A DNA stretch of 64,000 bases from contig NZ_LT629752.1 of NCBI RefSeq assembly GCF_900105145.1, forward strand, positions 682,001 to 746,000. Direction: 5' to 3'. Shown here piece by piece: positions 1-64,000 of this stretch. Made by a program: the position numbers and the translations under genes. The notes beneath the pieces are model-generated. The model ran no database searches. It worked only from the letters and a program-made list of their open reading frames with translations, and was not told where the DNA came from. The stretch comes from Polaribacter sp. KT25b. Lineage in GTDB: Bacteria > Bacteroidota > Bacteroidia > Flavobacteriales > Flavobacteriaceae. How positions within the stretch are numbered: the first letter of the stretch is position 1; the number at the start of each line of letters is the position of its first letter.

Positions 1-2336
1 TCAACACTACCATCAATTTGTTGTATATCAGTAGTTGTTTTTCCATTAACAGTTGTTGTGGTTGTAATTGTTGCTGCAGCCATTTCTGAATTATCTCCTT
101 TAATTTCTAAACGAACTTCTTTTTTGATTTCTTCTTTATTTGCATGATTTAAATCAACAGAATGACCACCTAAAATAGGTGCAATGACTAAACCTATTAA
201 ACAAGTAAGTTTAATTAAAATATTCATTGATGGGCCAGAAGTATCTTTAAAAGGATCTCCAACAGTATCTCCTGTTACAGCAGCTTTATGTGCTTCAGAA
301 CCTTTATATGTCATTTCTCCATTAATCATAACACCGGCTTCAAAAGATTTTTTAGCGTTATCCCAAGCTCCACCAGCATTATTTTGAAATATTGCCCAAA
401 GTACACCAGAAACTGTTACACCCGCCATATAACCACCTAACATTTCTGCTATCGCTAATTTTTCCATTCCAAATAATAAAGGAACAAAAGCTATAATTAA
501 AGGAAAACCAATAGTTAACAAACCAGGTAACATCATTTCTTTTAAAGAAGCTTTAGTAGAAATTGCTACACATTTATCATATTCTGGTTTACCTGTTCCT
601 TCCATAATTCCAGGAATATCTTTAAATTGACGACGAACTTCATGTACCATTTCCATTGCTGCTTTACCAACGGCATTCATTGCTAAAGCAGAAAATACAA
701 CAGGTACCATTCCACCAACAAAAAGCATTGCTAAAACAGGAGCTTTAAAAATATTAATTCCGTCAATTCCTGTAAAAGTTACATAAGCAGCAAAAAGGGC
801 TAATGAAGTTAAAGCTGCAGAAGCTATGGCAAAACCTTTACCAGTTGCAGCAGTAGTATTACCAACAGAATCTAAAATATCTGTTCTTTCTCTAACAATT
901 GGTTCTTGTTCGCTCATTTCTGCAATACCACCAGCATTATCAGAAATTGGTCCAAAAGCATCAATAGCTAATTGCATAGCAGTAGTTGCCATCATTGCAG
1001 AAGCAGCTAAAGCAACACCATAAAAACCAGCAAAAGCGTAAGAAGCCCAAATTGCACCAGCAAATAATAATACTGATGGAAACGTAGAAATCATACCTGT
1101 TGCCAAACCAGCAATAATATTTGTACCTGCTCCTGTAGAAGATTGTTGAACAATTTTTAAGATTGGAGATTTACCTAGTCCTGTATAATATTCTGTAACT
1201 GATGAAATTACAGCACCAACTACTAAGCCTACTAAAGTTGCATAAAATACTCTCATAGAAGAGATTTCTTGTAAACCTTCGCCAAAAAATTCCATTTTCA
1301 TGGTTTCTGGTAACATCCATTTACATAATATAAAACAAGCAATTGCTACTAACGCAATAGAAACCCAGTTACCAAGATTTAATGCGCCCATTACTTTTGA
1401 TTCTTTTGCGTCGTTACTATTTATTTTAACAAGCATTGTACCTATAATAGATATAATAATTCCGATACCAGCAATAGACATTGGTAATAATATTGGACCA
1501 ATCCCGCCAAAAGCATCAGAAATACTTCCTCCCATATCTTTAATTACATAGTTTCCTAAAACCATTGCAGCTAATACAGTTGCAACATAAGATCCAAATA
1601 AGTCTGCTCCCATACCAGCAACATCACCAACGTTATCACCAACATTATCTGCAATTGTAGCAGGATTTCTTGGATCATCTTCTGGGATACCAGCTTCTAC
1701 TTTACCTACTAAATCTGCACCAACATCTGCAGCTTTTGTGTAGATTCCTCCACCAACTCTAGCAAATAAAGCAATAGATTCTGCTCCTAAAGAAAAACCA
1801 GCTAAAGTTTCTAAAACAACGGTCATTTTATCAACAGAAAAAGTGCCTATAGCACCATCCATAAAGTAGTTGTAAAAAATAATAAAAAAGAAAGTTAAAC
1901 CTAAAACAGCTAAACCTGCAACTCCAAGTCCCATAACTGTTCCACCGCCAAAGGATATTTTTAAGGCATTTGGCAAACTGGTTGTTGCAGCTTGTGTGGT
2001 TCTAACATTTGTTTTGGTAGCAATTTTCATTCCTATGTTTCCTGCAAAGGCAGAAAAAACTGCTCCAAAAATAAAAGCTACAACTATTAAAATATGAGTT
2101 GTAGGTACAATAAAAGAAACAGCAGCTAGAGCAATACTAACTATAATAACAAAGATTGCTAATAATTTGTACTCTGCATTTAAAAACGCTAAAGCTCCTT
2201 CATAAATATGGTCAGAAATTTCTTTCATTTTACCATTTCCTGCATCTTGTTTTAGTACCCAAGATTTCTTAATCCACATGTAGATTAAGCCTAAAATTGC
2301 CATTGCAATTGGCATGTAAATCATCATTGATTCCAT
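1..2336 (-). CDS. hppA: Membrane pyrophosphatase, ion-pumping, K+-stimulated type (3' end cut off)
   Basis: This integral membrane pump couples pyrophosphate hydrolysis to Na+ and/or H+ export across the inner membrane. The start is the ATG at 2336, and 778 codons are visible before the window ends, so only the extreme C-terminus is missing. The family signature [20 protein letters not shown] is present, followed by a [21 protein letters not shown] acidic stretch that binds Mg-PPi. The sequence [10 protein letters not shown] has Ala where K+-independent pumps have Lys, so this belongs to the K+-dependent branch, which includes the Na+ pumps. Many hydrophobic segments fill the rest. The visible tail runs past the last membrane segment and is Thr-rich ([13 protein letters not shown]). 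A soluble pyrophosphatase lies just upstream on the same strand. Confidence 0.95.
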
Positions 2337-2401
2337 AAATAATATTTAAAATTGATTAGTTTAAAACGGTAGTAAAAGTAAGGAATTAGGGGGGAATAAA
2401 A

Positions 2402-2431
2402 AACCTCTTAAAAGTTTAATTTTAAGAGGTT
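2402..2431 (-). terminator. Rho-independent terminator after ppa
   Basis: A perfect 12-bp inverted repeat (aacctcttaaaa / ttttaagaggtt, 6-nt loop) is followed on the minus strand by TTTTATT. It lies between ppa and hppA, so the two pyrophosphatase genes are probably transcribed separately. Confidence 0.75.
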
Positions 2432-2454
2432 GATAAAATAAAGGCGATAAATTA

Positions 2455-2982
2455 TTAAATTTTAAATTTATCAGTCTTTTTATAGTCACTTTCATTATAT
2501 CTCTTTACAGACTCATGAAAAATTTGAGTTGCTTCTTCTGCATTACCCCAACCGCCAACATCAACTTTTTTCTTTTCTAAATCTTTATAAACTTTAAAAA
2601 AGTGTTCTATTTCTTTTAATCTATGAGGGTTTAGATCAGAAATATCATTATTGTTACTCCAGATAGGATCTGAAACGGGTACACAAATAATTTTTTCATC
2701 TGGTCCTTTTTCATCAGTCATATGAAAAACACCAATTGCTTTTACTTCACAAACACACATCGGGAAAGTAGGTTCATGTCCTAAAACTAATACGTCTAAT
2801 GGATCATCATCTTGTGCTAGTGTTTCTGGTACAAAACCATAATCTCCAGGATACATCATAGAAGAAAATAACATTCTGTCGAAACGAATTTTATGTAAAT
2901 CGAAATCGTATTCGTATTTATTTCTACTTCCTTTAGGTATTTCTATTAAAACATCAAAAGTGTGCTTTTTTTTGTCGCTCAT
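2455..2982 (-). CDS. ppa: Inorganic pyrophosphatase, soluble family I
   Basis: This cytoplasmic enzyme hydrolyses PPi to two phosphates and pulls biosynthetic reactions forward. The 175-residue length is normal for bacterial family I. The signature with three metal-binding aspartates is visible as DDDPLDVLVLG around residues 56-66, preceded by MMYPGDYGFVPETL. The start codon is the ATG at 2982; a minus-strand TATTTTTG element at 3012-3019 may be its -7 box. It sits directly upstream of the ion-pumping pyrophosphatase, so the cell can either waste PPi energy or store it as an ion gradient. Confidence 0.95.
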   Translation of the reverse strand: MSDKKKHTFDVLIEIPKGSRNKYEYDFDLHKIRFDRMLFSSMMYPGDYGFVPETLAQDDDPLDVLVLGHEPTFPMCVCEVKAIGVFHMTDEKGPDEKIICVPVSDPIWSNNNDISDLNPHRLKEIEHFFKVYKDLEKKKVDVGGWGNAEEATQIFHESVKRYNESDYKKTDKFKI

Positions 2983-3109
2983 AATTATTTGAATTTTTTT
3001 TTGAATTAAAACAAAAATAGTAAATACATAAGTTTTTAAGAAGAAATTGTAGTTTTAAATTTACGCAATGGTTTTCGGTTGCATGTAATTACATCAAAAA
3101 AATGAAAAG

Positions 3110-3145
3110 AAAAGTCCTTTTTAAAATTCATTAAAAAGGACTTTT
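3110..3145 (-). terminator. Rho-independent terminator after DUF5686 gene
   Basis: A 15-bp stem (aaaagtcctttttaa / ttaaaaaggactttt) with a 6-nt loop is followed by a T-rich run on the minus strand, 40 bp past the stop codon of the gene ending at 3186. Confidence 0.8.
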
Positions 3146-3185
3146 TGTATTTTAAAAGTAAAGATGTTATTCTTAATTTTGATAC

Positions 3186-5696
3186 TTAAAAACTAAATCT
3201 TAAGCCAGCTGTTATACCAAATTTTCGTGCATTTGCGTTCTCTAAATAGTTTCCTCTATAATTTAAATCGACTCTAAGTATTTTAAAGATATTTCCAACA
3301 CCTACACTATACTCGTAATAAGGTTTAGACGATGGTGCAATAAGTGGTATTTCTGCACTATTTCCTGTAGTACTTAATTCTCTGTTTTCTTCGGATAATT
3401 GTCCCCAAAAAGCTTTAAAACCAATAATAGTTCTTAATTTAGTTTTTCTTAATAGAGGAATTCTAGAAAATATTCTACCGTTAAAATTATGCTCTAAATG
3501 CAAAGAAGTATAAGTGTCTGTTGTAAACTCATAAAAATCTAATAAATTAAATGTGTTGTCAAAGATAAAATAGGTTTGATTTCCTGGTGCAATATGTAAT
3601 AATGCTAGCGGGACTTCGCCAAAAGTTTTACCTGTTTCTAAAGAAGTTGTTAATCTACCTAAAGCGCCAATTTTCCATAAATTATAAAATGAAAATTGCA
3701 CTTTTGTATAATCAAAATCACTATCTAAAAAACCTTTAAAACCTTTTGTTACTTGCATAAAATATTTTGTGTAGTAATAATTAGATATTTCTCGTTTAAC
3801 ACCAAAACCAGTCAATTTTCTTTTAGGATAATATCCAACAGAAAATAATGATTCAAACTGGTTAATTTTAGAAGAAATTCCGTTTGATGATTCTGGATCA
3901 TTATAATCTAAACTAAAGGTTTCAGAAGCAGAACTTAAGGTTTTATAATTAGCAGCAAGTTTTAGTTCGAAATTTGAAAAAGGTTCTATTTCTGCAGTAA
4001 AGTTTGTTAAATTGATGTCTGTAAGTTTATCGTTTGTGCCAGTACTAATTAAAGAAGACGAACCATTGCTTCTACCTAAAACATCTGTAGAAGCTGTAAG
4101 CGAAGCTCCTATTTGCTCAATATCCTTTCGGTTACCACCAGATAAAATGAATCTGTTTTTTTTATTGATTAACCATTTTGCTTGATATCCATATTTAAAT
4201 TCTTCGTCTTTAAAACCATAAGCTGTATAAGCTTCTAATCTAAATAAGTCGTTAATAGTTTTAAATGTTCTACCACCAACACGCACTCTTAACCCTTCTA
4301 CATCATTAAAACCAAAAGTTGAAAAAATAGGACCATAATCTAAATTTAATTTATCAATCTCAAAATAACCAGAAGAAAGTGTAGCTACTGTTTTAGATAA
4401 ATTTTTAAATTTTTTAACGGTTTTGAGGGTGTCTAATAATTTGTAGACAGCTTTTTCATCTTCATTTAAGTCTTCTAATCTATTTGTGTTCCAATATTCT
4501 TTAGATCTGTTATAAATTGTATCAGAAAAAGCCGTGTAATTTCTTTTCTCGTAAAATTTTTCTTGAGTTACAGGTTTATTAAATTCATAATTTTTATAAA
4601 TAGTTGTTCTTTTACCATAAACTCCTTTAGATTTTTCTTTTTTATTTAAAGCAAAATCAGATAAAAAATAATCTCTTTCTAAAACAAAAATAGAATCGTT
4701 TAATAAATTAAATTCTTGTTCAATATAAATGTCTTTTACCCAGTTAATATTTGCGTTTTTAGGAACTTGCATATTTATTTCCTTTACCGCAAAAGTGCTG
4801 TCATTTACCCAGAAATTACCTTTAAAAGTTAATTCGTTACTTCTTCTTGGGTAGTAAATAATGTTATAACACCATTTTTTACCAATAAAAGCACTATCTG
4901 CCAAAACATAATTATAATTATTTATTCCTGTTTTTGATAACGGACTCACAAAACTTTTATTAAAAAAGTTTAAGTAATTGTCGTAAATGTTATAATCTGG
5001 ATAAAGGTTTTCTATATAATCTGTTAATTCTTGATTATTTTTAAAACCTGTATTTTGGTTGGCAATTATAATTTCTTTCTTTTTTTGTTTGATGTTATCT
5101 CCATACACTTCAGAAAGCGTTTCGTTTAAGAAAACAGGTAAATATGTTTTACCTGTTAAATTAGAAGTATCAATATCTTTAAAAATAAATTCTAATCCAT
5201 TAAATATTTTTTTGCTTTTTAACTCTTCATCTATTGTATTTAAATCAAATTCTATTTTTTGATACTTTTTATATTTATATTGCTTAAAATGACTTAGCCC
5301 ATTTTTACGTTTCTGTGCCCAAATTTTTCTAAGAAGATCAATTGCAGGGTTGTTTTTTTTAGGTTGTTTACCCGTTACAATATATATTGAGTTTAAAGAT
5401 TCTTGTTGTTCTTCTAAAACAAATTTAAGGTTATAACTAACCTTTTTTTCTAATTTAAATAGTAAGGTTTTATAACCTATAGATGCAATTTCTATTTCAT
5501 TCCATGTTTTATCAGATTCTATATAAAATTTACCATCTTCATTAGCAACAACACCTTCAGTAGAGTTTTTAAATTGAATACTACAATAAGGAATTGGTTC
5601 ATTGTTTTGATCAATTATAATTCCGCTAACTTTAGTTTGAGAAAACAAAGAGATAGAAAAAAATAATATAAAAATTAGGGGAAATTTGATTTTCAT
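3186..5696 (-). CDS. DUF5686 / carboxypeptidase-regulatory-like outer-membrane protein
   Basis: This 836-residue protein begins with a Sec signal peptide (about residues 1-19, ending in ISLFSQ). A carboxypeptidase regulatory-like beta-sandwich follows (about 22-95, starting at VSGIIIDQNNEPIPYCSIQF). The remainder matches the DUF5686 family and is rich in alternating hydrophobic strands, with a terminal FGITAGLRFSF typical of an outer-membrane barrel closing on an aromatic residue. No TonB plug domain is visible, so it is not a classic TonB-dependent receptor. The function is unknown; a cell-surface or outer-membrane role is inferred. It is transcribed alone, with a terminator behind it and about 230 bp of AT-rich sequence before it. 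Confidence 0.85.
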   Translation of the reverse strand: MKIKFPLIFILFFSISLFSQTKVSGIIIDQNNEPIPYCSIQFKNSTEGVVANEDGKFYIESDKTWNEIEIASIGYKTLLFKLEKKVSYNLKFVLEEQQESLNSIYIVTGKQPKKNNPAIDLLRKIWAQKRKNGLSHFKQYKYKKYQKIEFDLNTIDEELKSKKIFNGLEFIFKDIDTSNLTGKTYLPVFLNETLSEVYGDNIKQKKKEIIIANQNTGFKNNQELTDYIENLYPDYNIYDNYLNFFNKSFVSPLSKTGINNYNYVLADSAFIGKKWCYNIIYYPRRSNELTFKGNFWVNDSTFAVKEINMQVPKNANINWVKDIYIEQEFNLLNDSIFVLERDYFLSDFALNKKEKSKGVYGKRTTIYKNYEFNKPVTQEKFYEKRNYTAFSDTIYNRSKEYWNTNRLEDLNEDEKAVYKLLDTLKTVKKFKNLSKTVATLSSGYFEIDKLNLDYGPIFSTFGFNDVEGLRVRVGGRTFKTINDLFRLEAYTAYGFKDEEFKYGYQAKWLINKKNRFILSGGNRKDIEQIGASLTASTDVLGRSNGSSSLISTGTNDKLTDINLTNFTAEIEPFSNFELKLAANYKTLSSASETFSLDYNDPESSNGISSKINQFESLFSVGYYPKRKLTGFGVKREISNYYYTKYFMQVTKGFKGFLDSDFDYTKVQFSFYNLWKIGALGRLTTSLETGKTFGEVPLALLHIAPGNQTYFIFDNTFNLLDFYEFTTDTYTSLHLEHNFNGRIFSRIPLLRKTKLRTIIGFKAFWGQLSEENRELSTTGNSAEIPLIAPSSKPYYEYSVGVGNIFKILRVDLNYRGNYLENANARKFGITAGLRFSF

Positions 5697-5866
5697 GATT
5701 AATTGTAATACTTATTTATTTAAATAACGCATTAGTTATTTAGTTAGTCTTTTGTCGAGTATTATTTATTTACTTACGTTTTCAAATAATATTTTACAAA
5801 AGAATTATCAAAAAATAATATCCTTGATTTTTAGAGAAATAGAAAGAGTTTTAAGATGATTTAAGC

Positions 5867-5903
5867 AAAAAAAAGACTAATAAATAGAATTTAATAGTCT
5901 TTT
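5867..5903 (-). terminator. Rho-independent terminator after pdhB
   Basis: The stem aaaagacta / tagtctttt (5871-5879 with 5895-5903) is followed on the minus strand by a run of T and lies 25 bp past the pdhB stop. Confidence 0.7.
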
Positions 5904-5927
5904 CTTTTTGTTATAAAAGCAAGTGTT

Positions 5928-6908
5928 CTACTTTACATACATCACTTCTTTAACCGCCTTAATTACATCTTTAGAATTAGGAATCCAGTTTTCTAATAAA
6001 ACAGGAGAATATGGTGCAGGAGTATCTGCAGTTGTAATTCTTTTAACAGGAGCATCTAAAAAGTCGAATGCTTCTTCTTGAATTCTGTAAGTAATTTCAG
6101 TAGCAACACTTCCAAAAGGCCATGCTTCTTCTAAAACTACTAATCTATTTGTTTTCTTTACAGATTTAATAATTGCTGCATGATCCATAGGTCTTACAGT
6201 TCTTAAATCGATAACTTCTACAGAAATATTTTCTTTAGCTAATTCCTCTGCCGCTATATATGCTTCTTTAATAATTTTTCCAAAAGATACTAAAGTAACA
6301 TCTGTACCTTCTCTTTTAGTTTCTGCAACTCCAATAGGAATAATATATTCTCCTTCTGGAATTTCCATTTTATCACCATACATTTGCTCAGATTCCATAA
6401 AAATGACAGGATCATCATCTCTAATAGCAGCTTTTAATAAACCTTTTGCATCATAAGGATTAGATGGTACTATAACTTTTAAACCTGGTGTATTTGCAAA
6501 CCAGTTTTCAAAAGCTTGTGAATGAGTTGCACCTAATTGACCTGCAGAACCTGTTGGTCCTCTAAAAACAATAGGGCAATTAAATTGACCACCAGACATT
6601 TGTCTAATTTTGGCAGCGTTATTTATAATTTGATCAATACCAACTAAAGAGAAGTTAAAAGTCATGTATTCTACAATAGGTCTATTACCATTCATAGCAG
6701 AACCAATTGCAATACCTGCAAAACCTAGCTCGGCAATAGGAGTGTCAATTACCCTTTTTTCACCAAACTCATCTAACATTCCTTTACTAGCTTTGTAAGC
6801 ACCATTGTATTCGGCAACTTCTTCACCCATTAAATAAATGCTTTCGTCTCTACGCATTTCTTCGCTCATTGCTTCGCAAATAGCCTCTCTGAATTGAACT
6901 GTTTTCAT
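5928..6908 (-). CDS. pdhB: Pyruvate dehydrogenase E1 component, beta subunit
   Basis: This is the beta half of the alpha2beta2 E1 enzyme that decarboxylates pyruvate using thiamine diphosphate and passes acetyl groups to the E2 lipoyl domain. The protein from the ATG at 6908 has 326 residues (MKTVQFREAICEAMSEEMRR), the usual length. An upstream in-frame ATG at 6971 would add 21 hydrophobic residues and overlap the promoter, so it is rejected. Transketolase pyrimidine-binding features (GEEVAEYNGAYKASKGM, RGPTGSAGQLGATHSQ) and the C-terminal transketolase domain (VTLVSFGKIIKEAYIAAEEL) are present. The E1 alpha and E2 genes are not in the window. Confidence 0.93.
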   Translation of the reverse strand: MKTVQFREAICEAMSEEMRRDESIYLMGEEVAEYNGAYKASKGMLDEFGEKRVIDTPIAELGFAGIAIGSAMNGNRPIVEYMTFNFSLVGIDQIINNAAKIRQMSGGQFNCPIVFRGPTGSAGQLGATHSQAFENWFANTPGLKVIVPSNPYDAKGLLKAAIRDDDPVIFMESEQMYGDKMEIPEGEYIIPIGVAETKREGTDVTLVSFGKIIKEAYIAAEELAKENISVEVIDLRTVRPMDHAAIIKSVKKTNRLVVLEEAWPFGSVATEITYRIQEEAFDFLDAPVKRITTADTPAPYSPVLLENWIPNSKDVIKAVKEVMYVK

Positions 6909-6938
6909 TTGTTTTAAATAGTTGTTTATGATAAATAA

Positions 6939-6966
6939 CAAAAGTAATAAAATTTGATGTAAACAA
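6939..6966 (-). promoter_or_regulatory. Bacteroidota-type promoter for pdhB
   Basis: On the minus strand TTG (6966-6964), a 17-bp spacer and TACTTTTG (6946-6939) match the TTG-N17-23-TAnnTTTG consensus. It lies 31 bp upstream of the ATG at 6908 and supports that start. Confidence 0.6.
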
Positions 6967-7108
6967 AACACAACTTTACGTCTTAAATCTAATTATTTTG
7001 ATTTATTAATCAGATAAATAAAAAAAGCTCTAAATTAGATTAGTATAATTAATTTATAAATTAAACTTGGTATATATTTTGATACTCTTTTAAAATACAA
7101 ACTTTGGT

Positions 7109-7116
7109 TATATTTG
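7109..7116 (+). promoter_or_regulatory. -7 promoter element for alginate lyase gene
   Basis: TATATTTG matches the TAnnTTTG element, about 60 bp before the start codon. No well-spaced TTG -33 box is visible, so expression may need an activator. Confidence 0.5.
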
Positions 7117-7174
7117 CATTAGTTTAGTTATCATAAATTATTTTAATTTAATAAAGTTTTAAAACCTTATACCA

Positions 7175-7933
7175 ATGAAAAACAAATTTTTATATTGTTT
7201 TTTTGTCTTAAATATTTTATTTACACCTTTTTGTATTTCACAAGAAAATGAATGTGTAAACTGTGATGTATTACCAGGTCAATTAGATAATTTTAAAGCA
7301 GCGTTAACAGATTCTAAAGTGCATTATTATACTAATGGAGGAACAACAAAATTAGATTTAAAAAAGGCAGAAGAAGTTTGTGATGTTAACTATTTTACTA
7401 CTTGTAATAATTTATTGGTATTAATTTCTACAGGAAAAAAGAATGATAGAACAGAAATAAGACAAGATAAAAACCTAAGCTTAAATCAATACAGTGCTAT
7501 GGATTTTTCTGCTATTTATGAAAACGTACCTTCATCAAACTCAAAAAAAGGAGTTACAATTGGGCAAATTCATAATGATACAAAAGGAGTTAAAAGACCC
7601 TTGTTAAGAGTAGAAATTGCTGGCGGAAATGAAGTTAGAGTTATCGTTACTAGCAGCTATCTTAAAGGAGAAGGTAAAACTGAAAATAATTTTTTTACTT
7701 CTTTTAAAGAAAAAGATCAACTAGATTGTAAAATAGAAATTAATGAAGCTGATAACAATGTTACTGTAATTATAAAGAATAATACAACTGGTAAAAGTGA
7801 ACAAAAATCTTATAATGTAAGTAAGTTGTGGCAAGAAATGGATGGCGAATTCTATTTTAAAGCTGGTGCTTACACTCAGGTTGATGGACCAAAAACCAAA
7901 GTAAGTTATAGTAAGTTTCAATTTCTATATTAA
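7175..7933 (+). CDS. Polysaccharide lyase family 7 (alginate lyase), secreted
   Basis: This 252-residue enzyme is predicted to cut alginate by beta-elimination outside the cytoplasm. It has a signal peptide (about residues 1-23, MKNKFLYCFFVLNILFTPF) and then a single PL7 jelly-roll domain. The three diagnostic motifs are intact: RTEIR at 92-96, QIH at 131-133 and YFKAGAYTQ at 227-235, giving Arg92, Gln131, His133 and Tyr233 as catalytic residues. In PL7, QIH rather than QVH correlates with cutting guluronate-containing blocks. Cysteines cluster near the N-terminus. No SusCD pair, other lyase or KDG-pathway gene is adjacent, so it stands alone rather than in an alginate utilisation locus. Confidence 0.88.
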   Translation: MKNKFLYCFFVLNILFTPFCISQENECVNCDVLPGQLDNFKAALTDSKVHYYTNGGTTKLDLKKAEEVCDVNYFTTCNNLLVLISTGKKNDRTEIRQDKNLSLNQYSAMDFSAIYENVPSSNSKKGVTIGQIHNDTKGVKRPLLRVEIAGGNEVRVIVTSSYLKGEGKTENNFFTSFKEKDQLDCKIEINEADNNVTVIIKNNTTGKSEQKSYNVSKLWQEMDGEFYFKAGAYTQVDGPKTKVSYSKFQFLY

Positions 7934-7974
7934 TTTAATATTAGCATCGAAATTAAGTAAATAAAGATCAAAAA

Positions 7975-8000
7975 AAAACTCTGCAAATGTGTAGGGTTTT
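7975..8000 (+). terminator. Probable terminator after alginate lyase gene
   Basis: An 8-bp stem (aaaactct / agggtttt, one wobble pair) is followed by a T-rich run. Confidence 0.5.
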
Positions 8001-8014
8001 TATTTTTTTTGAAA

Positions 8015-8040
8015 AATTTATTATGCATGCATAATAAATT
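8015..8040. promoter_or_regulatory. 26-bp perfect palindrome, probable operator upstream of etfBA
   Basis: The half-site aatttattatgca is followed immediately by its exact reverse complement, centred between 8027 and 8028 on TGCATGCA. It ends 13 bp before a TAGTTTTG -7 element and 53 bp before the etfB start. It lacks a loop and a T-run, so it is not a terminator. A dimeric repressor or activator site is the simplest reading. Confidence 0.6.
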
Positions 8041-8053
8041 AGAAAAAAATTAG

Positions 8054-8061
8054 TAGTTTTG
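8054..8061 (+). promoter_or_regulatory. -7 promoter element for etfB
   Basis: TAGTTTTG fits TAnnTTTG and lies 32 bp before the start codon. The -33 region coincides with the palindrome and has no TTG, which suggests control by the protein that binds there. Confidence 0.5.
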
Positions 8062-8093
8062 TAACAAGAAAATAAGTTTATAATAATCAATTT

Positions 8094-8840
8094 ATGAAAA
8101 TATTAGTTTGTATTAGTCACGTTCCAGATACTACTTCAAAAATTAATTTTACAGATAACGATACTAAGTTTGATACAAATGGAGTTCAGTTTGTAATTAA
8201 TCCTTATGACGAATTTAGCCTTACAAGAGCAATGTGGTTTAAAGAAAAACAAGGAGCAACTGTAACTGTTGTTAATGTTGGTAACTCTACTACAGAACCT
8301 ACTTTACGTAAAGCTTTAGCAATAGGAGCAGATGACGCAATTCGTGTAAATATAGAGCCTACAGATGGTTTAGCTGTTGCTAAACAATTAGCAGAAGTTG
8401 TAAAAAACGGAGGTTATGATTTAGTTTTAGCAGGTAGAGAATCTATAGATTATAATGGAGGTATGGTTCCTGGAATGTTAGCAGCTTTATTAGATTACAA
8501 CTTTGTAAATGGTTGTATAGGTATTGAAGTTGAAGGGGAATCAGTTAAATTATCTAGAGAAATTGATGGAGGAACAGAAGATTTAAGTACTTTTTTGCCA
8601 TTAGTTGTTGCTGGACAAAAAGGTATTGTAGAAGAAAAAGATTTACGCATACCAAATATGCGTGGAATTATGATGGCTCGTAAAAAACCTTTAAATGTGG
8701 TAGAACCTGTTGATGCAGAAAGTGCAACATCAATTGTATCATTTGAAAAACCAGCAGCTAAAGGAGCTGTAAAATTAGTAGATGCAGATAATATAGATGA
8801 GTTAATTAGCTTATTACATAACGAAGCTAAAGTAATTTAA
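8094..8840 (+). CDS. etfB: Electron transfer flavoprotein subunit beta
   Basis: This subunit pairs with EtfA to carry electrons from acyl-CoA dehydrogenases to the respiratory chain. The 248 residues fit the family. Recognisable stretches are the N-terminal MKILVCISHVPDTTSKI, the nucleotide-binding region LRKALAIGADDAIRV, the family-conserved LAGRESIDYNGGMVPGMLA and a C-terminal RIPNMRGIMMARKKPL recognition loop. The etfA gene follows after 150 bp occupied by an octamer-repeat hairpin. The sequence gives no sign of an electron-bifurcating partner. Confidence 0.95.
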   Translation: MKILVCISHVPDTTSKINFTDNDTKFDTNGVQFVINPYDEFSLTRAMWFKEKQGATVTVVNVGNSTTEPTLRKALAIGADDAIRVNIEPTDGLAVAKQLAEVVKNGGYDLVLAGRESIDYNGGMVPGMLAALLDYNFVNGCIGIEVEGESVKLSREIDGGTEDLSTFLPLVVAGQKGIVEEKDLRIPNMRGIMMARKKPLNVVEPVDAESATSIVSFEKPAAKGAVKLVDADNIDELISLLHNEAKVI

Positions 8841-8904
8841 TTTTTACCAAAAATTAAATTATGCTGAACTTGTTTCAGTCTAAATAAAATAAAAATGTGA
8901 AAAT

Positions 8905-8978
8905 GTTTAAGCGTTGAATTGTGTAACTGTTAAAGTTATTTTCAACAATTACACGATTAAACAAATAAACAATTAAAC
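8905..8978. repeat. Inverted pair of degenerate octamer arrays between etfB and etfA
   Basis: Four consecutive 8-mers of the GTTTAATT type (8905-8936: GTTTAAGC, GTTGAATT, GTGTAACT, GTTAAAGT) are followed after 10 bp by four 8-mers of the complementary type (8947-8978: AATTACAC, GATTAAAC, AAATAAAC, AATTAAAC). The two arrays can fold into an imperfect hairpin just before the etfA start. Confidence 0.6.
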
Positions 8979-8990
8979 AAAATAAAAAAT

Positions 8991-9953
8991 ATGTCAGTTT
9001 TAGTCTTTGCAGATTCAGCAGAAGGGAAATTCAAAAAGAGCGCTTTTGAAGTAGTTTCTTATGGAAAAAAAGTTGCTGAACAATTAGAAAGTAATTTAGT
9101 TGTTTTAACAATTAATGCTCAGAAAAATGAAGATTTATACGCTTACGGAGCAGAAAAAGTAGTTTCAGTTTCTAACGATTCTTTAGCGGTTTTTAATGCC
9201 AAAGCATATTCATCAATAATAAAACAAGTTGCAGACGCACAAAATTCATCCGTAGTAATTTTAGATTCTAGTATTGATGGTTTATTTATTGCTCCAATGT
9301 TAGCAGTTACTTTAAATGCAGGTTATGCTTCTAATGTTGTTGCATTGCCAAGTAGTACAAGCCCTTTTACTGTAAAAAGAAAAGCGTTTTCTAGTAAAGC
9401 ATTTTCAAATACTGTAATTTCTTCGGATAAAAAAGTAATTGGCGTTGCTAAAAATGCATACGGAATTCACGAAAATCTTGTAACTGGAACAATAGAAAGT
9501 TTTGATGCTTCAATTTCTGATGCAGATTTAAAAGTGAAATCAGAAAAAATTGAAAAAGTTTCTGGTAAAGTAACCATTGCAGATGCAGATATTGTTGTTT
9601 CTGCAGGTAGAGGTTTAAAAGGCCCAGAAAATTGGGGAATTATTGAGGAGTTGGCAGATGTTTTAGGCGCTGCAACTGCTTGTTCTAAACCAGTTTCAGA
9701 TTTAGGTTGGCGTCCTCATGGCGAGCATGTTGGGCAAACAGGAAAACCAGTTGCTTCAAATTTGTATATTGCTATCGGAATTTCTGGAGCAATTCAACAT
9801 TTAGCAGGAATTAATGCATCAAAAGTAAAGGTAGTTATTAATACAGATCCAGAAGCGCCTTTCTTTAAAGCTGCAGATTATGGTATTGTTGGTGATGCTT
9901 TTGAGGTGGTTCCAAAATTAATAGAGAAGCTAAAAGCTTTTAAGCAAGCTTAA
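8991..9953 (+). CDS. etfA: Electron transfer flavoprotein subunit alpha
   Basis: EtfA holds the FAD of the ETF heterodimer. The protein has 320 residues from the ATG at 8991. The C-terminal FAD-binding domain is complete: SAGRGLKGPENWGIIEELAD, then ACSKPVSDLGWRPHGEHVGQ, then SGAIQHLAGI and INTDPEAPFFKAADYGIVGD. The N-terminal half has the usual ETF alpha/beta fold. It is the second gene of the etfBA pair and is followed by a terminator. Confidence 0.95.
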   Translation: MSVLVFADSAEGKFKKSAFEVVSYGKKVAEQLESNLVVLTINAQKNEDLYAYGAEKVVSVSNDSLAVFNAKAYSSIIKQVADAQNSSVVILDSSIDGLFIAPMLAVTLNAGYASNVVALPSSTSPFTVKRKAFSSKAFSNTVISSDKKVIGVAKNAYGIHENLVTGTIESFDASISDADLKVKSEKIEKVSGKVTIADADIVVSAGRGLKGPENWGIIEELADVLGAATACSKPVSDLGWRPHGEHVGQTGKPVASNLYIAIGISGAIQHLAGINASKVKVVINTDPEAPFFKAADYGIVGDAFEVVPKLIEKLKAFKQA

Positions 9954-9977
9954 TTCAAATATTCAAACAATGTTTCG

Positions 9978-10009
9978 AAAACCTACTTAGTTTAACCTTT
10001 GTAGGTTTT
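9978..10009 (+). terminator. Terminator after etfA
   Basis: The stem aaaacctac / gtaggtttt with a 14-nt loop is followed by TTACTTTTAA, 25 bp after the etfA stop. Confidence 0.65.
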
Positions 10010-10207
10010 TACTTTTAATAAAAACAGTAGAAATCAGTTTTCAATCTATTATTTTTATTAAATTGTGCCCTTGATTAAGAATATCAAAATTTATAATTTT
10101 TGTTATTTCTAATAATGAAGAAATTTTTAGTTTAAAGATTACTTCAATTTAGCTATTATGATGTTATTAAATTTTAGATATTCATACTTTTTTTTGCAGA
10201 AAGATAT

Positions 10208-10819
10208 ATGAGTTTAATACTACTTACCATAAAAGGAATTTCTTACAGTCAAACTCAAAGTGGTGCTTATGCATTAGTTTTGAGTGAAATTGAAGGAACA
10301 AGAACCTTACCTATCATTATTGGAGCTTTTGAAGCACAATCTATAGCAATAGCTTTAGAAACAGAAATTAGACCTCCTAGACCATTAACACACGATTTAT
10401 TTAAAACATTCGCAGATACTTTTGATATCCATATTAAAGAAATAATTATTCATAAATTAGTAGATGGCGTTTTCTTTTCTAGCTTAATTTGTGAAAGAGA
10501 CGGTAAAGAAGAGGTAATAGATACCAGAACTTCTGATGCTATTGCTATTGCCGTTCGTTTTAATGCGCCAATTTATACGTATGAAAATATTTTAGATAAA
10601 GCGGGTATTTATTTAAAAGTGGACGAAGAAATGGATTTTGAAAATAAAGATGAGTCCACAGAAATTTCTATAGAATTTGAGAAAGCGCCAGAAAAGGATA
10701 AAAATAGTTTTTCTAGCTTAACTTTAAAAGAATTAAATAATCAATTAAATGATGCAGTTACAGATGAAAATTATGAGCTTGCTGCAAAAATTAGAGACGA
10801 AATTAGCAATCGTTCTTAA
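10208..10819 (+). CDS. Bifunctional nuclease (BFN/DUF151) family protein with UVR tail
   Basis: This 203-residue protein has a BFN/DUF151 domain over about residues 1-135 (KGISYSQTQSGAYALVLSE, RTLPIIIGAFEAQSIAIALE, RTSDAIAIAVRFNAPIYTYE). A UVR (UvrB/UvrC-type) helical hairpin fills the last 35 residues (LTLKELNNQLNDAVTDENY, then AAKIRDEIS). Plant members of the family have RNase and DNase activity; bacterial function is not established. It lies 12 bp ahead of the nucleoside transporter gene and is probably cotranscribed with it. Confidence 0.88.
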   Translation: MSLILLTIKGISYSQTQSGAYALVLSEIEGTRTLPIIIGAFEAQSIAIALETEIRPPRPLTHDLFKTFADTFDIHIKEIIIHKLVDGVFFSSLICERDGKEEVIDTRTSDAIAIAVRFNAPIYTYENILDKAGIYLKVDEEMDFENKDESTEISIEFEKAPEKDKNSFSSLTLKELNNQLNDAVTDENYELAAKIRDEISNRS

Positions 10820-10831
10820 CTACTTACCCTT

Positions 10832-12577
10832 ATGAAAAAACTTTTTATATTTCTATTTTCAATAGTTTCATTGACTTTATATTCTCAAGAAATTGAACAA
10901 AATTGGAGCTTTTCATCCATCAAAAAAAATGATGGAAAAGAATTAATTAAAACAGATTCTACAGATATTTTTAATCTAAAGAATGGAAAATTTATCTACT
11001 CTTTAAAAGGAAATGATAATTTACAAGCTTCAGGAAACTATATTCATCAGAATAATTTATTAATTTTTAACTTTAAAGAACCTAAAGATACTGTTAGATA
11101 TTTTAATATTGTTTCTTTTGATAAGGCTAGTTTAGTGCTTTCTGAAAATGATGTAATCTATAATTTATCTTCTAAAACTGAAGCAAACATAGAAATTACT
11201 CAAGATGATGCAGTTTTAATTGCTGATGATATTGCAACATCCGAAGAAAAAGAGGATATAATTTTACCAAGTAAAGGGTTTTCTATTGATACTTTGTGGC
11301 GTGGTATGATAGGAATGCTTTCTTTAATAATAATTGCATTTCTATTTAGTTCAAACAAAAAAGCAATAGAATGGAAAACTGTTCTTTTGGGAATTGTATT
11401 TCAACTATTAATAGCTATTGGAGTTTTAAAAGTTGGTTTTATCCAAAAAACTTTTGAGTGGGTAGGTGGTTTGTTTGTAAGTGTTTTAGATTATACGAGG
11501 GCAGGAAGTAAATTCTTGTTTGAAGGCTTAGTGGTCGATATGGATAAATTTGGATTCATTTTTGCATTTCAAGTTTTACCAACAATTATTTTCTTCTCAG
11601 CTTTAACGTCTTTATTATTTTATTTAGGTTTAATTCAAAAAGTTGTAAAAGTATTAGCATTGTTATTAACCAAAGTTTTAAAAATTTCTGGAGCGGAAAG
11701 TTTATCTGTTGCAGGTAATATTTTCTTAGGACAAACAGAAGCGCCTTTATTAATTAAAGCATATTTAGAAAAGATGAATAAATCTGAAATGCTTTTGGTG
11801 ATGATTGGTGGAATGGCAACAGTTGCTGGAGCAGTTTTAGCAGCATATATTGGTTTTCTTGGTGGTGATGATCCTGTTTTAAGGTTACAATTTGCTAAAC
11901 ATTTGCTAGCAGCTTCTGTAATGGCAGCTCCTGGAGCAATTGTAATTTCAAAAATTTTATATCCTCAAACAGAAGAAATAAATACAGACGTTAGTGTTTC
12001 TCAAGAAAAAATTGGATCAAATATTTTAGATGCAATTGCAAACGGAACAACAGAAGGTTTACGTTTGGCAGTAAATGTTGGTGCTATGTTATTAGTGTTT
12101 GTAGCTTTTATTGCGATGGTAAATGGAATTCTAGGTTGGGTAGGAGAAATTACTACTTTAAATACTTGGATGGCTGCAAATACTTCGTATACTAGTTTTT
12201 CTTTAGAAGCAATTTTAGGATATATTTTTGCACCTTTAATGTGGTTAATTGGTGTTCCTGCTGTTGATATGGCTTTAATGGGACAATTATTAGGTATTAA
12301 ATTAGCAGCAAGCGAGTTTATAGGTTATATACAATTAGCAGAGCTTAAAGATGTAACAAACGGAATTCATTTAACGTATGAAAAATCAATTATAATGGCT
12401 ACTTATATGTTATGCGGATTTGCAAATTTTGCATCTATAGGAATTCAAATTGGTGGAATTGGTTCTTTAGCTCCTGGGCAAAGAAAAACATTATCAGAAT
12501 TTGGAATGAAAGCACTTATTGGAGGAACAATAGCTTCTTTAATGTCTGCAACTATTGCTGGGATGATTATTGGTTAG
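10832..12577 (+). CDS. Concentrative nucleoside transporter (CNT/NupC) with periplasmic N-terminal domain
   Basis: The C-terminal 410 residues are a Na+- or H+-coupled nucleoside importer of the CNT family, with about ten membrane segments. Characteristic stretches are SLSVAGNIFLGQTEAPLLIK, GGMATVAGAVLAAYIGFLGG and MGQLLGIKLAASEFIGYIQL. The first 150 residues are different: a signal peptide (1-19) and a beta-rich domain of about 130 residues, ending at a membrane anchor near residue 155. That makes the protein 581 residues against about 400 for E. coli NupC. Such extended CNTs are familiar in flavobacteria; the extra domain has no known role. The nearby thyA and folA fit a pyrimidine-salvage context. 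Confidence 0.9.
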   Translation: MKKLFIFLFSIVSLTLYSQEIEQNWSFSSIKKNDGKELIKTDSTDIFNLKNGKFIYSLKGNDNLQASGNYIHQNNLLIFNFKEPKDTVRYFNIVSFDKASLVLSENDVIYNLSSKTEANIEITQDDAVLIADDIATSEEKEDIILPSKGFSIDTLWRGMIGMLSLIIIAFLFSSNKKAIEWKTVLLGIVFQLLIAIGVLKVGFIQKTFEWVGGLFVSVLDYTRAGSKFLFEGLVVDMDKFGFIFAFQVLPTIIFFSALTSLLFYLGLIQKVVKVLALLLTKVLKISGAESLSVAGNIFLGQTEAPLLIKAYLEKMNKSEMLLVMIGGMATVAGAVLAAYIGFLGGDDPVLRLQFAKHLLAASVMAAPGAIVISKILYPQTEEINTDVSVSQEKIGSNILDAIANGTTEGLRLAVNVGAMLLVFVAFIAMVNGILGWVGEITTLNTWMAANTSYTSFSLEAILGYIFAPLMWLIGVPAVDMALMGQLLGIKLAASEFIGYIQLAELKDVTNGIHLTYEKSIIMATYMLCGFANFASIGIQIGGIGSLAPGQRKTLSEFGMKALIGGTIASLMSATIAGMIIG

Positions 12578-12631
12578 AGATTTAATGACTAAAAAGTTAT
12601 TTTAAATCGTTAATAACTTTTATATATTATT

Positions 12632-12664
12632 AAAAAGCTTCAACAAAAAACGTTGAAGCTTTTT
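12632..12664 (+). terminator. Rho-independent terminator after nucleoside transporter gene
   Basis: A 13-bp perfect stem (aaaaagcttcaac / gttgaagcttttt) with a 7-nt loop is followed by T-rich sequence. Confidence 0.85.
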
Positions 12665-12683
12665 TTTATTTTTACACCACTTT

Positions 12684-12724
12684 GTTTAAAATAGTTAAAC
12701 GAATAAACAATTTAACAATTACAC
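12684..12724. repeat. Degenerate octamer array upstream of thyA
   Basis: One GTTTAAAA unit is followed by four in-register 8-mers (AGTTAAAC, GAATAAAC, AATTTAAC, AATTACAC at 12693-12724). The array ends 6 bp before the thyA ATG. It is the same family as the arrays at 8905 and 38786. Confidence 0.6.
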
Positions 12725-12730
12725 ATCAGA

Positions 12731-13555
12731 ATGAAGCAATATCACGATTTAGTAAAACACGTTTTAGAAAACGGAAATGTAAAAGGAGATAGAACAGGAA
12801 CAGGTACAAAAAGTGTTTTTGGATATCAAATGCGTTTCGATTTAAGTGAAGGTTTCCCAATGGTAACTACTAAAAAGTTACATTTAAAATCAATAATTTA
12901 CGAATTGCTTTGGTTTATAAAAGGGGATACAAATATTAAATATTTACAAGAAAATGGTGTAAAAATCTGGAATTCTTGGGCTGATGAAAATGGAGATTTA
13001 GGACCAGTTTACGGGCATCAATGGCGTAACTGGAATAGTGATGAAGTAGATCAAATAAAAGAAGTAATTGATACTTTAAAGACAAATCCTAATTCTAGAA
13101 GAATGTTGGTCTCTGCATGGAATCCATCAGTTTTGCCAGATACAAGTGTTTCTTTTTCAGAAAATGTAGCAAATAATAAGGCAGCTTTGCCTCCTTGTCA
13201 TGCATTTTTTCAGTTTTATGTTTCTGATGGAAAGCTATCTTGTCAGTTGTATCAAAGAAGTGCAGATATATTTTTAGGAGTCCCTTTTAATATTGCTTCT
13301 TATGCTTTATTTACAATGATGATTGCACAAGTTTGTGGTTATGAAGTAGGTGATTTTATACACACTTTTGGTGATGCGCATATTTATAATAATCATCAAG
13401 AACAATTAGAATTACAATTGTCTAGAGATTTAAGAGCGCTACCAAAAATGAAAATAAATCCAGCAATAAAAGATATCGAAGATTTTAAATTCGAAGATTT
13501 TGAGCTGTTAAATTATAATCCGCATCCTCATATAAAAGGAGCAGTTGCTGTATAA
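12731..13555 (+). CDS. thyA: Thymidylate synthase
   Basis: This enzyme methylates dUMP to dTMP using methylene-tetrahydrofolate and releases dihydrofolate, which the nearby folA product reduces. The 274 residues match the ThyA family. The folate and phosphate sites ([20 protein letters not shown]), the catalytic Cys in [32 protein letters not shown] and the C-terminal [10 protein letters not shown] are all intact. There is a short insertion ([12 protein letters not shown]) before the catalytic Cys. An octamer repeat precedes the start, and the stop codon lies inside a 50-bp palindrome. Confidence 0.97.
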
Positions 13556-13601
13556 TAAAAAAGAGCTTTAAAATTTAAATTTTAAAGCTCTTTTTTATTA
13601 T
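13552..13601. terminator. Bidirectional terminator, 50-bp perfect palindrome
   Basis: The sequence around aaaaaagagctttaaaattt and its exact complement forms a 25-bp arm palindrome without a spacer, A-rich at the left and T-rich at the right. It includes the thyA stop and ends 1 bp before the stop of the convergent gene at 13603, so it serves both strands. Confidence 0.85.
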
Positions 13602-13602
13602 T

Positions 13603-13899
13603 TTATAAACTTAATAGACTGTTATCTGCACCGGCAAAATCGCTCCAAACTACTCCGTCTGCTTCTTGCTCATTTACATATTCTCCATCAACTAAATATC
13701 TAAATTCATAAGAATTTCCAGATTCTAAATCAACAGTTCCTTTAAAAGTTCCATTTTTTAATTTTTTAAGAGGTGTTGCTTTTTCATTCCATTCATTAAA
13801 GCTTCCTACTACTGCAACATTTTTAGCCTCTTCTGGAGCTAAAGAAAATGTTACTTTACAAACTGGTTTGCTTTTCAAAAATTGTTTTTTAATTGCCAT
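13603..13899 (-). CDS. Isoamylase/AMPK-type glycogen-binding E-set domain protein
   Basis: This 98-residue protein is essentially one CBM48-like early-set domain: CKVTFSLAPEEAKNVAVVGS, then FNEWNEKATPLKKLKNGTF and YEFRYLVDGEYVNE. There is no signal peptide and no catalytic domain, so it is a free-standing cytoplasmic carbohydrate-binding or scaffold module. Similar short proteins are common in flavobacteria, without a defined role. It converges on thyA through a shared terminator. The 303 bp upstream, shared with folA, hold promoters but no gene I can support. Confidence 0.8.
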   Translation of the reverse strand: MAIKKQFLKSKPVCKVTFSLAPEEAKNVAVVGSFNEWNEKATPLKKLKNGTFKGTVDLESGNSYEFRYLVDGEYVNEQEADGVVWSDFAGADNSLLSL

Positions 13900-14174
13900 A
13901 ATTTATTAATTATAAATTCATTGGTAAAAATATACAACAATTTAAAGTTGACAAATAATATTCAGCATTAATGATAAAGAATTATTACATTATCAATTTT
14001 GTATGAGCAAATCTTCTATTTTCTAAAAAAAATAGATTTTTAATTATTGTATAGCTAAAATCAGATAAGTTTCTTCTTGCTTGATTTACAGATATTTTCA
14101 TCGCAAACGTATTCGTAATACTCAATTTTTAGACTAAAAAGGCTTAAAAATGTCAATTCTCAAAACATTTGCTG

Positions 14175-14182
14175 TAATTTTG
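14175..14182 (+). promoter_or_regulatory. -7 promoter element for folA
   Basis: TAATTTTG matches TAnnTTTG and lies 20 bp upstream of the folA ATG, implying a short leader. No clear TTG box is seen at -33. Confidence 0.45.
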
Positions 14183-14202
14183 CATAAATTCAACTAATAA
14201 AA

Positions 14203-14694
14203 ATGATTACAATAATTGCAGCAATCGCAAAAAATAATGCTTTAGGTAAAGACAATGATTTAATTTGGCATTTACCTGCAGATTTAAAGCGTTTTAAAAA
14301 AGTTACTACAGGTCATCATATTTTAATGGGTAGAAATACTTTTGAATCTATTGGTAAACCTTTGCCAAATAGAACAACTATTATTGTTACCAGAAATAAA
14401 AATTATTTTAAAGATGGATGTTTAATAGCTAATAGTTTAGAAGATGCAATTGAATTAGCGAAAAATGATGCTGAAATTTATGTAATTGGTGGTGCAGAAA
14501 TTTATAAATATGCAATCGAAAATAATTTGGTAGATGCTTTAGACATAACTTTAGTGCATCATGAGTTTGAAGCGGATGCTTTTTTTCCAGAAATAGATAC
14601 CAAAATTTGGAAAGAAGTGTCTAGGGAAGATTTTAAAGCAGATAAAAAAAATAATTTTGATTATAGTTTTGTAAGTTATAGAAAAATTAATTAA
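14203..14694 (+). CDS. folA: Dihydrofolate reductase
   Basis: This enzyme reduces dihydrofolate to tetrahydrofolate with NADPH. The protein has 163 residues. It shows the substrate-site sequence IAAIAKNNALGKDNDLIWHL (acidic Asp replaced in the usual place by the D of NDLIWHLPADL), the NADPH motif GRNTFESIGKPLPNRTTIIV, and VIGGAEIYKYAI. Its stop overlaps the 3' end of the convergent DUF6146 gene by 8 bp. Together with thyA, 650 bp upstream, it covers the dTMP/folate cycle. Confidence 0.96.
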   Translation: MITIIAAIAKNNALGKDNDLIWHLPADLKRFKKVTTGHHILMGRNTFESIGKPLPNRTTIIVTRNKNYFKDGCLIANSLEDAIELAKNDAEIYVIGGAEIYKYAIENNLVDALDITLVHHEFEADAFFPEIDTKIWKEVSREDFKADKKNNFDYSFVSYRKIN

Positions 14695-15121
14695 TCCTAT
14701 TGGTTCTAAAATTACCACCTAAATTCATTTTATATTTTTGTTGTGCAAACAAAAAGTAATTAAAAAGTTTATAATTTACTTCATAACCATAATCTATTGT
14801 AGATTGATAATCAACAATATTCTCATAAATATTAGGGTTAAATAGTCTTGGATTTCTGGCTCTGTTATTCCATTCTAAAACCCAAACTCTATTTCTAGCT
14901 TCTAAATAATTTTGAGAATAAAAACCTTCTGGTTGCGCCCTAGAATTTAAAAAAAATGTAAATCCTGGATCAATAATTATTACTTCATACTCTAAACTAT
15001 CATTTGCAATAACAACAGGCTTTTCTTTTTCTTTAGTTTTGTTATTAATATTTGATGAACCACAAGCCCAAAAAAAGATTGCAGTAACAAATAGAAAAAG
15101 TGTTTGTTTTAAGAGTTTCAT
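14687..15121 (-). CDS. DUF6146 family lipoprotein
   Basis: From the ATG at 15121 the protein has 144 residues and a lipoprotein signal (MKLLKQTLFLFVTAIFFWAC, lipidated Cys at 20). The ATG at 15172 would put 17 extra residues before the signal and is less likely. The mature part contains LNSRAQPEGFYSQNYLEARN and VWVLEWNNRARNPRLFNPNI, which match the flavobacterial DUF6146 family. Its function is unknown; the membrane anchor implies an outer- or inner-membrane periplasmic face. It is convergent with folA, overlapping by 8 bp. Confidence 0.8.
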   Translation of the reverse strand: MKLLKQTLFLFVTAIFFWACGSSNINNKTKEKEKPVVIANDSLEYEVIIIDPGFTFFLNSRAQPEGFYSQNYLEARNRVWVLEWNNRARNPRLFNPNIYENIVDYQSTIDYGYEVNYKLFNYFLFAQQKYKMNLGGNFRTNRIN

Positions 15122-15220
15122 AATCAGTAGTTTTATGAAAAGTAAAGTTGCAAAAATTATTCCAGAATCCATTGTTTTTTAAATCTTTTAACATTAATTT
15201 GATACTTTAAAATAATAAGA

Positions 15221-15778
15221 ATGAAACACAGGTGTTTTTGGGTAACAGACAGTAAATTATATAAAGATTATCATGATAATGAATGGGGACAACCCGTTTT
15301 TGATGACGCAATTTTGTTTGAATTTTTAATTTTAGAAACTTTTCAGGCAGGTTTAAGTTGGATAACTATTTTAAACAAAAGAGAAAATTTTAGAATGGCT
15401 TTTGATAATTTCGATTATAAAAAAATTGCAACTTATCCAGAAAGTAAATATGAATCTTTATTGTTAGATAGAGGCATCATCAGAAATAAATTAAAGATAA
15501 AAAGTGCTATTACAAACGCACAATTATTTATAGAAATTCAACAAGAATTTGGTTCTTTTTCTAATTTTATTTGGAGTTATGTAGATGATAAACCCATCAT
15601 TAATAATTTTGCTAAAAGAGAAGAAGTGCCTGCTACAACCAGTATTTCTGATAAAATTTCGAAAGATTTAAAAAAACGCGGATTTAAATTTGTGGGTTCA
15701 ACCGTAATGTATGCGTACATGCAAGCTGTAGGAATGGTAAATGATCATACAACAGATTGTTTTAAATACCCTAATTAA
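15221..15778 (+). CDS. tag: DNA-3-methyladenine glycosylase I
   Basis: This base-excision enzyme removes 3-methyladenine from alkylated DNA. The 185 residues fit Tag. The N-terminal RCFWVTDSKLYKDYHDNEWG gives Cys and His zinc ligands, the pair HTTDCF near residues 175-180 gives the others, and LETFQAGLSWITILNKRENF holds the base-pocket residues. It is monocistronic; its neighbours are convergent. Confidence 0.95.
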   Translation: MKHRCFWVTDSKLYKDYHDNEWGQPVFDDAILFEFLILETFQAGLSWITILNKRENFRMAFDNFDYKKIATYPESKYESLLLDRGIIRNKLKIKSAITNAQLFIEIQQEFGSFSNFIWSYVDDKPIINNFAKREEVPATTSISDKISKDLKKRGFKFVGSTVMYAYMQAVGMVNDHTTDCFKYPN

Positions 15779-15797
15779 GCACAAAAGATTTAGATTT

Positions 15798-16004
15798 TTA
15801 ATTCCCAAATATAATTCGGATTGCTATAAAAACAGCAATAATTAATCCACCATAAATAGCCACTTTTTTACCAGTGTTTTTATAATAACGTTCATGACTT
15901 TTACCATCTTTTTTATAGCTCCAAATTATTAATGCGCCAAAAGCAAGTACAAAGAAAATAATAAAAATAATTCTACCAGTAGTAAAATAAGCGCCTAAAA
16001 ACAT
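15798..16004 (-). CDS. Small two-helix membrane protein, unknown function
   Basis: This 68-residue protein has two hydrophobic segments (about 9-29 and 46-66) around a basic loop rich in Lys, His and Tyr (KKDGKSHERYYKNTGKK). Codon use and strand layout look like those of a real gene: it ends 20 bp from the tag stop and has its own upstream space of 160 bp. I do not recognise the family. Confidence 0.6.
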   Translation of the reverse strand: MFLGAYFTTGRIIFIIFFVLAFGALIIWSYKKDGKSHERYYKNTGKKVAIYGGLIIAVFIAIRIIFGN

Positions 16005-16163
16005 AGTTTTTAATCTTTATAAGTTTTGAATTATTAGATTTTATGAAGTTTCAATTTTTCATAAAGTTTCTATATATTGTCTGCTGCAAAATTACAAATT
16101 AAATGAAGAAAACCATCTTTTTTGGATCAACTTCTGATATTAGGAAATTAACAATAAGTAAAT

Positions 16164-16550
16164 ATGAAAAACAAAATAGCAGCAGTAACTAAATTTCACA
16201 CCGCTTTTAAATTAAATATGAACAACAAACCAATTGCAAATATTGGTGATGACAGAAATTTACTTCGTTTTAATTTGATGAAAGAAGAAAATGAAGAATA
16301 TTTAGAAGCAGCTAATAATAACGATTTGGTTGAGGTTGCAGATGCTTTAGGAGATATGTTGTATATTTTATGTGGCACAATTATAGAACACGGAATGCAA
16401 GATAAAATTGAGGAAGTTTTTAATGAAATTCAGAGAAGTAATATGAGTAAATTGGATGAAAATGGAGAGCCAATTTACAGAGAAGATGGTAAGGTTTTAA
16501 AAGGACCAAACTATTTTAAGCCAAATATTACAGAGATTTTAGAGAAGTAA
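16164..16550 (+). CDS. MazG-like nucleoside triphosphate pyrophosphohydrolase
   Basis: This 128-residue all-alpha protein carries the EEXXE-type metal site (MKEENEEYLEAANNNDLVEV) and the second site, ADALGDMLYILCG, that define the MazG/HisE-like NTP-PPase fold. It probably hydrolyses non-canonical nucleoside triphosphates to monophosphates, a house-cleaning role. Full-length MazG has two such domains; this one has a single domain. Its 3' end overlaps the convergent amidohydrolase gene by 23 bp. Confidence 0.85.
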   Translation: MKNKIAAVTKFHTAFKLNMNNKPIANIGDDRNLLRFNLMKEENEEYLEAANNNDLVEVADALGDMLYILCGTIIEHGMQDKIEEVFNEIQRSNMSKLDENGEPIYREDGKVLKGPNYFKPNITEILEK

Positions 16551-17223
16551 TTTTCTTTAAAGAGTTGAAAATTGCTTCACAAATTGCAGAATTCATCTTG
16601 TTTTCTTTTGCATATTTTTGATTGACCTCAATCTCAATTCCTATGTAATTTAATGGAAATTGTTTACGTAAATAGGTTGTAAATCCATCCATTTTGCCCA
16701 AATAAGGATAATTATAACGAACATTTAAATTCCCGTTTTGTTGTAAAAGTTCCTTTTTAAATTGATGAGAAAATTTTTTCTCATTTTTATGTGATGAATC
16801 ATACAACAAACCAATATCACAATTTCGTTCAACAGCATTTAAAACTGGCGTAAAAGAATGCACAGAAATATGTAGCACTTTGTTTCCTTCTTTGATATAA
16901 TTTCTGATATTATTCTCTACTTTATTTCGATACACTAAATAATAGGAATCAATCAATGCTTTTTTTTCTGATGTAGAAAGGGTTTTAGAAAATGCTGAAT
17001 ACAAATTTTTATGATGTAAAGACCTGTTTAGTTCAATTAACAAACGACTTTTAGTGCTAAAAAGTGAGAAATCAGCTAATGGTTTTAGCTGATTAAAAAG
17101 GTCTAGAGCACCTAAGTCTAGACCTTTGTGTGTATGTAAAACTTGTTGATCTGTTGAAAATAAATAGTGCTGATTTTCAGGAATTTCATTCCCTCCATGT
17201 TCACAAGTTAATACGATTTTCAT
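16528..17223 (-). CDS. N-formylglutamate amidohydrolase family protein
   Basis: This 231-residue protein belongs to the N-formylglutamate amidohydrolase (HutG-like deformylase) family. The metal-site stretches TCEHGGNEIPE (residues 6-16), LIELNRSLHHKNLYS and VLHISVHSFTPVLN are visible. It is the last gene of a three-gene minus-strand operon; its ATG overlaps the stop of the GCS2 gene by 4 bp, so they are translationally coupled. No histidine-degradation gene lies nearby. In this context I infer that it hydrolyses a peptide or amide linkage of the compound made by the two ligases upstream, not N-formylglutamate. Confidence 0.85.
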   Translation of the reverse strand: MKIVLTCEHGGNEIPENQHYLFSTDQQVLHTHKGLDLGALDLFNQLKPLADFSLFSTKSRLLIELNRSLHHKNLYSAFSKTLSTSEKKALIDSYYLVYRNKVENNIRNYIKEGNKVLHISVHSFTPVLNAVERNCDIGLLYDSSHKNEKKFSHQFKKELLQQNGNLNVRYNYPYLGKMDGFTTYLRKQFPLNYIGIEIEVNQKYAKENKMNSAICEAIFNSLKKITSLKSL

Positions 17224-18446
17224 GGATTAAAAACTTCGTTTTTTTGTAAACAAATTGCTAAATCAGTATATATTTTTTTAATGTTAGTTTCAGAAAAATC
17301 AGAATTAATCGCTTTTAAAATTCTTGTTGATAAAGTTCCTTTTGTTAAAATAGTATTCAAAGTTTCTAAATGACTTTCATCAATAGCATCTTTTACCAAA
17401 TTATAAAGATGTTTCCAAACATTTTGCTGAGTTGTAACTTCCTTCAATCCGAATAAATTAAGATAGTCAATATTTGTAATTACCGAGTTTTCACCATTTT
17501 TAATAGCATCATTTAAAATATCAAAAAGCGCTTCTTTATCCCGTTTTTTCTGATTTTCTAGAGAAACTAAACTTTCACTTACGAGTAATTTTAAAACTTC
17601 AATAATTAAAACACAAATAGCAATATCTGCTTTCGGGCATTCTTGAATATCTACTAATCGTATTTCGATCGCATTTCTATCAAAACGAGAAATTGCCCCT
17701 CTAGAATTTAAAAAATGATGATCTAAAATATTTTCTGTATCAAAAGGTTTTATTGCTTTTTGAATTGGTTCAAATATTGTATGATGATAGTCTTTTTTTG
17801 TAAAAACATTTTCCGGAATTACTTTACCAGTCATTTCTGGTATTTCCTTTTGATTGGTTTTATAATACTCTAATCGAGTGTCTTTAAAGCCTGTATTTTT
17901 ACCTTCTAAAATTGGCGAACTTGCGCATAAACCCGGAATTAATGGTAAAATAACACGAACTGCAGCATGTAACTTTTCGAACTCTTCATCGTTAAAAAAA
18001 GGCAAATTGATGTGCGTACTTTGCACATTACTCCAACCATGACCTTTGCAATTAAAAATTCGATTATATAACGCATAGACTTCGCTATAACTATGTTTCC
18101 AAAGTTGCGTATCTGTATCAGGATTCATTAACGGATGTGAAGCAGTTGGCATTAATTGTACCTTAAACTCTTTTAAAAGTTCATTGATTTCCAAAACATT
18201 TTCATGAAAATTTGCTGATAAATTATTTACATCATTCGTTGGTCCATTTGTTTTCAATTCTAAAACATGTGCAACCAATTCATTGCTCCAAGCAATTTTT
18301 CCGTTCTCGATATCCGAAGTTAAAGAACCATTTTTTTTGGTTAATAAAAGATCAACAATAGGTGTTACTTTAAAAGTATCGGTAGAAACTAACATGTATT
18401 CTAACTCAATGCCAAACACTTCAAATAAATGATATTTTTTGCCCAT
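17220..18446 (-). CDS. Glutamate-cysteine ligase family 2 (GCS2) carboxylate-amine ligase
   Basis: This 408-residue protein has the glutamine-synthetase-like ligase fold of the GCS2 family. Metal and substrate residues are visible in EVFGIELEYML (Glu14 and Glu16), in GWSNVQSTHINLPF and in DRNAIEIRLVDIQECPKADI. Such enzymes join a glutamate-like carboxylate to an amine with ATP. Glutathione synthesis is possible, but the partners (an RLAN ATP-grasp ligase 2 bp upstream and an amidohydrolase overlapping downstream) suggest a peptide-like product. There is no gshB-type glutathione synthetase next to it. Confidence 0.85.
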   Translation of the reverse strand: MGKKYHLFEVFGIELEYMLVSTDTFKVTPIVDLLLTKKNGSLTSDIENGKIAWSNELVAHVLELKTNGPTNDVNNLSANFHENVLEINELLKEFKVQLMPTASHPLMNPDTDTQLWKHSYSEVYALYNRIFNCKGHGWSNVQSTHINLPFFNDEEFEKLHAAVRVILPLIPGLCASSPILEGKNTGFKDTRLEYYKTNQKEIPEMTGKVIPENVFTKKDYHHTIFEPIQKAIKPFDTENILDHHFLNSRGAISRFDRNAIEIRLVDIQECPKADIAICVLIIEVLKLLVSESLVSLENQKKRDKEALFDILNDAIKNGENSVITNIDYLNLFGLKEVTTQQNVWKHLYNLVKDAIDESHLETLNTILTKGTLSTRILKAINSDFSETNIKKIYTDLAICLQKNEVFNP

Positions 18447-18448
18447 AA

Positions 18449-19894
18449 TTAGTCTAATCTATTTTTTAAAGCAGTTAATATTTGAGTATAAACACTGTCT
18501 CCATAAAAAGCATCTTCCACACCAAAATCAATATTTGGGTTGTCGTTAATTTCTATAACCATTGGCACTTCATTCACCACTTTAATATCTATTCCGTATA
18601 AACCTTTGCCCATTAGTTTTGCTGATTTTAAAGCCATTTTCAAAACCTTTTTAGATACTTTTTCAATTGGTAAACAATCTGCATCTCCATCTTGATCATC
18701 TTTCTTTTTAGCGTTCCAATTGTAAATTTGCCAATGTCCTTTTGCCATATAATACTTACACGCAAAGAAAGGGACATCATCTAAAATACCAATTCTCCAA
18801 TCATAATCAGAAGGGCAAAATTCTTGAGCAATTATTAAGTCAGATTCTTTAAGCATATTTGTTACCAACTCATCATATTCTTCTACCGTTTTTGCTTTTT
18901 TAACTCCGAATGAAAACGTAGAATCTGGCGCTTTTAAAACACACGGCAAACCTGTGTTTGCTAACACGTCGTTTCTATTGTCTTTATGTACAATAATGGT
19001 TTTTGGCGTGGCAATATTTGCATTATTTAAAGCCTCTGCCATATACACTTTATTGCAGCATTTTAAAATTGCATCTGGGTAATCTATAATGGCAATGCCG
19101 TCTTGCTGCGCTTTACGAGCAAAAGCATAGGCTTCATTATTAACTTCGGTACTTTGTCTAATAAATAACGCATCAAAAGAATTTAATCTACTTAAATCTT
19201 GCGGCTCTATAATTTCTGCATAAATATTCATTTTCTCTGCAATCTCAATAAACTTTTTTAAAGCCTTCGGATTACTCGGTGGCGCAGGGTCATTCGGATT
19301 TACTAAAATTGCTAAATCAAAATCTGATTTTGTAAGTTTTGGTGTGTCGTATCTTTTTTTAGAAAAATACTGATTTGCAAATTCATGAACACTATCAAAA
19401 TGATCTGCAGGAATTTCTGATTCTGCGATTGCTTTAATACTTTGAATTTCCCATTTTGTGGTGTGATTAAATTTTACACGTAAAAAAGGAACCTGAAAAT
19501 GTTTATAAAACAAAGCACTTAATTCTTTATATTTTTGGGCTACATTTTGACCAAAGTAAATACTTAAAGTAAATTCTCTAGACTTAATATTCTTTAAGCT
19601 ATTTTGTATGCTGTCATCAAATTCTTCGGATACAATTCGCACTAATTCTAACGCTTTTAAATCCACAATATTTTTGATGGTTGGTATTGCCAAATGACCT
19701 CTTGCTTCTGCTAAAAGAGAAACGTAATAACCTTTAGATTGGTAGGAGTAATCTTTACATAGATTAAAAATTCTTGCCTTTTTAAGTAGTGAGTATTTTG
19801 GATCTGTTAAATACTCTTGAGAAGAGATAATATTAATATTTTCTATAGAAAAATTCCATTTTTCTATTTGATTTACAACAACATATTTGTTCAT
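18449..19894 (-). CDS. RimK-like ATP-grasp ligase with RLAN N-terminal domain
   Basis: This 481-residue protein has two parts. About residues 35-190 match the RimK-like ATP-grasp N-terminal domain (RLAN), including NLCKDYSYQSKGYYVSLLAE. About residues 255-481 form an ATP-grasp ligase with a nucleotide loop (LPCVLKAPDSTFSFGVKKAK, Lys321), DWRIGIL (Arg367) and the metal-binding GLYGIDIKVV with VIEINDNPNID (Asp436, Glu448, Asn450). ATP-grasp ligases activate a carboxylate as acyl phosphate and attach an amine. RLAN proteins are described in Pfam as part of a predicted peptide biosynthesis pathway that includes GCS2 genes. This is the first gene of that operon. Confidence 0.88.
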   Translation of the reverse strand: MNKYVVVNQIEKWNFSIENINIISSQEYLTDPKYSLLKKARIFNLCKDYSYQSKGYYVSLLAEARGHLAIPTIKNIVDLKALELVRIVSEEFDDSIQNSLKNIKSREFTLSIYFGQNVAQKYKELSALFYKHFQVPFLRVKFNHTTKWEIQSIKAIAESEIPADHFDSVHEFANQYFSKKRYDTPKLTKSDFDLAILVNPNDPAPPSNPKALKKFIEIAEKMNIYAEIIEPQDLSRLNSFDALFIRQSTEVNNEAYAFARKAQQDGIAIIDYPDAILKCCNKVYMAEALNNANIATPKTIIVHKDNRNDVLANTGLPCVLKAPDSTFSFGVKKAKTVEEYDELVTNMLKESDLIIAQEFCPSDYDWRIGILDDVPFFACKYYMAKGHWQIYNWNAKKKDDQDGDADCLPIEKVSKKVLKMALKSAKLMGKGLYGIDIKVVNEVPMVIEINDNPNIDFGVEDAFYGDSVYTQILTALKNRLD

Positions 19895-20018
19895 TTTTGA
19901 TATTAAAAACTGTTTTAGATTATAACAAAATTATACTAATTTTAGTCATGTTTTACATCAGTAATAAAATATTTTTTTAAAAAAATTACTGCATTCTGAT
20001 GCGTACTCTAAAGCGCAA

Positions 20019-20054
20019 AAAAAATGCATCAACTTTTAAATTGATGCATTTTTT
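20019..20054 (-). terminator. Rho-independent terminator after ilvE
   Basis: A 14-bp perfect stem (aaaaaatgcatcaa / ttgatgcatttttt) with an 8-nt loop is followed by T residues on the minus strand. It separates ilvE from the ATP-grasp operon. Confidence 0.85.
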
Positions 20055-20091
20055 AATATATTTTAATGTGAGTTTCTAAATTAGAATAAAC

Positions 20092-21147
20092 TTATAAAAT
20101 TACTCTCCATCCATAAGGATCTTCAGTCTTATTCGTTTGAATGTCTGTAATTTTTTTCTTTAATTGAGCTGCAAAAGGATTCTCTAATTCTGGTAAATCG
20201 TAATCATTTTCTTGATATCCAAAACCAGCAATTGGCGATATTACTGCAGCAGTTCCTGCACCAAACATTTCTTTTAATTCTCCATTTTTAGCAGCTTCTA
20301 CAACTTCGCCAACAGAAATTTTTCTAACTTCGGTTTTAATACCTGCGTCTTCTGCAATTTGTAAAATACTTTTACGCGTAATTCCGTCTAAAATTCTGTC
20401 ACTTGTAGGACTCGTAATTAAAGTGTCATTAATGCGTACAAAAATATTCATTGCACCCGCTTCTTCAATAAATTGATGCGAGTTGTCATCTGTCCAAATT
20501 ACTTGATTATATCCTTTTTCTATGGCTAATTGAGTTGGGTAAAATTGTGCAGCATAATTACCACCAGCTTTAGCAAAACCAACACCACCATTTGCAGCAC
20601 GTGCATATTTTTCTTCAATTAAAACTTTTACTTTTCCAGCAAAATAAGCCCCAGACGGAGCAGTACAAATTATAAATTTATAACCATCTGCAGGTGAAGC
20701 ATGAAAACCATTACCAGATGCAAACATAAAAGGTCTTATATATAAAGAACTACCTTCGTTTGTAGGAATCCAAGCATTATCAACTTCTAATAATTTTTTT
20801 AATCCATCCATGAAAATATCCTCAGGAATTTGAGGAATTACCAAACGTTCTGCAGATTTGTTTAAACGTTTACAGTTGTCTAAAGGTCTAAACAACATTG
20901 TTTTATCTTTAGCGTCTTTGTAAGCTTTCATCCCTTCAAAAATAGATTGTCCGTAATGAAAAATCTTAGCAGAAGGATCTAAAGATATTGGAGAATAAGG
21001 TTTGATAACTGGTGTTTGCCAAGCGCCATCTTTATAATCACATTCTAACATATGATCAGAAAACACACTTCCAAAAGGCAAATTATTAAAATCTACAGAG
21101 TCTATCTTCGATTTTTCTATTCGTTGAATTTCTATATGAGACTTCAT
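20092..21147 (-). CDS. ilvE: Branched-chain amino acid aminotransferase
   Basis: This PLP enzyme interconverts Leu, Ile and Val with their 2-oxo acids. The 351-residue length and the sequence (GSVFSDHMLECDYKDGAWQ, FHYGQSIFEGMKAYKD, GFAKAGGNYAAQFYPT with the PLP lysine, and the conserved TSPTSDRILDGITRKSILQI) place it in the longer class IV type II group. A minus-strand TACATTTG box at 21171-21178 lies 24 bp upstream. It is a single-gene unit. Confidence 0.95.
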   Translation of the reverse strand: MKSHIEIQRIEKSKIDSVDFNNLPFGSVFSDHMLECDYKDGAWQTPVIKPYSPISLDPSAKIFHYGQSIFEGMKAYKDAKDKTMLFRPLDNCKRLNKSAERLVIPQIPEDIFMDGLKKLLEVDNAWIPTNEGSSLYIRPFMFASGNGFHASPADGYKFIICTAPSGAYFAGKVKVLIEEKYARAANGGVGFAKAGGNYAAQFYPTQLAIEKGYNQVIWTDDNSHQFIEEAGAMNIFVRINDTLITSPTSDRILDGITRKSILQIAEDAGIKTEVRKISVGEVVEAAKNGELKEMFGAGTAAVISPIAGFGYQENDYDLPELENPFAAQLKKKITDIQTNKTEDPYGWRVIL

Positions 21148-21170
21148 TATTTTATGATTGTTTTATAACA

Positions 21171-21178
21171 CAAATGTA
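21171..21178 (-). promoter_or_regulatory. -7 promoter element for ilvE
   Basis: The minus-strand sequence reads TACATTTG, an exact TAnnTTTG match, 24 bp before the ilvE ATG. Confidence 0.55.
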
Positions 21179-21221
21179 CATAATTTATTTATCTGATAGG
21201 TACGAGCAAGTTCAATTTTAT

Positions 21222-21229
21222 TACATTTG
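21222..21229 (+). promoter_or_regulatory. -7 promoter element for DUF4920 operon
   Basis: TACATTTG lies 27 bp before the DUF4920 start, facing away from the ilvE promoter. Confidence 0.55.
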
Positions 21230-21255
21230 TAGCAAACGCTAAAAATATTTATAGG

Positions 21256-21765
21256 ATGAAAAATATAATTAAATTTTGTGCAATTGCACTATTAGTATTT
21301 GCAAGTTGTAAAAAAGAAACTGCAAACAAAGAAAACGATCAAACAGTTAAAGAAGAAATTATTGCATTTGATTCTTTTGGAGATAAAATAACAAATGATG
21401 CTGCAATAACATCAAACGAGATGTTGGCAAAATTCAATAACTTAAAAGTTGGAGATACACTAAATGTAAAATTTGCATCTACAATAAAAGAAGTTTGTTC
21501 AAAAAAAGGATGTTGGATGAAATTACCTTTAAATGATACAGAAGAAGCTATGGTTACTTTTAAAGATTATGGTTTTTTTATGCCTTTAGATTCTAAAGAT
21601 AGAGAAGTTATTATAGAAGGTAAAGCTTTTGTAAAAGAAACATCTGTTGCAGAATTACAACATTATGCAGAAGATGCAGGAAAATCTAAAGAAGAAATAG
21701 CTAAAATTACAGCTCCTAAAAAGGAATTTGCTTTTGAAGCTAATGGAGTTTTAATGAAAAAATAA
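21256..21765 (+). CDS. DUF4920 domain lipoprotein
   Basis: This 169-residue lipoprotein has a signal (MKNIIKFCAIALLVFASC) with the lipidated Cys at 18. The mature part carries a compact OB-like DUF4920 domain with KEVCSKKGCWMKLP, a conserved Cys-x4-Cys that could bind metal or a redox partner, followed by VTFKDYGFFMPLDSK. The function is unknown. Its stop codon overlaps the ATG of the next, broken lipoprotein gene as TAATG, so the two form an operon with mnmD. Confidence 0.85.
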   Translation: MKNIIKFCAIALLVFASCKKETANKENDQTVKEEIIAFDSFGDKITNDAAITSNEMLAKFNNLKVGDTLNVKFASTIKEVCSKKGCWMKLPLNDTEEAMVTFKDYGFFMPLDSKDREVIIEGKAFVKETSVAELQHYAEDAGKSKEEIAKITAPKKEFAFEANGVLMKK

Positions 21766-22186
21766 TGAAGTTTTTTTTAAAAATATTCTTGCTTTTATTC
21801 ATTTTTGGTTGTTCTCAAAAAAAGAACCAAAAGTAATTATTACAGAAAGTAAAGTGTATAAGCAGTCAGAAATGGCTGCTTTAATGCTTAAAATGTATCA
21901 GGCTAATTTAGAGAATAAAAGTCTAATTTTAGAAGGGAAAACGCCAAATGCTTTTCCAGAAGAATTTATAAATATTCATACGGCTAAACTTACAGATCCT
22001 TCGGATAGAAATGCTTCTTTTAAAGTGTTTTCAGAAATGTATTTAAATACTTTTCAGCAAGATTTTAAAACTGAAAAAGATTCTTTAAAAGCAAAACATA
22101 ACAATACAATTTATACTTGTATTGCGTGTCATAAAACAACTTGTATTGGCCCAATTCCTAAAATAAAAAAACTGTTGATTCAATAA
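21765..22186 (+). pseudogene. Frameshifted lipoprotein with C-terminal CxxCH heme motif
   Basis: The ATG at 21765 encodes a good lipoprotein signal (MKFFLKIFLLLFIFGCSQKK) but stops at 21836. The rest of the protein continues in the next frame (KKEPKVIITESKVYKQSEMA onwards to 22186). The two frames join at a run of seven A residues (21817-21823); eight A residues would restore one reading frame of about 140 codons. The C-terminal part has TCIACHKTTCIG, a CxxCH motif that could bind heme c. The break may be a real mutation, slippage-based switching or a sequence error. Without the correction the TTG at 21809 would make an unexported fragment. Confidence 0.75.
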
Positions 22187-22188
22187 TT

Positions 22189-22869
22189 GTGAAAAGAGAA
22201 ATCCTGATTACTTCCGATGGTTCTACAACCATTCATTTACCAGATTGGAATGAACAATATCATTCTAAACATGGCGCAATACAAGAGGCTTATCATGTTT
22301 TTATTAAAAGTGGATTTGAACTTTTTTGTAATTCTGATGAAAAAATACAAGGATCTATTTCTATTTTAGAAATAGGTTTCGGTACAGGATTAAATGCATT
22401 TATCACCTTTTTAGAAGGCATAAAACATCACAAAAAAATAGATTATGTTGGTGTAGAAGCGTATCCTGTTATTGAAAGTGAAGTTCAAAAACTAAATTAT
22501 GTTTCAGAATTAAATGCCGAAAAGCATCAATTAATTTTTGATAAGATGCACGCAGTTTCTTGGGATGAAAAACAGCTTATTTCTGATAATTTTAAGCTAA
22601 CTAAAAGAAAACAATTCTTTGAAGAAATAGAAGACGAAAACAATCATAATTTAATTTATTTTGATGCTTTTGGCGCAACAAATCAACCAGAATTATGGAC
22701 TGAAACTATTTTCTTAAAAATGTATAATGCATTAAAAACAAATGGAGTTTTAGTAACTTACTCAGCAAAAGGAAGTGTAAGAAGAGCAATGCAAACCGTT
22801 GGTTTTACTGTTGAAAGATTAGAAGGTCCTCCAGGAAAAAGAGAAATGTTGAGAGCTACTAAAAAGTAG
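22189..22869 (+). CDS. mnmD: tRNA 5-methylaminomethyl-2-thiouridine methyltransferase, MnmD type
   Basis: This SAM-dependent enzyme completes the mnm5s2U modification at wobble position 34 of tRNAs. It corresponds to the methyltransferase domain of E. coli MnmC without the FAD oxidase domain. The 226-residue protein starts at a GTG (22189), 2 bp after the preceding reading frame. It shows LPDWNEQYHSKHGAIQEAYH, the SAM motif ILEIGFGTGLNAF, and YFDAFGATNQPELWT. The closing VERLEGPPGKREMLRA also fits the family. Confidence 0.9.
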   Translation: MKREILITSDGSTTIHLPDWNEQYHSKHGAIQEAYHVFIKSGFELFCNSDEKIQGSISILEIGFGTGLNAFITFLEGIKHHKKIDYVGVEAYPVIESEVQKLNYVSELNAEKHQLIFDKMHAVSWDEKQLISDNFKLTKRKQFFEEIEDENNHNLIYFDAFGATNQPELWTETIFLKMYNALKTNGVLVTYSAKGSVRRAMQTVGFTVERLEGPPGKREMLRATKK

Positions 22870-22998
22870 GCAGTTGGCTATTACAGTTTTCAGTTTATGA
22901 GTTCTTCTGATTTTTGTTTTTAGCAAATTTGTGTCAAGAACTTTTATTAAATTTACACAATATAATATTACACAAAAATATTAATCCAAATAAAATCA

Positions 22999-23130
22999 AT
23001 GGAATTCAAAAGAAAATTTGGGAAACAAAAAGAGAAAAAGCCAGCAAAAGGATTGTTCCTAATCATATTATTAGTAATTGTTTTATTTCTTTGGTTTAAA
23101 GCAGAATCTTTACTAAGTTCTTTGTTTTAA
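22999..23130 (+). CDS. Small single-span membrane protein, unknown
   Basis: The ATG at 22999 opens a 43-residue frame with a strongly basic N-terminus (MEFKRKFGKQKEKKPAKG) and one hydrophobic helix (LFLIILLVIVLFLWF), then a short tail. The arrangement is a typical N-in single-pass protein. It lies 27 bp before ruvC. The overlapping frame at 22914-23099 has no such organisation and is rejected. I do not recognise a family. Confidence 0.55.
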   Translation: MEFKRKFGKQKEKKPAKGLFLIILLVIVLFLWFKAESLLSSLF

Positions 23131-23157
23131 GAGCATTTATAAAATCAATCTAAAAAT

Positions 23158-23709
23158 TTGGCAATAGAAAAAATTATTTTAGGCATCGACCCAGGAACAA
23201 CAATTATGGGTTTCGGATTGATAAAAGTAGTTGGTAAAAAGATGGAATTTATTCAAATGAATGAATTATTACTTCAAAAATATGATGATCATTACCTAAA
23301 ACTAAAACTCATTTTTGAACGCACCATAGAATTAATAGACACTTATAATCCTGATGAAATTGCTATCGAAGCGCCTTTTTTTGGTAAAAATGTACAATCG
23401 ATGTTAAAATTGGGTAGAGCACAAGGAGTTGCAATGGCAGCTGGTTTGTCAAGAGAAATACCTATTACAGAATATTTGCCAAAAAAGATTAAAATGGCAA
23501 TTACCGGAAACGGAAATGCCAGTAAAGAACAAGTTGCTTTGATGTTAAAGTCTTTGCTAAATCTAAAAACCTTACCAAAAAATTTGGATGCAACAGACGG
23601 TTTAGCTGCTGCAGTTTGTCATTTTTACAATTCAGGAAAAGTAGTTGGAGGAAAGAACTATACAGGCTGGGCTAGTTTTGTGAAACAGAACCCAAAAAAA
23701 ATTATTTAA
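23158..23709 (+). CDS. ruvC: Holliday junction endonuclease RuvC
   Basis: RuvC cuts Holliday junctions symmetrically during recombination, together with RuvAB. The protein has 183 residues and starts at TTG (23158), since the family N-terminus ([20 protein letters not shown]) begins there and no ATG is in range. The catalytic acids are visible in [14 protein letters not shown] and the C-terminal ATDGLAAA. RuvA and RuvB are not in the window. Confidence 0.95.
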
Positions 23710-23752
23710 TTTTTTTTGAACTATCATTTACCAGAAATCAATTATCGCTATT

Positions 23753-24098
23753 ATGAAGTTAAAAAATAATCCGTTACAAAATAAATCGTATGATTTGGCT
23801 TTATTAATTGTAAAGTTGAGTAAAAAGTTAATAAAAGAAAATAAAGAGTATATTTTATCAAAACAAATTTTAAGAAGTGACACTTCTGTAGGAGCTAATA
23901 TTGTTGAGGCTAATGGACCTATTTCTAAGGTAGATTTTTTAGCAAAAATGTCTATTGCATATAAAGAATGTTTAGAAACTAAATATTGGTACACTTGTTA
24001 AAAGATAGTGAAGATTTAGATATAGAAAATTTTAATATTCTTTTGAAAAGGTAGATGAAATAGGTAGAATTTTATTCTCTATTTTAAAGGCTACATGA
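23753..24098 (+). pseudogene. Four-helix-bundle (23S IVS-type) protein gene, frameshifted
   Basis: Residues 1-77 read well as a four-helix-bundle protein of the kind encoded by 23S rRNA intervening sequences (SYDLALLIVKLSKKLIKE, SDTSVGANIVEA, DFLAKMSIAYKECLETKYW). The frame then stops at 24001. The expected continuation appears in another frame (LLKDSEDLDIENFNILLK) and after a second shift in a third (VDEIGRILFSILKAT, stop at 24098). Two small deletions therefore break the gene. No rRNA gene is nearby; the family is also found as free-standing genes. Confidence 0.75.
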
Positions 24099-24153
24099 AT
24101 AAATAAACAATAATAATTATCAATAACTGATAATTGAACACTGATAATTAATT

Positions 24154-25281
24154 TTGGCAGGCATCTATATCCATATCCCGTTTTGCAAACAAGCATGTTT
24201 TTATTGCGACTTTCATTTCTCTACTTCTTTAAAAAAGAAAGAAGATATGATTTCTGCACTTATAAAAGAAATTGAAATCAGAAAAGATGAAATTAATAAC
24301 AGCATTATTGAAACTATTTATTTTGGCGGAGGAACTCCATCAGTTTTAAATGTTGATGAAATTAAGTTGTTAATTGATACTGTTTATAGAAATCATAAAG
24401 TAATTGAAAATCCAGAAATTACTTTAGAAGCAAACCCGGATGATTTATCAGAAGAAAAAATAATTGAACTTTCTAAAACACCCATAAACAGATTAAGTAT
24501 CGGAATTCAGTCTTTCTTTGAGAAGGATTTAAAATTGATGAATCGCGCTCATGATTCATCCGAAGCAAAAAACTGCCTCTCTGTTGCAACTAAATATTTT
24601 GATAATATTTCTGTGGATTTAATTTACGGAATTCCAGATTGTACTAATGAAGAATGGCAACAAAATATACAAACAGCTTTAAGTTTCGACGTGCCACATA
24701 TTTCTAGTTATGCATTAACTGTAGAACCAAAAACAGCTTTACATACTTTAATTACAAAAGGAAAAATTAAAAATGTTGATGATGAAAAAGCACAAGAGCA
24801 ATTCAATATTTTAATTGAGGAATTAGAGAACTCAAATTTTGTGCATTATGAAACTTCTAACTTTGGAAAACAAGGCTTTTTTAGTCAAAATAATTCTTCA
24901 TATTGGTTAGGGAAACCGTATTTAGGAATTGGACCTTCTGCACATTCTTTTGACGGAAATCAACGTAGTTGGAATGTAAGAAATAACTCGAAATATATAA
25001 ATTCAATTGCCGAAAACCAATTACCGATAGAAAGAGAAACGTTATCAAAAACAGATTGTTATAATGAATATATTATGACAGGCTTGCGAACTGTTTGGGG
25101 AGTTTCTTTTGATAAAATTAAAGTTGATTTTGGCGAAAAATATATAGAATATTTAGAAAATCAATCTAAAAAATATATTGAACAAGAATTATTGGTTCTT
25201 GAAAATCGAATTTTAAGAACTACTAAAAAAGGCAAATTTTTATCAGACGGAATTGCCTCAGACTTATTTATATTAAATTAG
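24154..25281 (+). CDS. hemW: HemW-like radical SAM protein
   Basis: This protein resembles the oxygen-independent coproporphyrinogen oxidase family, but the HemW branch is a heme chaperone. The 375-residue length fits HemW (HemN is about 80 residues longer). The 4Fe-4S motif CKQACFYCDFHF is in CxxxCxxC form, followed by YFGGGTPSVL, EANPDDLSE and RLSIGIQSF. The start is the TTG at 24154, because the conserved AGIYIHIPFC begins there. The C-terminal HemN winged domain is complete. Confidence 0.92.
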   Translation: MAGIYIHIPFCKQACFYCDFHFSTSLKKKEDMISALIKEIEIRKDEINNSIIETIYFGGGTPSVLNVDEIKLLIDTVYRNHKVIENPEITLEANPDDLSEEKIIELSKTPINRLSIGIQSFFEKDLKLMNRAHDSSEAKNCLSVATKYFDNISVDLIYGIPDCTNEEWQQNIQTALSFDVPHISSYALTVEPKTALHTLITKGKIKNVDDEKAQEQFNILIEELENSNFVHYETSNFGKQGFFSQNNSSYWLGKPYLGIGPSAHSFDGNQRSWNVRNNSKYINSIAENQLPIERETLSKTDCYNEYIMTGLRTVWGVSFDKIKVDFGEKYIEYLENQSKKYIEQELLVLENRILRTTKKGKFLSDGIASDLFILN

Positions 25282-25315
25282 TTTTAAAGGTATTTATCAG
25301 TTTTCTAATTTCTTA

Positions 25316-25346
25316 TTGATAGGCTTGTTTTAAAGGCTTATATTTG
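25316..25346 (+). promoter_or_regulatory. Promoter of cyclase-family gene
   Basis: TTG (25316-25318), 20 bp and TATATTTG (25339-25346) match the Bacteroidota consensus closely. The position shows that the frame's TTG at 25344 is promoter sequence and that translation begins at the ATG at 25407. Confidence 0.65.
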
Positions 25347-25406
25347 GGTTTACAATACAATATTATTGTAACCAAGTTTAACTTAAAAGATACTGAAAAG
25401 TTCAGC

Positions 25407-26156
25407 ATGAAAGCAACCATAGAATACAACTCCAGAAAAATAGTAATAAACGTTTCAGAACCTTTAGATATTTCCATATCTATTGATATGAGTAAAGGTA
25501 AAATTAATGCTTGGGGAATTGATGATCCTAAAATTGAAGTTGAAAGTTTTGATGGTTACGAAGTAAGTGTTGCTAATGGAGCGGTTGTAAATTTTAATAG
25601 CATTCAATTTAATCCGCATTCTCACATTACTCATACAGAATGTGTTGGTCATATTACAGAAAAAGTACATTCTGTAAATCAAAATTTAAAACATTATTTG
25701 TTTTTAGCAGAGTTAGTAACTGTAGCACCAGAAAAAATTGATGGCGATTTTGTAATTTCAGAAAAACAATTAAAAACTGCTTTAAGAAATAAAAAAAGAG
25801 ATGCAATTGTAATTAGAACATTACCAAATTTATCAGACAAAAAAGAAACAAGATATTTTAATACAAACCCTGCTTATTTATCTGAAGAAGCAGCTTTTTA
25901 TTTGGTAGAAAAAGGGATAAAACATTTATTGGTAGATTTACCTTCTGTTGATAAAGAAAAAGATGATGGTAAATTATTAGTGCATAATGCATTTTGGGGA
26001 ACCGCAGGAAAAGTAAGAATGGATGCAACGATTACCGAGTTTATTTACGTGCCAAATACTATAGAAGATGGCGAGTATTTATTAAATTTAATGATTGCGC
26101 CTTTTGAAAATGATGCTACACCAAGCAAGCCAATTTTGTATAAAATAATGAATTAA
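25407..26156 (+). CDS. Cyclase family protein (kynurenine formamidase-like fold)
   Basis: From the ATG at 25407 the protein has 249 residues (MKATIEYNSRKIVINVSEPL). It resembles the metal-dependent cyclase/hydrolase family that includes kynurenine formamidase. The typical metal ligands appear in FNPHSHITHTECVGHI, and KGIKHLLVDLPSVDKEKDDG and HNAFWG fit the C-terminal half. Substrate is unknown: formamide or lactone hydrolysis is possible, and no tryptophan-degradation gene is adjacent. Confidence 0.8.
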   Translation: MKATIEYNSRKIVINVSEPLDISISIDMSKGKINAWGIDDPKIEVESFDGYEVSVANGAVVNFNSIQFNPHSHITHTECVGHITEKVHSVNQNLKHYLFLAELVTVAPEKIDGDFVISEKQLKTALRNKKRDAIVIRTLPNLSDKKETRYFNTNPAYLSEEAAFYLVEKGIKHLLVDLPSVDKEKDDGKLLVHNAFWGTAGKVRMDATITEFIYVPNTIEDGEYLLNLMIAPFENDATPSKPILYKIMN

Positions 26157-26165
26157 TTGATAAAG

Positions 26166-26191
26166 AAAAAGGTGTTTTTAAGCACTTTTTT
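26166..26191 (+). terminator. Weak terminator after cyclase gene
   Basis: A 9-bp stem (aaaaaggtg with cacttttttt, one wobble pair) and a T-run follow the stop by 10 bp. Confidence 0.4.
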
Positions 26192-26227
26192 TAATTTTAA
26201 ATTAATAAAAACAGTTGTTTTAAAATA

Positions 26228-27208
26228 CTAAAACCACTTTTTTCGTTTAAAATACCAAACAGATATTATTGTAATAATAACCATAACTACCAGCAAAATA
26301 TAATATCCATTTTTTGCTTTTAACTCAGGAATATTCTCGAAATTCATACCGTAAATTCCAGCTAAAAAAGTTAACGGAATAAATATTACAGACAAAATAG
26401 TTAAGGTTTTCATTACTTCATTTAAACGATGACCTTGTATACTAAAAATTAAATTAATCTTACTTTCTAACTCTTGTAGTTCAAAATCGATATCAGAAAT
26501 TAGGTTAATGGTTTGTTCTTTAACCTCACTAAAATATTTATTATTTAAACCTTTAACTTCTACTTTTTCTAGTTTTACTATGGTGTTTTTTAAACTTATA
26601 GCAGCCTTTTTAAAAGTAAACAATTCTTGTTTTCTTTTTTCTACTAACGATGTAAATTCTGGAGTAGGTTTTATATATGTAGAATTTAGTTCGTAAGATC
26701 TAAGTTCTGCGTGTTTTTGATAGGTTTCTTGGTAATTATCAATAATCGATTCTATTATTAAATACAATAAATAATCGTTTTTTTTCTTTCTAACAATTCC
26801 TTTTTGCTCTTCTAAACGTTTACGAATCCAACTAAAATAATCTCCTGGTTTTTCTTGAATACTCCATAAAAAATTAGGAGCAACAATAAAAATCATTTTT
26901 TCTTGATCTAAATGTTTTCCTTCTGTTTTTAAAACGTTTATGGTAACAAATAGAAGATTCTCTAATAAAATTACTTTGGTGTCATGTTCGTTTTCCATTA
27001 ATAATTTAATCAAAAAATCATCTAAATTATTTTCTAAAATAACGGTTTTAAACTCATTATGAAAATCAAAACCATACGTGTTTATCCATTTTGTTTCACT
27101 TACATTATCTGATAATTTTATATCAGAAAGAGATGAAAAATTAGATTTCTTATAATTTTTATCAGAATATTGTATGATTGTTGTTTTGTCTAAAAACGTA
27201 TTTTCCAT
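26228..27208 (-). CDS. CorA-type magnesium transporter
   Basis: This 326-residue protein has the CorA design: a large cytoplasmic N-terminal alpha/beta and helical domain, a long helix and two membrane segments at the C-terminus. The signature GMN is present in AGIYGMNFENIPEL between the segments, and the tail YFKRKKWF is basic. It probably conducts Mg2+, though other divalent cations are possible. It is transcribed divergently from the MmcQ-family gene across 63 bp. Confidence 0.9.
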   Translation of the reverse strand: MENTFLDKTTIIQYSDKNYKKSNFSSLSDIKLSDNVSETKWINTYGFDFHNEFKTVILENNLDDFLIKLLMENEHDTKVILLENLLFVTINVLKTEGKHLDQEKMIFIVAPNFLWSIQEKPGDYFSWIRKRLEEQKGIVRKKKNDYLLYLIIESIIDNYQETYQKHAELRSYELNSTYIKPTPEFTSLVEKRKQELFTFKKAAISLKNTIVKLEKVEVKGLNNKYFSEVKEQTINLISDIDFELQELESKINLIFSIQGHRLNEVMKTLTILSVIFIPLTFLAGIYGMNFENIPELKAKNGYYILLVVMVIITIISVWYFKRKKWF

Positions 27209-27271
27209 CTAAAAAAGAATTGTAAATTTGATTGATAAAGATACTTTTTAAATTTTAATAAAAAGAAAGTA

Positions 27272-27643
27272 ATGAATATTGAAGAACTAAGAGATTTTTG
27301 TATTGCTAAAAAAGGAGTAACAGAACATTTTCCTTTTGATAATGTAACATTGGTTTTTAAAGTGATGGATAAAATGTTTGCGCTTATCGGTTTAGAAAGA
27401 TGGGAAAAAGGCGAACAAAAAATAAACCTAAAATGTAATCCTGAAAAAGCAGAGGAATTACGTGATAAATTTGAAGGCATAATTCCTGGTTTTCACATGA
27501 GTAAAAAACATTGGAATACTGTAATTATAAACTCTTCGGATGTTTCTGATGATTTAGTTAAAGAACTTATCAATCATTCTTATAGTTTGGTGGTGAGTGG
27601 ATTAACGAAAAAATTAAAAGAAGAGCTTCATAATTTACAATAA
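27272..27643 (+). CDS. MmcQ/YjbR family protein
   Basis: This 123-residue protein matches the MmcQ/YjbR (CyaY-like fold) family, with CIAKKGVTEHFPFDNVTLVF, FALIGLERWEKGEQKINLKC and the C-terminal HMSKKHWNTVII. The family is predicted to bind DNA, but the physiological role is unknown. The following 280 bp hold a decayed gene fragment on the other strand. Confidence 0.85.
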   Translation: MNIEELRDFCIAKKGVTEHFPFDNVTLVFKVMDKMFALIGLERWEKGEQKINLKCNPEKAEELRDKFEGIIPGFHMSKKHWNTVIINSSDVSDDLVKELINHSYSLVVSGLTKKLKEELHNLQ

Positions 27644-27869
27644 GAGTTGGTGTGTAGCCATTTTCGCTGTTTTTCCAAAGTTATAAAACGTTTTTATAAA
27701 CAGGGTTTACAGGTATATTGTGTTCAATTCCTATATGTCCGTCAAAAATTATGCTCATATTTGCATAGAAACTAGAACCACCTTCAGGAACTACATTTAC
27801 ACCTAATTCTCTTGCAGCTTACAAAATTTGTTGTCGCTGTTCTTTTTTTGGTTGATTAAAATTTATAGG
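27642..27869 (-). pseudogene. Fragment of a TolB-like/amidohydrolase protein gene
   Basis: One minus-strand frame reads NFNQPKKEQRQQIL, stop, AARELGVNVVPEGGSSFYAN, then MSIIFDGHIGIEHNIPVNP, VYKNVL, stop, LWKNSENGYTPTL. This resembles the amidohydrolase domain of very large periplasmic proteins that also carry TolB/tricorn-like propellers. Both stops (TAA) lie in otherwise well-preserved sequence, and the frame is not shifted. Only about 75 codons remain out of a gene that normally exceeds 3 kb, so this is a recent but heavily truncated remnant. The family match is from memory. Confidence 0.65.
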
Positions 27870-27928
27870 ACATAAATATAAAACTTATAGTTTACGTTTT
27901 TTTGATACAGAAATTATGTAAATTTATT

Positions 27929-28638
27929 TTATTGAAAAGCTTCAAGTTTAAATAAATAGTTGGGATTTGGACAGATTAATTTCCAAAAGGGAATTTCACT
28001 TTCTAAAGCGACGCCAGGGAAATCATCTTTAAAGTCTAATAAGGATAACATTATTTGAAAATGTAAATGCGGAACCCAATCTCCATTTTCTTCAATGTTT
28101 CCTAAAACTCCAATTTGTTCACCTTTCTTTATTTTATCATGAACTGAAAATTTTAAAATACTTTTCTTAGAAAGATGTCCGTATAAAGTGTAAAACTCAG
28201 TTTCGTAAAAAGTATGTTTTAGAATGATAAAACCACCATAGCCTTTGTGTGAATCCTGATAAATAGCACAAACTACTTCACTATTAAAAATGGCATGAAT
28301 AGCAGTATTTTCTGGCAACCAAAAATCAACTCCTAAATGTATATTCCTTTTTTCTGATGAATTTTTTGCGTTATACATATCAGAAGTATATAAAGCTCGT
28401 TTTTCTATATATCCGCCAGCAATTATTTTAGTAGGATTTTCGAGTTGAATTTTAGCTAATTTTTTATCAAAAAAAGAAGATTATTAAATTCTGCTTCCGT
28501 TTTTACAAGGGTATTTTTTGTACTTAAATCGATATGAAAAATATTTTTTTTACGAATTGTTGGAAATAAATCGGTTAAAGAAAATTGCTTGTTCTTACAC
28601 CAATTTTCGAAATTTGAATACATTTTGTTTTCATCCAT
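27929..28638 (-). pseudogene. M23-family peptidase-like protein, interrupted by one frameshift
   Basis: Translation from the ATG at 28638 gives MDENKMYSNFENWCKNKQFS and runs to about 28469. The remaining protein continues in another frame as FDKKLAKIQLENPTKIIAGG, and so on to the stop at 27929. The join is a run of seven A residues (plus strand 28469-28475); eight would restore about 236 codons. The peptidase part has NIHLGVDFWLPENTAIHAIF (His and Asp zinc ligands), YTLYGHLSKKS and HLHFQIML, the complete LytM/M23 active site. There is no signal peptide. The restored protein would be a cytoplasmic-looking M23 homologue. Confidence 0.75.
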
Positions 28639-28715
28639 AATCAAAAATAGAATTTTCTATTTACATTTTAGAATTCCTTTTTTATTATTTGTAGTTTTGT
28701 GTAAAACATTATAAA

Positions 28716-30338
28716 ATGATTGTACAAGGAAATATCGTAGATATACAAGATAAGCGAATTTATAAAGGAGAAGTAGAAGTTGAAAACGGAAAAATAAAAG
28801 AAATTCGAGAGGCTAATCACAATCAAGAAAACTATATTTTACCTGGTTTTGTAGATGCGCATATTCATATAGAAAGTTCTATGTTAGTTCCGTCTGAATT
28901 TGCAAAAATCGCTGTACTTCATGGCACAGTTGCAACTGTTTCTGATCCGCATGAAATTGCAAATGTTTTAGGTGTAAAAGGTGTTGATTTTATGATTGAA
29001 AACGGAAAAAAAGTTCCGTTAAAATTTAATTTTGGTGCGCCAAGTTGTGTGCCGGCAACTTCTTTTGAAAGTGCGGGAGCAATTATAAATTCTGATGATA
29101 TACAATTGATGATGGAAAATCCTGATATTTTATATTTAGCAGAAATGATGAATTATCCAGGTGTTTTGTTTGATGATGATGAAGTTTTAAAAAAGATTCA
29201 ACATGCAAAAAATAACAACAAACCTATTGATGGTCATGCGCCAGGTTTAAGAGGCGATGATGTTACTAAATATATTTCTGCAGGAATTTCTACAGATCAC
29301 GAATGTTTTTCTTTTGAGGAAGCAAAAGAGAAACTAGAAAAAGGTATGAAAGTGATTATTAGAGAAGGTTCTGCTGCAAAAAACTTTGAAGCTTTAATTG
29401 ATTTGTTGCCAGAAAACTACGAGAAAATGATGTTTTGTTCGGATGATAAACATCCAGATGATTTATTGTTAGGTCATATAAATCAGCTTTGTGAAAGAGC
29501 TGTTGCTAAGGGAGTTGATGTCTTTAAAGTATTACAAGCAGCTTGTATAAATCCTGTAAAACATTATGATTTAAAGGTTGGTTTGTTGCAAAAAGATGAT
29601 TTTGCAGATTTTATTGTGGTTGATAATTTAGAGAAGTTCAACGTTTTAGAAACGTATATTAATGGTGAAATCGTTGCTAAAAACGGAGAAAGTTTTGTGA
29701 AATCTGTAGATTTTGAAATCTTAAACAATTTTAATACTGATAAAAAGAACATTTCTGATTTTAGATTTGATTCGTCTTCAGAAAAGATTAGAGTGATTGA
29801 AGCGCTAGATGGTGAGTTAGTGACCAATCAAATTGAAGAAAATTCTTTAATTATTGATGGAAATTTAGTTTCTAATACAGCAACTGATGTTTTAAAAATG
29901 ACCGTTGTAAATCGTTATAAAAATGACGAACCAGCAATTGCATTTATTAAAAACTTTGGTTTAAAAGAAGGCGCAATTGCAAGTTCTGTAGGGCATGATT
30001 CTCATAACATAATTGCTGTTGGTGTGTCTGATGAAATGATTTGTAAAGCTGTAAATTTAATTATAGAAAATAGAGGAGGAGTTTGTGCTGTAAATGAATC
30101 TGAAGAAAAAATAGTTTCTTTACCAGTTGCAGGAATTATGAGTGATTTACCTGCAAAAGAAATAGGAAAATCTTATGCAGAATTAGACAAAATGTCTAAA
30201 AATATGGGAAGCAAATTACGAGCTCCTTATATGAGTTTGTCATTTATGGCTTTATTGGTAATTCCGTCTTTAAAGTTGTCTGATAAAGGGTTGTTTGATG
30301 GAAATAGTTTTCAATTTACATCTTTAGAAGTAGATTAG
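28716..30338 (+). CDS. ade: Adenine deaminase
   Basis: This amidohydrolase converts adenine to hypoxanthine and ammonia in purine salvage. The protein has 540 residues, normal for the Ade family. The metal site [48 protein letters not shown] and [16 protein letters not shown] are intact, as is the C-terminal domain with [16 protein letters not shown]. Its product hypoxanthine is the substrate of the HPRT domain encoded at 38871-39989. Confidence 0.95.
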
Positions 30339-30526
30339 CTTTAGAGAAAGCAATAAGCAAATAAATAAACTTAGCCCTGATTGAACGGTCTGTTTGAGCT
30401 CTTTTTTGTTTTTTCAAAAAAAGCGAGTAGTGAAAGCAGGAAATAGCTTCTAGTTAAAATTTTATCAAATTCTTATTTTATAGTATACTTCTTTAGTTAT
30501 TAATTAGCATTTTTCATTTAAAAATG

Positions 30527-30534
30527 TACATTTG
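30527..30534 (+). promoter_or_regulatory. -7 promoter element for PhnA-domain gene
   Basis: TACATTTG lies 19 bp before the start codon and matches TAnnTTTG. Confidence 0.5.
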
Positions 30535-30552
30535 CAGCGTTAAAAATATATT

Positions 30553-31149
30553 ATGAGTTTAGAGCAAGATTTAGGAAATAGAAGTGGAAATAAATGCGAA
30601 TTATGTGCATCAACAACTAATTTGTCTGTTTATGATGTAAAACCAAGTATTACTGGTGGCGGTGGCGTTGATGGTAGTTTATTGGCTTGTGAAACTTGCG
30701 TTACTCAAATTGATAATCCAGATGAAGTTGATGCTAATCACTGGCGTTGTTTAAACGATTCTATGTGGAGCGAATTTAGAGCTGTAAAAGTGGTTGCTTG
30801 GAGAATGTTACATCGTTTAAAAAAAGAAGGTTGGCCTGTAGATTTATTAGGTATGATGTACATGGAAGACGAAGAATTACGTTTTGCAAAAGAAACTGGA
30901 GATCATTTATCTGAAAGCGAAAAAATTATTCATAGAGATGTAAATGGTGTTGTTTTAGAAGCTGGAGATTCTGTAGTTTTAATAAAAGATTTAAAAGTAA
31001 AAGGTTCTAGCATGGTTGCAAAACAAGGAACTGCTGTTCGTAGAATTTCTTTAGATCATGAAAATGCAAAATATATTGAAGGTAAAGTTGGCCCAACTCA
31101 GATTGTAATTATTACAGATTACGTTAAAAAAATGACTGAAAAAGAGTAA
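30553..31149 (+). CDS. PhnA domain protein
   Basis: This 198-residue protein has an N-terminal zinc ribbon (CELCASTTNLSVYDVKP, then LACETCVTQI with two Cys pairs) and a C-terminal PhnA SH3-like domain (DVNGVVLEAGDSVVLIKDLK, VKGSSMVAKQGTAVRRISLD, YIEGKVGPTQIVI). Despite the name, PhnA-domain proteins are not shown to act in phosphonate use. There are no phn genes nearby. It ends 2 bp from the convergent DUF456 gene with no terminator between. Confidence 0.85.
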   Translation: MSLEQDLGNRSGNKCELCASTTNLSVYDVKPSITGGGGVDGSLLACETCVTQIDNPDEVDANHWRCLNDSMWSEFRAVKVVAWRMLHRLKKEGWPVDLLGMMYMEDEELRFAKETGDHLSESEKIIHRDVNGVVLEAGDSVVLIKDLKVKGSSMVAKQGTAVRRISLDHENAKYIEGKVGPTQIVIITDYVKKMTEKE

Positions 31150-31151
31150 CT

Positions 31152-31652
31152 TTAAAAGAAGTCATTTCTAAATTCCCAGAATTTAATTAAGAATAATACA
31201 AGGTAAATTGCAGCTATCGAAAACTTAATAGTTGCAGATGCCAAGAAACCAAAAAAGGCACCAAATGAAGCTTTCAAAGCTCTGTTGGTGTCTTTTTTGT
31301 CGTAGAGCAATTCGCCAATAAATGCGCCGAAAAATGCACCTAGCAACATGCCAAAAGGTATAGGAGAAAGCAAACCAATAATTAAACCAATTGTGGTACC
31401 GTAAACGCCATATTTTGTGCCTCCAAAACGCTTTGTGCCAAATGCAGGAATAAAGTAATCTAACACAAAAATTAGTAAAGCAATTGCCAAAGTGATTCCT
31501 AAAAAGGTGTAATCTACAGGAATTATTTTAGTAAAATACAACAATAATAAACCTACCCAACTTGTTAAAGGTCCTGGTAATATTGGTAAAAAAGAACCAA
31601 TAATTCCTAGAATAACAAAGACAAAACCCAAAATTAGCAAGAAAATATCCAT
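31152..31652 (-). CDS. DUF456 membrane protein
   Basis: This 166-residue protein has about five hydrophobic segments and the DUF456 pattern: FVILGIIGSFLPILPGPLTS, AFGTKRFGGTKYGVYGTTIG and a glycine-rich GMLLGAFFGAFIGELLYDKK. The Gly-zipper-like segments suggest tight helix packing. The function is unknown. Its upstream side faces the BlaI-type promoter region at 31704-31768. Confidence 0.85.
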   Translation of the reverse strand: MDIFLLILGFVFVILGIIGSFLPILPGPLTSWVGLLLLYFTKIIPVDYTFLGITLAIALLIFVLDYFIPAFGTKRFGGTKYGVYGTTIGLIIGLLSPIPFGMLLGAFFGAFIGELLYDKKDTNRALKASFGAFFGFLASATIKFSIAAIYLVLFLIKFWEFRNDFF

Positions 31653-31703
31653 AGAATAATTTAACTGTTAGACGAACTAAAATAGAATTTGTTACATTTT
31701 TTT

Positions 31704-31719
31704 AACTAAGAAATTAGTT
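31704..31719. promoter_or_regulatory. BlaI-type operator 1
   Basis: AACTAA, four bases, TTAGTT: a perfect 16-bp dyad upstream of the promoter core. The ACTA/TAGT half-sites resemble those bound by BlaI/MecI repressors, and a blaI gene lies 1 kb downstream. Confidence 0.7.
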
Positions 31720-31721
31720 TA

Positions 31722-31737
31722 AACTAAAAAAATAGTT
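31722..31737. promoter_or_regulatory. BlaI-type operator 2, overlapping the -7 element
   Basis: AACTAA, four bases, ATAGTT: the same 16-bp dyad with one mismatch. Its last base is the first base of the TATATTTG box at 31737-31744, so binding would block initiation. Confidence 0.65.
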
Positions 31738-31744
31738 ATATTTG
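31737..31744 (+). promoter_or_regulatory. -7 promoter element of the BlaI/M56 operon
   Basis: TATATTTG fits TAnnTTTG and is flanked by operators on both sides, 31 bp before the first start codon. Confidence 0.6.
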
Positions 31745-31752
31745 TCATGTTG

Positions 31753-31768
31753 AACTAAATAATTAGTT
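31753..31768. promoter_or_regulatory. BlaI-type operator 3, downstream of the promoter
   Basis: AACTAA, ATAA, TTAGTT: a third perfect dyad, ending 6 bp before the start codon at 31775. Confidence 0.7.
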
Positions 31769-31774
31769 GAAGTT

Positions 31775-32728
31775 ATGAGCAAACGATTATCAAAAGTAGA
31801 AGAGCAAAAAAGGCATAATATTGTCTTTAGACTACTAAATTTAGTGACCTTTTTTATACTGTTTTCTTTGAATGCTCAACAAAATGCTGATACTAAAATA
31901 GAAACAAAAATTGTAAATCCAAGGTTTGATAATTTTAAAGGATCAAGAATTGTAATTGATCAAAGTCATCATAATTTCCATCAAATGAGTGGTCGTTTTA
32001 AACCGTTTTCTGATTTAATGATTTCTGATGGATATCAACTTGATAGTATTATCAATTTACAAGAATTAAAGACAAATGATATTTTAGTAATTTCAAATCC
32101 TATTAATGAGAAAAATATTGGTAATTGGCGCCAACCTATATACAATGCCTTTTCTTCGGATGAAATTATTTACCTAAAAAAATGGGTTAAAAAAGGAGGG
32201 AAGTTATTATTAATTGCAGATCATATGCCTTTTTCTGGAGCTGCAAATGAGTTAGCAAATGCTTTTGGATTCGATTTTTGTGATGGTTTTGCTTACATAA
32301 ATAAAGAAAATAGAAACGCTCCAGATGTTTTTTCTATGAACAATAAACGTCTTTTAAACTCTGTTATTTCTGATGGAACTTTGGGTTCACAATTTGATAA
32401 TGTGACCACTTTTACTGGTTCATCTTTTACAATTCCCAAAAGAGCTATTGGAATTTTAAAGTTCTTGAAAGGTGATTATTGCTTAACTCCACAAATTGCT
32501 TGGCAATTTAATGATGATACACCAAGTATAGATTTAGTGAACAGTTATCAAGGTGCAATTTTAAATTTTGGCAAAGGTAAAATAGCTGTTTTTGGAGAAG
32601 CTGCTATGTTTACAGCGCAAACAATTACAAATAATTCAGGTACTTTTAAATTCGGGTTTCACTCAGAACAAGCTCCAAACAATATAGAATTTATTAGAAA
32701 TGTATTGTTCTGGTTGCATAAAGATTAA
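31775..32728 (+). CDS. Secreted DUF4350-like protein of the BlaI operon
   Basis: This 317-residue protein starts with a long basic N-region and a hydrophobic stretch (LLNLVTFFILFSLNAQ), likely a signal peptide cleaved near residue 37. The mature part looks like a class I glutamine-amidotransferase-like Rossmann fold, as in DUF4350 proteins: RIVIDQSHHNFHQMSGRFKP, NDILVISNPINEKN, LKKWVKKGGKLLLIADHMPF and GKGKIAVFGEAAMF. No catalytic Cys is evident at the expected elbow, so it may bind rather than hydrolyse. It is the first gene behind the triple-operator promoter, 14 bp before blaI, so it is likely a main target of that circuit. Confidence 0.65.
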   Translation: MSKRLSKVEEQKRHNIVFRLLNLVTFFILFSLNAQQNADTKIETKIVNPRFDNFKGSRIVIDQSHHNFHQMSGRFKPFSDLMISDGYQLDSIINLQELKTNDILVISNPINEKNIGNWRQPIYNAFSSDEIIYLKKWVKKGGKLLLIADHMPFSGAANELANAFGFDFCDGFAYINKENRNAPDVFSMNNKRLLNSVISDGTLGSQFDNVTTFTGSSFTIPKRAIGILKFLKGDYCLTPQIAWQFNDDTPSIDLVNSYQGAILNFGKGKIAVFGEAAMFTAQTITNNSGTFKFGFHSEQAPNNIEFIRNVLFWLHKD

Positions 32729-32742
32729 AAAAACATAACAAA

Positions 32743-33105
32743 ATGAAAACACAATTAACAAAAGCAGAAGAGCAAATTATGCAAGTTTTATGGGATTTGC
32801 AAGAAACATCTGTTAAAGATGTAATTGATAAATTACCAGAACCAAAACCGGCATATAATACAGTTTCTACTATTATTAGAATTTTAGAAACCAAAGAGTT
32901 TGTTGGACACAAACAAGTAGGAAGAGGGTATTTATATTACCCAATTATTGATAAAGAAACGTATAGCAACCAAAGTTTACATAAATTAATGAATGGTTAT
33001 TTTGATGGTTCTTTTAAAAGTTTGGTTTCCTTTTTTGTGAAAGAAAATAAAATGGATGTAGCAGAACTTGAGTCTATTTTAAAAGAAGTGAATAAGGTGA
33101 AATAG
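32743..33105 (+). CDS. blaI: BlaI/MecI family transcriptional repressor
   Basis: This 120-residue protein is a winged-helix repressor of the BlaI/MecI/CopY family: LTKAEEQIMQVLWDLQETSV, KPAYNTVSTIIRILETKEFV and VGRGYLYYPIIDKETY. Homologues bind as dimers to ACTA-N-TAGT dyads and are cleaved after signalling by a BlaR1-type peptidase, which is the next gene. The three dyads at 31704-31768 are its probable sites, giving autoregulation. No beta-lactamase gene lies nearby, so antibiotic resistance should not be assumed. Confidence 0.92.
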   Translation: MKTQLTKAEEQIMQVLWDLQETSVKDVIDKLPEPKPAYNTVSTIIRILETKEFVGHKQVGRGYLYYPIIDKETYSNQSLHKLMNGYFDGSFKSLVSFFVKENKMDVAELESILKEVNKVK

Positions 33106-33156
33106 TTTTCGGTTGCAGTTTCTGTTTTCAACAATATTGATTAAAAATAAAATTCT

Positions 33157-34641
33157 ATGATAAATTATATTCTACAAGTCGTTTTATTTCAAGTATTATT
33201 CTTAGCTATTTATGATTTCTTTTTAAGCAAAGAAACTTTTTTTATCAAGAATAGATGGTATTTATTAAGCACGCCAATTTTGTCTTTTTTAATTCCGTTT
33301 ATAAAAATACCAAGGTTTCAAAAAGCGGTTCCACAAGATTTCATTGTGAATTTGCCAGAGATTTTTTTATCGCCAGAAAAAGTAATTCAGAAAACAATAT
33401 TAGAAACTACTTTTTATGATTCTGTAAATTATATTCCTGTTTTATTTTGGATTGGAGTTGCATTTTTTTCAGTTTTATTTTTGATGAAATTAGTGAAGAT
33501 TATTAAACTAATTAAAAAATACGAAGTTGTAAAACAGCAAGGTTTTACGTTGATATTAATTACGAATCAAACTAATGCATTTTCTTTTTTTAATTATGTT
33601 TTTTTAGGAAAAAATGTAGAAGAAAACAAAAGAGAAAAAATCATACAGCATGAGTTAGTTCACAGTAAACAAAAGCATTCTTTAGATTTATTACTATTTG
33701 AATTTCTAAAAATTGTAATGTGGTTTAATCCTATGATTTATTTCTATCAGCAGCGAATTACCTTAGTGCACGAATATATTTCTGATGCAATTGTAGCAAA
33801 ATCAGAAACGAAAGAAAGCTATATAAACAATTTATTATCCAACTTCTTTCAGGTAGAAAATATCGCATTTATCAATCAATTTTATAAACAAAGTTTAATT
33901 AAAAAAAGAATTATTATGATGACAAAAACACAATCAAAAAAAATGAATCAGCTAAAATATTTGGTGTTGATTCCTGTATTAGCAAGTATGCTTTTTTATG
34001 TTGCATGTACAGAATCAGAAATCGATTCATCAGAAATTATTACCACTAGCGAATATCAAGGTAAAATAAAAATTCAAGATGAATATTATTTTATTAAGCA
34101 AAATGAATTAGGCAAAACTATTGGTGTAAATAGTAAAGGACAAGAAGTTGATATTTTAAGTTTGTTGCCAGAAAGCGTGGTAGATTTGTATTTTGAGGAT
34201 GGTAAATTGGTTACCGAATTTAGTTATACTTATGATAAAAAGAAAACCAAAGAATTAGAAGTTATTACAGATCCTAATGCAATAACAGAAACCGAAGAAG
34301 TTTCATTTCTAAAAATAGAAAAAGCACCCACTTTTCCTGGTTGTGATTCTGGAGATAAAGATTGCTTTTCTAAAAATATTCAAAAGCATTTTGCTAGAAA
34401 ATTTAATTCAGGTTTGCTAAAAACTTTAAATTTAAAGTCAGGCAGAAAAAGAGTTTTTATCAGTTTTAAAATTGATAAAGAAGGTAATATTGTAGACATA
34501 AAAGCTAGAGCTCCACATGATAAAATAGAAGAAGAAGTTATAAGAGTTATGAGTTTGTTGCCTAAAGTTGTTGCTGGAGAGCATGAAGGGAAAGCAGTTG
34601 CAGTAAAATATTCTATTCCCTTTACACTTTTAATAGAATAA
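33157..34641 (+). CDS. BlaR1-like M56 metallopeptidase with TonB-type C-terminal domain
   Basis: This 494-residue sensor-peptidase has several N-terminal membrane segments, a cytoplasmic zinc-peptidase site (HELVHSKQKHSLDLLLFEF with HExxH, then HEYISDA) and a further membrane segment near residue 275 (YLVLIPVLASMLFYVAC). The C-terminal 120 residues are a periplasmic TonB-C-like domain (TFPGCDSGDKDCFSKNIQKH, FKIDKEGNIVDIKARAPHDK) and not the penicillin-binding domain of classical BlaR1. The signal sensed is therefore unlikely to be a beta-lactam. It follows blaI by 51 bp. Confidence 0.88.
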   Translation: MINYILQVVLFQVLFLAIYDFFLSKETFFIKNRWYLLSTPILSFLIPFIKIPRFQKAVPQDFIVNLPEIFLSPEKVIQKTILETTFYDSVNYIPVLFWIGVAFFSVLFLMKLVKIIKLIKKYEVVKQQGFTLILITNQTNAFSFFNYVFLGKNVEENKREKIIQHELVHSKQKHSLDLLLFEFLKIVMWFNPMIYFYQQRITLVHEYISDAIVAKSETKESYINNLLSNFFQVENIAFINQFYKQSLIKKRIIMMTKTQSKKMNQLKYLVLIPVLASMLFYVACTESEIDSSEIITTSEYQGKIKIQDEYYFIKQNELGKTIGVNSKGQEVDILSLLPESVVDLYFEDGKLVTEFSYTYDKKKTKELEVITDPNAITETEEVSFLKIEKAPTFPGCDSGDKDCFSKNIQKHFARKFNSGLLKTLNLKSGRKRVFISFKIDKEGNIVDIKARAPHDKIEEEVIRVMSLLPKVVAGEHEGKAVAVKYSIPFTLLIE

Positions 34642-34645
34642 AAAA

Positions 34646-35905
34646 ATGTCTATGAAAAATAAAATTTTAATTTTATTATTATTTGCTATTGTAAAAGTCG
34701 AAGCGCAAACTTCGATTTTTACTGTTTCAGATAGTTTGTTTGCAAAAGGAAGATACAAATTGGCTTTACAAGAATTAGATAAAAATACCCCGTCATTTTT
34801 ATCAAACTATAAAAAAGCAGTTATTTATGAATCTATAGATAATTTTAAAAAAGCTGCCGAATTTTTAGAAAAAGCTATAGGTTTTAAAGATGATGATAAT
34901 ACAAAACTAAAATTAGCTAAAAATTATCAGCGATTACAAATATTAGGTAAATCTATAAAAATATATGAAGAAATTTTAGTAAAAGATTCTTTAAATCTGG
35001 TTTTAAAATACCAATTAGGAAAATTGTATTTAAATACTAAAGTAGCAGATAAAGCAGTAATAATTTTTAAAGAATTAATAGATAACGATATAACAAACGC
35101 AAATTATTCTTATTATTTAGCGTTGGCTTATGCAATTAAAAAAGATAGAAATAGAATGATAAATAGTTTTATTGATACTTTTAAAAAAGATACACTTCAT
35201 ATAAAAGCAATTGCAAATTTGGCATCAAGTTTTAAAAAGTTAAATGATTTAGATTCTACTCAATTATTTGTAGAAAAAGGATTGGCTATAGATAAAAATC
35301 ATATCAATTTAAATCGATTAAAAATTAATCAATTATACAGAGAAGAGAAATATAATGAAGTTATTCCGTTTTTATTAAATTTAGATTCTATAGATAAAAA
35401 AGATACTTATAGCAAATCTATGTTAGGTAGAACATATTATAATTTAGACAGTTTAGCAAAGGCAAAAGAGTATTTTAAAGGAGTTGCAAGAATGGATCGA
35501 GAAGATTTTAAGGCAATAACTTATTTAGGTCATATTGCGTTTAAAGAAAAAGATTTTAGAGCTGCATCTTTTAATTATATGAAGGCAACTTTTATAGGAA
35601 AACAAAAAAGAGATGAAGAATATTATGGTTTAGCTTCTGTTTATTATGAAAAAAAAGAGCCACTTTTAGCAATCAAAAATTTTGAAAAAGCATATTCTGA
35701 AAACACAAAAAATTACAGAGCATTATTTCAATTAGCAAAGCTAACAGATGATTATTATAAAGATAAAAAAATGGCTTATAAACTATATTTAAAGTATTAT
35801 AAATATCATAATAATAGAGATGAAGGCATGGCAAATTTTGTAAAAGGTAGAATAAACGATATTAAACAAGAATATTTTATGAAAGGCGAAAATTTGGAAG
35901 ATTAA
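34646..35905 (+). CDS. Tetratricopeptide-repeat protein, exported
   Basis: This 419-residue protein has a signal peptide (MKNKILILLLFAIVKVEAQ) and then about nine to ten TPR-like helical pairs from residue 35 to the end, such as YKKAVIYESIDNFKKAAEFL, DRNRMINSFIDTFKKDTLHI and ALFQLAKLTDDYYKDKKMAY. TPRs bind other proteins. It starts 4 bp after the M56 peptidase stop, so it belongs to the same transcript and is likely a periplasmic partner. The ATG at 34652 is an equally possible start. Confidence 0.8.
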   Translation: MSMKNKILILLLFAIVKVEAQTSIFTVSDSLFAKGRYKLALQELDKNTPSFLSNYKKAVIYESIDNFKKAAEFLEKAIGFKDDDNTKLKLAKNYQRLQILGKSIKIYEEILVKDSLNLVLKYQLGKLYLNTKVADKAVIIFKELIDNDITNANYSYYLALAYAIKKDRNRMINSFIDTFKKDTLHIKAIANLASSFKKLNDLDSTQLFVEKGLAIDKNHINLNRLKINQLYREEKYNEVIPFLLNLDSIDKKDTYSKSMLGRTYYNLDSLAKAKEYFKGVARMDREDFKAITYLGHIAFKEKDFRAASFNYMKATFIGKQKRDEEYYGLASVYYEKKEPLLAIKNFEKAYSENTKNYRALFQLAKLTDDYYKDKKMAYKLYLKYYKYHNNRDEGMANFVKGRINDIKQEYFMKGENLED

Positions 35906-35945
35906 AACCAACAAAATTTAGTAAATTCACACTTTCAATTGAATT

Positions 35946-36422
35946 ATGTTTGCACGTGTTTTTACTTTTTTGATATTTTTTATTTTTTGCACCTCGTGCG
36001 ATAAATTTTCTTTCTCAAAAAACAAAGATTTACAAATTATGGATACTATCGTAGATTTTACATCGGTAGATTTTTCGCCTTCTTTTAAAATTTGTGATTC
36101 TATTATTGATAAAGAAGAGGTTGCTATTTGTTTTAGAAATACAATGCATCAAAAAATAGGAGAGGAGTTGCAAAAACAGCAATTAACTATAAAAGATTCT
36201 ATTAACGAAATTATTTATGTTGATGTTGTAATCAACTCAAAAGGAGAAATTATTTTTGATGAAACTTCAACATCAGAAAATATAAAAAAGCAATTGCCAC
36301 AACTAGATAGTTTACTTAAATTATCTGTTTCTAAATTACCAGCAATACATCCTGCAATTAAAAGAGGAATTCCTGTAACAACAAAATATAGATTACCCAT
36401 AAGAATTTTGTTGATGGATTAA
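35946..36422 (+). CDS. Lipoprotein with divergent TonB-C-like domain
   Basis: This 158-residue protein has a lipoprotein signal (MFARVFTFLIFFIFCTSC). Its mature part aligns by pattern with the C-terminal domain of the M56 peptidase two genes upstream: FKICDSIIDKEEVAICFRNT corresponds to FPGCDSGDKDCFSKNIQK, followed by VDVVINSKGEIIFDETST and a late VTTKYRLPIRI. It lacks any membrane-spanning TonB stem. It may be a paralogue that competes with, or delivers a ligand to, the sensor. This is an inference from position and similarity. Confidence 0.65.
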   Translation: MFARVFTFLIFFIFCTSCDKFSFSKNKDLQIMDTIVDFTSVDFSPSFKICDSIIDKEEVAICFRNTMHQKIGEELQKQQLTIKDSINEIIYVDVVINSKGEIIFDETSTSENIKKQLPQLDSLLKLSVSKLPAIHPAIKRGIPVTTKYRLPIRILLMD

Positions 36423-36511
36423 TCTAGAATCTGCATAAAAAAGAATATATTTACATTCGTCTTTTTATAACCCCCAATAAAATAGCATCAATACATATTG
36501 GTGTATTGCAG

Positions 36512-37792
36512 ATGAAGAACATACAAAAAAGAATACTTAAACTTGGAAGAGTTGAAGATTTTGAAGTAAAAAATAGTAGCATAATATTTTTTTTAATAGG
36601 GCCAAGCCTTTTTATTTATTCTTACTTTATAAATAATTATGGAGATGAAAACGTAAGAATAGAAGGCGCTAGAGAGTTTTTTGCTTTCCTTTTTTTTATA
36701 GCAAGTTGTTTACCGTTTATTTTTAAAAAAAAGATAAAATTTTTCTTTGGATGGATTGTCTTTTTATTAATGCTACTTTTTTCTCATTACGTAATAGTTT
36801 TACTCTACATTAATAAATTTAGCATTCAGTTTTTATTAGGATTTTATGTTTTTAATTTTGGAGCTGTTTTGCTTTTTAACAATAGAGTGTTTATAAATAT
36901 TTTTTTAGTTACCATATTTATTCATCTTTTGCAAAAATTGATGATTTCGAATATTGAAGTTATGGTGTTTAATGCAGTTGTAAGCTCTTTTAGTATCTGT
37001 TTTGTCTTTTCTTTCATTATATTAAGTGGTTCAACCTTATTTAGAACACGAATAGCAAAACTTAATAAAGCTTTACATAAAAAGGCAAAAGCAAAAACAT
37101 TAGATTTAGAAAAAAAAGCAAAAGATTTAGAAGAAAAAAATTTAGATTTAGAAGAATTTGCTTTTGTAGTTTCTCATGATTTAAAAACTCCACTAAGAAA
37201 CATTACAGCTTTATCTTCTTGGTTAAAAGAAAGTGCAGAAAATAACGATAAAGTAGCTATAAATACGAACCTAGAGTTAATAGAAAAACAAATAACTCAA
37301 ATGGATTTAATTATTCAAGGTGTATTAAATTATTCTTTACAGAACGAGGTTTCAAGTAATGATGAAAAAATAAATTTAGATTTACTTGTTAAAGATTTAA
37401 TAGCTGTAAATAAGACTGATAAATGTTTAATTACAATCAAAAAGAAATTGCCCGTAATAAAGATAAATAAATCACAGATTCTTCAAGTTTTTCAAAATTT
37501 AATTCAAAACGGAATTAAATATAACGATAAAGAAATTTGTAAAATAGAGATTGATTACACACTAGAAAATAATTTCTATATTTTTTCAGTAAAAGATAAT
37601 GGTATAGGAATTGAAGAGAAATACCATGAAAAAATATTTAAATTATTTCAAAGATTGGACGTCAAGACTATGGAGAATGTAGGTATTGGATTATCTCTCG
37701 TTAAAAAAATAATTAATCGAAATAAAGGTGAAATTTATTTAAAAAGCGAAGTAAATATAGGTACTACTTTTTACTTTACACTACCGGCCTAA
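36512..37792 (+). CDS. Membrane-bound sensor histidine kinase
   Basis: From the ATG at 36512 the protein has 426 residues. About six membrane segments occupy residues 20-185, then comes a charged coiled coil ([20 protein letters not shown]), a HisKA domain with the phospho-acceptor in [20 protein letters not shown], and a HATPase domain ([54 protein letters not shown]). No extracellular sensor domain and no response regulator are adjacent. The kinase probably senses a membrane or intramembrane signal. Its 3' end overlaps obgE by 4 bp in convergent orientation. Confidence 0.88.
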
Positions 37793-38778
37793 TTTAACAT
37801 TTTCCAAAGTTTATCTTTTAACTCTTGTAATCCTGTTTCTGCAACCGATGAAATAAATATTGCATCAACTCCTTTAGGTAATGTTGCTTTTATTTCTGCT
37901 TTTAATTCACCGTCTAACATATCCGTTTTAGAAATAGCTAATAATCTATCTTTATCTAATAACTCCGGATTGTGTTTTTTAAGTTCATTCAACAAGATGT
38001 CATATTCTTTGTTGATGTCATCGCTATCCGCAGGAATTAAAAATAATAAAGCCGAATTACGTTCTATGTGTCTTAAAAAACGATGCCCTAAACCTTTTCC
38101 TTCTGCAGCACCTTCTATAATTCCAGGAATATCTGCAATTACAAATGTTTGATGATTTCTGTGTTCAACGATACCTAAATTTGGTTTTAAAGTTGTAAAA
38201 GCATAATCTGCAATTTTAGGTTTTGCAGATGTTAAAACAGATAATAAAGTTGATTTACCTGCATTAGGAAAACCAACTAAACCAACATCTGCTAATAATT
38301 TTAATTCTATTCTAAACCAGCCATCAATACCGTCAATACCAGGTTGTGCATATCTTGGTGTTTGATTTGTTGATGATCTAAAATTCCAGTTTCCAAGTCC
38401 GCCTTTTCCACCTTCTAATAAAACAACTTCTTTTTTATCTTCTGTTATTTCTACAATAACTTCATCTGTATCTGCATCTTTTATTATGGTTCCTAAAGGA
38501 ACATCAATATAAATATCTTCTGCATCATGACCGCTACTTCTACTTTTACTACCTGCTCCACCGTTTTCAGCTCTAAAATGACGTTTAAATTTTAGGTGAA
38601 AAAGTGTCCACATATTTTTGTCTCCACGTAAAATAATATGACCACCACGACCACCATCTCCACCATCTGGACCACCTTTAGTAATATATTTTTCTCGGTG
38701 AAGATGCACAGAACCTTGCCCGCCTTTTCCAGAAGAAGCGTATATTTTTATGTAGTCAACAAAATTTCCTTCAGTCAT
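37789..38778 (-). CDS. obgE: GTPase Obg/CgtA
   Basis: This essential ribosome-associated GTPase acts in 50S subunit maturation and stress control. The 329 residues hold the glycine-rich Obg domain ([40 protein letters not shown]) and the G domain ([11 protein letters not shown]-loop, [25 protein letters not shown]). The C-terminal OCT extension of some homologues is absent. An octamer repeat array lies within 10 bp of the start codon. Confidence 0.96.
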
Positions 38779-38785
38779 TATTTCT

Positions 38786-38866
38786 GTTTATTTGTGTAAT
38801 TGTTTAATATAGTAATTGTGTTTCTAGTATTAACTAGTAAACATTTGTAAAGTTACACAATTAGAT
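38786..38866. repeat. Inverted octamer arrays between HPRT-adk and obgE
   Basis: GT-type 8-mers (GTTTATTT, GTGTAATT, GTTTAATA, TAGTAATT, GTGTTTCT at 38786-38825) face two AC-type 8-mers (AGTTACAC, AATTAGAT at 38851-38866). The layout repeats that seen between etfB and etfA and fills most of the 92-bp spacer. Confidence 0.55.
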
Positions 38867-38870
38867 ATTC

Positions 38871-39989
38871 TTATAAGGTATCAAAAACTTCAGATAAACG
38901 AGCAGTTATGTCATCAATTGTACCAACGCCGTCTATGCCGTAGTAGTTTCCTTGTTCTTGATAAAAGTCTTTTAAAATAGCTGTTTTAGTATTGTATTCA
39001 TTAAAACGGTTTCTAATTTTACTTTCGTCTGTGTCATCTGTTCTTCCGCTTGTTTTACCTCTTTCTAACAAACGAGTAACTAATAAATCTTCTGGCACTT
39101 CTAAGGCAACCATTCCGTTTATTTGTTCACCTTTTTCGGCTAAAAATTCATCTAATGCAATAGCTTGAGATTCGGTTCTTGGAAAACCATCAAAAATAAA
39201 ACCATTTGCATCAGCATTTTTTTCTACCTCTGCTTTTAGCATATTTATGGTTACTTCATCAGGTACTAAATCTCCTTGATCCATAAAGCTTTTAGCAAGT
39301 TTTCCTAATTCTGTTTCATTTTTAATATTAAATCTAAAAACGTCTCCAGTAGAAATATGCAATAAATCATATTTCTTTTTTAGTAAGGTTGCTTGTGTTC
39401 CTTTTCCTGCTCCTGGAGGACCAAATAATACAATGTTTTTCATTTTAGGTTGTGTTGTTAGTTGATATATTTCTGGGTAATTTCTTCCTAAATTATTATA
39501 ATCTAATCCGTAACCTACAATAAATTTATCTTCAATTTCTTTTCCTATGTAATTTATTGGTAGTTCTTTTTTAAAGACATCTGGTTTAAAGAATAATGTA
39601 GCAATTTTAAGTTGTTTTACATTTTTGTTTCTAAAGATATTATATATTTCTTGTAAAGTATTACCAGTGTCTATAATATCTTCTAAAATAATTACCGTTC
39701 TACCTGTTAAATCTTCATTAATACCAACTAAATGTTTAATGTTTTCGGTAGAAGAAGTACCTTCATAAGACGCTAGTTTTACAAAAGAAACTTCGCAATT
39801 TCCTTTAAACTCTCTTATAAAGTCTGCTGCAAAAAGGAAACACCCATTTAAAATACCAACAAAAATTGGTACTTCATCTTTAGGTAAATCTGCTTTTACA
39901 TGTAGTGCTAATGTTTTTACTATTTCAGAAATTTCTTCTTTATTTATAAAAGGTTTAAAGTATAAATCGTGAAGTTTAATAATTTTCAT
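38871..39989 (-). CDS. Hypoxanthine phosphoribosyltransferase fused to adenylate kinase
   Basis: Residues 1-178 are a complete HPRT (PRPP-binding VIILEDIIDTGNT at 99-111 and FVGILNGCFLFAADFIRE). Residues 183-372 are a complete adenylate kinase (P-loop GPPGAGKGT at 190-198, ISTGDVFR, GFIFDGFPRT, and the short LID GRTDDTDESKIRNRFNEY without zinc cysteines). The linker is only a few residues (LTTQPK), and Met183 sits where a separate Adk would start. One protein could thus make IMP from hypoxanthine and balance AMP, ADP and ATP. The fusion is known in Flavobacteriaceae. Confidence 0.93.
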   Translation of the reverse strand: MKIIKLHDLYFKPFINKEEISEIVKTLALHVKADLPKDEVPIFVGILNGCFLFAADFIREFKGNCEVSFVKLASYEGTSSTENIKHLVGINEDLTGRTVIILEDIIDTGNTLQEIYNIFRNKNVKQLKIATLFFKPDVFKKELPINYIGKEIEDKFIVGYGLDYNNLGRNYPEIYQLTTQPKMKNIVLFGPPGAGKGTQATLLKKKYDLLHISTGDVFRFNIKNETELGKLAKSFMDQGDLVPDEVTINMLKAEVEKNADANGFIFDGFPRTESQAIALDEFLAEKGEQINGMVALEVPEDLLVTRLLERGKTSGRTDDTDESKIRNRFNEYNTKTAILKDFYQEQGNYYGIDGVGTIDDITARLSEVFDTL

Positions 39990-40025
39990 GGTGTGTAAAG
40001 TTAATAGCTGTTTTTTAATGAAAAA

Positions 40026-40073
40026 ACCGTTTTCTTTTGTTGAACATATTTCTGTGTCACAAAAGAAAACGGT
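40026..40073 (-). terminator. Rho-independent terminator after secDF
   Basis: A 15-bp perfect stem (accgttttcttttgt / acaaaagaaaacggt) with an 18-nt loop is followed by six T residues on the minus strand. Confidence 0.85.
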
Positions 40074-40094
40074 ATAATTTATTTTATAATTAAA

Positions 40095-43064
40095 TTAGTT
40101 GTCTTTGTCTTCTTTTTTAGTAGTATCGTACATTATTGGAGTTGCTACAAATATTGAAGAATAAGTACCTACTATAATACCAACAATTAATGCAAACATA
40201 AATCCTTTAATAGAATCTCCTCCAAATAAGAAGATTGATAACATTACTAATAATGTAGTTAAAGAAGTATTTATTGTTCTACCTAAAGTTTTATTAATTG
40301 CATCATTAATTAATACATTATGTTTTCCTCTACGTTCGTTTGTAAACTCTCTAATTCTATCAAAAATAATAACTGTATCATTTAGTGAGTAACCAACAAC
40401 GGTTAATATTGCCGCAATAAAAGATTGATCTATTTCCATATCAAAAGGCATAATGTTATATGCAATAGAGAATACACCTAATACTATTAATACATCATGA
40501 AATACTGCTGCAACTGCACCAATACTATAAGATACTTTTCTAAATCTTAATAAAATGTATAAGAAAACTACTAATAAAGAACCTAATACAGCATATAAAG
40601 CTGATGTTTTAATATCATCTGCAATAGTTGGTTCTACTTTAATGTAGCTCATTACTCCGCTTCCAGTTTTTTCAAAACCTGGTTTAAAGTTTTCGTAGGT
40701 TGTATTTCCTAAATATGGTTTTAATCCTGTAAATAAAGTGTTTTGAACTTGTTCATCAACTTCTTGACCTTCTTCATCAATTTTATAAACTGTTGTTATT
40801 TTTAATTGATTATCATTTCCATAAGTTTTAACTTCTGGAGCAGTACCAAAAGCATCTTTTAAAGTTGAAGCAACTTCTGTAGCACTCATAGATTGATCAA
40901 AACGAACAACATAAGAACGACCTCCTTTAAAGTCAACTCCTTGTTTTAATCCGATAGAGAAAATAGAAATTAAGCCAGCAATAATAATAGTTCCAGAAAT
41001 CATGTACGCAATTTTACGTTTTTTGATATACTGAATATTAATATTTTCAAACCATCCTTTAGAAAAAGAAGTGTTTAATGTTAATTTGTTTCCTTTATCA
41101 ATTGCTCTGTCCATTAAAATACGTGTAATAAATACAGCAGTAAATAAAGAGGTTGCAATACCTATCATTAATGTTAAAGCAAAACCTTTTATTGGTCCTG
41201 TACCAAAAACATATAATATAATACCTGTTAGTAAGGTAGTAATATTCGCATCAATAATTGCAGATAATGCTCCTTTAATAGAGAAACCTTCTTCAACAGC
41301 TTGTTTTAATCCTTTTTTAGATGATAAGCCTTCCTTGATTCTTTCAAATATAATTACGTTTGCATCTACAGACATACCAATTGTTAAAATGATACCTGCA
41401 ATTCCTGGTAATGTTAATACCGCATTAAAAGATGCTAAAATTCCAAAAATAAATAAGATGTTTACAGTTAAAGCTATATCGGCATAAATACCAGCTTTTC
41501 CATAATATAAAATCATCCAAATTAAAACTAAGAAAATAGCTATACCAAATGATATAAAACTTGCATCAATTGCTTCTTGCCCTAAAGATGGTCCAACTAC
41601 TTCAATTTGAATTATTCTTGCCGCCGCAGGTAATTTACCAGCTTTTAAAACTGTAGCAATATCTTCTGCTTCTTCAATCGTCATGCTTCCACCAGAAATA
41701 GAAGTTCTACCACCAGTAATAGCTTGATTTACAGAAGGTGCAGTGTATACATAATCGTCTAATACTACAGCAACAAAGTTACCAATATTATCACCAGTCA
41801 TTTTAGCCCATTGTTTAGTTCCAGAGCTGTTCATTGTCATGCTTACTTCTGGCTTGTTCAATTGATCAAACATTTGAGAAGCATCTAAAATAACATCACC
41901 TTCAATTGTTGGTCTGTCATTTCTATTTCCTTTAATTGCATATAAATTAATTAACTCTGTACCATCAGTTCCTTTAGTAGATTTATAATCCCATAAAAAC
42001 TTAGTATATCTTAACTCTGTAGGCAATAAAGTTCTAATTTCTTTTTTAGCTAATAAATTATTTACAGTTGCAGTGTCTAAAACGCTTGCATATGCTACAA
42101 CAGAACTTAATTGTTGTTGAGATTGTGCTACGTTAGGAAATAAGTAGGTAAATAGATTTTTTTGAACTTTAGTAGAATCTGTAGATTCACCAAGTAAAGC
42201 GTCAATATCATCTTTTTTAATAGAGTCTTTTTCAGTCTCTAAAACAGAATCATCTTTTAATAATTCTGCAACTTTGTCATTTGCTGCAAAGAAAAAGTTT
42301 TGTACTTCTGCATTTGTTTGAACTTCCCAAAACTGTAATTCAGCTTTACTTGTAATTAGTTTTGTAACACGCTCAATATCTTTTGCTCCTGGTAATTCAA
42401 TTTGAATTCTTCCAGAATTTCCAATTCTTTGAATATTTGGTTGCGTAACACCAAATTTATCTATTCTACTTCTTAATACCTCAAAAGCAGTACCAATAGA
42501 GCTATTTATTTCTTCTTGTAACGTTGTTTTTACAGTTGAATTTTCTTCGTCAAAAGAAATTTTTTCGCTTAATGCTTTTGTTCCAAAAATAGAAGGATCG
42601 CTTAATTTTGTAGTTCCAGCAATTTTTTCAAATTCTTCAAAGAATAGATCTAAATATGTAGAGTTACTGCTTTTTTGTCTTTCGTCTGCAGCATCTAAAG
42701 CTTTGTTAAAAACTTCATTTTTAGAATCATTTGCTAAACTTTTTAAAACTTCCTTTACAGAAACTTGTAAAATAGCGTTAACACCACCTCTTAAATCAAG
42801 ACCAAGATTCATCTCTTTGTCTTTTACATCATTATAGGTAAATTTAGTAACGCCTAAATCTATAATGTTATCATTTGCAACACTGTCTAAGTACTTTCTT
42901 TCAAAAGTAGCTTTTTGTCTTGCGTCACTATCATTACCTTTAGTTGCTGCATAAGCAACTGCATCATCTTCAACTTTTGTAGCCAAAAATGTAAATGATA
43001 ATTGATATAAACTCACTAACCCAAAAAGGATTGCGAATAATTTAATAAGTCCTTTGTTTTGCAT
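40095..43064 (-). CDS. secDF: Protein translocase subunit SecDF (fused)
   Basis: This single 989-residue protein contains SecD and SecF, each with six membrane segments, that use the proton motive force to help pull proteins through SecYEG. The SecD part shows LDLRGGVNAILQV, the P1 periplasmic domain (VLRSRIDKFGVTQPNIQRIG) and SVDANVIIFERIKEGL. The SecF part begins near residue 690 (GLKQGVDFKGGRSYVV) and has GYSLNDTVIIFDRIREFTNE. The periplasmic region of SecD is longer than in E. coli, with an acidic insertion around residues 255-330. The fused form is usual in Bacteroidota. Confidence 0.96.
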   Translation of the reverse strand: MQNKGLIKLFAILFGLVSLYQLSFTFLATKVEDDAVAYAATKGNDSDARQKATFERKYLDSVANDNIIDLGVTKFTYNDVKDKEMNLGLDLRGGVNAILQVSVKEVLKSLANDSKNEVFNKALDAADERQKSSNSTYLDLFFEEFEKIAGTTKLSDPSIFGTKALSEKISFDEENSTVKTTLQEEINSSIGTAFEVLRSRIDKFGVTQPNIQRIGNSGRIQIELPGAKDIERVTKLITSKAELQFWEVQTNAEVQNFFFAANDKVAELLKDDSVLETEKDSIKKDDIDALLGESTDSTKVQKNLFTYLFPNVAQSQQQLSSVVAYASVLDTATVNNLLAKKEIRTLLPTELRYTKFLWDYKSTKGTDGTELINLYAIKGNRNDRPTIEGDVILDASQMFDQLNKPEVSMTMNSSGTKQWAKMTGDNIGNFVAVVLDDYVYTAPSVNQAITGGRTSISGGSMTIEEAEDIATVLKAGKLPAAARIIQIEVVGPSLGQEAIDASFISFGIAIFLVLIWMILYYGKAGIYADIALTVNILFIFGILASFNAVLTLPGIAGIILTIGMSVDANVIIFERIKEGLSSKKGLKQAVEEGFSIKGALSAIIDANITTLLTGIILYVFGTGPIKGFALTLMIGIATSLFTAVFITRILMDRAIDKGNKLTLNTSFSKGWFENINIQYIKKRKIAYMISGTIIIAGLISIFSIGLKQGVDFKGGRSYVVRFDQSMSATEVASTLKDAFGTAPEVKTYGNDNQLKITTVYKIDEEGQEVDEQVQNTLFTGLKPYLGNTTYENFKPGFEKTGSGVMSYIKVEPTIADDIKTSALYAVLGSLLVVFLYILLRFRKVSYSIGAVAAVFHDVLIVLGVFSIAYNIMPFDMEIDQSFIAAILTVVGYSLNDTVIIFDRIREFTNERRGKHNVLINDAINKTLGRTINTSLTTLLVMLSIFLFGGDSIKGFMFALIVGIIVGTYSSIFVATPIMYDTTKKEDKDN

Positions 43065-43104
43065 GTTATTTATTTTATGTCGACTTTCTTTTTTTTAAAA
43101 CGTG

Positions 43105-43135
43105 CAAATATAGTATTTCAAAGTACCCGAAGCAA
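43105..43135 (-). promoter_or_regulatory. Promoter of secDF
   Basis: On the minus strand TTG (43135-43133), 20 bp and TATATTTG (43112-43105) give a full consensus promoter 41 bp before the start codon. Confidence 0.7.
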
Positions 43136-43267
43136 TTATTTTACACATTTATATTGTTGTTTTTTTGATGAATTTTTAAGAACTCAATTTTGAAATTTTA
43201 TTAAGTCTTAAAATTGACTATATTTATTCATTAAAATCGATGAAAAAATCACTTATAAAGTATAAAT

Positions 43268-44944
43268 ATGGCACATTTATCAGATATTTCAATTGCACAA
43301 TCTAAAAAGCTTCAACATATTAAAAATATTGCTAAAAAACTACAAGTTGATGAAGATGATTTAGAAATGTATGGAAAGTTTAAAGCTAAGCTTCCGTTGT
43401 ATTTGATTGATGAAAAAAAAGTTCAGAAAAATAATTTAGTTTTAGTAACAGCTTTAACACCAACACCAGCAGGCGAAGGTAAAACTACAGTTTCTATTGG
43501 TTTAACAGAAGGTTTAAATAAAATAGGAAAACAAGCTATTGTTGTTTTAAGAGAGCCTTCTTTGGGACCTGTTTTTGGAATGAAAGGTGGCGCAGCTGGT
43601 GGTGGATATTCGCAAGTTGTACCAATGGAAGATATTAATTTGCATTTTACAGGTGATTTTAATGCTGTTGAAAAAGCGAATAATTTTTTATCAGCTTTAA
43701 TTGATAATAATATTCAAAGTAAAACTAATAATTTAAATATCGATCCAAGAACAGTTCTGTGGAAACGTGTAATTGATTTGAATGATAGAGCTTTACGTGA
43801 TGTAACAATTGGCTTAGGAGGTAGGTTTAATGGAATTCCCAGGCAAGATGGATTTAATATTACTCCTGCTTCTGAAGTGATGGCTATTTTGTGTATGGCT
43901 TCTGATTTAGAGAATTTAAAAAAACGTTTAGGAAATATTTTTATTGGTTTTACTTTTGATAATAAACCTGTTTTTGCAAGAGATTTAAAAGCAGAAAATG
44001 CGATGGCAATTTTATTAAAAGATGCCATAAAACCAAATTTAGTGCAAACTTTAGAAAAAAATCCTGCAATTATTCATGGCGGACCATTTGCAAATATTGC
44101 CCAAGGTACAAATACTATAATTGCAACTAAAATGGGTTTGTCTTTGTCTAATTATGTGATTACAGAAGCAGGTTTTGGTGCTGATTTAGGTGCAGAAAAA
44201 TTCTTAAATATTAAATCTAAGTTTGCTAATTTAAATCCTAAATGTGTTGTTTTGGTTATGACAATAAGAGCTTTGCGTCATCATGGAGGAGCAAAAAAAG
44301 AAGAGTATAATATTCCTAATTTAGATAAAGTTATAGACGGATTCAAGAATCTTGAAAGGCATATAGAAAACATTAGAAAATTTAATGTTGAACCTGTTGT
44401 TGCTATTAATTCTTTTATTTCTGATACTGATGAAGAAGTTGCTTTTGTAATAGAAAAATGTGCAAACTTAGGTGTTGAAGCTGTTTTATCTGAAGGTTGG
44501 GCAAAAGGTGGAGTAGGAATGATAGATTTGGCAAAAGTAGTTGTAAATGTTGTTGAAAACAAAGCAAGTCAATATAAACCTTTGTACAATTGGAAATCTC
44601 CTGTAACAGATAAAATAGAAACTATTGCTAAAGAAATTTACGGGGCGAAAAATGTTGAATATAGTAAATTAGCGCAACTAAATTTAAGAAGAATTAATAG
44701 ATTAGGGTTTAACGATTTTGCGATTTGTATGGCGAAAACTCAAAAGTCTTTTTCGGATGATGAATCCTTAATTGGAAGACCAGAAGGATTTACAGTAACC
44801 GTTAGAGAAATTGAAATTGCAGCAGGCGCAGAATTTATTATTCCAATTTTAGGAAAAATGATGCGAATGCCAGGTTTACCAGAGCATCCTGCATCAGAAA
44901 ATATGACCATTGATAATAATAGCGTAATTTCTGGATTGTCTTAA
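43268..44944 (+). CDS. fhs: Formate--tetrahydrofolate ligase
   Basis: This enzyme makes 10-formyl-tetrahydrofolate from formate, ATP and tetrahydrofolate. The 558-residue protein is typical. It has the P-loop-like TPTPAGEGKTTVSIGLTEGL, LREPSLGPVFGMKGGAAGGG, the family signature HGGPFANIAQGTN, and PGLPEHPASENMTIDN at the end. Together with thyA and folA it contributes to one-carbon metabolism, but it is transcribed alone here. Confidence 0.96.
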   Translation: MAHLSDISIAQSKKLQHIKNIAKKLQVDEDDLEMYGKFKAKLPLYLIDEKKVQKNNLVLVTALTPTPAGEGKTTVSIGLTEGLNKIGKQAIVVLREPSLGPVFGMKGGAAGGGYSQVVPMEDINLHFTGDFNAVEKANNFLSALIDNNIQSKTNNLNIDPRTVLWKRVIDLNDRALRDVTIGLGGRFNGIPRQDGFNITPASEVMAILCMASDLENLKKRLGNIFIGFTFDNKPVFARDLKAENAMAILLKDAIKPNLVQTLEKNPAIIHGGPFANIAQGTNTIIATKMGLSLSNYVITEAGFGADLGAEKFLNIKSKFANLNPKCVVLVMTIRALRHHGGAKKEEYNIPNLDKVIDGFKNLERHIENIRKFNVEPVVAINSFISDTDEEVAFVIEKCANLGVEAVLSEGWAKGGVGMIDLAKVVVNVVENKASQYKPLYNWKSPVTDKIETIAKEIYGAKNVEYSKLAQLNLRRINRLGFNDFAICMAKTQKSFSDDESLIGRPEGFTVTVREIEIAAGAEFIIPILGKMMRMPGLPEHPASENMTIDNNSVISGLS

Positions 44945-45139
44945 AAAAATATACATTTAGCTAAAGCCATTTATAACATACATAATTTTAATATCTGTGG
45001 ATAAATCCATGGTCTATTTATTTTTAAATGTTTAATTTATGGGGTAAAATAGCACAGGCATTAGTTTGTGTGTTCAATTATAAAATTAGATATTACTTGC
45101 TTTCGCCAAATAGGTGTTTAAATAATCTAAAGAAAACCT

Positions 45140-45312
45140 GTTGTGCATTTTGATGAAATTCTGTCAGTTCGAGTGAATTTTACGATTGAAATGAGTAAAG
45201 TTTGTATCGAGAATAAGAGTTTTAGCTTTTAAATAGTTCTCGATACAATTTTTCGTTCCTCAAAATCATTCGAACTGACAGTTTTGGATATTTTTAGTCC
45301 AAAATGCACAAC
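45140..45312. repeat. Nested 173-bp inverted repeat between fhs and recQ
   Basis: Three separate 12-bp perfect arms are nested around one centre: gttgtgcatttt (45140-45151) with 45301-45312, ctgtcagttcga (45161-45172) with 45270-45281, and ttgtatcgagaa (45202-45213) with 45237-45248. The segments between arms are partly complementary too. No ORF is present. It fills most of the 409-bp convergent gap and could act as a terminator for both genes. Similar CTGTCAGTTCGA...TTGTATCGAGAA elements are, from memory, repeated in flavobacterial genomes. Confidence 0.75.
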
Positions 45313-45353
45313 GAGTTAAAGAAAGTTTTTCTAACAATTTTTATCAAACAATA

Positions 45354-47465
45354 TTATTCATTTTTTAAAATTAGAGTAACACTAAGCCTTATTTCTCCAT
45401 AAGAAACTTCTTCGTTTAGTTTTTCGTAAATAGGTTTCAATTCTACTTTTCTTTCTAATTCATTAAAAGCAATTCTTACATTGTCTAGAACTTTTTTAGT
45501 TACCAATTTTTCTAAATAAACTTCTTTTCCTTCCAAGTATAGCTGAGATAAATGGGAGTAAATAGTGGTAATTGATAGATTCCTTTCTTCTGCAATTTCT
45601 GTTGGATTTAATCCTTCCTTATACAGGTTATAAGTTTTTTGAGTTGTAGTAATTTTTCTTGGTTTTGCTATGTTTTTAAATTTACGAATTACGTTCATAA
45701 ATTCTTCGCCATACTTTTCCATTTTGTTCATTCCAACTCCTGAAATAGCTAGAAATTCATTTTCGGTTGTAGGAAGTTCGCTTGCCATTAATTTTAATGT
45801 TTTGTCATTAAAAATGATATAAGCTGGCATGCTTTCTTCTTTTGCTATAGATAATCTTATTTTTTTTAGTTCTGTAAATAAGTCTTTATCAGCTTCGTCT
45901 ATAGTTGTTGTTTTCGCAACTTTTTGAGTTTTCTTTTTATCTTTAGCGCTTATAGGTGTTGTTAATCGTATTTTTTTTTCTCCTTTTAAAACTTGCCATC
46001 CAATTGGGGAAATTTTTAAAGCAGAATTTTCGCTATACATTATTTCTATCAAACCTTGATTTGCCATTTGAATGATGTAATCTCGCCAATCAAAAAAAGA
46101 AACATCTTTTCCTATTCCGTATGTTTTTAGATTAAAATACTGTTTTTCATGAATATCTGCATTATTACTTCCTCTTAGTACATTTATTAACATGGTTATT
46201 CCGTCTTGCTCTTTCATTCTTGCAATTCCAGAAAGTGCTTTTTGAGTTAAAATAGTGCCTTCAAAATCTTTTGGAGGATTTTCGCAAACATCACAATTGC
46301 CACAATTTTCTGTAAGATGTTCTCCAAAATAGGATAATAATATTTTTCTTCTACACGATTTTGCTTCTGTAAATTGAAGCATTCTATTTAGCTTTTCTTT
46401 TTGCATTCCACTATTTGCACCATCATTAGCAAATTGACTATACAATACAAAATCCCTCATGTTATAATAGAGTATAGTTTCTGATGGTAATCCATCCCTT
46501 CCTGCTCTTCCGATTTCTTGGTAATAACCTTCAAGGTTTTTGGGTAAGTTATAATGAATTACAAAACGAACATTCGATTTATCAATTCCCATTCCGAAAG
46601 CAATCGTGGCAACAATTATTTTTGTGTCATCATTTATAAAATCGGTTTGTGTATTTTCTCTTTCTTCATGATTCATTCCTGCATGATAAAACGCAACAGA
46701 ATGTCCTTCTTCTTTTAAATAACTAGCAACTTCTTCTGTGTTTTTTCTACTTAAACAATAAATAATACCGCTTTCGTTTTTTCTACGTTTTATAAAATTG
46801 ATAATTTCTTGAAGTTTTTTCTTTTTTTGAACTTGACCTCTTACATCTATACTTAAATTTTTTCTATCAAAAGAAGAAATAAATAGTTTAGAATTTGATA
46901 AGCCTAATTGTTCCTGGATATCTATTCTAGCAGATTTATCCGCAGTAGCGGTTAATGCCATAAAAGGCACATCTGGAATTGAGTTTCTAAATATTTTTAG
47001 TTGCGTATATTCTGGTCTAAAATCATGACCCCACATACTTACACAATGTGCTTCGTCTATAGCAACAAGTTTTATATTTAGCTCTTTTAACCAAGTATTA
47101 CTTACGGATATTAATTTTTCTGGAGATAAATACAATAATTGTAATTCTCCGTTCATTGCTTTGTTTATAACCTCGTTTTCTTCTTGGGGAGAAATAGAAC
47201 TATTAAAAAAATCTGCTTTTATTCCGTTTGATTTTAGAGCTTGTACTTGGTCTTTCATTAATGAAATAAGTGGCGAAATTACAATTGTAATTCCGTCAAA
47301 AACCAATGCAGGTATTTGAAAACAGATAGATTTACCACCACCAGTTGGCATCAATACAAAACTGTCTTTTCCTTCTAAAGTTCTGTTGATAATTTCTTCT
47401 TGTAATGGTCTGAAGTTATCATAACCAAATACATTTTTTAAAATAGTATGTGTTTGCTTCTTCAT
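45354..47465 (-). CDS. recQ: ATP-dependent DNA helicase RecQ
   Basis: From the ATG at 47465 the protein has 703 residues. It has the superfamily 2 helicase core (FRPLQEEIINRTLEGKDSFV, MPTGGGKS, DEAHCVSMWGHDFRPEY, IGRAGRDGLPSETILYY) and the RecQ zinc cluster (CRRKILLSYFGEHLTENCGN with CDVC). RQC and HRDC domains follow, and a C-terminal helix-turn-helix region starts at YNLYKEGLNPTEIAEERNLS. RecQ unwinds DNA in recombination and fork repair. A full promoter precedes it. The first ATG at 47474, three codons upstream, cannot be excluded. Confidence 0.95.
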   Translation of the reverse strand: MKKQTHTILKNVFGYDNFRPLQEEIINRTLEGKDSFVLMPTGGGKSICFQIPALVFDGITIVISPLISLMKDQVQALKSNGIKADFFNSSISPQEENEVINKAMNGELQLLYLSPEKLISVSNTWLKELNIKLVAIDEAHCVSMWGHDFRPEYTQLKIFRNSIPDVPFMALTATADKSARIDIQEQLGLSNSKLFISSFDRKNLSIDVRGQVQKKKKLQEIINFIKRRKNESGIIYCLSRKNTEEVASYLKEEGHSVAFYHAGMNHEERENTQTDFINDDTKIIVATIAFGMGIDKSNVRFVIHYNLPKNLEGYYQEIGRAGRDGLPSETILYYNMRDFVLYSQFANDGANSGMQKEKLNRMLQFTEAKSCRRKILLSYFGEHLTENCGNCDVCENPPKDFEGTILTQKALSGIARMKEQDGITMLINVLRGSNNADIHEKQYFNLKTYGIGKDVSFFDWRDYIIQMANQGLIEIMYSENSALKISPIGWQVLKGEKKIRLTTPISAKDKKKTQKVAKTTTIDEADKDLFTELKKIRLSIAKEESMPAYIIFNDKTLKLMASELPTTENEFLAISGVGMNKMEKYGEEFMNVIRKFKNIAKPRKITTTQKTYNLYKEGLNPTEIAEERNLSITTIYSHLSQLYLEGKEVYLEKLVTKKVLDNVRIAFNELERKVELKPIYEKLNEEVSYGEIRLSVTLILKNE

Positions 47466-47482
47466 TCTTAGCAATTAAGTTA

Positions 47483-47514
47483 CAAACATACGTACTTTAT
47501 CTATTTTAAGACAA
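47483..47514 (-). promoter_or_regulatory. Promoter of recQ
   Basis: The minus strand has TTG (47514-47512), 21 bp and TATGTTTG (47490-47483), 18 bp before the start codon. Confidence 0.55.
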
Positions 47515-47674
47515 ATTGATTGTTACTCTTATTTTATTAGTATTATAAAGATTTAATTGTTAATGTTTAGAAAATAGATTTAAAGTAAATCGAAAAAAAG
47601 AATAATTACTTTTAGTAAAAATAGTTAGAATTACATTGAGTAACTTTAAAAGTAAAGTACGTGTAGAAAATAAA

Positions 47675-47705
47675 AAAAGCCTCAAAGAAAATCTAAGAGG
47701 CTTTT
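47675..47705 (-). terminator. Rho-independent terminator after mdh
   Basis: The stem aaaagcctc / gaggctttt is followed on the minus strand by seven T residues, 40 bp past the mdh stop. Confidence 0.8.
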
Positions 47706-47745
47706 AAGTGTAAAACTGTGTTTTATATAAAATAAAAGTAGTTTG

Positions 47746-48672
47746 TTATAGTTCTAATAAACCGTTAGTTTTAGAAACACCTGCAGCAGATTCTTGCATA
47801 TGCGCTTTCTCTGCATCGTTTAAGTTGATTTCTACAATGCTTTCAATTCCGTTTTTACCTAAAACAACAGGAACTCCAATACATAAATCATTTAAACCAT
47901 ATTCACCTTCTAATAAAGTAGAACAAGGGAAAATTTTCTTTTGATCACAAGCAATTGCTTGTACTAATGCACTAACTGCAGCTCCAGGAGCATACCAAGC
48001 AGAAGTACCTAATAATCCAGTTAATGTTGCTCCACCAACTTTAGTGTCTTGTAGAACTTGCGCTAATCTTTCATCTGAAATAAATTCAGATACTGGAACA
48101 GAATTTCTTGTAGCTAAACGAGTTAAAGGCACCATTCCTGTGTCAGAATGACCACCAATTACCATACCATCAACATCAGAAATAGGCGCACCTAAAGCTT
48201 CTGCTAATCTGTATTTAAAACGTGCAGAATCTAATGCTCCACCCATTCCAATAATTCTATTTTTTGGTAAACCTGTAGTTTTATGAACTAAATACGTCAT
48301 TGTATCCATAGGATTTGAAACCACAATGATAATAGTGTTTGGAGAGTGTTCAATTAAGCTAGAAGAAACTGTTTTTACAATTCCTGCATTAATACCAATT
48401 AATTCTTCACGAGTCATACCTGGTTTTCTTGGAATACCAGAAGTAATTACACAGACATCAGAATTTGCAGTCTTTGCATAATCGTTTGTACTACCTGTAA
48501 TCTTAGTATCAAAACTATTTAAAGATGCGGTTTGCATTAAATCCATAGCTTTACCTTCAGCAAAACCTTCTTTTATATCAAGGATTACTACTTCTGAAGC
48601 AAAATCTTTAATAGCAATGTATTCTGCACAACTTGCACCTACTGCACCTGCACCAACAACTGTAACTTTCAT
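47746..48672 (-). CDS. mdh: Malate dehydrogenase
   Basis: This TCA-cycle enzyme oxidises malate to oxaloacetate with NAD+. The 308-residue protein is of the lactate-dehydrogenase-like MDH type: VVGAGAVGASCAEYIA dinucleotide fold, ITSGIPRKPGMTREELIGIN with the substrate Arg that marks malate over lactate, VVSNPMDTMTYLVHKTTG, and the catalytic His in MVIGGHSDTGMVPLTR. A minus-strand TATTTTTG box lies at 48711-48718. Confidence 0.95.
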   Translation of the reverse strand: MKVTVVGAGAVGASCAEYIAIKDFASEVVILDIKEGFAEGKAMDLMQTASLNSFDTKITGSTNDYAKTANSDVCVITSGIPRKPGMTREELIGINAGIVKTVSSSLIEHSPNTIIIVVSNPMDTMTYLVHKTTGLPKNRIIGMGGALDSARFKYRLAEALGAPISDVDGMVIGGHSDTGMVPLTRLATRNSVPVSEFISDERLAQVLQDTKVGGATLTGLLGTSAWYAPGAAVSALVQAIACDQKKIFPCSTLLEGEYGLNDLCIGVPVVLGKNGIESIVEINLNDAEKAHMQESAAGVSKTNGLLEL

Positions 48673-48754
48673 ATATTTAATTTTTAATTATGTTGATAAA
48701 TTTCGTTTCACAAAAATACTAATTTTAGAAATATTTTAATGTGATATATGTCAT

Positions 48755-48792
48755 AAAAAAAGAGATCTTATTAATTATAATATCTTTTTTTA
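48755..48792 (-). terminator. Probable terminator after DUF6588 gene
   Basis: An A-rich arm ending in agagat pairs with atcttttttt with a 2-nt bulge; a T-rich run follows on the minus strand. Confidence 0.5.
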
Positions 48793-48804
48793 TTAGTTTT
48801 TATT

Positions 48805-49854
48805 TTATCTAATGCTAAATGCTATACCTGCAGATATAGAGTTGTATTCTTGTAAAGTATAACTTCCAAATATTTTAAAGAACCCTAAGCTTAATCTAGC
48901 ACCTAATGTAGTTCTAAAGCCATTAGATTCAAAGTCTAAATTGCTTGGTACAGATAATGTTTTGTCTATTGTTGGTTGTATAGGGTTGCCAGTTTCATAC
49001 CTTCCTTTAAATGTGCCTTCCATTTTGTAATTAGATGAACCGTTGTTGTAGCCAATACCTCCATAAACGTTTATAATTGGAAAATTTAATGAAGCAATTG
49101 CTTGAACGGTAAAGGCTTCTAAGCTAAACTCTGTTAAGGCATTTTTAATTTCTATACCAGCTTGGTTGTTTGATGGGAAATCTTGATCAGGAATTCCATA
49201 ATCTACATCCATAGTTGTATATGCTGCTAGTAGCGAAATATGTAAAGGTGTTTTACCAATTGGACCAAACCAATCTGTAATTTCTTTTTTAATACCTACT
49301 CCTAACATCTTTACAGAGCCATCATCTTCACCAAAATTAACTTCAGGTACCATTCTAATCATGGCGTCTATTTTCCAGGGTAATCCAACATTTAGTTGGG
49401 CAATTGGTGCTGGTACAGAGTTTAAGGGTAAATCTTCTTTTATTCCTCCAGGAGCATCGAAATTAGCTGTTACATTATTTCCATCTATGGTGGTGTTTAC
49501 TGTCATTGGTGTTGTGTTGCTAGGACCTCCAAAAGTAGAAGCTGTAGCGGATGTAGATGTAACAGAAGTTAATGCCAAAGCACTTATATTAAAGAGTTCT
49601 TTTTCTGATGGAATTGCAGAAGCGCTTAATCCAACAGATAAATCGAAACCAAATTTTTTGTGAACTTTTGCTGTGTGATACCATCCACTATTCATGCTAT
49701 TTAGAAATCCTTCCATTCCTGGGGCAAAATAGGTTTGTAAAAGCTTTTGAGAATCTGCAACATCAGCTAAAAGGATGGCTTCGAAACCATCTTGAGCTTT
49801 TGTGTTAAAAGATAGAGCAAAAATGCTCATGAAAATTAAAATAGATTTTTTCAT
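48805..49854 (-). CDS. DUF6588-like outer-membrane beta-barrel protein
   Basis: This 349-residue protein has a signal peptide (MKKSILIFMSIFALSFNTKA, cleavage after KAQ). Glycine- and aromatic-rich strands follow and the protein ends in FGSYTLQEYNSISAGIAFSI, as in outer-membrane barrels. FGFDLSVGLSASAIPSEKEL and PWKIDAMIRMVPEVNFGEDD resemble the DUF6588 family. The function is unknown and the gene is monocistronic. Confidence 0.7.
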   Translation of the reverse strand: MKKSILIFMSIFALSFNTKAQDGFEAILLADVADSQKLLQTYFAPGMEGFLNSMNSGWYHTAKVHKKFGFDLSVGLSASAIPSEKELFNISALALTSVTSTSATASTFGGPSNTTPMTVNTTIDGNNVTANFDAPGGIKEDLPLNSVPAPIAQLNVGLPWKIDAMIRMVPEVNFGEDDGSVKMLGVGIKKEITDWFGPIGKTPLHISLLAAYTTMDVDYGIPDQDFPSNNQAGIEIKNALTEFSLEAFTVQAIASLNFPIINVYGGIGYNNGSSNYKMEGTFKGRYETGNPIQPTIDKTLSVPSNLDFESNGFRTTLGARLSLGFFKIFGSYTLQEYNSISAGIAFSIR

Positions 49855-49908
49855 TTTTATTGAGTTTAGTTATTGTTAATAATGAGGGTTGTTAGCTAAT
49901 ATATAAAA

Positions 49909-49940
49909 AAAAACACATTCTTTTTTAAGAATGTGTTTTT
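49909..49940 (-). terminator. Rho-independent terminator after gyrB
   Basis: A 14-bp perfect stem (aaaaacacattctt / aagaatgtgttttt) with a TTTT loop is followed by T residues on the minus strand. Confidence 0.85.
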
Positions 49941-49961
49941 ATCAGTATTTAAATTTTTGAA

Positions 49962-51911
<1,950 letters not shown>

Positions 51912-51973
51912 TTATTAATTTTTAGGTTGATAAAATCCGTCATGAAAAACATGATTTATTAAACCCAAATTTA

Positions 51974-52680
51974 CAATTTTAAAGATTCATTTTAAGGCTT
52001 TTTATTGATTTTGTTTTAAAATCTTCAATTTTTATTAAAAATAAATAAGTGTCTTAAATAGCTTAAAAATGGTTTTATTTCTGATTTTTAAAATTTTAAG
52101 TATACTTGAAGTTTGATGAATCAAAAAAATTGCTCTAATTCAAAATTTTGCAATTATGTTTTCCTTATAAAACTCTTAATTTATTCTTTTTTTGGCTGAT
52201 TTAGAAATTAAAATTAAGAAGGTTTTAAATTAAAAGGAAGTGTAAGTTTTACAAAAAATAAGTTTAGTGATGGATGGAAATAATCCTTTGAAAATAGAAA
52301 ATCATTCTATTCAGAAAAATGTATGCTAGATATTTCTGTAAATAATAATTCTCCATAGTGTTGTGATGTATTGAAAAGTGTCATCAGAAAATTAAAACTT
52401 AAATAAAATAAAACTCACTCTCGTAAGGTTTAAAAATAATTGATGAAAAATCTGTTAAGTCATCTGATTTTTAATTTTTTATCTGATAAATGAAAAAGGA
52501 ATTTAAATTAACAACTCCTAGTTAAGTGATGTTAAATAAACTATTACTAATATGTGAAATTTTTATCAATAACATCAATATTTACTTAAATAAGTAACGC
52601 TACAATTACATTAAGGTAACAGGATTATAATGTCACAGGCATAAATTTGAATTTTTAACAATTCTTTAAATTCAAAAATA
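51974..52680. other. Long AT-rich spacer upstream of the TonB receptor
   Basis: This 0.7-kb stretch, between the gyrB promoter and the receptor gene, has no ORF I would defend on either strand. It is very AT-rich and has no clear terminator for another transcript. A weak dyad (gaattt...aaattc, 52649-52674) sits just before the receptor start. It is large for this compact chromosome and may hold regulatory sites or an unrecognised small RNA. Confidence 0.5.
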
Positions 52681-55185
52681 ATGCACTTTAAATTTTTATT
52701 TACATTATCTATACTTTTTAGTATACTCAATATTAATGCCCAAAATACAGGCGCATTAAAAGGTACAGTTACAACCGAACAAGGAGAGCCAATTATGGGC
52801 GCTAGTATCTTTGTAAAAGGTTTGTCTATGGGAACAACTTCTGATATTGACGGAGCATTTTCCTTTGAAAAAATGCCCAATAATACTTATGTAATTCAAG
52901 TATCATATATAGGATACAATACAATTACAAAACAAGTAGTAATTTCAAAATTAGAAACTATTCAGAACTTTACTTTAAAAGAAAGTTCTTATATGTTAGA
53001 AGGAGTTGTAGTTACATCTCAAAAAAGAGAGCAAAAAAATAAAGATGTACCAATTGCGATTACTTCTTACGGAACAGATTTTATAGAGAATCAAGGAACT
53101 TTCGAATATGATGCTTTATCAGATTATGTGCCAGGTCTTCAGGTTCAAATTCAAAGTGTTAATAATCCTGGTATTGTAATTAGAGGGATTACAAGTGATA
53201 GTGGAGATTCTAGAGTAGAACCAAGAGTTTCTATTTTTCAAGACGGAGTTTCAATTAGTAAATCTAGAGGTTCTGTTGTGGAATTATATGATATAGAACG
53301 TGTAGAAGTTTTAAAAGGTCCGCAAGGAACATTGTTTGGTAGAGGCGCTCAAATAGGAGCAATGCACATTATTCAAAATAAAGCAAAAAATGAAACATCT
53401 GGTTCTGCAAAATTAGGATACGGTAATTTTAATCAGTTTTTAGCAACCGGACATTATAATGCTCCTTTGGTAGATGATAAATTATTTTTTAGAGCTGCTG
53501 CAATCTATAATAAAAGAGATGGTTTTATTGAAAATATTTCTGGTGGAGATTTAAACGGAAAAGAAACAGTAGCCTTTAGAACTTCTTTTAAATACTTATT
53601 AAATGACAATACAAGTTTAGATGTTATTGCAAATTGGCAACAAGACACACCTCCAGGAACTTCTTTTAAAAGTGGAACTTATGCGCCTTTAGGAGGAGAT
53701 ACAAACCCAAATACTTTTGCAGATTTAGAAAGAGGAGAAGAATTAGGATTAGATAGAACGGTTTGGGGTGTAACAGCAATCTTAAAACATAGCTTTAATG
53801 ATGTATGGGATTTAACATCAACAACTGCATACAGAGAATTCGATTCTAATGAAGCTTTTGATGCAGACGGAACAGTTGCTCCAGCTTTATTCTTCAATGA
53901 AATATCAATAGGTAAACAATTCAGTCAAGAATTTAGAATCAACTTTGATAATGATGATAAATTTAGAGGTTTTTTTGGAGCTAATTTCTTCTACGAAGAT
54001 GGTTCGCAAAGTGTGCCTTGGGAATATGACGAAAGAAGTGTAGCGATGTTACTTTTAAATCCTACTTTTCTTGTATCTAATGGAGTGGCAGTTTTAGCAC
54101 CTTCTATACCAAACGATCCAAGTACATTTGGCGCAATTGCAGGCGCTCCATTAAATTCATTTAATAAAGAAACCTATACAAATTTTGGAGAAAATTATTC
54201 TGGAGATATTTTTGCGGATGCTTCTTATGATGTTACGGATAAATTATCATTTACCTTAGGTTTAAGAGCAACTCTAGAAAATATTAATGCAGCTTATGAG
54301 GTTACAGATACCGAAGTACCGTCTGTTTTAGGGTATTTGTCAGGTAATTATCCAAATACATTATTTGCATCAACTAATGGAGAAAAAATAGAAGCGAGTG
54401 AAAGCTTTTTATCAGCAGTAGGTCGTTTTGCAGTAAATTATGCAGTAAATGAAGAAGTTACGTTATTTGGAACAACTTCTAGAGGAAGAAGACCTAATGT
54501 TATCAATGTAGCAGCAACCGAAACAAATATTTTGTCAGATGAAATTGTTTGGTCTTATGAAGTAGGTGCAAAATCATTATTCTTAAATAACAGCTTACAA
54601 TTTGATGTAAATGCTTATGTATATAATTATTCTAACTTTCAAACATCAGTTGCTAAATTAGAAAACGGAGTTTTAACAGCTACAACAGAAGACAGTGGTA
54701 ATGCAAGTTCTTTTGGTTTTGAAGTTGCATTACAATACGCTTTTTCTAAAACGTCAAGCTTTTTTGCTAATTATGGTTATATAGATGCTTCTTTTGATGA
54801 TGTAGATTCAGATGGAAATGCACAAGAATTAGCAGGAAATACATTCAGATTAACACCTGAAAATTCATTTTCAGCAGGTTTTAATATCAATTTAGATGTA
54901 AATAAAAATTTAAGTTACTTTTTTAGACCTACTTATACTTATAAATCTAAAGTGTTTTTTGAAGAAACAAACTTACCAGAAATTTCTCAAGATGGTTATG
55001 GTTTGTTAAACTTTAGAACTGGGCTTGTTGTTAACAAAAATTATGAAATCAATTTTTATATGACCAATGTTTTGGACAAAGAATTTATTGTTGATGCAGG
55101 TAATACAGGTGGTGCATTTGGGATACCAACTTTTATTGCAGGAGCTCCTAGATTTTTTGGAGTACAAGTGAAAGCGGAGTTTTAA
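52681..55185 (+). CDS. TonB-dependent outer-membrane receptor
   Basis: This 834-residue protein has a signal peptide (about 1-20), a carboxypeptidase-regulatory-like domain (22-100, GALKGTVTTEQGEPIMGASI), and a plug domain (about 115-225, KDVPIAITSYGTDFIENQGT, PGIVIRGITSDSG, VLKGPQGTLFGRGAQIGA). A 22-strand type barrel ends in VQVKAEF with a terminal Phe. No SusD partner is present, so it is closer to the small-ligand receptors than to the SusC polysaccharide type. The downstream gene, 68 bp away, encodes a secreted hydrolase-phosphodiesterase; a linked nutrient role is inferred. Confidence 0.9.
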   Translation: MHFKFLFTLSILFSILNINAQNTGALKGTVTTEQGEPIMGASIFVKGLSMGTTSDIDGAFSFEKMPNNTYVIQVSYIGYNTITKQVVISKLETIQNFTLKESSYMLEGVVVTSQKREQKNKDVPIAITSYGTDFIENQGTFEYDALSDYVPGLQVQIQSVNNPGIVIRGITSDSGDSRVEPRVSIFQDGVSISKSRGSVVELYDIERVEVLKGPQGTLFGRGAQIGAMHIIQNKAKNETSGSAKLGYGNFNQFLATGHYNAPLVDDKLFFRAAAIYNKRDGFIENISGGDLNGKETVAFRTSFKYLLNDNTSLDVIANWQQDTPPGTSFKSGTYAPLGGDTNPNTFADLERGEELGLDRTVWGVTAILKHSFNDVWDLTSTTAYREFDSNEAFDADGTVAPALFFNEISIGKQFSQEFRINFDNDDKFRGFFGANFFYEDGSQSVPWEYDERSVAMLLLNPTFLVSNGVAVLAPSIPNDPSTFGAIAGAPLNSFNKETYTNFGENYSGDIFADASYDVTDKLSFTLGLRATLENINAAYEVTDTEVPSVLGYLSGNYPNTLFASTNGEKIEASESFLSAVGRFAVNYAVNEEVTLFGTTSRGRRPNVINVAATETNILSDEIVWSYEVGAKSLFLNNSLQFDVNAYVYNYSNFQTSVAKLENGVLTATTEDSGNASSFGFEVALQYAFSKTSSFFANYGYIDASFDDVDSDGNAQELAGNTFRLTPENSFSAGFNINLDVNKNLSYFFRPTYTYKSKVFFEETNLPEISQDGYGLLNFRTGLVVNKNYEINFYMTNVLDKEFIVDAGNTGGAFGIPTFIAGAPRFFGVQVKAEF

Positions 55186-55204
55186 TAACTATATTAATAA
55201 AATT

Positions 55205-55239
55205 AAAAGCTATTTAATAAAACTTATTAGATAGCTTTT
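55205..55239 (+). terminator. Hairpin between receptor and hydrolase genes
   Basis: The stem aaaagctat / atagctttt, extended by aataa/ttatt, is followed by TT and A-rich sequence 15 bp before the next start. It may be a partial terminator that lowers expression of the second gene. Confidence 0.55.
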
Positions 55240-55253
55240 TAAATTCAATTATT

Positions 55254-57017
55254 ATGCAAAAAACATTTTTGACTTTTATATTAATAGCCTTTGGGTTTGC
55301 TATTAAAGCACAAGAAGTACAATCAATAAAAAATATAGAAAGCATTATACACGATAAAGAAATTAGCAATAAAAACATCAAGCCAAACAATCAAGCAAAA
55401 ATTATTTGGTCAGAAAGTTATAAAGAAAAACAATCTCCAATTGCGTTTGTGTATTTGCATGGTTTTGGAGCTAGTAGTAGAGAAGGTGAACCAATTATGA
55501 GTCAGCTTTCTAAAAAATACAATGCCAATGTGTATATGTCTCGTTTAAAAGAACACGGAATTAGTAGAGAGGATAGTTTTAGTAAATTAACACCAGACAA
55601 TTATATAGAAACGGCAAAAGAAGCTTTGTCTATTGGTAAATTAATTGGTAAAAAAATAATTTTAGTTAGTACTTCTACCGGAGGTTCTTTAAGTTTAAAA
55701 TTAGCTTCAGAAGATAATTCTATTGCAGGTTTAATAATGTACTCGCCTTTTATAGATCTTAAAAACCCTGCTTTTAAAATGATTACTACTCCAGAAGGAA
55801 AAGCTGGATTTATAAAAATGAATAAAGGGAGTAAAATAATGAAACAAGAAAGACCAAAAGAAGAATCAAAATATTGGTCTACAATTTATCATATTGATGG
55901 TTATGAATCTTTAATTAAAATGATTGTAAAGAACATGACTCCAGAAACTTTCTCTAAAGTTAAAATCCCTGCATTTGTTGGGTATTACTATAAGAATGAA
56001 AAAGAACAAGATCAAGTAGTTTCTGTACCTGCCATTTTAAAAATGTTTGATGGTTTAGGGACTCCTGAAAATAAAAAAGTAAAAAAAGCTTTTCCAAAAA
56101 CAGGGAATCATGTTATCGGTTGCGATTTAAGATCTAAAGATTGGAAAAGTGTATACAATGAAACAGTTTCTTTTATAGATGAAGTAATTCTAGAGAAAGA
56201 AAAACAATACAGTTTCGATTTACAAGGTCATAGAGGAGCAAGAGGTTTATCACCAGAAAATACAATTCAAGCTTTTGACAAAGCATTAGAATTGGGTGTA
56301 AATACATTAGAATTAGACGTGGTAATTAGTAAAGACAATAAAGTAGTTGTTTCTCACGAACCTTGGTTAAATGATGAAGTTACCTTAGATTCAAAAGGAA
56401 AAAACATCACAAAAGAAGATGCTAAAGCTTTTAATATTTATAAAAATAAATATAAAAAGATAAAGAGTTATGATGTTGGTTCTATTGGAAATCCGAAGTT
56501 TTTAGAGCAGAAAAAAGAGAAAGCTTACAAACCATTATTGTCTGAAGTGATTACTTTTTCTGAGGCTAAAAATGATCAAATTCGTTATAATGTTGAGATT
56601 AAAAGTACGCCAACAGATGAAAAAAACGGATTCCAACCTTCTGTTGCTGAATTTTCTGATCTTGTTATAGCTCAATTAAAAAACGCAAAATTACCATTAG
56701 AAAAAATAACGGTACAAAGTTTTGATCCTAGAGTTTTAGAGTACATTCATAAAACGTATCCAGCATTTACTTTGGCGTTTTTAACCTATCAAAATGATTT
56801 TGAAACGAATTTAAAAATGTTAAGTTTTGTGCCAGAAATTTATAGTCCTTATTTTATTTTACTGAATAAAGAGGAAGTAAAAACGATTCAAAATAAAAAC
56901 ATGAAAGTTATTCCTTGGACCGTTAATAAAAAGGACGACATGATTAATTTACTTAAAATGGGTGTTGACGGAATTATTACAGATTACCCAAATATTGCAA
57001 TTCCGTTAAGAAAATAA
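55254..57017 (+). CDS. Secreted alpha/beta-hydrolase fused to glycerophosphodiester phosphodiesterase
   Basis: After a signal peptide (1-19) the 587-residue protein has two enzymes. Residues about 45-310 form an alpha/beta-hydrolase with an oxyanion-type VYLHGFGASSREGEP and the nucleophile in VSTSTGG (Ser141), where the first Gly of GxSxG is Ser; His286 in GNHVIG could complete the triad. Residues about 322-587 form a GDPD: QGHRGARGLSPENT (His326, Glu335), LELDVV (Glu353, Asp355), SHEPW (His368) and the closing GVDGIITDYPN. An acyl esterase plus GDPD could take a phospholipid to glycerol-3-phosphate. Its position behind a TonB receptor supports a scavenging role. Confidence 0.85.
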   Translation: MQKTFLTFILIAFGFAIKAQEVQSIKNIESIIHDKEISNKNIKPNNQAKIIWSESYKEKQSPIAFVYLHGFGASSREGEPIMSQLSKKYNANVYMSRLKEHGISREDSFSKLTPDNYIETAKEALSIGKLIGKKIILVSTSTGGSLSLKLASEDNSIAGLIMYSPFIDLKNPAFKMITTPEGKAGFIKMNKGSKIMKQERPKEESKYWSTIYHIDGYESLIKMIVKNMTPETFSKVKIPAFVGYYYKNEKEQDQVVSVPAILKMFDGLGTPENKKVKKAFPKTGNHVIGCDLRSKDWKSVYNETVSFIDEVILEKEKQYSFDLQGHRGARGLSPENTIQAFDKALELGVNTLELDVVISKDNKVVVSHEPWLNDEVTLDSKGKNITKEDAKAFNIYKNKYKKIKSYDVGSIGNPKFLEQKKEKAYKPLLSEVITFSEAKNDQIRYNVEIKSTPTDEKNGFQPSVAEFSDLVIAQLKNAKLPLEKITVQSFDPRVLEYIHKTYPAFTLAFLTYQNDFETNLKMLSFVPEIYSPYFILLNKEEVKTIQNKNMKVIPWTVNKKDDMINLLKMGVDGIITDYPNIAIPLRK

Positions 57018-57057
57018 ATCAATTATATTTTATTGATGAAGAATTATATTAAAATAT

Positions 57058-57098
57058 TTACAAAAAAAATCCTGCATAAAGCAGGATTTTTTTTGTAA
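57058..57098. terminator. Bidirectional terminator between hydrolase-GDPD and gatB::aspS
   Basis: An 18-bp perfect stem with core aaaaaaaatcctgc and its complement surrounds the loop ataaa. Both sides end in A- or T-runs, serving the two convergent genes. Confidence 0.88.
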
Positions 57099-57119
57099 TT
57101 ATAATTCAGTAAAATAATT

Positions 57120-60100
57120 TTATCTTATAATTCTCACATTCATTTCTTCTACTTTTTTATCAGATAAAGGAGAAGGAGCATTAAATAATAAATCTTCTGA
57201 AGTTCCTGTTTTTGGGAAAGCCATGACTTCTCTAATAGAAGCTTTCTTTTCTAAAATCATCATTAAACGATCAATTCCCCAAGCAATTCCTCCGTGTGGT
57301 GGCGCTCCATATTGAAACGCTTTGTACATCGTGCCAACGCTTTTCATCATTTCCTCTTTATTGTAACCCATATTTTTATAGGTTGCTTCTAAAATTTCTG
57401 CTTTATGTGCACGAACAGAACCTCCACCAATTTCATAACCGTTTAAGATTAAATCGTATTGTTGCGCGATAATGGTTCCAATTTCATCATCAGTATTGTT
57501 CATGTGTTTTTCTAAATCGTAGATGGCTGGCATAGAAAACGGATTGTGTGTAAACGTCCAACGTCCTTCGTCTGTTTTCTCAAACATCGGGAAATCTACC
57601 ACCCAAGCTGGTCTTAATTCTTTAGGGTTTATCAATTTTAAGATTCTTCCCATTTCTTGACGAACAGCATCTAATGCTTTATTTGCTGTTGCATAATCTG
57701 CTGCAGAGAAAAATACGATATCTCCTACTTGAGCATCTGTAGCTTTTATAATATTAGCTGCAATTTCTTCGCCTAAAAACTTAATAATTGGCGATTGTAA
57801 ATCATTTTCATTTACAATAATATACGCTAAACCACCTAAACCATTTTGTTGTGCAATGGCTGTTAAGTTTTCAATTTGACCTTTAGACATACGTTTGTTT
57901 CCTTGCTCTTCTGCAGAAACCTTAATACATTTTACAATTCCGCCATCATCAATAGGTTTGCTAAAAACTTGAAATGTGGTGTCTTTTACAATGTCTGTAA
58001 TGTCTTGCATTTGCAAACCATAACGTAAATCTGGTCTATCACAACCATATTTATCCATCGCATCTTTGTAGGTAATTATTTCAAATGGATGTAAAATCCA
58101 TTTTTTACCATAGATTTTTTTAACAACTTCGTTAAACATTTTGGTGTTTAAATCGATAATCTGTTGCATACTTGCGTATGCCATCTCAATATCTAGTTGT
58201 GTAAATTCAGGTTGACGATCTCCACGAGAATCTTCATCTCTAAAACAACGTGCAATTTGAAAATATTTTTCAAATCCACCAACCATTAACATTTGTTTAA
58301 ACTGCTGTGGCGCTTGTGGTAAAGTATAGAAAGAACCTGCTTGTTTTCTTGTTGGAACAATAAATTCTCTTGCACCTTCATCTGTTCCTGCAGTTAAAAT
58401 TGGTGTTTCAATTTCTAAGAATTCTTCTTCGTCTAAAACATCACGTAATAACTTAATTACTTTATGGCGATTTACAATTGCTTTACGAACATCATCATTT
58501 CTATGATCTAAAAACTTGTATTGAAAACGAACATTTTCATTCGATTTTGTAGCTTTCTTAATTTCAAAAGGAAGCGTTTTAGATAAGTTTAAGATTTCTA
58601 AAACAGCTGTTTCAAGCTCAATTTTACCTGTTCTTAAACCTGCATTGTAATCATCTTCTTTTCTTTGAACTACAACACCAGTAACCATAATTACTGTTTC
58701 TGGTTTTAATTTTACAAGTTCATCTAAATTAGGAAACGTTTCTCTACTTAAACGTACTTGAAAAATTTGATTGCTTGAATCGCGTAAATCAATAAAAATT
58801 AATTCACCATGATCTCGAACACTTGCAACCCAACCAGCTAAAGTAACTTCTTCATTAATAGAAGTTTCTGATAATTGAGAAATTTTATGAGTTCTATACT
58901 CTTCTTTTATTATTAGAGGAATTTGAGGTAAAATTTCTTCTAAGTTTCCTTTTTGACCTTCTTTATCCGCTTTTAATTGTTGGGTTTTAGCTGTTGGATG
59001 AGAACCAGTAGCTAAAGGCGAATGGCTAAGTGCTTTTAGAATTTCAGTTCTAATAACTTTACCTGATGCTCCTTTACCGATAATTGCAATTACTTTACCA
59101 ACAAGAATTCCTGCTTTACCTTGGTTTCCTGCTTTAATATCGTTGGCGATTGCTTCATTGTCTGCAATTACTTTTATAACGGCATCTTTTATTTTGTCTT
59201 CTGATATCGTATTGTCATCAAAATACTTTTTATAATCAAAAGTTCTGTCTTTTAAGTATGAAGTTATTCCGTTTTGAACTAAAACAGAAGTAATTTTATC
59301 TTCTTTAAATAATTGGAAAATTTCAGTTAAGTGTGCAATACTATGAATATTTGCATATTCATCTGCGCCAATATTATTTACCAATGTTTTTGCAACAAAA
59401 GATGGATCTTTAATTACATTATTAATCGCAATAAAAGTTTCTGAACGTAAAGAATCCGCAGTAAAAAACTTAGCATCTTGCGGTAAAACGCCACCTTTTA
59501 TCAGAATAGATTCTACAGCAAAAGGTAAAGAACTTACATCTACATCTATACTCTCTACAACTTGCTTAATATTTACAAAAGGTAAATCTGGTTCAGAAAT
59601 AAAACGATAATCTGCTTCAAATTCCTTTGTACGCATTGTTTTGGTTTGCTTTAAATCGGCATCCCATAAAACTGTAGTTTGTTCTGGTCTAAACTCTTTA
59701 TGTTCTATAAAATAGTTAAGTTGTTTCTCAATTTCTTCCTTCAAAGCATCCACCATAAACTTAAACGAATTCAAGTTTTTAATTTCTGTTCTTGGATTTA
59801 AATGATACGTATGTTTTTTTCTAAGTGATACAGAAACATCAGATTTAAACTCACCTTTTTCAAGATTTGCTTCTGATATTTTTAAATTCTGAACAATTCT
59901 CTGAATATATTGTGCGTAGGTCGATGCATCTTCGATATGGCGAATACAAGGATCGGTTACAATTTCTATTAAAGGAACTCCAGCTTTATTAAAATCGACT
60001 AAAGAAACTTTCTTTTCATGCATCAATTTTGCAGCATCTTCCTCAATATGAACTTGGGTTAAAGTCACTGTAAATTGAGATCCATCATTTCTATAACAAG

Positions 60101-60455
60101 AAACTTGACCGTCTGGAATTACAGGATTATGAAACTGCGTAATTTGAATGTTCTTTGGATTATCTGGATACTCATAGTGCTTTCTATCCCAAGAAATAAC
60201 TTCATTTCTAAAAGTAGATTTTACTGCTTTTCCAAAATAAATAGCTTTTTTAATTGCTTCTTTATTGATGGATGGTAAAACGCCCATTTGTCCTGTGCAA
60301 ACAGAACATATATTGGTGTTTGGTTGTTCTATTTCTTGATTTGCGCAAGAACAGAATAACTTCGATTTTGTGTTTAAACGAACGTGTGTTTCAAGACCGA
60401 TTACTAACTCTAAATCGTGCTTTTTTAATAGCTTATTTAATTGTTCCAGTTCCAT
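57120..60455 (-). CDS. Fusion of amidotransferase subunit GatB and aspartyl-tRNA synthetase
   Basis: Residues 1 to about 480 are a complete GatB: the cradle domain (LELVIGLETHVRLNTKSKLF), the zinc site CSC with C50 and C53, and the helical plus YqeY tail ending near KVIRTEILKAL. After a hydrophilic linker of about 40 residues, 519-1111 are a complete bacterial-type AspRS: anticodon domain (VTLAGWVASVRDHGELIFID), motif 2 (RCFRDEDSRGDRQPEFTQLD at 737-756), GAD insertion and motif 3 (GGIAWGIDRLMMIL). His549 in RDHG is the residue found in non-discriminating AspRS. GatB selects mischarged tRNA for amidation, so the fusion joins charging to repair. The start overlaps the gatA stop by 1 bp. Confidence 0.93.
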   Translation of the reverse strand: MELEQLNKLLKKHDLELVIGLETHVRLNTKSKLFCSCANQEIEQPNTNICSVCTGQMGVLPSINKEAIKKAIYFGKAVKSTFRNEVISWDRKHYEYPDNPKNIQITQFHNPVIPDGQVSCYRNDGSQFTVTLTQVHIEEDAAKLMHEKKVSLVDFNKAGVPLIEIVTDPCIRHIEDASTYAQYIQRIVQNLKISEANLEKGEFKSDVSVSLRKKHTYHLNPRTEIKNLNSFKFMVDALKEEIEKQLNYFIEHKEFRPEQTTVLWDADLKQTKTMRTKEFEADYRFISEPDLPFVNIKQVVESIDVDVSSLPFAVESILIKGGVLPQDAKFFTADSLRSETFIAINNVIKDPSFVAKTLVNNIGADEYANIHSIAHLTEIFQLFKEDKITSVLVQNGITSYLKDRTFDYKKYFDDNTISEDKIKDAVIKVIADNEAIANDIKAGNQGKAGILVGKVIAIIGKGASGKVIRTEILKALSHSPLATGSHPTAKTQQLKADKEGQKGNLEEILPQIPLIIKEEYRTHKISQLSETSINEEVTLAGWVASVRDHGELIFIDLRDSSNQIFQVRLSRETFPNLDELVKLKPETVIMVTGVVVQRKEDDYNAGLRTGKIELETAVLEILNLSKTLPFEIKKATKSNENVRFQYKFLDHRNDDVRKAIVNRHKVIKLLRDVLDEEEFLEIETPILTAGTDEGAREFIVPTRKQAGSFYTLPQAPQQFKQMLMVGGFEKYFQIARCFRDEDSRGDRQPEFTQLDIEMAYASMQQIIDLNTKMFNEVVKKIYGKKWILHPFEIITYKDAMDKYGCDRPDLRYGLQMQDITDIVKDTTFQVFSKPIDDGGIVKCIKVSAEEQGNKRMSKGQIENLTAIAQQNGLGGLAYIIVNENDLQSPIIKFLGEEIAANIIKATDAQVGDIVFFSAADYATANKALDAVRQEMGRILKLINPKELRPAWVVDFPMFEKTDEGRWTFTHNPFSMPAIYDLEKHMNNTDDEIGTIIAQQYDLILNGYEIGGGSVRAHKAEILEATYKNMGYNKEEMMKSVGTMYKAFQYGAPPHGGIAWGIDRLMMILEKKASIREVMAFPKTGTSEDLLFNAPSPLSDKKVEEMNVRIIR

Positions 60456-61855
60456 TATATCGTATCTTTTAAGAAGTTAGCAAACTTCAAAACGAGTTCG
60501 TCATTATTTTTTGCAGCAGTAATCTGTAAGCCAGTTGCTGTTCCTTGAGGTATTGTTAAAGTTGGTAATTGTCCTAAACTAAAGCCAACTGTGTAAGCAT
60601 CCGATAAATACATTGCTAAAGGATCTTTTAAACTATCGCCAATTTTTGGTGGCGAATTTGGTGTTACTGGCGATAAAATAATATCAACTTCTTTAAAATC
60701 TTTTTCAAAATTATCAGCAATTTGATCTCTTAAATTCAATCCTTTTAAATAGATTTCATCAGAAAAACCTTGAGACAACACTTGATTTCCACCAACAATT
60801 CTACGTTTTGTTTCTTCAGAAAAGTTTTCTGAACGTGTTATAGAATACGTGTCTTTTAAATTATCACCTTCAATTCTTGCGCCGTAATTTGTGCCATCTA
60901 ATCTTGATAAATTAGAAGCCGTTTCTGCCATTGCTAACGTATAATAGGTAGAAACTAAAGTGTCAGCTTCAAAGAAATCTAGTTCTTTAACTTCAATTCC
61001 TTTTGCTTTTATTTTTTCTATGGATGCTAAAAAATCAGCTTTTACTTGCGCATCAATTGCATCGCTTTCTATAAAATTCTTAAAATAGCCAACTGTTTTT
61101 ATTTCATCAGCATTTAAAATATTGTCTTCTAAAATTGTTTCTGATTGATAAGTTGTCTGATCTTTTATATCCTTTCCACTCATCACATTTAAAACAATTC
61201 TAATATCTTCTATAGATTTTGCAATTGGCCCCACACAATCTGTTGACGATGCATATGCCATTAATCCAAACCTTGAAATTCTTCCATAAGAAGGTTTTAA
61301 TCCGAAGATTTTATTATAACCTGCTGGTTGACGAATTGAACCACCAGTATCTCCACCAATTGAAAAAACAGTAAAGTCTTTTGCAACATTTACGGCAGAA
61401 CCACCACTAGAACCACCAGAAACTAAATTGGTGTTTAGAGCATTTTTTACAGCTCCGAAAATGGTGTTTTCTGATGAAGAACCATGACCAAAACTATCGC
61501 AATTTTCTTTTACTAAAGGTATTGCTCCAGCGTCTAACAATTTTTGAATTGCAGTTGCTGTATATGAAGATTTGTAGTTTTTTAATAAATCTGAACTTGC
61601 AGTAGCTAAAGTGCCTTGCAACATATAAACATCTTTAATTCCAAAAGGAATTCCTTCTAGTAAACCAATTTCTTGTCCGTTTTCAATTTTAGCATCTACT
61701 TTAGTCGCTAATTCTAAAGCTAATGTATCTAAAAGAGCATTTACGGTATTGTGAGTGTTCGATTTTAATAAATCTAATCTGTCTTGCACTAATTTTGTAC
61801 AAGTTATTTCTTTGTTCATCAATTGCTGATGAATCTCGTGTATTTGCGATTTCAT
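60455..61855 (-). CDS. gatA: Glutamyl/aspartyl-tRNA amidotransferase subunit A
   Basis: GatA releases ammonia from glutamine or asparagine and feeds it to GatB. The 466-residue protein carries the amidase-signature triad in GIPFGIKDVY (Lys), NLVSGGSSGGSAVNVAKDFT (cis-Ser) and GGDTGGSIRQPAGYNKIFGL (nucleophile Ser). It lies 2 bp after gatC and overlaps gatB::aspS by 1 bp, which indicates translational coupling and fixed stoichiometry of the complex. Confidence 0.95.
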   Translation of the reverse strand: MKSQIHEIHQQLMNKEITCTKLVQDRLDLLKSNTHNTVNALLDTLALELATKVDAKIENGQEIGLLEGIPFGIKDVYMLQGTLATASSDLLKNYKSSYTATAIQKLLDAGAIPLVKENCDSFGHGSSSENTIFGAVKNALNTNLVSGGSSGGSAVNVAKDFTVFSIGGDTGGSIRQPAGYNKIFGLKPSYGRISRFGLMAYASSTDCVGPIAKSIEDIRIVLNVMSGKDIKDQTTYQSETILEDNILNADEIKTVGYFKNFIESDAIDAQVKADFLASIEKIKAKGIEVKELDFFEADTLVSTYYTLAMAETASNLSRLDGTNYGARIEGDNLKDTYSITRSENFSEETKRRIVGGNQVLSQGFSDEIYLKGLNLRDQIADNFEKDFKEVDIILSPVTPNSPPKIGDSLKDPLAMYLSDAYTVGFSLGQLPTLTIPQGTATGLQITAAKNNDELVLKFANFLKDTI

Positions 61856-61857
61856 AA

Positions 61858-62127
61858 CTATTCTTCTATCACTTTTGCAACTACTAAATAGCCATTTTTT
61901 TCTTTCGGAAAGTTTTCAATAATGATTTGCTTTTCGGCATTAGGACTATCAATAACAACATCACTTCTTAAATCATCTAAAGAAACGGCATTATTATGAT
62001 TATTATTAAAAGAATTATTATTTATTGAATTGGCATTTTTTATGGATTCGAATAATTTATTCACAGACTCAGATGGCTGCGCTCCTTTAATACTAGACAA
62101 AATGTCTACAGTCATAATTTTACTCAT
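61858..62127 (-). CDS. gatC: Amidotransferase subunit GatC, divergent, Asn-rich
   Basis: The 89-residue protein is recognised by its C-terminal half (SLDDLRSDVVIDSPNAEKQI, then FPKEKNGYLVVAKVIEE), which fits the GatC belt that wraps GatA and GatB, and by its position ahead of gatA. The usual N-terminal helices with an LSEEE-like motif are missing. In their place stands an Asn-rich segment: residues 31-46 contain ten Asn, all encoded by AAT. It may still bind GatA through the C-terminal extension. It is the first gene of the operon. Confidence 0.75.
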   Translation of the reverse strand: MSKIMTVDILSSIKGAQPSESVNKLFESIKNANSINNNSFNNNHNNAVSLDDLRSDVVIDSPNAEKQIIIENFPKEKNGYLVVAKVIEE

Positions 62128-62166
62128 TTCTTTTTTTGTTTTAGTTTATATATAAACTTAAGGCGG

Positions 62167-62174
62167 CAAAACTA
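62167..62174 (-). promoter_or_regulatory. -7 promoter element for gatC operon
   Basis: The minus strand reads TAGTTTTG followed by CCGCC, matching TAnnTTTG, 39 bp before the gatC ATG. Confidence 0.5.
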
Positions 62175-62216
62175 CAAAAGTTTTAACTCTGATTAAAGTA
62201 TTATATAAATAAAACA

Positions 62217-62247
62217 CACCAACAATTTAAGTAGTAAATCATTGGTG
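62217..62247 (-). terminator. Hairpin in the gatC upstream region
   Basis: On the minus strand CACCAA-tg-ATTTA pairs with TAAAT-tg-TTGGTG around a 5-nt loop (one 2-nt mismatch) and is followed by GTTTTATTT. It looks like a weak terminator that would end a short transcript from the box at 62294-62301. Confidence 0.45.
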
Positions 62248-62273
62248 CGTTAATTAATTCAGTAAATTCAAAT

Positions 62274-62287
62274 CAAACATATGTTTG
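62274..62287. promoter_or_regulatory. 14-bp palindrome CAAACATATGTTTG, possible operator
   Basis: A perfect dyad lies 6 bp downstream (minus strand) of a TATATTTG box. It also contains the ATG of an eight-codon frame (MFDLNLLN). A role as operator is inferred from its position only. Confidence 0.4.
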
Positions 62288-62293
62288 GAGGTA

Positions 62294-62301
62294 CAAATAT
62301 A
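62294..62301 (-). promoter_or_regulatory. Minus-strand -7 element resembling the trp promoter
   Basis: The minus strand reads TATATTTGTACCTCC, almost the same as TACATTTGTACCTCA at the trp promoter on the plus strand. No TTG box is visible at -33. Confidence 0.4.
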
Positions 62302-62453
62302 TCTTTTTTCATTCTACTTGAAAAGTTAATATTTGTATATGGTTTTAAATTGATACTTTATCTGTATTATTTGTTGTTATTTGTAATGAAAATTAATTTT
62401 TTTTTATATTTTAATTTATAATCATAAATTATGAAAAAAAACTTAAAATAAAA

Positions 62454-62485
62454 TTTGTTCAAATAGAAATTGCTTTCTACATTTG
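62454..62485 (+). promoter_or_regulatory. trp promoter
   Basis: TTG (62454-62456), 21 bp and TACATTTG (62478-62485) match the Bacteroidota consensus. Transcription should begin around 62491, at or beside the leader-peptide ATG. Confidence 0.65.
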
Positions 62486-62492
62486 TACCTCA

Positions 62493-62543
62493 ATGAAAAA
62501 CAATACAAAAAATACATGGTGGTGGAACTCTCTTATTAAATAA
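62493..62543 (+). CDS. trpL: trp leader peptide
   Basis: The 16-codon frame MKNNTKNTWWWNSLIK ends at TAA (62541-62543) and has three consecutive TGG codons at 62517-62525. A terminator hairpin follows 33 bp later and trpE after 174 bp. This is the layout of ribosome-stalling attenuation: low tryptophanyl-tRNA stops the ribosome on the Trp codons. The ATG is only 8 bp after the -7 box, so the message has almost no 5' leader and is probably translated without a Shine-Dalgarno site. Confidence 0.85.
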   Translation: MKNNTKNTWWWNSLIK

Positions 62544-62575
62544 GTGAGAAGTATACTATATGTAAAAATATAATA

Positions 62576-62603
62576 AAAAGGCTTATCTCACGATAAGCCT
62601 TTT
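62576..62603 (+). terminator. trp attenuator terminator
   Basis: A 12-bp perfect stem (aaaaggcttatc / gataagcctttt) with loop TCAC is followed by CGCTTTTTATT. An alternative pairing is visible: GTGAGA at 62544-62549, just after the leader stop, can pair with TCTCAC at 62586-62591 and break the terminator. Confidence 0.8.
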
Positions 62604-62618
62604 CGCTTTTTATTAAGC

Positions 62619-62703
62619 GTCATTACGAGGAGTTTACAACAAAGTAATCTCTTTATAAATAAACAGATTGCCACAGCAAATTAAATTTTTGCTTCGCAAT
62701 GAC
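62619..62703. repeat. GTCATTRCGAGG-type dispersed inverted repeat
   Basis: The element starts gtcattacgagg and ends cttcgcaatgac, with inner parts AGTAATCT and CAGATTGC that are also complementary. It matches, from memory, a repeat (GTCATTGCGAGGA...GAAGCAATC) scattered in many bacterial genomes. It occupies the gap between the attenuator and trpE. Confidence 0.7.
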
Positions 62704-62716
62704 ACATAATAGAAGA

Positions 62717-64000
62717 ATGAAAAAAATACAATTTAAAACAATTTCTAAAACAAAAATGGCAGACACAGTTACACCTGTAGGTTTGTATTTACGTTTTAGA
62801 GATAAATACGCTAACACTTTGTTGTTAGAAAGCTCAGACTATCATAGTAAAGACGAAAGTTTTTCTTTTATAGCAATAGATCCTGTGGTTTCTATAAAAG
62901 CAGAAAATCATCATTTAAGTTTTTCTCATAAAGGAGTTGAGTTAGAAAATAAAGAAATAGGAAGAGATTTTAACGCAATTTTCGAAAGTTACAGTCAAAC
63001 AATAGATTTAGATTGTCCTGCAGAATTAAAATCATTTAACGGTTTGTATGGTTATACAACCTATGATTCTGTTCAGTATTTCGAAAATATTGATTTAAAT
63101 GTAAAAGAAGCTCCATCTGCAATTCCTTTAATGCAGTACAGTTTTTACAGATTTATTATTGCTATCAATCATTTTAATGATGAAATGACATTGATAGAAA
63201 ATATTGAAGAAGGAACTGAATCGCGCATAAAAGAAATTCAATCAATTATAGATGCTCAGACATTTAATACGCAGAATTTCGAAATTGATGGAGAAGAAAC
63301 TTCAAATATAAAAGGAGAAGAATTTATAGAATATGTAAAGAAAGCAAAATCTCATTGTAAAAGAGGAGACGTTTTTCAACTTGTTTTATCACGCCAATTT
63401 CAACAAAAATTTAAAGGAGATGAATTTAATGTGTATAGAGCATTACGTTCTATAAATCCATCACCATATTTATTTTATTTCGATTATGGTTCTTTTAAAT
63501 TAATGGGATCTTCACCAGAAGCACAAATTAAAATTTCTGCGGGTAAAGCAACTATTAATCCAATTGCAGGTACTTTTAGAAGAACTGGTGATATGGCAAA
63601 AGATATTTTGTTAGGAAAAAAATTATCTGCAGATAAAAAAGAAACTGCAGAACATGTAATGTTGGTAGATTTAGCTCGTAATGATTTAAGTAAACATGCA
63701 GATAATGTAGAAGTTGAGGTATTTAAAGAAGTGCAATATTTTAGTCACGTAATTCACTTGGTTTCTACAGTTTCTGGTCAGTTAAAAGGAAACCCAATAG
63801 AAATTGTTGGAGACACTTTTCCTGCAGGAACTTTAAGTGGAGCACCAAAATACAAGGCAATGCAATTAATAGATACTTATGAGAACCAATCTCGTGGGTT
63901 TTATGGAGGAGCAGTAGGTATTATTGGTTTAGACGGTTCTGTAAATTTGGCAATTGCAATTCGTTCTTTTGTAAGTAAAAACAACGTTTTATATTACCAA
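62717..64000 (+). CDS. trpE: Anthranilate synthase component I (3' end cut off)
   Basis: TrpE with its glutaminase partner TrpG converts chorismate to anthranilate, the first step of tryptophan synthesis. 428 codons are visible from the ATG at 62717. The tryptophan feedback site is in NTLLLESSDYHSKDESFSFI. The catalytic domain has FQLVLSRQFQQKF, SPYLFYFDYGSFKLMGSSPE, NPIAGTFRRTGD, DLARNDL and PAGTLSGAPKYKAMQLI, and only the last part is missing. Expression is governed by the upstream Trp attenuator. The rest of the trp operon presumably follows beyond the window. Confidence 0.96.
   Translation, partial: MKKIQFKTISKTKMADTVTPVGLYLRFRDKYANTLLLESSDYHSKDESFSFIAIDPVVSIKAENHHLSFSHKGVELENKEIGRDFNAIFESYSQTIDLDCPAELKSFNGLYGYTTYDSVQYFENIDLNVKEAPSAIPLMQYSFYRFIIAINHFNDEMTLIENIEEGTESRIKEIQSIIDAQTFNTQNFEIDGEETSNIKGEEFIEYVKKAKSHCKRGDVFQLVLSRQFQQKFKGDEFNVYRALRSINPSPYLFYFDYGSFKLMGSSPEAQIKISAGKATINPIAGTFRRTGDMAKDILLGKKLSADKKETAEHVMLVDLARNDLSKHADNVEVEVFKEVQYFSHVIHLVSTVSGQLKGNPIEIVGDTFPAGTLSGAPKYKAMQLIDTYENQSRGFYGGAVGIIGLDGSVNLAIAIRSFVSKNNVLYYQ

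Follow-up and report, generated by a model that had tools for sequence, protein, structure and literature searches.

The operon and its fused gene

The window, by which we mean the whole 64-kb stretch of DNA analysed, carries on its minus strand a gatC-gatA operon whose last gene joins gatB to aspS in one reading frame. Its features are:

62169..62181, minus strand: promoter-like motif of the TAnnTTTG type, starting 54 nt upstream of gatC
61858..62127, minus strand: gatC, 89 aa, short, with an Asn-rich stretch and an LRxD motif
60455..61855, minus strand: gatA, 466 aa, glutaminase subunit (Pfam Amidase)
57120..60455, minus strand: gatB::aspS fusion gene, 1111 aa, with an ATG start and no internal stop
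59019..60455, minus strand: GatB half, residues 1–479, with catalytic domain, helical domain and YqeY tail (Pfam PF02934, PF02637)
58902..59012, minus strand: linker, residues 482–518, a variable tether (mean conservation 0.51)
57120..58901, minus strand: bacterial-type AspRS half, residues 519–1111, with OB anticodon domain, class II core and GAD insertion
58809..58811, minus strand: codon of His549, aligned with His31 of Pseudomonas aeruginosa AspRS
57058..57098, minus strand: terminator-like hairpin directly 3' of the fusion stop codon, with an 18-pair stem and a T run

The genes are tightly packed, with a gap of 2 bp between gatC and gatA and an overlap of 1 bp between gatA and the fusion. 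As the preliminary description had proposed, the 1111-residue frame is open throughout and both halves are complete: Pfam places GatB_N at residues 17–298, GatB_Yqey at 371–476, the OB fold at 537–602, tRNA-synt_2 at 639–1083 and GAD at 831–928, and the protein scores 392 bits against the NCBIfam GatB model NF004012 (cut-off 338) and 721 bits against the AspRS model NF001750 (cut-off 443). Its further claim, that GatB and AspRS form one polypeptide co-operonic with gatC and gatA, is upheld by the frames in the window and by the same operon in relatives, so that the fusion and the operon are confirmed as read directly from the sequence.

The GatB half matches PDB entries 3h0l, 3al0, 3kfu and 4wj3, and its Cys 35, 37, 50 and 53, which we take to be zinc ligands, are invariant in 42/42 aligned fusions, as is the motif RCFRDED. 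In the same alignment the linker is the segment of lowest conservation, at 0.51 versus 0.76–0.97 elsewhere, in a comparison by residue segments that leaves aside the single last residue of the fusion.

GatA matches Pfam Amidase (E 7e-110) and scores 430 bits against NCBIfam TIGR00132, below the cut-off of 481. The amidase signature of GatA proteins is Lys/Ser/Ser; here the stretches GGSSGGSA and TGGSIRQPA align to 4wj3_A, and the amidase signatures align also to 3h0l_A. GatC is matched weakly by Pfam GatC (E 0.025, 15.2 bits versus a cut-off of 23), which matches eight of the nine members of its protein family (best E 3e-5), and a PDB search with the window GatC returned no GatC among its matches. 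R54 and D56 are invariant in the nine aligned, divergent sequences; in Staphylococcus aureus GatC the invariant Arg and Asp are R64 and D66 (PMC4027206, in excerpt). The Asn run of gatC is itself a candidate regulatory element; between it and gatA, no terminator-like site was found on the operon strand.

Among solved structures, the AspRS half comes closest to the AspRS in 4wj3/4wj4, the Asn-transamidosome of P. aeruginosa, and the archaeal-type non-discriminating model NCBIfam TIGR00458 does not recognise the fusion (191 bits versus a cut-off of 368). Residue 549 is His in 42/42 aligned fusions and Lys in 6/6 stand-alone AspRSs of the host family; it falls at the position of His31 of P. aeruginosa AspRS, which we assume to be the site of known role. 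At the site of Gly82, which we take as a second one relevant to AspRS discrimination, the fusion has Asp, which is neutral in this respect. His549 is a suggestive sign of a non-discriminating enzyme and not a decisive one, because one Staphylococcus AspRS has Leu there, yet S. aureus AspRS is termed non-discriminating (PMC6523644, in excerpt).

The AspRS half shares 39% identity with the second AspRS of the window genome, which, together with their separate places in the AspRS tree, rules out a recent duplication of the host enzyme. In that tree the half groups with Patescibacteria records, and an unfused Peregrinibacteria AspRS (P0196) nests among the fusions with moderate support (86/86, 92/93). 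The next sister of the fusion group is a Bacteroidota AspRS on a long branch (L153, family f88; support 100/96), which weakens the claim of a Patescibacteria donor, and six other Patescibacteria AspRSs are placed elsewhere. By its tree position the half is foreign to the host; given these placements, no one named donor is settled.

Asparagine genes and the shared locus

The window genome, a single contig that is 99.99% complete, encodes AsnRS, GlnRS, GluRS and a second AspRS. The preliminary description had named asnS, glnS, a second aspS and asnA/asnB as genes to look for: the first three are all there, and neither AsnA nor a canonical AsnB was found in this genome; of its two weak PF00733 matches, one is 530 aa long and has no N-terminal Cys, and the other was taken to be MnmA. 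The context that it had suggested, bacteria lacking AsnRS or asparagine synthetase, therefore holds for the synthetase and fails for AsnRS, and a missing AsnRS is ruled out as the reason for the operon in this genome. Since AsnRS is present and AsnA and canonical AsnB are absent, the operon would be needed for making asparagine and not for want of AsnRS, and with GlnRS present, amidation of Glu-tRNA(Gln) does not seem to be required. No tRNA gene lies within the window; in tRNA(Asn), U1-A72 is a mark associated with tRNA-dependent asparagine biosynthesis (PMC4206432, in excerpt).

Other GatB-AspRS fusions, which the preliminary description had proposed to search for, are common in part of the host family and are already named by NCBI ('bifunctional amidotransferase subunit GatB/aspartate--tRNA ligase AspS'). 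A database search with the fusion gave 3086 matches at E <= 1e-3 among 7998 scored candidates, and every one of the best 120 of these 3086 is a fusion, of 1109–1114 aa, so the joining of the two genes is no chance event. In our host-family survey the same operon occurs in 41/41 other GatB-bearing genomes, with the frame unbroken (1108–1116 aa) in 41/41 other operons retrieved; as 42/42 GatB genes of the survey lie in a fused frame, the joint appears to be kept.

Among 80 host-family genomes, canonical AsnB or AsnA occurs in 0/42 with the fusion versus 38/38 without it, under a definition of "canonical AsnB" that was set only after the distribution had been seen. Fifteen of the 42 fusion genomes hold 18 other AsnB-like proteins, but none of these exceeds 34% identity to any of seven canonical AsnBs, which rules out a canonical AsnB hidden among them. 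AspRS is present in two copies in 42/42 fusion genomes and in one copy in 37/38 non-fusion genomes, with none found in the remaining one (G305); for AsnRS, 3/42 fusion genomes gave no match. This gene content, and with it the mutual exclusivity of fusion and AsnB in the host family, is a property of the genomes as sequenced.

The two alternatives also share a chromosomal site, whose flanks in the window are:

62699..64000, plus strand: trpE, extending past the window end
49962..51899, minus strand: gyrB

A congener, G125, has the order trpE-asnB-pyc-gyrB-mdh with an asnB that appears frame-broken, and the window has the operon at the place of asnB between trpE and gyrB. gyrB lies within the retrieved stretch at 39/44 fusion loci and 25/34 asnB loci, and is missing from it at 5/44 and 9/34, respectively. 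In another genus, a recQ-like gene is close by in both the fusion genome (G485) and the asnB genome (G314). The operon tree and the organism tree show some disagreement, weakly supported. The shared locus is evident from gene order, and we consider it highly probable that one asparagine-synthesis locus, in most cases close to gyrB, houses either the operon or asnB, and that the two have replaced each other several times.

Leader peptides upstream of gatC

Leader-peptide attenuators consist of a short open reading frame rich in the regulated amino acid, followed by competing hairpins and a terminator. In 24/42 fusion operons, a poly-Asn leader peptide (8–10 Asn) and a terminator precede gatC, and when folded separately, the terminator and antiterminator segments each fold in 24/24 leaders; 97% and 95% of cells are paired for terminator and antiterminator pairs, respectively, for a structure taken from one row and with modest covariation. 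At the sequence level, then, all 24 leaders have the Asn-rich short frame and the mutually exclusive terminator and antiterminator of an attenuator, and many relatives would regulate the operon through asparagine codons in this way. Leaders of at least 7 Asn occur in 0/31 aspS upstream regions, and a short frame with at least 5 Asn arose in 47/840 rough block shuffles; an Asn-rich leader precedes asnB at 4/34 asnB loci. Loci L091, L096, L105 and L121 gave no Rfam family at gathering score.

The window operon is one of the 18/42 without an Asn leader, none being found in the 330 nt upstream of its gatC. In 16 of these 18, the window's included, a TAnnTTTG-type motif, presumably the promoter consensus, lies at -41 to -57. 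The window does hold an Rfam RF01692 (Bacteroid-trp) element upstream of trpE, likewise a leader-peptide attenuator, whereas relatives of the fusion operon carry a poly-Asn peptide before gatC.

A proposed covalent transamidosome for asparagine biosynthesis

Gene content, the exclusivity of fusion and AsnB, the shared locus and the Asn leaders together point to tRNA-dependent asparagine biosynthesis by fusion carriers, and we hold with high confidence that the operon encodes a covalent asparagine transamidosome that serves asparagine biosynthesis interchangeably with AsnB. By this proposal, the AspRS half would load aspartate onto tRNA(Asn) in addition to tRNA(Asp), and the GatCAB part would amidate the Asp on tRNA(Asn) to give Asn-tRNA(Asn), with the mischarged tRNA presumably channelled directly within the fusion. 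AspRS is normally a dimer, so the particle is expected to be (GatC-GatA-GatB::AspRS)2. Most hosts retain AsnRS, which uses free asparagine, and a second AspRS; asparagine itself would come from the operon, as they lack a canonical asparagine synthetase. The transamidosome reading of the preliminary description is thus partly supported, by the fusion, the operon and the absence of AsnA and canonical AsnB, with direct channelling and non-discriminating charging as putative parts of it.

Several other readings bear on this proposal. Split database copies might suggest that the single frame arose in assembly, or that a stop codon separating two genes was misread: P0256 (499 aa) and P0260 (515 aa) both lose the frame and terminate within the linker, and P0168 is an AspRS piece on a contig equal in size to that of P0260. 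However, the split points differ between copies, which may be either sequencing errors or real breaks, and the same frame in all 41 other operons together with the single-contig genome rules out assembly error and gene splitting alike for the window's own copy, so the probability of this reading is negligible. It is improbable, too, that the correlation is purely phylogenetic, one clade having acquired the fusion and lost asnB once, in which case exclusivity would say little about function. The two states are indeed clustered on the tree, where the fusion label changes 7 times versus 26.9 in shuffles, but at least four fusion/asnB changes are forced by starred branches of a quick single-protein tree, two genera include both states (G000/G125; G485/G314), and operon and asnB mostly occupy one chromosomal neighbourhood.

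GatCAB is generally able to amidate Glu-tRNA(Gln), and the GatB models name both amidation uses, which would suit a discriminating AspRS half in a complex serving Gln-tRNA(Gln) or another amidation instead of asparagine; with GlnRS encoded in the window genome, AsnA and canonical AsnB absent exactly where the fusion occurs and Asn-codon leaders in relatives, we regard this as very improbable. A more serious contender accepts that Asn-tRNA(Asn) is made and holds that the tether only sets enzyme ratio and expression, the mischarged tRNA being released and recaptured. The variable linker sequence agrees with it, and separate enzymes are enough in other organisms (PMC4206432, in excerpt); the universal fusion in the host-family survey speaks against it, though not as a direct test, and split copies occur, so that we give it something over one chance in three.

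If the covalent transamidosome is accepted, a bolder and distinctly tentative scenario is that its AspRS came from a Patescibacteria-like source, that the operon spreads through the host family as a cassette recombining in place for asnB, often with an Asn attenuator, that AsnRS was lost in G450/G412 (near Wenyingzhuangia) and in G458, and that channelling is built in. Every proteome asparagine in those lineages would then be made on tRNA by one fused enzyme. Known transamidosomes are complexes of separate enzymes; with both catalytic partners in one chain, a single cut in the linker would be enough to test channelling of mischarged tRNA. Close relatives, in some cases members of one genus, in which asnB and the operon have replaced each other in place would offer a natural experiment comparing free with on-tRNA asparagine synthesis, and the Asn leader in relatives suggests that cells handle an enzyme of protein synthesis as they would an operon for amino-acid biosynthesis. 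Genome-based calls of asparagine auxotrophy may mislead for fusion-bearing bacteria. Among the papers listed by our literature search, with subscription papers mostly outside its coverage, none dealt with the fusion's function, the asnB exclusivity, the locus or the leader. The fusion itself has its NCBI name; the asnB exchange, the Asn leader in relatives and the foreign AspRS half lay beyond what the preliminary description could read from its sequence.

The P. aeruginosa Asn-transamidosome resembles the proposed complex in its bacterial-type AspRS and is the best solved relative of both the fusion's AspRS half and GatA, but its AspRS and GatB are separate PDB chains where the window has one. 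P. aeruginosa is described as having neither AsnRS nor asparagine synthetase (PMC6523644, in excerpt), unlike the window genome with its AsnRS. In gene content and inferred purpose, asparagine made on tRNA, the closer parallel is Deinococcus/Thermus, with a second, non-discriminating AspRS and GatCAB beside AsnRS and GlnRS, although that AspRS is archaeal-type and free, whereas the window's is bacterial-type and fused. According to the excerpt of the source for this parallel (PMC4206432), which mentions no fusion, 18/547 genera, Bacteroidetes included, have AsnRS, GlnRS and GatCAB without asparagine synthetase, and the five of these 18 with a second AspRS are all Deinococcus-Thermus. It also reports, on experimental evidence, that Bdellovibrio bacteriovorus makes asparagine in a tRNA-dependent way with AsnRS and GlnRS also present, which supports our gene-content reasoning because the same logic was borne out there; the single Bdellovibrio AspRS does both jobs, whereas the window genome has two, one of them fused. 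A covalent AspRS-Gat fusion is also described by NCBIfam NF009460/PRK12820 (bifunctional AspRS/GatC), but with another Gat subunit and in another order, and the window fusion scores 466 against it versus a cut-off of 1379, through its AspRS part.

The fused protein and its operon

The frame described at the outset as uninterrupted does run for 1,111 codons with no stop, and GatB and AspRS, both claimed to be present in it, were each matched by Pfam and NCBIfam profiles. The joint operon proposed in the preliminary description was likewise upheld, as gatA overlaps the fusion gene by 1 bp and gatC lies 2 bp from gatA; the order gatC-gatA-gatB::aspS is kept in all 41 other operons fetched. The features are as follows.

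57120–60455 (−), gatB::aspS fusion gene
60455–61855 (−), gatA
61858–62127 (−), gatC
61990–62031 (−), Asn-rich stretch of gatC (residues 33–46)

In the database search, the closest named relatives of the fusion protein are from Polaribacter, in keeping with a host that is most likely a member of that genus, in the Flavobacteriaceae. Among solved structures, the AspRS half is nearest to the AspRS of PDB 4wj3/4wj4, the GatB half to the GatB chains of 3h0l, 3al0, 3kfu and 4wj3, and GatA to the GatA of 4wj3. Alignment of 42 fusions revealed that the four GatB cysteines, His549 and the RCFRDED motif are invariant, and that residues 482–518 are the most variable stretch, which fits the expectation for a tether. 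Over the GatC linker the Asn share is 40%, versus 5% in the GatB-AspRS linker (42 operons), and of 475 ORFs from the window and 41 operon loci, 36 have at least seven Asn within a 17-residue span, 34 of them being this GatC. Asn codons in the gatC linker number 288 AAT versus 44 AAC, compared with 73 versus 81 in the rest of the gene.

In the proposed mechanism, the AspRS half would be non-discriminating and charge tRNA(Asn) too, as suggested by gene content, the presence of GlnRS, Asn leaders in relatives and His549. Since the genome encodes GlnRS, it has no evident need for Glu-tRNA(Gln) amidation. We compared His549 with His31 of P. aeruginosa AspRS, which we take, along with Gly82, to be a relevant site; at the Gly82 position the fusion has Asp, rendering this clue to non-discriminating charging neutral. 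AspRS is normally a dimer, and known transamidosomes assemble two GatCAB units, an arrangement predicted for the fused enzyme too.

Asparagine synthetases and a shared chromosomal site

Profile matches, named by reading the sequences, show LysRS, AsnRS, a stand-alone AspRS, GluRS and GlnRS in the genome, so that asnS, glnS and a second aspS, for which the preliminary description had suggested a search, are all present, the stand-alone AspRS being 39% identical to the fused one. Neither AsnA nor canonical AsnB was found in this genome; of two weak PF00733 matches, one is a 530-aa protein without the N-terminal Cys and the other was read as MnmA.

We compared 80 genomes of the family Flavobacteriaceae, namely the 42 with the fusion and 38 of the 197 without it. 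Canonical AsnB, defined after viewing the data as a two-piece match with a first piece of ~175–187 bits, occurs in none of the 42 fusion genomes versus 34 of the 38 others, two of these 34 matching the query less closely, at 48% and 70%. AsnA is found in none of the 42 and in exactly the four others that are without canonical AsnB. PF00733 at 1e-10 gave no match in 27 fusion genomes, and 18 other AsnB-like proteins, in 15 fusion genomes, are at most 34% identical to canonical AsnBs and possibly belong to polysaccharide loci.

AspRS is present in two copies in all 42 fusion genomes and in one copy in 37 of the 38 others, and was not found in genome G305 (~320 contigs). One search method gave a match for AsnRS in 39 of the 42 fusion genomes and in 37 of the 38 others, the exceptions being fusion genomes G412, G450 and G458 as well as G305; because G305 also has no match, the absence counts alone are not significant. 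The AspRS tree pairs G412 with G450 as its sister, and Wenyingzhuangia is closely related to G450. Should the absence be real, no source of Asn-tRNA(Asn) other than the fusion is evident in the G412/G450 and G458 lineages.

The operon and asnB also share a neighbourhood, with gyrB in the fetched stretch (10–20 kb) of 39 of 44 fusion loci and 25 of 34 canonical asnB loci, where we estimate a chance expectation of ~1% or less for a genome of some 3.5 Mb. The congener G125 shows the gene order trpE-asnB-pyc-CPBP-type gene-gyrB-mdh, the window trpE-gat operon-two genes-gyrB-mdh. Two genomes of another genus differ likewise, G485 carrying the operon and G314 asnB, each near a recQ-like gene that matches the window's at 51–52%. 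Of the 39 gyrB-bearing loci, 38 have the operon inverted with respect to gyrB, L278 and the window showing the other orientation. On a tree of stand-alone AspRS, the fusion label requires 7 changes, at least 4 of them forced by starred branches (a quick method on one protein). In-place exchange of operon and asnB via recombination would be the likeliest explanation of these arrangements. The asnB of G125 looks frame-broken near its start (locus L130, ~8760–8930), apparently through decay or sequencing error.

An asparagine-rich leader upstream of gatC in related operons

A short ORF resembling MxNNNNNNFNNPN (8–10 Asn) lies upstream of gatC in 24 of 42 operons, followed in all 24 by a rho-independent terminator. 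Folded by segment, each of the 24 leaders is able to adopt three structures, namely pause hairpin, antiterminator and terminator, a GGAAGG copy in the antiterminator competing for the terminator's CCTTCC arm. With the structure taken from one row, 97% of terminator and 95% of antiterminator cells are paired; covariation is modest because the arms hardly vary. By the general logic of attenuators, ribosomes that stall at the Asn codons when Asn-tRNA is short would favour the antiterminator and hence operon expression.

Among ten further loci, of which L182 and L184 repeat G304 and G366, the leader was seen in L277 (G840, of the window's genus), L182 and L184, its hairpin part in L185, and no Asn leader in L179, L180, L181, L183, L278 or L279. 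Upstream of asnB, a leader of at least seven Asn occurs in 2 of 34 cases and an Asn-rich leader (5–8 Asn) with terminator in 4 of 34; upstream of aspS, 0 of 31 have a leader of at least seven Asn. No Asn leader precedes gatC in the window, where just a promoter-like motif was matched at −54; such a motif is present in 16 of the 18 leaderless operons, the window's among them. Two leaderless loci, L089 and L092, have a terminator-like hairpin without the Asn leader. Two further elements lie nearby, the second of a known leader type.

62213–62251 (−), 17-pair stem-loop with T-rich tail, ~90–120 nt upstream of gatC
62473–62587 (+), Bacteroid-trp leader (Rfam RF01692) preceding trpE, adjoining the putatively exchanged site

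Distribution and origin of the fusion

In the family survey, GatB was found in 42 of 239 genomes, always as a fused frame of 1,115–1,130 aa. The phylum survey gave the full fusion in 4 of 392 genomes (4 of 44 family members, 0 of 348 others). GatB occurs in 211 of 276 genomes of the class survey, where frames among the matches listed are mostly 480–550 aa, with a few of 316, 681 and 759 aa. Eight genomes of family f13 (G011, G053, G088, G117, G144, G168, G190 and G212), have GatB_N E-values of 1e-93 to 1e-99, in the fusions' range and not the usual 1e-115, making them fusion candidates only. Frames of 1,111–1,122 aa were found in Wenyingzhuangia gilva, Flavobacterium restrictum, Aestuariibaculum suncheonense and a Seonamhaeicola sp., and three further fusions, matching the query at 62–63%, belong to uncultured Flavobacteriaceae, an Algibacter among them. 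In genus g2, L278 (G669) and L279 (G627) carry the fusion without an Asn leader, other members sampled in the phylum survey being without the fusion. The NCBI product name is already bifunctional GatB/AspS; among the papers listed by literature searches, which covered few subscription titles, none described the fusion, so that an earlier description may exist.

In a single group, supported at 100/100 and separate from the stand-alone AspRS of the family, the fused AspRSs sit with P0196, an unfused AspRS of a Peregrinibacteria record (62% identical), and with six AspRS records in which conserved Gly positions carry Trp (P0222, P0224, P0225, P0228, P0231 and P0233). These six are likely from UGA-glycine Patescibacteria, translated with UGA as Trp. 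Judged from this tree, which drew composition warnings for several rows and in which rows P0182 and P0193, labelled fused, are pieces starting in the GatB tail, a transfer involving Patescibacteria, in either direction, is likely. A simple donor story is countered by a long-branched Bacteroidota AspRS (L153), sister of the group at 100/96, and by six other Patescibacteria AspRSs placed elsewhere. Among the database matches listed, unfused GatBs that are complete reach ~33–38% over at least 96% of the GatB half, and the closer matches examined (P0256, P0260, P0277, P0290 and P0294) are fusion pieces. P0206 (1,009 aa, partial), also a GatB-AspRS fusion, has a GatB half of seemingly more usual type (FYPDLPKAYQISQYEEP) and is not placed in the main fusion clade.

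Split copies of the fusion also occur in the databases. Two of them, P0256 (499 aa) and P0260 (515 aa), lose the reading frame and stop inside the linker, and apparent split pairs, their partners located on contigs of equal length, are P0260 with P0168 (a 567-aa AspRS piece), P0270 with P0177, P0277 with P0197 and P0288 with P0182. The copies break at differing points, two of them in the linker, and may reflect errors or decay/natural fission.
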